IMG/VR virus record: IMGVR_UViG_3300007516_000106
Location: 1-27,603 of that record
DNA length: 27,603 nucleotides
Direction: 5' to 3' (one strand)
Source of the DNA: a virus
The notes below the pieces were generated by a model. The model was not told where the DNA came from, did not search any database, and saw nothing but the letters and a program-made list of their open reading frames with translations. Of the stretch, positions 1 to 27,603 are shown in pieces. The position numbers were made by a program, and so were the translations under genes. Position 1 is the stretch's first letter, and each line of letters begins with the position of its first letter.

Positions 1-1
1 A

Positions 2-898
2 AAAACCAGTTCATTTGGTTTTTGTCAGCTAAATAATAAAAATGAAAGATTTTATGATTCTGTAATGCCTCGCTGGAGTGAAATCAATGCCATAAATGGT
101 GGAAAAATCGTTCACTCTCCCTATGCTGAAGCGGCTAATTTCGGATTATTGACTGTTGACATCATTAACTATTATGTCATCAAAATTATCAACAATATTG
201 GCGGGGCCGGAATTGCTGGCGTAAGCGATGATCTGTGGGTATCTCGCTGTTTTTTCTCATCGGCATATTCCGCGGTCAACCGCGACCCTGATATATTCCC
301 GTCAAAAATTGAAACCCCTCCAACTTACACCGAGGAAAGAGTAGCTGGCCCGCCTTCCCCTGTAACCTACACCCCACTTAATGCTATTTCTTCGGCGGCT
401 GTTGCTGCCGGGAAAAAACCATTAGTAATGCTGCAATTAATTAAAGACACGACAACTTTGCCATCTCAAATAACAACATACGATGGCGATAACGATGGCG
501 ATGTTGTTGGCTTTAGCGATCGAGATTTTGCAAAGTATTATTTTGGTTATAAACCAAGTTTTTATTTATCTTTTGATGACACGGACACGGACGTTACAAA
601 TTACAATTTTTATAGAACCATTGGTGCCAAAATTGAAGGTTGGAGATACGGAATTTACAATGCCATGCCATCTTTTTCAAAAGCTATTTTTAACAGAAAT
701 CGTTATGGTCATTTTAGGGACATGTTCGAACAAAGACTCCACACGAAATTTTATGATATAAATAAAAGAATTGCCTTAGATTCGCCGGTAATAATAACTT
801 ATGCCGGAGAAGCAGCAGCACCAACAGGTTATGATTTTGTTTGCTATCGCGAAGCGAGAGTTACCGAACCATATTCAGATAGAGAGAACCAAGATTAA
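2..898 (+). CDS. Virion structural protein, 5' partial, with a calcium-loop-like motif
   Basis: The reading frame is open from base 2, so the gene probably begins before the window. An ATG at 65 exists but has no ribosome binding site, and the residues before it (NERFYDSV) read on smoothly into MPRWSEIN, a stretch that looks like phage virion proteins. Counting from that ATG there are 277 residues, rich in Tyr, Phe, Asn and Asp, with no signal peptide or membrane segment. Residues 140-152 form an Asp-rich loop, DGDNDGDVVGFSD, resembling a dockerin/EF-hand calcium loop, encoded partly by a 10-bp direct repeat (cgatggcgat, twice from 481). The stop codon overlaps the next start by 1 nt (TAATG), which suggests translational coupling. 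A virion role is inferred from context and composition; I recognise no specific family. Confidence 0.7.
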   Translation, partial: KTSSFGFCQLNNKNERFYDSVMPRWSEINAINGGKIVHSPYAEAANFGLLTVDIINYYVIKIINNIGGAGIAGVSDDLWVSRCFFSSAYSAVNRDPDIFPSKIETPPTYTEERVAGPPSPVTYTPLNAISSAAVAAGKKPLVMLQLIKDTTTLPSQITTYDGDNDGDVVGFSDRDFAKYYFGYKPSFYLSFDDTDTDVTNYNFYRTIGAKIEGWRYGIYNAMPSFSKAIFNRNRYGHFRDMFEQRLHTKFYDINKRIALDSPVIITYAGEAAAPTGYDFVCYREARVTEPYSDRENQD

Positions 899-1842
899 TG
901 GGCATTTTAGACAAAAAAACTCGGATTATGGATACCATTCTTACTCTAGAAGGACGTAATCAAATTGCCCATGGAAAGCTAAAGGCTGCTTTTTACTCTT
1001 TCACTGATGGCGGAATTTTCTATCAAGGTGATATTGTGAGTGGTTCCGCGGACACCAATTCAATATTCATGCTGGAGGCTACCAATTTACCTCAAGACCA
1101 AATTACGTTCGAAGCAGATGACTCGGGACGGTTGGTGGCTTATCGCGGATCAAATACTATTGTCCGTAATGGGCAAATTATCAGTGGGTCTTCTATGAGT
1201 TCCACAGGGGAGATTCTAGTAAATGATGATTTTAATAGTGCGGCGGATATGTTGCTTTCGTCTTCGGTGGACAATTTTAATCGGCTGTGCCTCCTTGGAA
1301 GCCCTGATCCATTTGATAACTCTTTCCGGTTTTTGATCAACAAAAGCTCAATCAATTTCACGATTAGTGAACAATTGCCTATATCGCCTGCGCAAATTAA
1401 AACAATTAGCATTAACGATGCTGAAAGTTTATTTATGGACAAACGATTGTCTCATATTCCGAATTTTGCTTATCTTCCTCCTGTTAATAAACCGGCTTCA
1501 CCAAGCGCCACCCCAACTTCGCTGGGAAATTTCCCGCGCCTTAATCAAGCCCCTATTTTAACTATCGAACAGCTAGACACAGAATTAGCGGTATTGAGGC
1601 GCAATGGCTATGAAGAGACCATTCAATTTACAGAAACTTCTTTACAAAATAACTTGGTTGGTCAATTTTTTGAACTTACTAATAATGGCCTGAGCAAACT
1701 CGATGTGATTGATTTTGGAAGTTTCTTAAAGACGGAAGATGAGTTTCCTTCAAAACATGTATTTTTTGTTGGCAAAGTATTTAATGATGATTACGGAACA
1801 GATACGTTTATCAATTTATTCATTCTTATTTTCGAAAGTTAA
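898..1842 (+). CDS. Virion protein with N-terminal 'ILTLEGR' domain
   Basis: A 314-residue protein. Residues 1-45 (MGILDKKTRIMDTILTLEGR, then A.GKL.A.F.SFTDGG.FY) form a recognisable start seen in virion proteins of large phages. A related start occurs at 9889-10599 (ILDAVLTDTGRQFLA then F.ITKFALGDDEVDY). The pattern recalls the N-terminal part of tail-fibre or baseplate proteins, where an 'LT..G...LA' helix precedes a strand and a 'GD' turn. The middle is rich in Ser, Asn and Asp with no clear motif, and the C-terminus is hydrophobic and beta-like (INLFILIFES). The start overlaps the previous stop by 1 nt and the next gene begins 3 nt after the stop. I place it as a structural or connector protein; exact position in the virion is unknown. 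Confidence 0.75.
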   Translation: MGILDKKTRIMDTILTLEGRNQIAHGKLKAAFYSFTDGGIFYQGDIVSGSADTNSIFMLEATNLPQDQITFEADDSGRLVAYRGSNTIVRNGQIISGSSMSSTGEILVNDDFNSAADMLLSSSVDNFNRLCLLGSPDPFDNSFRFLINKSSINFTISEQLPISPAQIKTISINDAESLFMDKRLSHIPNFAYLPPVNKPASPSATPTSLGNFPRLNQAPILTIEQLDTELAVLRRNGYEETIQFTETSLQNNLVGQFFELTNNGLSKLDVIDFGSFLKTEDEFPSKHVFFVGKVFNDDYGTDTFINLFILIFES

Positions 1843-1844
1843 CC

Positions 1845-4262
1845 ATGAGAATCAACACCCCAACAGAGAGCGGAATTTTAAAATTGGACGAGGCCGATTT
1901 TGCTTCGTTAATTTCTATTGACGGATCGAAATATAAATATAAAGTTTCGTATCATGTAAATTTTTCTCGTGCTTTGCAATTAGAGTGTCAGACTGTAAAA
2001 ATTGATTTGTTGTCCACGATAAATTCCGCCCTGGCTGCTCCTACGTTTTTGGGAGCTACTTTTGGCGGAGCGGTCAATAATATTCTTACTTCTACTGCTC
2101 GTGCTAAAGATGCTAGGCGTATTGCCGGGTCTGACGTAATCCAAAGCTACGTTTCTGACTTTACATCGCGCGTTAACAACGAATATTCTTCTAGAATTTC
2201 AAGCGGGATTTCTGTACAGAATTTTACTACAGAAATCGAACTAAGAAGCAGTAGCGATCCTTTAGTTCGTTCTTTGGCTTTGCCCATTTTACAACAACAT
2301 AGTTTTAGAGAAGCTCAAACAACCCAACGCGATTCTACGCTCGACAAGCAAGCCTCTACCTCGTTGATATATGACCACGGAATAGATCCTTCCATCATTG
2401 GCAACCGCGCTAATTTCATCGTTCCGGCAAAAACAATGTTAGATGGCACTATTCCGCTACCTCGACCCTCTGCATTACCCGGAAATGCTAATACTTTGAT
2501 TGACAGTTTAATTCCAATGACTGCCGCAGTTTATAATAATTTTGATTTAACGTCTAATCAGACAATTCCTGTTCTAGTCCAAACATCAACTTCTTTCGTG
2601 CGTGTTGATGCAGACGTTTTCCTTCCAATGGGCATAAGTTCTGTTTTTTATCTTCGATTTACGCTGTTGAATAAATTGGGTAATATTGTTGATTCAATTA
2701 CAAAAATTGTAGACCACCCATATTTGGTGACTTTGTACAAACAACCAATCATTCCTCCTATGTTGAGTTGCAATGCACTTTTTTTAGGAAAAAATATTTT
2801 AGAGTTTTCTCAACAAGACACCAAAGCTAAATCCATTAAAATATATCGTAAAATCATTAATCGCAATATTGCCGATCAAGAAAATGATTTAATGAAATAT
2901 GTTTTTTTAACTGAAATAGAGTGTACGGTTAGCGACGGGATTCTTCGCTATGAAGATGATGTAGCAAATTACAACCCTGTAATTTATCGCGCTATTTCTT
3001 CTGGGCAAGATAATGTAATGAGTTCTGAATTTAATAATTCAGTTACCACTGCCGTGTTTGTCAACTCCGTATTAAGTTCACACCCAAGGCAAAACCACTT
3101 TGCCTTAACCTGCTCGTTAACTGCCGATGGTGTTTCGTTGGAAGTTAGAGATGTTTCTTCAAATGTAATTGGCATTCAATTTTACCGACAAAATCTTTCT
3201 GCTTTTGAGAAAAACCCCGCAGTAGTGAGTGATGTTATCCTTACCATTGATAAGCACTCGGCCTTGATTGCTTATGTTGATAAAACAGCCGAAGTTAACA
3301 AAACATATCGGTACACCTGTAAACTACTTGATATATTTGGAAAAGAAGAGACGGCAAATTTGGCCATCATCGTTGAATTCAAAAAGAAGAATCAAGATAA
3401 AGTCGTGTTGACAACAGCTTCTGCGGCCGTGATTACGCCAACTGGTTTATATCAGGATATTTCTTTTAAGCTTACAACCTCAATTAACCAAACAGTTGTC
3501 GGATCAGTTCAGTCATCGCTCAAAAATCAAAGCGAAAATGCTGGTTATTTCAGCGAGGATTTCACCAGTGCAAGAAATACATTACAGACACTAATTGCTT
3601 ATCACGTTGTTAGAAACAATTTGTCTACCGGCGAAATTTGTGATTTTGGAATTATAACTGACAGAGAATTTTCTGACATTAAACATGGTCAACTTGCTGC
3701 TGTTTTGCCCCCGCAGCAAGGTTGTGATTATCGCTACGAAGTCACAACCTTGCTGCGGGAGTCTGATACGATTTTGAATGTCGAGAAAATAATTAAAGTT
3801 CGTACTAGAGAATATACAACAAAACCATCACGATGGCAACATCCTGCAATTTTACAGCATGGTTCGTTATTCTCCAATGATTCGCTAGAGAGAACCTATG
3901 GCAAAACAGAATTTTTGTTCGGGGAGGTTGGTGATATCACGACGATAAAAGTATCACTTCCAAACACTTTGCCGTATATTACGGAAGTCAAAAGTCAAAA
4001 AATTAACACATCGACGATTTCCGTCAAGTGGAAAATATTGGGAGATACTAATAAAATTGATCATTTTATCGTCTTGCTGGAAATGATTGGAATGAGAACC
4101 ATCGTAGGCAAAGCTCACGGAATTTCTGAAAACGGAGTATTTACATATATTGACGAATTAACCAATGGCGAAAGAGGAATGCTTCGCTATATTGTTTTAC
4201 CTGTATATAATGACTACAGTCGTGGAGCACAAATTCGTTCTCATAATGATGTACTCATTTAA
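1845..4262 (+). CDS. Large virion protein with tandem fibronectin-III-like domains
   Basis: An 805-residue protein. From about residue 300 onward I see at least three, perhaps four, beta-sandwich segments of about 100 residues with fibronectin-type-III-like character: roughly 300-405 (a 'KSIKIYRK' strand, then 'YNPVIYRAIS'), 412-512 ('IGIQFYRQ', then 'YRYTCKLLDIFGKE'), 515-655, and 700-795 ('STISVKWKILGD', then 'LRYIVLPVYND'). Such repeats are common in phage tail and appendage proteins, where they often serve as spacers or surface-binding modules. The first 300 residues are unrecognised. The gene carries an 18-bp perfect inverted repeat at 3710-3759 and a weaker one (8-bp arms) at 3086-3106. 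It starts 3 nt after the previous stop. Domain calls are by eye; a profile search would settle them. Confidence 0.75.
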   Translation: MRINTPTESGILKLDEADFASLISIDGSKYKYKVSYHVNFSRALQLECQTVKIDLLSTINSALAAPTFLGATFGGAVNNILTSTARAKDARRIAGSDVIQSYVSDFTSRVNNEYSSRISSGISVQNFTTEIELRSSSDPLVRSLALPILQQHSFREAQTTQRDSTLDKQASTSLIYDHGIDPSIIGNRANFIVPAKTMLDGTIPLPRPSALPGNANTLIDSLIPMTAAVYNNFDLTSNQTIPVLVQTSTSFVRVDADVFLPMGISSVFYLRFTLLNKLGNIVDSITKIVDHPYLVTLYKQPIIPPMLSCNALFLGKNILEFSQQDTKAKSIKIYRKIINRNIADQENDLMKYVFLTEIECTVSDGILRYEDDVANYNPVIYRAISSGQDNVMSSEFNNSVTTAVFVNSVLSSHPRQNHFALTCSLTADGVSLEVRDVSSNVIGIQFYRQNLSAFEKNPAVVSDVILTIDKHSALIAYVDKTAEVNKTYRYTCKLLDIFGKEETANLAIIVEFKKKNQDKVVLTTASAAVITPTGLYQDISFKLTTSINQTVVGSVQSSLKNQSENAGYFSEDFTSARNTLQTLIAYHVVRNNLSTGEICDFGIITDREFSDIKHGQLAAVLPPQQGCDYRYEVTTLLRESDTILNVEKIIKVRTREYTTKPSRWQHPAILQHGSLFSNDSLERTYGKTEFLFGEVGDITTIKVSLPNTLPYITEVKSQKINTSTISVKWKILGDTNKIDHFIVLLEMIGMRTIVGKAHGISENGVFTYIDELTNGERGMLRYIVLPVYNDYSRGAQIRSHNDVLI
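3710..3759. repeat. 18-bp perfect inverted repeat inside a virion gene
   Basis: The left arm at 3710-3727 (cccgcagcaaggttgtga) is exactly complementary to the right arm at 3742-3759, with a 14-nt loop. It lies wholly inside the 805-residue virion gene and would form a strong RNA hairpin. No T-run follows the right arm, so it does not look like a classical intrinsic terminator. Confidence 0.9.
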
Positions 4263-4270
4263 AGGAAAAC

Positions 4271-7200
4271 ATGGCAACTGGCCTCAATATCGGTAATAGA
4301 AGCGCAAGGATGGGGGGACTGAGTTCCCAAGCTCGTCCTTCGGCAGACACGAATTCGTCTCTCGCTAGAGACTCGCCTGCCGCTCAATCGACTGGTGAAT
4401 CTACGGTGGTTTTTGTTGCACCGCCAATTATCCAGTTACCGCCAGCCAATAACAGGCGTTATACAGAAGACACTTTACAAATAAGTAATTTCTCCGCCCT
4501 CAACTCCAGCTACATGGACCAAGCCGGAATTTCTACCATACGACCAGAAATCGTTGCAATCGTTGATTTCGAGCCCATCTACCAAGTCCAAACTGTAAAT
4601 CCTACAATAGTTGGAAAGCTTTTAGATATTCAGTTACAAGCTCGCGCACTCAAAGAAGAGAATCTTTCAACTATCCTTCAAAGGATCAGAGGGAACCCCG
4701 CTGCGAGAGAAGCATTCCAAAGCTTGGAGGCGAATTTTACAAACGAACTTCCAGCTACACAATCGCGACTTAATCTTATTTTTCAAGCAATCGCAGAACT
4801 TGCGAATGCCAGAAGTGCTTTTGATATCAAAGATACTGCAATCGCGACCAATCGATTTTTGTCTGTCGCTGATTTATTCATGAACAAATTGAATTTTTCT
4901 CGTCAAGGATTTAGAAATTTCCCTGACACTAAAATTTTAGAACAATTACTTCATGAATTATTTATAGCAACTGCACATTATCCAACATCTTTGGTCGGTA
5001 ATTTACAATATGCATATCAAAATGATTTGAGTCCTACGGTTTTAAATAAAGTCGCGAATGACCTTACGAGCTTTTCGGTGAACGTTAAAGTCTTTCGTTC
5101 GGAATTGGTGCCTTTTAACGCAGCGAACCCTGTTAAATTTGACACGTTAATGGATACGCTTCCGCGTGATCCTGATGAGAAAATCAAATTTCTAACTCTT
5201 CTTTTGTCTAAAGAACTGAGAGTTTCTAAGGGACTTGGTACGCCTGCCATTGCCGCGAGATTGGCAACTCAATTTGATTGTGGTGACATGGGTGATCCAT
5301 TTAACAACATCGTTGGTTTGCCTGGGGCGACAATTTTCGACGTTCCTTCGGGTGCGAAATCTTTTTCGTCTGTTTTCATTGCTAACACTGCGGACAACAA
5401 TCGATTCATCCTTCCTTTTGAGGCCAAGTATATTGATGACCCTGTTTCGCACCGCCAATTTATTCCTGGGCCTTCTTATTTTGTGGATTCGTTGACGAAT
5501 AATATTTCAGCGCTCGGAGTCAACAACAGCCCTCTAGTAGCTTACATCAGTGCTTTTTCAAACAAATTTAATGCAGTTCAACAGTCATACAATGATCTGC
5601 TAAATCTTAATGTAGATAGAAATTTGTTATTTGGAGATGACATATTCTCAAGATTGCTGCTAGCATTCTATTCCTCGTCTAGCGGTCTAACCACCGACAC
5701 GCCTTCTTTTGATTTGGATCAAGCTGTTATTGGCACGATTCTGAAAACAGCTAGCACTGATCGAGAATTAAAACTGCTTTTATTACAATTTTTTATTTTG
5801 ATTCTTGGCTGTGATGATTCAACTTCAGCACAACGATCACTATATGATCACATGGCTGCTAATGAGATTACTTTTTTGAGCAATCTGACGACGGTGCCAA
5901 CCCGTCCTGATGTCCCAGGTAGCACGCTGATGGCTCCTTTGCGCGCCACTGCTTTGGCTTCTTTGGCTTTTGAATTAGCCAGCAAAATCGAAGACAGGCT
6001 TTTCGCGCTGTATGGGCTCCCGGCATTGCAATCTAATATTGGTTTAGTCCAACTTCTCCCTGGCTTGAATTCCCAACCTGATAATAGCAGTGTAATTGGG
6101 ACAAGTAGGTCGATTGAAAATATCCAAAATCATTTATTGGGAACTAACGGATTCAACATCACCAGAGGCAACGTAAGAGATATCCTTGCTCGTTCGGTAT
6201 TTGATGGATCAGATTCTTCTACCAATGTTCTTCGCTCGATGGTTCATTTCATCTCAGATTTAACTAACAATGCTGGAGATGGAGCTTATGTACCCGATGG
6301 AACGTACCGAACAAGATTCAATTTTTTAAGCACAAGTAGTGTATGTTTGGTCGTTCTGGAAATATTTGCTAGCTTTGCTAGCAAATATTTCTTGGCAGAT
6401 TTTAATCCAAGCACTTATCCAAATACTTTACGTTTGACACTACAAACAACCCGCCAAACACGCATGAGGGGCGTTTATTGGTCTGTCGGTGAAATGGAGA
6501 GTAGCACATTCAATAGCGGAATACCAGCATCGTCACGGCCCATTGGGAACATTATGGCTAATTTTGACGAGAGAGCAGTAGGCGCCGCTCTTGATACTAA
6601 TCCTTTGCCCATTTTACAGCAATCGTTAAATTTAGTAAAAAGTGCAATTAAAGACGAGAACCAATTTATTAAAAACGTTTTATATGTGTTTCAAGCGATC
6701 AATACTCGTTTGATTCAAACACGCGACCAAATTTTGAATTTTTTCAATGCAAACAACATTTTTTTGCAAGCCATTTTTGCCGGGAATGTTATCAACAGTG
6801 AGCCGCAAGTAAGACTTGCGGCGTATTTATTTGATCAGTTTAATCAACGACTCACGCAGAATAGGGCTAGCAGCCATTATTCGCCGTTCCTTGATAATTT
6901 TTCGGGCTTATCATCTGGCGTTCAAAGTACCCTCAAAACGTTGTTGCAACAACCAACGTATAGAGAAAAAGATACTAACAGTGCGATCAAGCTTTTCACC
7001 GTTGGCATCCCGAATGGTTTCAGCAAGAATTTGCATCAAAGAATTGATTTAGGCGACGTAAATTACCACTCTTTTACTGAGCAGGCATCGACTTTGATTA
7101 AAATCAATTTGTATAAACGTAGTCTGGATTACCCAGATCTTTCTTTCAAGCCGAAAGAGTATATTTTTGACTTAGCTTTATTCGTTAAAAATATACCAAT

Positions 7201-7978
7201 AGCACCAAACGATTTTTCTTCCTTTGTTTACGACAACGTTCTTTTTTCAGATTTTTCCCTTTTGGGTGACATCAAAAGCGCAACGGCGCGCATTTTGTTA
7301 AGAAATAGGAAATACTCTTTTTTAACGGAAGCACAGAAAAATTCTCTTGCTCGTAACCATTTAGAAAATGATGTTTTGAATTTTTACACCCAAATTCTAA
7401 CGGGTATTGATATGTCAGAAAGTACATTTCTTACAGCCGATCCGCCACTGGAGATAGACGCTCAGTTTCAGCGTAATCTACAGCAATTTGTTAAAACATT
7501 TATTCAAAACTTCTCAACACAAACTTTGACTACCAATATTTTGCGCACACGAAATGCGGAAATTGGACGGTTGTTGTCGCAGTTGGATGCAAATTCCCTA
7601 ACGGAGAATTCACTGAGAGTGCAACCGGGGGCGCAGGGAACTGTAGAAGTAACACCTGAGTTGTTGGAATTCTTGCAATTATTTACTGGGAAGAGTTTTT
7701 TGGCTGGACATAAAACTACAAGTCAGCGTTGGCTCACGCCAAAATTATTCGACAGAGTATTTACGTTTAGCGCTGATATAGACGAGTTTGAGGTTGATTA
7801 TACATTGACAACTTCTTCTCAAAGCGGTCGTCAATTATTCGCAAGAACGGATTTTTTGCAAAAAATTGTCTATTTATCCAACGGAACATATATTATGAAA
7901 CGGAAACGTTCGAACGAAGTTCGTTTTGATGACTATTTTGTTGCGGTTGAGTTGATGGCCCCAGGAAGTTTCACATGA
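4271..7978 (+). CDS. Very large virion protein of unknown family (1235 aa)
   Basis: The longest coding region in the window, 1235 residues, preceded by an AAGGA ribosome binding site about 6 nt upstream. The first 50 residues are low-complexity and rich in Ser, Ala and Gly, followed by VFVAPPIIQLPP, a likely flexible arm. The rest is a mixed helical and beta protein rich in Asn, Phe, Leu, Ser and Thr, with no signal peptide, no obvious transmembrane helix and no enzymatic motif that I can see. Position among virion genes and the ATGA overlap with the next gene indicate a structural role, for example a baseplate, tail or neck component. It contains perfect inverted repeats at 6359-6391 and 6802-6822. 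I do not recognise the family. Confidence 0.7.
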   Translation: MATGLNIGNRSARMGGLSSQARPSADTNSSLARDSPAAQSTGESTVVFVAPPIIQLPPANNRRYTEDTLQISNFSALNSSYMDQAGISTIRPEIVAIVDFEPIYQVQTVNPTIVGKLLDIQLQARALKEENLSTILQRIRGNPAAREAFQSLEANFTNELPATQSRLNLIFQAIAELANARSAFDIKDTAIATNRFLSVADLFMNKLNFSRQGFRNFPDTKILEQLLHELFIATAHYPTSLVGNLQYAYQNDLSPTVLNKVANDLTSFSVNVKVFRSELVPFNAANPVKFDTLMDTLPRDPDEKIKFLTLLLSKELRVSKGLGTPAIAARLATQFDCGDMGDPFNNIVGLPGATIFDVPSGAKSFSSVFIANTADNNRFILPFEAKYIDDPVSHRQFIPGPSYFVDSLTNNISALGVNNSPLVAYISAFSNKFNAVQQSYNDLLNLNVDRNLLFGDDIFSRLLLAFYSSSSGLTTDTPSFDLDQAVIGTILKTASTDRELKLLLLQFFILILGCDDSTSAQRSLYDHMAANEITFLSNLTTVPTRPDVPGSTLMAPLRATALASLAFELASKIEDRLFALYGLPALQSNIGLVQLLPGLNSQPDNSSVIGTSRSIENIQNHLLGTNGFNITRGNVRDILARSVFDGSDSSTNVLRSMVHFISDLTNNAGDGAYVPDGTYRTRFNFLSTSSVCLVVLEIFASFASKYFLADFNPSTYPNTLRLTLQTTRQTRMRGVYWSVGEMESSTFNSGIPASSRPIGNIMANFDERAVGAALDTNPLPILQQSLNLVKSAIKDENQFIKNVLYVFQAINTRLIQTRDQILNFFNANNIFLQAIFAGNVINSEPQVRLAAYLFDQFNQRLTQNRASSHYSPFLDNFSGLSSGVQSTLKTLLQQPTYREKDTNSAIKLFTVGIPNGFSKNLHQRIDLGDVNYHSFTEQASTLIKINLYKRSLDYPDLSFKPKEYIFDLALFVKNIPIAPNDFSSFVYDNVLFSDFSLLGDIKSATARILLRNRKYSFLTEAQKNSLARNHLENDVLNFYTQILTGIDMSESTFLTADPPLEIDAQFQRNLQQFVKTFIQNFSTQTLTTNILRTRNAEIGRLLSQLDANSLTENSLRVQPGAQGTVEVTPELLEFLQLFTGKSFLAGHKTTSQRWLTPKLFDRVFTFSADIDEFEVDYTLTTSSQSGRQLFARTDFLQKIVYLSNGTYIMKRKRSNEVRFDDYFVAVELMAPGSFT
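6359..6391. repeat. 15-bp perfect inverted repeat with 3-nt loop inside a virion gene
   Basis: The left arm 6359-6373 (gaaatatttgctagc) is exactly complementary to 6377-6391, with loop TTT. One G-T wobble could add a pair outside. It encodes part of an FASFASK-like stretch of the 1235-residue protein. No T-run follows. Confidence 0.9.
6802..6822. repeat. 9-bp GC-rich inverted repeat inside a virion gene
   Basis: gccgcaagt (6802-6810) pairs exactly with acttgcggc (6814-6822) around an AAG loop. It is short but GC-rich and close to the longer repeat at 6359, in the same gene. Confidence 0.7.
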
Positions 7979-9798
7979 ATATCACATCATTATTTTCTAG
8001 CCGGGTGGTAAATATTGACGTTCCAGAAGTCACCCAAATTCGAGCCAGCTTTGTTTATAATTTTTTCATGAAAAACGAAAGAGAAAATGAAAACGGAGAA
8101 GTTCGTCATGATATTTTAACCAGATCACCCGACGCTTTTGATCCTATCACAATTGATAGACTTTCAAAATTTATTCCTAGATTTGTTCGCATCGAATTTG
8201 TGCCTGTTCCAAGTGGTTTATTAGGCACGAATTCGCATAAAAATGACATAAAAATCAAAGATTTTTTGAACGTTCTACAAGATGAACAAAAAATTTCTGG
8301 TCGTGATTTTACCAGAATTAATTTTCAAGAGAGTAATTTAAACGGAAAACTTTTCTTTTTGGCTCGGAAAGTTTTGGAGAAAAAAATCGACCAACAAAAT
8401 GCTGCACTAGGAACTCAAATTACTGCTGCCCAAAACAACCTTTCTGCGGAAATAACGCAACTCTCCCCTATTGATCAAGCGAGATTACTTAACAGTTTAA
8501 CATCTACTGATGTTTCGAATCAATTTATTGTAAGAAGCCTCAACAACATTCAAGCACTTGGCTCGCGTTTTATTGACGAGAACACTAAAGAGGAAATCGT
8601 TGAAGACCAACTTGAAGAGCTAAGGAAAGTTTCGTTGACAACTCGTTTAAACAATAAAGTCGTCGCGCAATTAGCGCGCAGTTCGGCGACCGATTCTCTG
8701 GGTTCCTACGAGGCTGAACTGACCACTGTCTTGCCGACTTTGGACTCTGTTCAGGCGAACACACGCGCGGGCTCCAATGGCTCTGCAAACGTCATTAGAG
8801 CAGCGGATTACGAGACCGAAATCGAGTATATCCAAACGGATTCAGTGGACGCAAATGGTTTCACTCCGAGTTTATATGTAAGGGGCTATATTATTGACAA
8901 ATATGAAGTTCAAGAGAACGGAGTTTATGTCCCCAAGGGGCAAATTGTCATTGAAAATTCCGATGTTGGCACAACAGTTGATTTACAGATCAAATATGGC
9001 GCCACATACGTTTACACAATTCGTAGTATTGCATTGATCAACATAGAAGCGTTCAGCGATACAAATGTTCAGAGTATTATCGCGTTGGTATCTTCGAAGC
9101 CAAGCCAGCAAACAATCGTTCATTGCGTTGAAGCAGTACCACCGCCACCACCAGCAGATTTTGACGTTGTTTGGGATTATCAAAAACGAGTTCCTTGTGT
9201 TTTATGGTCATTTCCGATCAATACCCAAAGAGACGTGAAAAAATTCCAAATTTTCAAAAGATTAACAATTAATAGCCCTTTTGAGCTTGTTAAAATGTAT
9301 GATTTTGATGATTCAATAATCAAAAGTCAAAATTTTGAAACCCCTGATAGATCTTTAATAGAAATTTTAGAGCAACCAATTACATTTTACTACGACTATG
9401 ATTTTAACAAAGAAGGTTCATGCATCTATTCAGTATGTTGCGTTGATGCTCACGGCTTCTCGTCTAATTACTCAGTGCAATTCAGAATTCATTATGACGC
9501 ATTTTCTAACAAACTTACAAAAGAACTTGTTTCAACCGAAGGAACGCCAAAAGCATATCCCAACATGTTTTTAAACCAAGATACTTTTGTTGACACCATA
9601 AAATCTTCAGGTGCGGGGCAATTGAAAGTTATTTTTAATCCCGAGTATTTAAAAGTTGAGAATAGCCTTGGAGAAGATATGAGGCTTCTCGCCACTAATC
9701 GATCTTCTGGGGGGAAATATCGCCTTCAGTTTATCAATATGGACCTTCAGCAGCAAGTGTCCACAGACATCAATTTGATCGATCGTCGCTCAAGCTAA
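7975..9798 (+). CDS. Virion protein with coiled-coil segment and fibronectin-III-like domains
   Basis: A 607-residue protein translated from an ATG that overlaps the previous stop (ATGA). Residues about 125-185 look helical and coiled-coil-like (EKKIDQQNAALGTQITAAQN). Residues about 268-380 form one beta-sandwich-like segment (YGATYVYTIRSIALINIEA). After a proline linker, VPPPPPAD at 388-395, a second segment at about 395-510 has clear fibronectin-III character (KKFQIFKRLT, then SCIYSVCCVDAHGFSS). The layout resembles the 805-residue protein at 1845-4262, so the two may be distant relatives or partners in the same appendage. The role in the virion is inferred. A 90-nt gap follows, the largest within the structural block. 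Confidence 0.75.
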   Translation: MNITSLFSSRVVNIDVPEVTQIRASFVYNFFMKNERENENGEVRHDILTRSPDAFDPITIDRLSKFIPRFVRIEFVPVPSGLLGTNSHKNDIKIKDFLNVLQDEQKISGRDFTRINFQESNLNGKLFFLARKVLEKKIDQQNAALGTQITAAQNNLSAEITQLSPIDQARLLNSLTSTDVSNQFIVRSLNNIQALGSRFIDENTKEEIVEDQLEELRKVSLTTRLNNKVVAQLARSSATDSLGSYEAELTTVLPTLDSVQANTRAGSNGSANVIRAADYETEIEYIQTDSVDANGFTPSLYVRGYIIDKYEVQENGVYVPKGQIVIENSDVGTTVDLQIKYGATYVYTIRSIALINIEAFSDTNVQSIIALVSSKPSQQTIVHCVEAVPPPPPADFDVVWDYQKRVPCVLWSFPINTQRDVKKFQIFKRLTINSPFELVKMYDFDDSIIKSQNFETPDRSLIEILEQPITFYYDYDFNKEGSCIYSVCCVDAHGFSSNYSVQFRIHYDAFSNKLTKELVSTEGTPKAYPNMFLNQDTFVDTIKSSGAGQLKVIFNPEYLKVENSLGEDMRLLATNRSSGGKYRLQFINMDLQQQVSTDINLIDRRSS

Positions 9799-9888
9799 AA
9801 TGAAAAATTGAGTTATGAGTAGTTACTGATGTACTTTTAAAAAAGTAATACTAAAATAACCAACATTATTGAAGGATGGTAAAGGTTT
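9799..9888 (+). other. Intergenic region, largest gap in the structural block
   Basis: Ninety AT-rich bases between two virion genes. They hold a palindrome at 9832-9847 (tactttt, AA, aaaagta). Two purine-rich candidate ribosome binding sites precede the ATG at 9889: AAGGA at 9872-9876 and AAAGG at 9881-9885. The first is rather far and the second rather close. A promoter could sit here, but I see no convincing -35/-10 pair or T4-type late promoter. Confidence 0.5.
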
Positions 9889-10599
9889 ATGGGTTTTTTA
9901 ATTTCGGATAGTTCCAATATTATTTTAGATGCCGTTCTAACAGACACAGGAAGACAGTTCTTGGCACGAAATGATGGCAGTTTTAGCATTACAAAATTTG
10001 CTTTAGGCGACGACGAAGTTGATTATTCAATCATTCAAAAGTTTGGTCGTACTGTTGGTGCAGAAAAAATAGAAAAGAACACACCAGTTTTTGAAGGGTT
10101 GGCCAACCAGGGTCTAGCTCAAAAATTCAAACTGATCAGTGTTTCCAATCCATTACTCCTCACAATGCCGACGTTAACTCTTACCGGGCAAGAGGGAAGT
10201 GACACTGCTGCTTCTATTAATCTTGGGAGTATCACAGCCCGCAGAAAAACCCTGACTGTCTCACAGACTCTTCTTGAAGGATCTGTAGAAGTAGATCTCC
10301 GCGACCAATCTTTTATTGTTCAATTAAATGACATGTTTTTACAAGTCTCTGGTTCTCGTAGTGCAAGCACTGATGGTCAACAAAGAGCAACTTACACATT
10401 AATGAGAGACGCTAACACCACGGGGCAATTTGGTTCTAAACTCACTTTGGGGCTGGAAGTGAAATCGGTCACTGACACACAATTTGCTATTTATGGCGCC
10501 GCCCAGAATAAGCAACTAATCAAAACTTATGTAAAAGTAACTGGAATTAACTCCGGCGCTGTTCTTGAGTTCGAAATTAAAATTACTAAAGGCGCATAA
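9889..10599 (+). CDS. Virion/tail-associated protein with 'DAVLTDTGRQFL' domain
   Basis: A 236-residue protein with a strongly characteristic start: MGFLISDSSNIILDAVLTD, then TGRQFLARNDGSF and a 'FALGDDEVDY' turn. I recognise this start as recurring in large phages, and it is related in pattern to the start of the protein at 898-1842. The rest is beta-rich (TLTLTG, GSVEVDLRDQSFIVQLND, QFAIYGAAQNK), typical of an appendage or tail-tube-associated structural protein. No enzymatic motif is visible. It opens after the 90-nt gap and is followed 13 nt later by the 426-residue virion gene, which has its own AAGGA site, so the two are probably co-transcribed. Confidence 0.75.
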   Translation: MGFLISDSSNIILDAVLTDTGRQFLARNDGSFSITKFALGDDEVDYSIIQKFGRTVGAEKIEKNTPVFEGLANQGLAQKFKLISVSNPLLLTMPTLTLTGQEGSDTAASINLGSITARRKTLTVSQTLLEGSVEVDLRDQSFIVQLNDMFLQVSGSRSASTDGQQRATYTLMRDANTTGQFGSKLTLGLEVKSVTDTQFAIYGAAQNKQLIKTYVKVTGINSGAVLEFEIKITKGA

Positions 10600-10612
10600 G
10601 GAAATTTAAGAC

Positions 10613-11893
10613 ATGTCAACATATAAACAATTATCTGCTTCAGACAATCGTACTGCGCGCTCTGTTTTAAATCAGTTAGTAGATTTCCCGCAATCAATCA
10701 TCAGCGGAACGGTAACTCGTAGAAAATATCAAGTTTTCGTAACGGGCGGCGTTGGTGCTGGAGTAACTTCGTCTCTTTACCAAACGATTTATGACCAAGA
10801 CTACAGTCTTCAAACGGCTAACGCTCTTTTTGATATGACATTTGGATTACACAAAAATTCTCTAGCTGTTAGCGGATCAACTGCAAGCATAGATACTAGT
10901 GGAAAATATTTGTTTTTCTCGCAATCTGTCCAGATGAGAGAAAAAATGGACATTTATAAAACTTTCGCACAACGCCTTTTAGGCGATGCTGAGTCGCAAT
11001 TTGTGGCTACAACCTCCACTACAACAACCACAATTAACGAAGCTCTATTTATTAACTTTAAACGCTTGTTTCATCGCGATCAAATTAAAAGAGAATCTTT
11101 TGCCATGAAGTTCTTTCCGACTGGAAGCGAGAACTTCTCTGGTTCAGGTGGGTCGCTTGCGCGCTCTGGTACAGTGTTAAGCCCTTCAATTTTCACCGAT
11201 GTAGGAGCCGCTAGCAATAAAGAAATTTCGTTTGGTGGCCAAATTGGTACTATTGTCGATTCTTCAAATACAAATCGCCCTGTTGGTTTAATGTTTTATG
11301 ATCAAGGCGTCGCTGTTTTAGACATGCGTTCTTGTATTGATTTCAAACAAGGGCAAAATGGAATCGTAAGTGCAATGAGAGTAGCCACCCCCGCAACTCG
11401 AAATGGCTCTGCTTGGACAGGCGTTTCAACCACATTCCCAATCGCAGGCTCGCAAGAGTATTTCGAAGCTACGGGCACCGTAGCTGCTACTGAAAATGGC
11501 GGGGTTTTGTATCCATTCTCTAGATTCTTGGTTTCTGGATCGATTGATGATATTGTTGATCACATTGCTGTAAGCCGCTTCGGCGGTTCAGATCAAGCCA
11601 ATGACGCAACAATCGTTTTTCAAAATGCAACCAACATCAACTCAACATTGATTTTATGCCGCGCGGCGGCTGATGAGTTCAACTACTCTTCGAACCCAAC
11701 CTTCGTCGATGACGACAATAGAATTGTCGTCATCGACGAAGGCCAAGAAGAGTCTCAGCAATCCTTGACTTTTATCACGTCTGTCGGTCTTTACGATGCC
11801 AATAATAATTTACTTGCGGTTGCCAAGCTATCTCGGCCAGTTCAGAAAGATAGCACGAGAGATCTTCAGCTACAAGTTAGATTAGATTGGTAA
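10613..11893 (+). CDS. Virion structural protein (426 aa)
   Basis: A 426-residue protein with an AAGGA site at 10598-10602. The N-terminus (SASDNRTARSVLNQLVDFPQ, then SGTVTRRKYQVFVTGG) and the segment YQTIYDQDYSLQTANALFD look like a conserved virion protein of large myovirus-like phages. A Thr-rich stretch (TTSTTTTT, near 11010-11032) may be a linker. The last 42 residues (385-426) align without gaps to the last 42 residues of the LamG-like protein at 12219-14591 (shared pattern IT......D.N.N......L..P..K.........V.L). The gene contains the longest perfect inverted repeat in the window (11700-11742). Whether it is a tail, neck or fibre component is not clear. Confidence 0.75.
   Translation: MSTYKQLSASDNRTARSVLNQLVDFPQSIISGTVTRRKYQVFVTGGVGAGVTSSLYQTIYDQDYSLQTANALFDMTFGLHKNSLAVSGSTASIDTSGKYLFFSQSVQMREKMDIYKTFAQRLLGDAESQFVATTSTTTTTINEALFINFKRLFHRDQIKRESFAMKFFPTGSENFSGSGGSLARSGTVLSPSIFTDVGAASNKEISFGGQIGTIVDSSNTNRPVGLMFYDQGVAVLDMRSCIDFKQGQNGIVSAMRVATPATRNGSAWTGVSTTFPIAGSQEYFEATGTVAATENGGVLYPFSRFLVSGSIDDIVDHIAVSRFGGSDQANDATIVFQNATNINSTLILCRAAADEFNYSSNPTFVDDDNRIVVIDEGQEESQQSLTFITSVGLYDANNNLLAVAKLSRPVQKDSTRDLQLQVRLDW
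11467..11485. repeat. 8-bp perfect hairpin inside a virion gene
   Basis: agctacgg (11467-11474) pairs with ccgtagct (11478-11485) around a GCA loop, inside the 426-residue virion gene. It is a weaker member of the intragenic hairpins seen in this block. Confidence 0.6.
11700..11742. repeat. 20-bp perfect inverted repeat with 3-nt loop, plus outer stem
   Basis: Left arm 11700-11719 (ccttcgtcgatgacgacaat) is exactly complementary to right arm 11723-11742, with loop AGA. Seven further bases pair outside an internal loop: actcttc at 11685-11691 with gaagagt at 11747-11753. The structure lies about 150 bases before the stop of the 426-residue virion gene. No T-run follows it. Confidence 0.93.
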
Positions 11894-11909
11894 GTTTAAA
11901 TCTAATCTA
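11878..11909 (+). terminator. Stem-loop spanning the stop codon (possible terminator or processing site)
   Basis: tagattagatt (11878-11888) pairs exactly with aatctaatcta (11899-11909); the TAA stop of the 426-residue virion gene (11891-11893) sits in the loop. The stem is AT-rich and only mixed sequence with some T follows (gattctattgctttt), so it is at best a weak terminator. An overlapping shorter pairing, aatct with agatt around 11904, could compete. It could instead be an RNA end-protecting or processing hairpin. Confidence 0.35.
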
Positions 11910-11940
11910 CTAGATTGATTCTATTGCTTTTGAAGGTTTT

Positions 11941-12219
11941 ATGAAGAAAAAAACAGAAGTAATCAAAAAAAAAGATCCGTCAGAAATACGAAAAATCAAG
12001 AAAGTTATTGATCAAATCAGTGATTATGATCAATTTCTTGTTTTGGGAATGTTTCATTTGACGAAAATAGAAAATAAAATGAAGCACCTTGAAGAAATTC
12101 AGCCTTCATTGGTTTCTTTCTCAAAAGAAGTCCTTGAAAAACACATGAAGTACACCAAGCAACTTCAAGCAGCTTTACAAAAAATGGATTCTGAATTAAC
12201 AAAGTTGGCTAAAAATTAA
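11941..12219 (+). CDS. Small coiled-coil protein in the virion block
   Basis: A 92-residue, Lys- and Glu-rich protein, preceded by GAAGG about 4 nt upstream. The N-terminus is very basic (MKKKTEVIKKK); the rest is predicted helical with heptad-like spacing (LEEIQPSLVSFSKEVLEKHM, LQAALQKMDSELTKLAK). It could be a small oligomerisation or chaperone-like factor for the neighbouring virion proteins. Its stop overlaps the start of the LamG-like protein gene (TAATG), so the two are probably translated together. I do not recognise a family. Confidence 0.65.
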   Translation: MKKKTEVIKKKDPSEIRKIKKVIDQISDYDQFLVLGMFHLTKIENKMKHLEEIQPSLVSFSKEVLEKHMKYTKQLQAALQKMDSELTKLAKN

Positions 12220-14591
12220 TGACAATACAAGTTATTAGTCCCGATGAGATGGAATTCTTCACTTTAGAAACTCATCCTACCCGAAACTATATTTCAAGTT
12301 CCACCGGAGGAATCGAAGGTGAATTGTACCTGTTCGCCCGTCGCTCCGACACTGAAAAAGACATATCCCCCATTCCAGCTTTTATTGATAGAACTTACGG
12401 AGATTACAATCTAGATTCTTTTTTAAATATTGGGCATCTGAATGGCTCTACCACGCCATTCAACAACTATTCAGTGATGAATGATTATCTAGAGGCTTCG
12501 GGGCGACAATCGATTTCGGCGAGAAATTCACAAACATTAGAAATTATCCGGTTTGAGCCGCCTTTCAGGCTCAACTCCAACACTCTTCGGAAATTGGTTA
12601 CTGTTGACACTCTTATGCCGTATTACAGGACTGAGTACCCAACTGCTCAATTCGGGTACAACAATTACCATTCATTGAATTTTTTTACTGCATCGGCGCT
12701 CCCAGAAGAAGCAGCGCTTTTATACCCAAATTCAGCAAGTTCTGTATATCCACTGGGTTGTTATGCGGTTACTACATCATTTAGTTTTGATTTTTGGATT
12801 AATCCTCGCCAAACTACCGATGCCGAAGGAGATAATTTTAAAGCCGGAACGTTATTCCATTTATCATCAACCTACGCTGTATCCTTGATTACTGGCTCTT
12901 CAAAAGATGCCAATGGATTTCCTGATGGTTTTAGGTTGCTACTACAACTAAGTCATAGCGCCGATATTAGTCCGAGCGTCGCTATACCCGGCACGAATCT
13001 GAATGATTTGGTGTTTTTGTCTGATGACAATAGTTTAACAAAAAATGCGTGGCATCATGTCTCTATTCGTTGGGATGGAGCAAAAAATAACAAAACTGGC
13101 TCCATGCTCGTCGATGAAGTTGAGTGTGGTCCTTTCGTAATTCCTTTCGAAACTGTTTACCCGTATGGATTGTCATATCCCGATGAACAACCCACTGTAT
13201 TAGTGGTTGGAAATTACTACGAAGGTCTAAATACTGGTGTTTCTGCGCAGCGTTTGTTTTTATCGACCGATCCTGCCGCTAGAGATGGTTTCGTTAACAT
13301 GGCGCCTGGGATTACTGGCGAAGAATTTCCTGCTGGGCATCAAATGAGGCATCCATTGAATGCCGAAGTCCACGAACTAAAGATTTTCGATAAATACATC
13401 GACGACATTGCTCGCTTATCTTTTGCGTCAAGCAGCGTAGACAATTCTACATCCGAAGGGCTGATTTTCTATTTACCTCCTTTCTTCTCAGAGACATCTC
13501 CTATTAGAACATGGGATGCTTCTTCTTCTCAAGGTGGTATTTTACTCACACCTTTTTGTGCGGTAGATGGAAGAACGGCCGAACCATTCAATAAATTATT
13601 TTCTTTCGGTGTTGGTGGGCACCAAATCAATCTTGAGAATTTCACAACTGATTTAGCGCAAGGATTTTCTCCGCGTCATTGGTGTTTGACTGGGTCGGTT
13701 ATCTCGATTGACGCAGCCACTCCAACTACTGCAAATGATTATCTCTACGCCACTGGCTCTAGCGTGAAAAGAAATTTGCTGATTGCGCCGTGTGATAATG
13801 GATTGGTATTTCCAAATTACGATTTATTGCCGCACTCAAATCACATAAGATTTAAAAATGATCTTGGCACTTTAGACCCGTCATGGATATCTCTGAGAGA
13901 ACTAGTAGCCGATAGCACTTTTCACCCCGCTGCGACAGAAGAAGACGGAGCAATTTTGTCTGGCGTCGTAGCAGCCACCCCAGATGATTTAAGACACGTT
14001 TCTGAAAATTCTCAGACTCTCACGATTTTTCAAAGAACTCGTGATAACACTTCTAATCAAATAGTTTTTTTCGATATCAGCAACATGTTTTATGGAAACC
14101 AAATTAAACCGGGCACTTTTACACTAAGAGATCTCTCTATCAGCGGGTCCGAAGGCAAAATGAACATCCTTATCAAAGATGATGGACGTGGTAATCTTTA
14201 TCGAGCCGATGCATCAACATTTTGTGCTTCTTGGAATTCGATCGGGAATATTTTTTATAATGAAGGAATAGTGGTAATTAAAACTCCGCATTTGCCTTTT
14301 TTCGGGAAGGATCAATTTGAGATTAACTTCCAGGGTGTACAAAATATTCACACGCTGAAGTTCAATCTTTTGGCTAGGTCAAAAGCCCTCATTGCTTCTC
14401 ATAATGCTACTTACGATTCGTCATTGTCGGCTTCTTTCAGCCCCAGCAACCCGGATCAAAGATATGTGTACATTACAGGCATCAATATCCACGATGAGAA
14501 TCTAAACGTCATCACGCGAACTAACCTCGCTCAACCTCTCCTCAAAAGATTTGGTGATAAAATGATGTTCCACGTCAAACTCAATTACTGA
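12219..14591 (+). CDS. LamG/concanavalin-like virion protein (possible fibre or adhesin)
   Basis: A 790-residue protein. Residues about 185-400 have the pattern of a concanavalin-A-like (LamG) jelly roll: SFSFDFWINPRQTTDAEGDN, GTLFHLSST, then NAWHHVSIRWDG and TVLVVGNYYEG, and later AEVHELKIFDKYIDD. In phages this fold often binds glycans or forms part of fibres and decorations. The residues after about 400 are beta-rich without a motif I can name. The last 42 residues (749-790) match in length and pattern the C-terminus of the protein at 10613-11893. The start overlaps the coiled-coil gene by 1 nt; a 19-nt gap follows. Receptor or host-surface binding is a reasonable inference, not shown by the sequence. 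Confidence 0.78.
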   Translation: MTIQVISPDEMEFFTLETHPTRNYISSSTGGIEGELYLFARRSDTEKDISPIPAFIDRTYGDYNLDSFLNIGHLNGSTTPFNNYSVMNDYLEASGRQSISARNSQTLEIIRFEPPFRLNSNTLRKLVTVDTLMPYYRTEYPTAQFGYNNYHSLNFFTASALPEEAALLYPNSASSVYPLGCYAVTTSFSFDFWINPRQTTDAEGDNFKAGTLFHLSSTYAVSLITGSSKDANGFPDGFRLLLQLSHSADISPSVAIPGTNLNDLVFLSDDNSLTKNAWHHVSIRWDGAKNNKTGSMLVDEVECGPFVIPFETVYPYGLSYPDEQPTVLVVGNYYEGLNTGVSAQRLFLSTDPAARDGFVNMAPGITGEEFPAGHQMRHPLNAEVHELKIFDKYIDDIARLSFASSSVDNSTSEGLIFYLPPFFSETSPIRTWDASSSQGGILLTPFCAVDGRTAEPFNKLFSFGVGGHQINLENFTTDLAQGFSPRHWCLTGSVISIDAATPTTANDYLYATGSSVKRNLLIAPCDNGLVFPNYDLLPHSNHIRFKNDLGTLDPSWISLRELVADSTFHPAATEEDGAILSGVVAATPDDLRHVSENSQTLTIFQRTRDNTSNQIVFFDISNMFYGNQIKPGTFTLRDLSISGSEGKMNILIKDDGRGNLYRADASTFCASWNSIGNIFYNEGIVVIKTPHLPFFGKDQFEINFQGVQNIHTLKFNLLARSKALIASHNATYDSSLSASFSPSNPDQRYVYITGINIHDENLNVITRTNLAQPLLKRFGDKMMFHVKLNY

Positions 14592-14596
14592 ACTTT

Positions 14597-14608
14597 CTCT
14601 AATTAGAG
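14597..14608 (+). promoter_or_regulatory. Palindrome overlapping the ribosome binding site of the nuclease gene
   Basis: ctctaattagag is a perfect 12-nt palindrome just before the ATG at 14611, and its right half supplies the purine-rich AGAGG. Pairing within or between transcripts could mask the site. The functional claim is weak. Confidence 0.3.
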
Positions 14609-14610
14609 GT

Positions 14611-15057
14611 ATGGCTACTCGCAAAAAAACTACTATCACCGCTAAACCAAAAAAAAGACGCAGAAAAGGTAGGTATATTACTGGTGAACACATTAGCCCT
14701 AAATGCGCAGGGACGATAAAATATCGTTCTGGTTGGGAGCTTTCTGTTCTTAAGTCATTGGATTACGATGCAAGTGTGACTTCATATCTTTACGAAGCTT
14801 TTCACATCCCATATTTAGCAAATATCAGAACTGGTAAAATTAGAAAATATATTCCTGATTTTTATATCACATATGCTAATGGCCAGAAAAAAGTAGTTGA
14901 AGTAAAGCGAAAAGACAAAGTAACGGAACTGAAGACGGCCAAAAAATTACTAGCTGGCAAAGCTTGGTGCGACAAAAACAACATCATTTTTGAAGTTTGG
15001 ACAGATGCCACAATTGCCAGAATTCGCAAAGAGCTTGAAACTAAAGGCATCTTATGA
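14611..15057 (+). CDS. TnsA-like PD-(D/E)XK nuclease, phage head-completion type
   Basis: A 148-residue protein with a basic N-terminal arm (KPKKRRRKGR) and a restriction-endonuclease-like core. Visible residues fit the family: E43 in YRSGWE, D83 in YIPDF, and E97-V-K99 in VVEVKRK, followed by a helix with Lys residues and a final strand (NIIFEVWT). This arrangement is that of the TnsA N-terminal nuclease fold, which in phages also includes T4 gp4-type head-completion proteins that act on DNA at the filled head. Length is as expected for gp4-like proteins. A different role, such as DNA degradation or recombination, cannot be excluded. Its stop overlaps the ATG of the next gene (ATGA), so it is probably translated with the first of the ADP-ribosyltransferase-like paralogues. 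Confidence 0.8.
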   Translation: MATRKKTTITAKPKKRRRKGRYITGEHISPKCAGTIKYRSGWELSVLKSLDYDASVTSYLYEAFHIPYLANIRTGKIRKYIPDFYITYANGQKKVVEVKRKDKVTELKTAKKLLAGKAWCDKNNIIFEVWTDATIARIRKELETKGIL

Positions 15058-16160
15058 AAACACAATTAAAATCTTACATATCTTTAGTTATAGAAAATCG
15101 ATTAAACAAAGATAGTAGCGATAATTTTCGGCAGGTAAAATGGTTTGAAAATCTTGGAAAATACATCAAAGACGCGCCTCCTTATTATTACGTTCATTTT
15201 AGTGATTTAAACAAAGTTGGCATTAATCCTCGCTACAATCACTCTACACCTTTCGGAATTTATGCTTGGGTATTGAACTCAAAATTTTTTGAAATTTTGC
15301 AATCGAACCCACAGAGATTTTTTGCCACGGATCGTCCTTGCGTACACATATTAGAGTCTAGCGTCGGAGACGAAGAGACTTTGTTTTTGGATCAAGTAGG
15401 CCCTGCTGAGATAAAGTTTTTGGTGGAATGGTTAAGAACAGAGGGAATGCAATATATTCCCAATTTTCCACCTTCTCTTGCTGGATTAGCTAACAAACCA
15501 GAGGAGCTTCTTCGAAGAATTGTAGTGCTAGCCAGAGAGGAAACGGCCAGATTAGCCACTTCCTACCCTTCTGGAAAACTTTATTGGGAAATTCTAGAGG
15601 TGTTTTGTAATAAAGATTACAAATTATGGCGCAAAATATTGATGCAACTAGGCTACCAAGGGGTTGTAGATATTTCTCCTGAGCACGGGATCATTTATCC
15701 TTCAGAGCCCATGCAGGCTGTTTATTTTTCCAAAAGTTTTCTAACACAAATTACCACGTTGCAAAATCCGTCTTCAAACGAGATGTGCGGCAAAGGAGAA
15801 GACCCGGTTGTTTCCACGATTGCCCATTTAGCACCGGAAGCTGGCGCCACGTTGGAACCAAAATTCATAGAAAAATATTGGCCTAAAATTATGGGCTCTA
15901 GTGAAAAAACAAAACAACACGTTTTAATTAGTTTATTGAAAACTGGTCGTTCTGAGTTTGAATCCAAAATTAGAGAACTACTCAAAAACGAACCCATGCT
16001 TTTGTATGTCCTGGCTGGGGTCATGCTTGGGCCTCAAAACAAATTAAACTCGCCAGAGTTTGTTGAGAAATTCTGGAATACCTACAAAGATTTAATGAAA
16101 TCTCGTCTTTTGGCAACTCAGCGGCAGATTCTACAAAATCATTTTAAAATCTCGGCTTGA
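15054..16160 (+). CDS. ADP-ribosyltransferase-like paralogue 1, candidate injected head protein
   Basis: A 368-residue protein related to those at 19186-20340 and 20359-21525. Shared landmarks are YYVHFSDLNKVGINP (H48), STPFGIYAW (Y70), and YQGVVD followed by GIIYPSEPMQAVYFS (E218, Q221). The order His - Tyr - Glu/Gln across three motifs fits the H-Y-(E/Q) class of ADP-ribosyltransferase folds; activity is inference. After about residue 230 the protein is helical, repeat-like (FIEKYWPKIMG and FVEKFWNTYKD) and divergent from its paralogues. The N-terminus MKTQLKSYISLVIENRL is an amphipathic helix with a possible cut after VIE, resembling capsid-targeting sequences of T4 internal proteins. Coupling to the TnsA-like nuclease gene is compatible with a head-associated role. 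It lacks the near-identical 83-bp start of the other two. Confidence 0.7.
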   Translation: MKTQLKSYISLVIENRLNKDSSDNFRQVKWFENLGKYIKDAPPYYYVHFSDLNKVGINPRYNHSTPFGIYAWVLNSKFFEILQSNPQRFFATDRPCVHILESSVGDEETLFLDQVGPAEIKFLVEWLRTEGMQYIPNFPPSLAGLANKPEELLRRIVVLAREETARLATSYPSGKLYWEILEVFCNKDYKLWRKILMQLGYQGVVDISPEHGIIYPSEPMQAVYFSKSFLTQITTLQNPSSNEMCGKGEDPVVSTIAHLAPEAGATLEPKFIEKYWPKIMGSSEKTKQHVLISLLKTGRSEFESKIRELLKNEPMLLYVLAGVMLGPQNKLNSPEFVEKFWNTYKDLMKSRLLATQRQILQNHFKISA

Positions 16161-16178
16161 TGATGCTACACCATTTGA

Positions 16179-18569
16179 ATGACTGTCCAATTAACGCCGA
16201 AATCTAACATCAAAGGACCAATTTGTAGCGACTACAAAGATATTAACAAAGTCGTTGCTTTCGAAAAAGCCGCGAGAGCGTATCGGGCAAAGACTGAGCA
16301 CTTCCAAATAAGCCATATTACTCAAAGCGTTTTTGGAACTTATGAGGTTATTTCGGGCATATCGTCTGGTCTGTATTTCGTTGACATTTTCAACAATAAA
16401 AAAAACCACGATACTTGCACTTGCAAGGATTTTTCTCAAAACCTACTCGGAACTTGTAAGCATTTGGAGGCAGTTTATTTGGCACTAAATGAATTAAAAC
16501 TATTAGTTGCATACAAAAACACACAGCCTATTGCAGATTATATCACAATTATTGATGGCAAAAATGTATTAATTGGAAAACATCAAAGCGTTAAAATTCA
16601 AAACGGAGAAATCGTTAAATACGATGAAAAAACTCTTAGGGCGTCAAGTGCTTCTGCGAGTTTATTAGAGAAAACCAAGGAAAGAAATGCTAATTTAGCT
16701 CGCAAAGCAAAAATAGAACGTTTGATAGCTGGCGATAAAATTAAAATTGATGTTTTGACAAAGCCGTTGTTTCCTTATCAGCAAGATGCAGTAAAATATA
16801 TGACGGCTTCTGGCAGATCCTTGTTGGCTTTGCGCATGGGCGGCGGAAAGACCGCGAGCGTTCTTGCGGTATGCGAAATTCTAAAAACGACCGATAAAAT
16901 CTTTCGTGTTTTATTGGTTGTTCCTGCTTCTCTTAAGCAGCAATGGGCAAACGAGATCAAAATATTTGTCGGCAGTAAATCTGAAATTGTGCATAAAGCC
17001 GAAGAACTTAAGCCCTTCAGCTCCAAGCCAACAAAAGATATCCAATACAAAATAGTAAATTACGAACTTTTACTACGCAACCCAGACTTAGCTTACAACA
17101 TTAACACAGATATTGTTATTTTGGACGAAGCTCAAAAAATAAAGAACTTCCGCTCAAAAACCGGCGAGATAATTCGTCGAATACCAAATAAATTCTTCTT
17201 TGCTTTGACAGGAACGCCAATTGAAAATCGTTTAGATGATCTTTATTCTATTATGCAACTAATTGACGAAGATGTTTTCGGTCCTTTGTGGAAATTCAAT
17301 TTTGATTTCCATTCTCAAACGGAAACTGGAAGAATTGATGGCTGCAAGCACTTGGATCTACTTAGAGAGCGGATTAAACCCGTCGTTTTTTCCAAGAATA
17401 GAGCGGAAATTTTAAGCCAACTTCCACCTTTAACAGAAGAGACGATTTATGTTCCTATGTCAGAGGCGCAGAGCGAAAGAGAAGAATTTTATCGAAAAGA
17501 GGCGGCGAAATTATTCGCAAAGGCTAGCGGCAAGGGTTTAACTCGTGGCGAACAACAAATCCTCGCGGGTTATCTGCTAAAAGCCCGCCAAGCTTGCAAC
17601 TCGTTAATGCTTTGTGAACCGGATAATCCAGATGCCACTAGTGATTCACCAAAATTGGACGAACTTCAAACGATTGTATCTGACGTGTGCATCACAGAAG
17701 GCAAGAAGCTTGTCGTTTTTTCGGAGTGGATAGAACAGCTTAACATCATCGCTGCTATGTTAAAAAACATTGGCATTGATTATGTGATGCTTCACGGAGG
17801 CATTCCTACCAAGAAAAGACCAGATATCATTGAGTCATTCAAAACCCAAAATCACAAAATGGTTTTTCTCTCAACGGATGCCGGGGGCATTGGGCTGAAT
17901 TTGCAATTCGCAAGTTATGTGGTCCACTTCGATCTTCCATGGAATCCTGCCAAGCTCGACCAACGCACTGCTAGAACCCATCGCATCGGACAAAAGAATA
18001 ATGTCTACGTTTATTATTTGTGCGCCGAGGAAGGCATCGAGAGGGGCATTAAAGATGTACTTGTTTCAAAACGTGAGGTTCGTACTGCAACTCTAGAGGC
18101 TGATAGCAAAATTCAAGAAGTTGAACTTCAAAGTTTTGTAGATTATTTGAAAGACAACACGGATATGTTTGCCATTCCAGCCATTGAACCAACCAAGGCC
18201 ACGATAGAACCCGAAGAGGTAAAAGTTACGCCGAAAGTTCGACAAATTATTCAAAAAATGAAAAAATTCAAAGTGCATCTTGATGAAAACAAATCAAAAG
18301 AAGCAATTCAGGAAGCTTTCGATATCATTTTGATGCTAATTTCATTTCTACAAAGTATGGATGCCTCTGACTACGATAGCGTTATTAAATTAATAACACG
18401 CAAACTCATGTCTAGTAATAATGTATATGTGAACGCTCACGGGGTTTTAGTTTCTCTTAGGCATTTCATGCAGCAAAAAAATGCTGCATCGGTTGGGCAA
18501 ATATACCTCCGAACAACTCTTCTAAGAGCACGCAGCACTATCGATTCTCTTTTGGGTCTGTTAAAATAA
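16179..18569 (+). CDS. SWIM-SNF2 family DNA-dependent ATPase/helicase
   Basis: A 796-residue superfamily 2 ATPase. A SWIM zinc finger lies at residues 80-95 (C80, C82, C93, H95 in CTCKD and GTCKH). The ATPase core follows: Q-motif region LFPYQQDAVKYM, Walker A RMGGGKT with K224 (usually DEMGLGKT in SNF2 proteins), motif II DEAQ at 316-319, motif III LTGTPIEN, then the second RecA-like lobe with VVFSEW, STDAGGIGLNLQ and the arginine-finger motif QRTARTHRIGQ at 595-605. The C-terminal 150 residues are helical and unrecognised. SNF2 proteins translocate on duplex DNA and remodel protein-DNA or branched-DNA structures; a role in phage replication, recombination or clearing proteins from DNA is inferred. 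No strong ribosome binding site precedes the ATG, 18 nt after the previous stop. Confidence 0.93.
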   Translation: MTVQLTPKSNIKGPICSDYKDINKVVAFEKAARAYRAKTEHFQISHITQSVFGTYEVISGISSGLYFVDIFNNKKNHDTCTCKDFSQNLLGTCKHLEAVYLALNELKLLVAYKNTQPIADYITIIDGKNVLIGKHQSVKIQNGEIVKYDEKTLRASSASASLLEKTKERNANLARKAKIERLIAGDKIKIDVLTKPLFPYQQDAVKYMTASGRSLLALRMGGGKTASVLAVCEILKTTDKIFRVLLVVPASLKQQWANEIKIFVGSKSEIVHKAEELKPFSSKPTKDIQYKIVNYELLLRNPDLAYNINTDIVILDEAQKIKNFRSKTGEIIRRIPNKFFFALTGTPIENRLDDLYSIMQLIDEDVFGPLWKFNFDFHSQTETGRIDGCKHLDLLRERIKPVVFSKNRAEILSQLPPLTEETIYVPMSEAQSEREEFYRKEAAKLFAKASGKGLTRGEQQILAGYLLKARQACNSLMLCEPDNPDATSDSPKLDELQTIVSDVCITEGKKLVVFSEWIEQLNIIAAMLKNIGIDYVMLHGGIPTKKRPDIIESFKTQNHKMVFLSTDAGGIGLNLQFASYVVHFDLPWNPAKLDQRTARTHRIGQKNNVYVYYLCAEEGIERGIKDVLVSKREVRTATLEADSKIQEVELQSFVDYLKDNTDMFAIPAIEPTKATIEPEEVKVTPKVRQIIQKMKKFKVHLDENKSKEAIQEAFDIILMLISFLQSMDASDYDSVIKLITRKLMSSNNVYVNAHGVLVSLRHFMQQKNAASVGQIYLRTTLLRARSTIDSLLGLLK

Positions 18570-18607
18570 CTTGGTTGTAAATTAGCTATATGTAGCAAAG
18601 GATTAAA

Positions 18608-19189
18608 ATGATAGATTGTGCGCTGGCTGCGGATATTTCCACAACACACGTTGGATATTGCCTACAAAACAAAGACACCGGAGAGACTCTTGCGATGTCT
18701 TCCATAAATCTCCCAAGTAAAGACTATACTGATATTTGGGAAAAAGTGGATGATGTTAAAATAAAAATGACCGAGCTTGCTTTGTTCTGGAAAATGGCCG
18801 GTTGGAATGTCGCATCCATTTATGTCGAAGAATCATTGAAAAATTTCAAGGCGGGCGCTAGCTCTGCTGATGTTATTGTGAAGTTGGCACAATTCAACGC
18901 GATGGTATCGTTTTTAATAAGAAATTTGTTTGGAATCAATCCTGTATTTCTCAATGTCAACACAGCAAGATCTAGGATTGGAATCAAAGTTTTGAAGAAA
19001 AAAGGCGTGAAAAACGACACCAAAAAACAAGTATTGGAGCAAGTGGCTGCCAAAGTTCAATGGAGTTGGCCGACCAAGGTATTAAAAAGCGGCCCCAACA
19101 AAGGTACGACAGCTTTTGAGGAAGAGGCTTATGACATGGCAGATTCCTGGGTTATCTGTAAGGCTGGATGTACTATTTATAGAGCATGA
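18608..19189 (+). CDS. RuvC-like Holliday-junction resolvase
   Basis: A 193-residue protein with the RNase H/RuvC pattern: AADISTTHVGYCL with D9, IYVEES with E74 and E75, and the C-terminal helix EEAYDMADSW with D176 and D179. Four acidic positions in this order match RuvC-type nucleases, which cut branched DNA with two metal ions. In phages such enzymes resolve recombination and replication intermediates before packaging, the job done by endonuclease VII in T4. Strand residues INPVFLNVNTAR and the basic stretch KVLKKKGVKNDTKKQ are typical for the family. A good AAAGGA site lies upstream. Its stop overlaps the ATG of the second ADP-ribosyltransferase-like paralogue (ATGA). It follows the SNF2 gene by 38 nt, suggesting one transcription unit for DNA remodelling and resolution. 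Confidence 0.85.
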   Translation: MIDCALAADISTTHVGYCLQNKDTGETLAMSSINLPSKDYTDIWEKVDDVKIKMTELALFWKMAGWNVASIYVEESLKNFKAGASSADVIVKLAQFNAMVSFLIRNLFGINPVFLNVNTARSRIGIKVLKKKGVKNDTKKQVLEQVAAKVQWSWPTKVLKSGPNKGTTAFEEEAYDMADSWVICKAGCTIYRA

Positions 19190-19265
19190 GCCAAAATCAA
19201 TTACAAAAATTTATTCTCCAAGAACTCAATCGCCATAAACGCGAAGGAGTTGTTTTGGAAGATCC
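19183..19265 (+). repeat. Direct repeat copy A, start of paralogue 2
   Basis: These 83 bases match 20356-20438 at 82 positions; the single difference is C at 19234 versus T at 20407. The repeat starts three bases before the ATG and ends at codon 27, after which the two genes diverge strongly. Confidence 0.95.
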
Positions 19266-20340
19266 AATAAAGTATATTGAAAAATTCATAGGCCCGGACT
19301 ATTTTTTACATTTCACAAACATCAACAAACTAGGGATTAACCCTCAATATCAGCATCACACGCCAGCGGGGATATACAGCTACCCTTTAGAGCAAAAAAT
19401 ATTTAATGAACTCGCGGAAGACAGAATTGATTATGCGAGTGATTATAAGTACCTTATTTTATTTCGCAAAATAACTGATGATAAAATTTATGATTTTGAA
19501 ATAGACGATATCACAGATGACGAACTTGAAAGAAAAATAATGGTCGCGCGTAATTTAATCAATTTTCATTATTTGGACGAAGGAGGCCGAAATGCGGTGA
19601 CTAATTTGCAAACGTTTTTTCAATTAGTTCAAAACAGTTCTTTACGACCTTTACAAAAAAGAAAAATTTTTTTAGCTTGCGAAATTGATGGTTTAATCGA
19701 TCGAGGTGAATCGTTTATAACAAATGACATCGCTGCCCAAGCGGTTTTTTTCAACATTTCAAAAATAGAAATTCAGCAAGTGATGAAAAATCCTTTATTA
19801 AAAGAAAAATTGTACCAAGCAATCGCCGACAACAGCGCACTCAGTTCAAATACAAGAAAAAATCTTCCGCAAAACATTAATGACAAAATTATTAACGATC
19901 CTTTTGCTGATGATTATCAGAAAGAAGCAAATTTCCGTTATGCTTCGGAACATGCTTTGGTTAAATTTATTCATTTTGAACCAAAAAATCATCTCTCAGG
20001 GGGTTTAAAATTAAAAGCTTTTGAACAACTTACATTAAGATTTCCTGAGAAAGCTATTCCCTATTTTTACCGCAGCAATCGAGAGTTTCGAATGACTCTT
20101 TATCGAAGAATTGATATTAAAATTCTTAATAAAGAGTTCAGTAAAATCATAGCTTTCGAAGATCTTAACTTGCTTTTAGTAGAGGCAGTCAATAGGGTTG
20201 ACAGTCAACTGCTGGATGAATTAGTGCCTCTGTTTCCAGAGTTAAAAGATAGAAACAGGTGGCAAGATTTATATTTTGCCCTAGAGGATAGAAAAGAAGG
20301 TGATGGTATTTTCATGGCAGAATTGCAAAAATTTAGATGA
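19186..20340 (+). CDS. ADP-ribosyltransferase-like paralogue 2, candidate injected head protein
   Basis: A 384-residue protein. The first 27 residues are nearly identical to those of the next gene (MSQNQLQKFILQELNR, then KREGVVLEDP). The helix resembles T4 internal-protein targeting peptides, and LQE at 11-13 fits the L-x-E cut site of T4-type prohead proteases. Family landmarks follow: FLHFTNINKLGINP (H42), HTPAGIYSYPL (Y64), the strand KYLILF, and IDGLIDRGESFITND followed by AQAVFFN (D181, Q185). The usual glutamate near the third motif is not evident here (NDIAAQ), so catalysis may be altered or lost. Beyond residue 190 it is helical and divergent. The ATG overlaps the RuvC-like stop by 4 nt and no separate binding site is clear, so it depends on coupling. 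Confidence 0.72.
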   Translation: MSQNQLQKFILQELNRHKREGVVLEDPIKYIEKFIGPDYFLHFTNINKLGINPQYQHHTPAGIYSYPLEQKIFNELAEDRIDYASDYKYLILFRKITDDKIYDFEIDDITDDELERKIMVARNLINFHYLDEGGRNAVTNLQTFFQLVQNSSLRPLQKRKIFLACEIDGLIDRGESFITNDIAAQAVFFNISKIEIQQVMKNPLLKEKLYQAIADNSALSSNTRKNLPQNINDKIINDPFADDYQKEANFRYASEHALVKFIHFEPKNHLSGGLKLKAFEQLTLRFPEKAIPYFYRSNREFRMTLYRRIDIKILNKEFSKIIAFEDLNLLLVEAVNRVDSQLLDELVPLFPELKDRNRWQDLYFALEDRKEGDGIFMAELQKFR

Positions 20341-20345
20341 TTTTC

Positions 20346-20350
20346 AGGAG
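20346..20350 (+). promoter_or_regulatory. Ribosome binding site fixing the start of paralogue 3
   Basis: AGGAG ends 8 nt before the ATG at 20359. A GTG at 20350 is in frame but overlaps this site, so the ATG, which also aligns with the start of the neighbouring paralogue, is the likely start. Confidence 0.75.
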
Positions 20351-20355
20351 TGTCA

Positions 20356-20438
20356 AGCATGAGCCAAAATCAATTACAAAAATTTATTCTCCAAGAACTC
20401 AATCGCTATAAACGCGAAGGAGTTGTTTTGGAAGATCC
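20356..20438 (+). repeat. Direct repeat copy B, start of paralogue 3
   Basis: Second copy of the 83-bp repeat, offset 1173 bp from copy A at 19183-19265, with one mismatch (T at 20407). Confidence 0.95.
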
Positions 20439-21525
20439 TTTTGAACAGATCAAAAAATGGATTAGCCCCACAACGTTTCTCCATTTCACAAACATCAACA
20501 AACTTGGGGTTAACCCACAGTACCATTGGAGTATTACTCCTGCCGGTGTTTATAGTTATCCGCTAAATGAGTCCGGTTACGAAGCTTTAATGAATGATGA
20601 CTTCTCTTTCGGAAGCGATTTTAAATACCTAATTCTTTTTTCAATAACAGAAACAAATCAAATTTTTGATCTGTCAGAAGATATTTCAGACGAAGATTAC
20701 GCAGCGAAAATTGATATCGTCCGTCAATTTCCCAATTTTATATTTAAAAATAATGATGTTTCGGGATACCCGAATACAAACATAAAAAAACTATATATTT
20801 TTGTCAACTCAAGTACATTGACTCCTTTCCAAAAAAGAAAAGCGTTTATGGCATGTGGCATTAATGGGTTTATAGACAGGGGCGAGTCGTTTATAACGAA
20901 TGATATTGAAGCCCAAGCGGTTTTTTTCAATCCAAAAATTATTTCTCAGCAACTCGTCATAAAAAATCCGTTGCTAAAAACAAAATTACACGATATTGTG
21001 GTGGGTGCTAGCCAAACATTGAGTAATACTGGGTTTGAAAACACTCCTCAGAATGTTGTTGATAAACTCCTGGCTGATCCTTATTCAAATGACAGAATGA
21101 AATCATATGCCATATCCCACGCTTCGTTTCAGGCAATAAACAAATTTATAACTCCGCAAATTGATTCCACATTTCGTAGGTCAGCCCTTTCTGCCATTGG
21201 CGAGAAATACCCCGAAAAAATTATTCTTTTTTTTGATTCACAAGATCTTAAAATAAGATGTGATGCATACAGATATGCCAAACAATCAATTGTTCATAAA
21301 AATTTAACTCATCTCCTTGCTAAAGAAAAACACATTGATGGATTTATTGTTTTAGCTGACCGAGCTTCGCAAGCCTTGGCTGAAAAATTTTTGCCTTATT
21401 TGGAACAATTTAAGCACGACTCAAAGTTTGAGACTCTCTACTTCTTGCTGAGACACAGAGACGAAAACGGAAACAAAAGCGGAACCTTCCAGACAGAACT
21501 TGAAAAATACCATAAATACATATAA
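20359..21525 (+). CDS. ADP-ribosyltransferase-like paralogue 3, candidate injected head protein
   Basis: A 388-residue protein from the ATG at 20359. It shares with its upstream neighbour the near-identical N-terminal 27 residues and the landmarks FLHFTNINKLGVNP (H42), TPAGVYSYPL (Y65), KYLILF, and FIDRGESFITNDIEAQAVFF (E184, Q186). Here an acidic residue precedes the Gln by two positions, unlike the neighbour. The C-terminal half is helical with Ala- and Phe-rich repeats (AISHASFQAINKF, EKYPEKIILFF) comparable to the neighbour's FPEKAIPYF, so the tandem pair arose by duplication. The ADP-ribosyltransferase-like fold and head-targeted delivery are inferences from motif order and N-terminus. 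An alternative is an adaptor or inhibitor that keeps the fold without activity. Confidence 0.75.
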   Translation: MSQNQLQKFILQELNRYKREGVVLEDPFEQIKKWISPTTFLHFTNINKLGVNPQYHWSITPAGVYSYPLNESGYEALMNDDFSFGSDFKYLILFSITETNQIFDLSEDISDEDYAAKIDIVRQFPNFIFKNNDVSGYPNTNIKKLYIFVNSSTLTPFQKRKAFMACGINGFIDRGESFITNDIEAQAVFFNPKIISQQLVIKNPLLKTKLHDIVVGASQTLSNTGFENTPQNVVDKLLADPYSNDRMKSYAISHASFQAINKFITPQIDSTFRRSALSAIGEKYPEKIILFFDSQDLKIRCDAYRYAKQSIVHKNLTHLLAKEKHIDGFIVLADRASQALAEKFLPYLEQFKHDSKFETLYFLLRHRDENGNKSGTFQTELEKYHKYI

Positions 21526-21627
21526 GCTTTGGTTTAATTTATGCTACTTAAGGCGATGGACAACCGAAGAAAGAGACTATACCTTGTTGGCTGTTCGTCA
21601 ACAAAGAACAGGAAATATTGAAGTCGT
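21526..21627 (+). other. Short intergenic leader with competing stems
   Basis: About 100 bases between paralogue 3 and the small conserved gene. A 26-codon frame (21541-21621, starting MLLKAMDNRRK) has no ribosome binding site and no recognisable content. Two overlapping 6-bp pairings exclude each other: ttgttg (21584-21589) with caacaa (21599-21604), and ctgttc (21591-21596) with gaacag (21606-21611). They may be chance or a small leader switch. No promoter is convincing. Confidence 0.35.
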
Positions 21628-21846
21628 ATGAGGCGTTTTTATTTTAATCGAACCGAAGATGCTAGTGGTGTGTCCGGTACAGGACGTGTCGCAGAAGGCG
21701 TTGAGTTTGATACCGGGGTTGTAGCTTTGATTTGGCTGACTCCGTTTGGAAGTATGTGTTTCTATCCTAATATTTGTGCTTTGGAGCACGTTCACAGCCA
21801 CGGCGGCAAGACAAAGATTGAATATGTTGACTCTAAAGATGTTTAA
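21628..21846 (+). CDS. Small conserved protein of unknown function (72 aa)
   Basis: A 72-residue protein with a compact, distinctive sequence: RRFYFNRTEDASGVSGTGRV, AEGVEFDTGVVALIWLTP, then a His-rich end EHVHSHGGKTKIEYVD. I recognise this pattern (a 'D.SGVSGTG.VAEGV.F..G...L.WLT' core and an 'H.H.GKT' end) as a small conserved protein found in phages and bacteria whose function I do not know. The predicted fold is a small beta barrel or sheet. It stands slightly apart from its neighbours, with about 100 bases on each side, and may have its own expression. Confidence 0.75.
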   Translation: MRRFYFNRTEDASGVSGTGRVAEGVEFDTGVVALIWLTPFGSMCFYPNICALEHVHSHGGKTKIEYVDSKDV

Positions 21847-21884
21847 TCTTTTCTGATCTTTCCCTCCTATGCTCTAGTCGCCCC

Positions 21885-21944
21885 ATGGCGACACTCTACA
21901 CCGATAGCCAAATCCTTAGTTTTCTAGTTGAAAAAAGAAAATAA
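21885..21944 (+). CDS. 19-codon frame resembling the primase N-terminus
   Basis: A short frame, MATLYTDSQILSFLVEKRK, ends in a TAATG overlap with the primase start. Its beginning resembles that of the primase (MGSFYTDGSLIDFLDNV): the same length to YTD and to FL. It may be a leader peptide coupled to the primase or the stump of a tandem duplication. Upstream lies the small hairpin gtcgcc-ccat-ggcgac (21877-21892), which contains the ATG in its loop and stem. No ribosome binding site is evident, so translation is doubtful. Confidence 0.3.
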   Translation: MATLYTDSQILSFLVEKRK

Positions 21945-22966
21945 TGGGATCATTTTATACAGATGGCAGTTTAATTGATTTTTTGGATAACGTTTTTGGT
22001 GGAGGAAGTGTTACAGGCGGCACAAATAACCTTAATTACAATACTGTATGCCCTTTTTGTAAGGAAGAAAATAAAAAACTCGGCAAAGCTACTATTAAAG
22101 AAAAATTAGCGATAAAAATCCCAGAGGGATTTGTTAAGTGTTGGGTTTGCGGTGAAAAAGGAAGAAATTTACTTCCAATTTTGCGCAGGTTTTATCCGCA
22201 CGCAGTCAACGAGTTTCGTTTAAGGTTTTACAAAGAAATTGATGGCAGTAATTTTGGGGACAATAAAGACACAACCATAAAACCCAAAGAGGCCCTAAAG
22301 CTTCCAGATGATTTTCACTTACTAGCGGAGCACATAGAGAATCCACGCCCGGAAATACAAGAGGCTTTGCGCTACCTCGAATCTCGCGGAGCAACTTATC
22401 GAGATTTGTGGTATTATAAATTCGGAGTAGCGCCAAGTGACGAAAACCAACAACGAAGAATTATTATTCCATCGTTTGATGAAATAGGCAATTTAAACTA
22501 TTACACAGGTCGTTCGTATAGCCATTTTTACAAAAAAAAATACATTGACTGCGATGAGGGCAAAGAGTCGTTTTTCTCTAAATTGAATATTGTTTTCAAT
22601 GAGAGCAAAATTGATTGGTCTAAAGAGTTGACCATAACAGAAGGTCCATTTGATTTGATAAAATGCGATGACAACGTGACTTGTATTTTGGGTTCCAATT
22701 TCTCCCAAGACTCAAAGCTGTATTCCAAAATCATGTATCATGGAACACCAATATTATTGGCGCTGGATAATGACATGGAGCATAAAACGAATAAGCTGGG
22801 CAGGATGTTTAGTTATTGCAACATTCCTACAAGGATTCTGAACATCCCGAAACAGTTCAAAGATGTTGGTGAAATGTCAAAAAAAGAATTTCTTTCTGCA
22901 AAGAAAAAAGCTTTACTCTGGTCTCCAGAGTGGTCTTTGCTGGCCAAGATAAATTCCATGTTCTAA
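21944..22966 (+). CDS. DNA primase with zinc finger and TOPRIM domain
   Basis: A 340-residue DnaG-type primase that would make RNA primers on unwound DNA. A CHC2-like zinc-binding segment is at residues 36-69: CPFC (C36, C39) and CWVC (C66, C69). The TOPRIM domain begins at ITEGPFD (E233) and has the DxD pair in LALDNDMEHK (D275, D277), followed by FKDVGEM. In between, ALRYLESRGATYRDLWYYKF and RRIIIPSFDEIGNLNYYTGR are typical of phage primases of the gp4/DnaG group. No helicase domain is attached. The ATG is shared with the stop of the 19-codon frame upstream. The neighbouring Mre11-Rad50 fusion fits a replication-recombination group. Confidence 0.9.
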   Translation: MGSFYTDGSLIDFLDNVFGGGSVTGGTNNLNYNTVCPFCKEENKKLGKATIKEKLAIKIPEGFVKCWVCGEKGRNLLPILRRFYPHAVNEFRLRFYKEIDGSNFGDNKDTTIKPKEALKLPDDFHLLAEHIENPRPEIQEALRYLESRGATYRDLWYYKFGVAPSDENQQRRIIIPSFDEIGNLNYYTGRSYSHFYKKKYIDCDEGKESFFSKLNIVFNESKIDWSKELTITEGPFDLIKCDDNVTCILGSNFSQDSKLYSKIMYHGTPILLALDNDMEHKTNKLGRMFSYCNIPTRILNIPKQFKDVGEMSKKEFLSAKKKALLWSPEWSLLAKINSMF

Positions 22967-22989
22967 AACCATGCACAAATCACTGTATT

Positions 22990-23026
22990 CCAAGTATTTT
23001 CATTTCAACACAAAGAAAATACTTGG
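22990..23026 (+). promoter_or_regulatory. 12-bp stem-loop in the leader of the Mre11-Rad50 fusion gene
   Basis: ccaagtattttc (22990-23001) pairs exactly with gaaaatacttgg (23015-23026) around a 13-nt loop. The stem ends 8 nt before the ATG at 23035, so it covers the place where a ribosome binding site should be, and no strong one is otherwise visible. No T-run follows, which argues against a terminator. Translational control or protein-bound autoregulation is inference. Confidence 0.6.
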
Positions 23027-23034
23027 TGACATAA

Positions 23035-26000
23035 ATGAAAATTGCACACTTAGCAGACATTCACATTCGCGGCATTTCTCGCCATAAAGAATATCGCGAG
23101 TCTTTTGAAGAGACGTTTCAAATTCTCCGCACAGAACAACCTGACTTCATCTTTCTTGGAGGGGATATTTGGCACACGAAAACCCAGGGCATCACGCCAG
23201 AAGGAATTGAGCTACTTGTTTGGTTGTTTGATGGTTTAGCCCAAATAGCCCCTCTTCATATGATTCTTGGCAATCATGATGCCAATTTGACAAATTCCGA
23301 TCGCCAAGATGTCATATCGCCAATTCTAACTGCGATGAACAACAAAAAAATCTGTCTTTACAAAAAAAGTGGTGTTTATCCACTAGAAAATAAGATAAAT
23401 CTTTGCGTCTTCTCTTGCACCGACGAAGAAGGTTGGAAAACAGTGTCTCCTATCCCTGGCAGTCTAAACATCGCGGCCTTCCATGGCAGCGTACTTGGCT
23501 GCAAATACGAAAATGAGTGGGCCAGCCCACACGGCGATGTTTCTATGGATTTTTTTAATGGTTACGATTTTGCACTTTTGGGTGATATCCATAAAATGCA
23601 ATCTCTTGCAATGAGAAAAAATGCCAACCACAAGCAAGCGCCTTGGATTGCTTACCCAGGATCTCTAATCCAACAAAATTACGCAGAGGCAGTTAAAAAA
23701 GGCTTCCTGATTTGGGACATCAAAACTCGCGATGATTTTGATGTGAAATTTCACGCACTTGAGAACCGCTATCCTTTCGTAACAATCGATTGGAAGGGCG
23801 ATGTTCGGGACACTCTTGCCCAGATTGAACACATCCACCCAGGTTCTAGATTTAGAATTCTGGCCAAAGAGTCCATTTCCCAATTAGAAATTGCTCATTT
23901 GCACAATGAACTTAAAACAGTTCATGGTGTTGAAGAAGTGAGGATCAAATTTGATCTCAAGGCCCATAACACGGATATTCTTTCTGTCGGCGCTGACGGC
24001 GCCGTGATTACTAAATCAAACATCAAAAACGATATTGACGGAATTATAAAACTGTTCGCAGAGTTCAAAGAGAAAAACAAAGACTCTCTAGAAGCCTATT
24101 CAGAGCTCTCTGATAGCGAAGACGTTAAACCCTTGGTCGATTCATACTTACAGCGCTATAACGCCCAGGAGGGCGAAGCAGAGTCAACTCTTCGTAACGT
24201 TTTTTGGAAACTCAAAGCATTGAGGTTTGATAATGTCTTTCGTTACAATGAAAACAACATCATCAATTTCGAAAATCTATCTGGCGTGGTTGGCTTGTTT
24301 GCCAATAACAGGATGGGTAAATCAAGCATTGTTGGCGCAATAATGTACGGGCTTTATAATTCTACCGACCGTGGACCTATGAAGAATGCTCACGTTGTTA
24401 ATCGACAAAAGAAAAGCTGTAAAGTCTCGATTGATTTCAGCGTGGCAGGGGCGGATTATCGTATTGAAAGACAAACTGTTAAGCAGACCCCAGGTGGCAA
24501 ACGGAGTAAAGCTGCGATGCAAAAAGCCGCTCTGGAGGAGGATAAGTCAGTCACGCATCTTAATTTGTTCAAACTAGAGCCATCAATCGACCCAGAGAAG
24601 CCCCCGGAGTATTTTGAGCTTAATGGCGAGCAGCGCGGGGACACTGAAAAAGAAATTCGCAAACTCATTGGCACCGCTGACGATTTTATGATGACGGCAC
24701 TATCGAGCCAAGGCGGCCTTAATCGATTTATTCAAGAAGGATCAACCGCGCGGCGTCAAATTCTTTCGCGTTTTCTAGAATTAGATATTTTTGAAAAACT
24801 TCACAGTTATGCAAAAGAAGATTGCCAAATTCTTAATTCCAAATTGAAGAAATATTCTCAGTTTGATTGGCAAACTGTGTTGTCTTCTAAATGTGTTTCA
24901 AAAATTGAGTTTGAAACCGAGATTGAAAGCTTGGAAATAAGCCTATTTAATTTTAGAAAAGAAGTCGAAGAGCTAAAAATCGCTTTTGCTATTATTGCAC
25001 ACAACACTCATTCTCTTGTTACAGAAGAGCAATTATCTCGCCAAAAACGAAGCGTGGATAGAATTTTGCAAGAGATTAAGTTGACCCAAGAAAATATTGG
25101 CAAAGTTGAAGATTTCATTAAAAAGCAAACTCTTATTTTGGAAAACTTCAAAAAAAGCAAGCAAGAGAAGCCCATCGAAGAATACAAAAAGCGTTTAGCC
25201 AGCCAACAAAAACTACATATGGTTTTAGTCACATTAAAACATCAGTATGAGTCGGAGTTGGCGACCCTCAACAACCAAGAAAAAACTGTTTATAAATTAA
25301 CACTCGTTCCTTGTGGAGACTCGTTTCCTACCTGCCGGTATATCAGCGACGCTCACCGCGATAAAAATTTATTACCTGGGCAAAAAGAGAAAATTCAAAA
25401 AATTCTTTCCGAACTCAACACAGCACGCCAAGAATTTGATATTGTGAAACAAGATAATCTTGAGGAGAAAATTGAAAAATACGAAGCTCTACTTCATAAA
25501 GAGATTGTGCTAGAAGGCGAGATCTCTACAAAGAAAAATGATTTAAACCACTTGAGTCGCAACGCGGAAGGTTTACAAAAAGATTTAGCGCGCGAGCAAT
25601 TTGTATTCGATGAGTTAGAGGCCCGTTACAATGGCACGAGTGATGATTTGGAGGTACAAAAAGGCAGAAAGCTTTCTGAGTCGCTCACAGAATACCAGAA
25701 CAAAATTAATGAGCACGACAAACGCCGGTTGCTGGCGGCTCACAAAATTGGCGTTCTGACGACTGAAATTGAAAATATCGAACAAGAGCAAGAAGAATAC
25801 AAAAGCCTGCTTAGGCAATTGCGACTTTACGAGTTGATCTTAACAGTTTTTTCTAAAACTGGAATACCTGCCATGATCCTTAAGTCACAGCTTCCCGCGA
25901 TCAATGCAGAATTAGAAAAAATCCTGTCCGGTGTTGTAGATTTTAAAGTTATTTTAGACGCCGATGCATCTTCTAACAATCTCGATGTTTACATCGAGGA

Positions 26001-26304
26001 TTCTAATTCCAAGAGAATCATCGAACTTGCTAGTGGCATGGAAAAGACAATGAGCTCTTTGGCACTTCGTGTGGCTTTGTTGAATTTATCAACACTTCCA
26101 AAGCCAGATATTTTCATTACCGACGAAAGTTTTGATGGCTTGGACGCATTTAGTCTGCCAAAATGCGTCGAGTTAATCCAATCACTAAAGAATCATTTCA
26201 AAACAATTCTGTTGATTTCGCATTTGGATCAAATAAAAGAGTCTGTTGATACTATTCTCGATATTCAAAGCACAGAAACAGAATCACACATTGAAATAAT
26301 TTAA
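23035..26304 (+). CDS. Single-chain Mre11-Rad50 (SbcD-SbcC; T4 gp47-gp46) fusion
   Basis: A 1089-residue protein joining both subunits of the DNA-end processing complex. Residues 1 to about 260 carry the Mre11/SbcD phosphoesterase motifs: D8-x-H10, GGD (D44), GNHD (79-82), FHGS (H150) and GDIH (183-186). A capping-like region and linker follow. From about 395 comes the Rad50/SbcC half: Walker A NNRMGKSS (K429), a Gln in the loop SSQGG, a long coiled coil (about 590-960), signature ASGME (999-1003), Walker B FITDES (D1030, E1031), GLDA and the H-loop ISHLD. At the coiled-coil apex the usual CxxC hook is replaced by C760 and C767 (PCGDSFPTCRYI). Such complexes process DNA ends for recombination. 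T4 encodes the two parts as separate genes. There is no stop or frameshift between the halves. Confidence 0.93.
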   Translation: MKIAHLADIHIRGISRHKEYRESFEETFQILRTEQPDFIFLGGDIWHTKTQGITPEGIELLVWLFDGLAQIAPLHMILGNHDANLTNSDRQDVISPILTAMNNKKICLYKKSGVYPLENKINLCVFSCTDEEGWKTVSPIPGSLNIAAFHGSVLGCKYENEWASPHGDVSMDFFNGYDFALLGDIHKMQSLAMRKNANHKQAPWIAYPGSLIQQNYAEAVKKGFLIWDIKTRDDFDVKFHALENRYPFVTIDWKGDVRDTLAQIEHIHPGSRFRILAKESISQLEIAHLHNELKTVHGVEEVRIKFDLKAHNTDILSVGADGAVITKSNIKNDIDGIIKLFAEFKEKNKDSLEAYSELSDSEDVKPLVDSYLQRYNAQEGEAESTLRNVFWKLKALRFDNVFRYNENNIINFENLSGVVGLFANNRMGKSSIVGAIMYGLYNSTDRGPMKNAHVVNRQKKSCKVSIDFSVAGADYRIERQTVKQTPGGKRSKAAMQKAALEEDKSVTHLNLFKLEPSIDPEKPPEYFELNGEQRGDTEKEIRKLIGTADDFMMTALSSQGGLNRFIQEGSTARRQILSRFLELDIFEKLHSYAKEDCQILNSKLKKYSQFDWQTVLSSKCVSKIEFETEIESLEISLFNFRKEVEELKIAFAIIAHNTHSLVTEEQLSRQKRSVDRILQEIKLTQENIGKVEDFIKKQTLILENFKKSKQEKPIEEYKKRLASQQKLHMVLVTLKHQYESELATLNNQEKTVYKLTLVPCGDSFPTCRYISDAHRDKNLLPGQKEKIQKILSELNTARQEFDIVKQDNLEEKIEKYEALLHKEIVLEGEISTKKNDLNHLSRNAEGLQKDLAREQFVFDELEARYNGTSDDLEVQKGRKLSESLTEYQNKINEHDKRRLLAAHKIGVLTTEIENIEQEQEEYKSLLRQLRLYELILTVFSKTGIPAMILKSQLPAINAELEKILSGVVDFKVILDADASSNNLDVYIEDSNSKRIIELASGMEKTMSSLALRVALLNLSTLPKPDIFITDESFDGLDAFSLPKCVELIQSLKNHFKTILLISHLDQIKESVDTILDIQSTETESHIEII

Positions 26305-26305
26305 C

Positions 26306-26638
26306 ATGGGCATAACTTACATGGTCGCTGCTGATTTTTTGGAGAATGTTAAATTTGGAGATCTACTCAAAGTTGATTATCCAATGATTGTTAATCAAGT
26401 AAATCATCCAGATGATACTATGAAGATAAGCATTTACGGCACGCCAAAACCAAATGACAGGTCAAAATTACTTACCAAGGTATTCTGCGGGAAGTGTTTT
26501 GCTTTATATCTTGGAGAATTTTCAAAATCAAAAAAAAACCAGATAAAATCAAGAGCAAAGGTGATTGTTACTAACGAGCTAGGCGAACTTGTTACAGGCT
26601 GGGTTGAGATCGTTACTTTACAGAAAGTTGAATTATAA
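26306..26638 (+). CDS. Small protein of unknown function (110 aa)
   Basis: A 110-residue protein starting 1 nt after the stop of the Mre11-Rad50 fusion gene. A second ATG 15 bases in (26321) is an alternative start. It has one Cys pair (VFCGKCF) and a beta-rich character (KVIVTNELGELVTGWVEIVT) suggesting a small barrel. No ribosome binding site is clear, so it may rely on the preceding gene, and its stop overlaps the next start (TAATG). I do not recognise it. Confidence 0.6.
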   Translation: MGITYMVAADFLENVKFGDLLKVDYPMIVNQVNHPDDTMKISIYGTPKPNDRSKLLTKVFCGKCFALYLGEFSKSKKNQIKSRAKVIVTNELGELVTGWVEIVTLQKVEL

Positions 26639-26946
26639 TGCCAGAAACGTGGCAAACTCTTGATGCAAATCGAGAAATAAAAATTCTGCATGAAGGAAAA
26701 TTGGTGGTAATTAAACTAAAAGGAATCATAGTTCCTTTGTTTTGCGGTGTTTGCAATACTCCAATGCGAACTTTGGAAGATGGCTTATCTTTTAGAAAAC
26801 ACGAATGCTGTCATTGGTGCGCTTTAGAATGGGCCGACTCGGAATTTTATGATTGGGAAAACGGATGGCGCCCAACGAAAGAAAAAATACAAGAAGTTCT
26901 TGAAACACGCAAATCTACAATTCTGAAACCCATCCTATTTACATAA
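26638..26946 (+). CDS. Small zinc-binding protein (102 aa)
   Basis: A 102-residue protein with a probable zinc site: CGVC (C36, C39) and ECCHWC (C57, C58, C61), with H55 and H59 nearby, then ALEWADSEFYDWENGWRPT. The C-x2-C, 17 residues, C-C-x2-C spacing resembles small phage zinc-ribbon proteins, several of which end the finger with a Trp-rich 'W..GWRP' segment. It could bind nucleic acid or a protein partner. The start overlaps the previous stop by 1 nt, and the next gene, 12 nt on, has its own AGGA site. Confidence 0.7.
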   Translation: MPETWQTLDANREIKILHEGKLVVIKLKGIIVPLFCGVCNTPMRTLEDGLSFRKHECCHWCALEWADSEFYDWENGWRPTKEKIQEVLETRKSTILKPILFT

Positions 26947-26958
26947 CAGGAAACCCCT

Positions 26959-27399
26959 ATGACAAAACCAAAAAATGAAGAGACTCTCGCTCCTACTGAT
27001 GAAGAATTCGATGAGAGAGAAATTAAGGATTATGAACGCTACAAAACCCTATCAGATATTATTGATAGTTCTTTTGGTACACCGTCACGGAAAAATTCCG
27101 GTTATTCAGTAAAAATGAAGATCGTTGGTGACGCTATCATGCAAGTAGCTTATACCAGCGTGGGCAATTTCATCGGCGTAAGTCCGAACGCCGTCAAAGG
27201 CAAATTCCACAAAGAAGGCTTAGAAGCAATCAAAAATGCCCTTGATGTTGTTAAAGAAGACTATTTAGATGCAACAGACAAAGAGATTTCTTTCAAAATA
27301 GACAGCGAAAAAGAAGACATTGAGCTACTTCAAGGGTCTTACGGAAATCCAAAACGTACCTGCATTTATCGTTTAACTTGTATGGTAAAAATGAAATAA
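26959..27399 (+). CDS. Conserved phage protein next to terminase (146 aa)
   Basis: A 146-residue protein with a good AGGA site about 8 nt upstream. The N-terminal 40 residues are acidic and helical (TDEEFDEREIKDYERYKTLS); then comes SSFGTPSRKNSGYSVKMKIV and a helix with NFIGVSPNAVKGKFH. It lies 7 nt before the large terminase gene, a place often held by the small terminase subunit. Length and a helical, acidic N-terminus would be compatible with that role, but there is no visible DNA-binding motif and the C-terminus reads as beta (RTCIYRLTCMVKMK). I regard small terminase as a possibility only. Confidence 0.65.
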   Translation: MTKPKNEETLAPTDEEFDEREIKDYERYKTLSDIIDSSFGTPSRKNSGYSVKMKIVGDAIMQVAYTSVGNFIGVSPNAVKGKFHKEGLEAIKNALDVVKEDYLDATDKEISFKIDSEKEDIELLQGSYGNPKRTCIYRLTCMVKMK

Positions 27400-27406
27400 T
27401 GATTTT

Positions 27407-27603
27407 ATGGCTAGCTCTCCTACACGACAACAAATATTAGAAGAAATTATTAAATGTGGCAAAAATCCAATCCACTTTATTCAAAATTACGTTTACATCC
27501 AACATCCTACTCGCGGCAAAATCAAATTTGATACTTACAAATATCAAGATGATTGCATTGCTGATTTTATCGCTTATCGTTTTAACATCGTTCTAAAAGC
27601 TCG
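27407..27603 (+). CDS. Large terminase subunit (T4 gp17-like), 3' partial
   Basis: The first 65 residues of a terminase motor protein, cut by the window end. The segment NPIHFIQNYVYIQHPTRGKI, then FDTYKYQDDCIADF and RFNIVLKAR, matches the start of the T4 gp17-type ATPase, in which the 'NIVLKARQ' strand leads into the Walker A motif. The enzyme would pump DNA into the prohead and cut it. The ATG at 27407 gives this frame; an ATG at 27399 reads only 13 codons before a stop. The Walker A, Walker B and nuclease domains lie beyond the window. Confidence 0.9.
   Translation, partial: MASSPTRQQILEEIIKCGKNPIHFIQNYVYIQHPTRGKIKFDTYKYQDDCIADFIAYRFNIVLKA

Follow-up and report, generated by a model that had tools for sequence, protein, structure and literature searches.

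Probable head-packaged proteins with an ADP-ribosyltransferase-like fold and a conserved N-terminal peptide in T4-like phages

Three related proteins, P1, P2 and P3, are probably head-packaged, tag-cleaved and injected cargo with an ADP-ribosyltransferase (ART) fold in a T4-like (Far-T4-type) phage. Their genes lie in a window of 27.6 kb, the whole stretch of DNA that was analysed, which is one complete virus record and a fragment of its phage genome (Table 1). Comparative evidence supported the earlier interpretation of these proteins as packed in the head and delivered into the host. We infer targeting, cleavage and injection, and catalysis is the least certain part. An N-terminal peptide of ∼13–14 residues would bring P1–P3 into the prohead core, like the T4 capsid-targeting sequence. 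A gp21-type (S77) protease would cut the peptide after the Glu of [LIV]xE, and the same protease would trim the major capsid protein (MCP) at LxE. The mature protein, consisting of the ART-fold domain and a variable helical C-terminal region, would remain in the head, be ejected with the DNA and act early on host molecules. Probably it would do so as an ADP-ribosyltransferase that depends on NAD, or as an enzyme that consumes NAD, and the helical region would select the target.

Table 1. P1–P3, their predicted parts and the genes that overlap them, in window positions. Z values are from VIA-align and lie below 8, the range in which the tool warns of common arrangements.
Feature	Position	Strand	Evidence
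P1, ART-fold family protein, 368 aa	15054..16160	+	ORF confirmed
P1 putative capsid-targeting peptide MKTQLKSYISLVIE, predicted cut after E14	15054..15095	+	Glu conserved 51/59; model helix 2–17
P1 ART-like domain, residues ∼36–245 (H48, Y70, D206, E218, Q221)	15159..15788	+	mostly pLDDT >90; Z 5.9 NatT, 5.8 ParT, 5.4 PARP1/tankyrase
P1 divergent helical C-terminal region, low confidence	15789..16157	+	pLDDT ∼50–68
P2, ART-fold family protein, 384 aa	19186..20340	+	ORF confirmed
P2 putative capsid-targeting peptide MSQNQLQKFILQE, predicted cut after E13	19186..19224	+	
P2 ART-like domain, residues ∼35–204	19288..19797	+	pLDDT mostly >90; Z 7.3 to 9k3a_B (154 aligned, 4.4 Å), Z 5.9 to MbcT
P2 C-terminal helical-repeat-like region, residues 205–384	19798..20337	+	HEAT/ARM-repeat resemblance, Z 6–7, common arrangement; moderate confidence
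P3, P2 paralogue (43% identical), 388 aa from ATG	20359..21525	+	BLAST, start-site reading
P3 putative capsid-targeting peptide, 13 residues identical to those of P2	20359..20397	+	77/78 nt match to P2, first 26 codons
P3 ART-like domain	20461..20973	+	homology to P2
Head-completion nuclease (T4 gp4-like), 4-nt overlap with P1	14611..15057	+	phrog_218 head closure E 2e-20; TnsA-like nuclease 5e-13
RuvC-like resolvase, 4-nt overlap with P2	18608..19189	+	phrog_159 E 9e-4, phrog_827 2e-3; orthologue in G009

The gene arrangement given in the preliminary description was confirmed: the nuclease gene overlaps P1 and the RuvC-like gene overlaps P2, by 4 nt each, and profiles matched the nuclease and RuvC-like assignments. 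The gene of an SNF2-type helicase that has a SWIM zinc finger at its N-terminus (16179–18569) sits between P1 and the RuvC-like gene. P1–P3 are interspersed among DNA-metabolism genes (SNF2 helicase, RuvC, primase), not capsid genes. The P3 ORF was called from a GTG (20350–21525), and this GTG lies within an apparent Shine-Dalgarno region. The true start is most likely the ATG at 20359, because AGGAG is found 8 nt upstream and the resulting N-terminus is P2-like (MSQNQLQKFILQE; longer stretch MSQNQLQKFILQELNR). The first 26 codons of P2 and P3 are identical at 77 of 78 nt vs. 43% protein identity over the length, a sign of recent duplication or gene conversion at the 5′ ends. Because of this near-identity in DNA, the tags of P2 and P3 are not independent evidence within the window. 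On the extension contig of the window phage (L007), the terminase large subunit is split by an intein with a LAGLIDADG domain (L007:1557–4559), and the same contig encodes an adenylosuccinate synthetase (6393–7598, E 4e-149), a thioredoxin-like protein (9856–10140) and a possible secreted metalloprotease (10789–11385).

The N-terminal peptides had been described as ending in L/I-x-E, which is correct for P2 and P3 (LQE); P1 has V-I-E instead. The motif [LIV]xE was present in residues 2–20 of 72/93 family members; the corresponding counts were 214/658 for the remaining ORFs at these loci and 17/93 for windows inside the family proteins. A stricter form, [LIVF]xE[AKR]R, occurred in the same residues of 35/93 members and 2/658 other ORFs. 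[LIVMF]xE was found in residues 4–24 of 74 of 84 members, as in a T4-type peptide. In T4 Alt and IPI–III, a short N-terminal propeptide is likewise cut after L/I-x-E by gp21, an S77-family protease (just 7 residues are lost from Alt, and in IPIII a stretch of 10 is enough for targeting), and one propeptide is common to IPII and IPIII, as one is to P2 and P3 here (PMC9026906). The peptide Glu is conserved in 51/59 members, about as well as the core, while the remaining tag residues vary. This pattern argues against ART-fold proteins made and used within the infected cell (like T4 ModA/ModB), whose N-terminal helix would be an element of their own fold or a partner-binding element. We consider such intracellular use unlikely, even though the AlphaFold models of P1 and P2 render the peptide as a helix joined to the domain and the surrounding DNA-metabolism genes are in its favour.

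A search for shared N-terminal peptides on other proteins, of the kind proposed earlier, came out in favour in relatives: common tags begin unrelated proteins in two related phages, G009 and G021. The tag patterns were chosen after viewing the sequences, so that the P values are descriptive: in G009, seven gene products carry [LIFM]E[NS]W[RKN] near their N-termini and the pattern is found at no internal position (P 2e-6), and in G021, R[KHFRM][VITK][VI][ILV][AS] begins 12 genes, again with no internal occurrence (P 2e-9). Examples from G009 are MKLIIENWRKYATQVDE on a family member and MKLIIENWRSFLEEAR on a different protein; five tagged G009 proteins were compared and showed no significant similarity beyond the tag (best E 0.02). 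The tagged proteins of G021 include an ART-PolyVal protein (PF18760, E 2e-25) and a NUDIX protein (4e-14), and a PARP-domain protein (5e-9) is encoded in the same cluster. Family members in G021 carry VEVSSR, VEISAR or VVLATR where others show [LIV]xE[AK]R, and their tags are similar to, not identical with, the MRK-type tag of the neighbours. Glu is replaced by Ala/Ser in G021 across a whole set of different proteins. Tag sharing of this kind fits the prediction for a genome-specific targeting peptide, not that for a structural helix of the ART domain; both the tagging of otherwise dissimilar proteins and the concerted replacement of Glu argue against intracellular use.

Two gene clusters with such tags were also recorded. 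In the 295-kb phage contig (L111, G021:120000–139000, and L139), at least 12 proteins from different families, among them ART-PolyVal, Nudix and unknown ones, have MRK[IV][VI]xA as their start; this is likely another kind of address tag, in which A/S would occupy the cut site. In G009, a tagged gene run (L155:1459–4354, with L152 and L154) starting (MKLI)[IM]E[NS]WRxxLxE appears to be a further effector cluster, with a DUF2441 protein among its products. The Glu had also been considered as a structural residue of the ART domain; this was rejected, since unrelated proteins share the tags.

A gp21-like protease was sought in the 50 family-bearing IMG/VR records (G001–G050). The T4 gp21-type protease (Pfam S77) was detected in 19/50 contigs by Pfam and, by protease alignment, additionally in G014 and G015 (21/50); a weak S77-like stretch in G021 (E 1.5e-4) comes on top of these. 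The protease profile also recovered T4 gp21 (E 4e-37) and the proteases of KVP40, Rhodothermus phage RM378 and a 735-kb uncultured phage, and the S78 protease profile had no match in the 50 contigs. No protease or capsid gene was found in the window or its 10-kb extension (a 99.8% identical contig), which ends before the capsid genes. The 190-kb record G009 is colinear with the window from 9889 to the window's end, and its protease lies ∼4 kb past the terminase. The expectation of a prohead protease was therefore borne out in relatives and not in the window phage itself, as far as its contigs reach. In the T4-type MCPs of family-bearing phages, LxE is invariant in the N-terminal region by alignment, and the other MCPs read have [LIV]xE. 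The gene order in G003 is protease, scaffold, MCP and family gene; the family gene abuts the protease in G015 and lies within a few genes of the protease/MCP in G008 and G022. That relatives can hold the family gene inside the protease-MCP cassette again speaks against intracellular use and for packaging of P1–P3 in the head. In L106 (4160–6517) and L102 (5933–7999), the S77 prohead protease is inside long ORFs (∼690–790 aa), probably scaffold fusions.

Tag type appears to correlate with protease type, although not cleanly, and we regard the correlation as suggestive. G007 has tags without LxE and neither S77 nor a T4-type MCP was detected, and G021 combines A/S tags with the weak S77-like stretch. 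G040 and G044 have LxE tags, yet no S77 was detected; both may be incomplete. The G007 contig (239 kb) carries four tandem family members starting [AS]-R-I-N (L112:11562–16827).

We examined the fold with AlphaFold models of P1 (from 59 sequences) and P2 (from 52 sequences), whose N-terminal domains are mostly predicted at pLDDT >90. The nearest solved structures of P1 were the RES-type toxins NatT (Z 5.9, 4.0 Å over 124 residues), ParT (5.8) and MbcT (5.3) and PARP1/tankyrase (5.0–5.4), and those of P2 were 9k3a_B from the cyanophage A4 pre-ejectosome (Z 7.3, 4.4 Å over 154) and MbcT (5.9); no match of either protein exceeded Z 8, below which VIA-align warns of common arrangements. Named BFVD matches below 1e-3 for the two models include ART-PolyVal proteins. 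The ADP-ribosyltransferase-like fold proposed from the sequence thus agrees with structure prediction: the N-terminal domains of P1 and P2 are predicted to have the split beta-sheet ART fold, at fold level only and with modest scores (Z 5–8), a call that draws on the agreement of many ART entries rather than one strong match.

The motif positions noted earlier were reproduced with P3 counted from ATG 20359 (HF[ST] at 48/42/42 and the Tyr of PxG[IV]Y at 70/64/65 in P1/P2/P3), and QAV[FY]F is at 221/185/186. In the P1 model, strands 45–50, 69–73 and 221–224 bear H48, Y70 and Q221, which is the arrangement of ART active sites. G56, P66, G68, Y70 and D206 are invariant across the 59 members, followed by Q221 (58/59) and E218 (56/59); E218, three residues before Q221, is absent in P2 and P3. 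The position of H48 is occupied by S in 24, H in 21, T in 10 and Q in 4 members (H replaced in 38). The H-Y-E (or R-S-E) residues of ARTs were thus not recovered as a set: H varies, and Q221 opens the last motif strand at the usual Glu position. On this basis the family is not assigned to the catalytically confirmed ARTs. Loss of this triad (H in 21/59, Q at the E position) would be expected if P1–P3 were packaged as catalytically dead ART-like proteins, structural or scaffold-associated inside the head, and served to assemble the head, pack the DNA or eject the genome instead of modifying the host. The pre-ejectosome protein among the fold matches and the copy number of one to four tandem genes are in line with such a role. 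The near-invariant G56, P66, G68, Y70, D206 and Q221 point instead to an active or ligand site that has been kept. In G021, genuine ART-PolyVal, PARP and Nudix cargo is encoded alongside the family, and the C-terminal halves of P1–P3 diverge fast, as effectors do. We judge the structural role quite unlikely and an NAD-dependent enzymatic activity plausible for the family.

The family was followed with a profile built from P1, P2 and P3 together, which was necessary to reach its wider membership. Scanning viral contigs with single proteins, or isolated phages by tblastn with P1 and P2, gave a near-identical contig only, or nothing significant, and BLAST tied P1–P3 to contigs L003–L006. A 10-sequence profile detected 70 IMG/VR loci, some on contigs of 239–561 kb, and matched 102 distinct ORFs; the family is also present in the 735-kb uncultured phage genome. 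Two proteins of RM378, the cultured member of the ‘Far-T4’ group (PMC4360716), matched the family profile: Rm378p059 (E 7e-24) and Rm378p039, whose gene adjoins the portal gene. By equal protein lengths, they would correspond to BFVD entries UPI000018F644 and UPI00000381CC, which are among the three best BFVD structure matches. The profile had no match in KVP40, T4, G, Atu_ph07, P-SSM2 or SCTP-2. A motif scan of 84,980 bacterial and archaeal genomes with a pattern demanding the HF variant gave no match, and a second scan of these genomes with a broader motif gave one, on an 11.9-kb MAG contig; by these two narrow patterns the family is apparently almost phage-restricted. Pfam, PHROGs and PDB sequence profiles on P1–P3 and the 59 members indicated no consistent or informative family, and the PF18760 (ART-PolyVal) profile at its cut-off matched neither P1–P3 nor any of the 59. 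Apart from these uninformative profile libraries nothing favours three unrelated ORFs with coincidental motifs, a reading refuted by the absence of the ordered pattern HF[ST], PxG[IV]Y, QAV[FY]F from 60,000 residue shuffles, by significant BLAST similarity among all of P1, P2 and P3, and by the ∼70 homologous viral loci.

P1–P3 may work by analogy like T4 Alt with its targeting peptide, and we do not place them in the Alt or ART-PolyVal families. Alt has ART activity; the P1–P3 family differs from Alt and IPI–III in its tags, its active-site residues and its multi-copy tandem sets. No Alt homology was detected by informative Pfam/PHROG matches or by the family profile in T4. ART-PolyVal proteins share with P1–P3 the ART-like fold, the phage-borne genes and a proposed virion packaging (PMC9503650); they are among the best structural matches in BFVD, and the PF18760 protein co-located with the family in G021 has the cluster's tag. 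P1–P3 would be stand-alone cargo proteins whose short tag looks removable, whereas ART-PolyVal domains are often fused to head proteins or part of polyvalent proteins. The RES-type toxins and PARP/tankyrase are among the nearest solved folds (VIA-align Z ∼5–5.9, within the range of common arrangements), but they are 3–16% identical to P1–P3, which have no toxin-antitoxin context and differ in their conserved residues. The ART-like region of the A4 pre-ejectosome protein (9k3a chain B, residues ∼1419–1614, found by structure comparison) ranks first among the solved matches (Foldseek E 1.2e-3; Z 7.3–7.9, again below 8); this protein is very large and comes from a different kind of phage. ORF26 of Phormidium phage Pf-WMP3 showed no detectable sequence similarity to the family.

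T4 Alt is a known head-packaged, injected ART, and similar proteins have been widely proposed for myoviruses, mostly from gene context. Head-packaged phage ARTs are an already published general idea (Iyer et al., 2022; PMC9503650). New here are the unnamed family, its conserved tag and the tags common to unrelated cargo. Shared tags provide a sequence test for the proteins that a large uncultured phage injects first, and the cultured phage RM378 makes the tag and injection idea testable. Effector targets may have diversified through the helical C-terminal regions, which vary while the ART core is common to the family. As a tentative extension, to which we give somewhat less than even chances, one N-terminal tag per genome, suited to the phage's own head-maturation protease, may label a whole set of injected effectors that are otherwise unrelated in large T4-like and jumbo phages. 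The residue at the cut would be E with S77 proteases and A or S in a lineage without a recognisable one, and the tags may spread between genes by recombination, as at the P2/P3 5′ ends. If this holds, sequence alone would reveal which proteins an uncultured phage injects.
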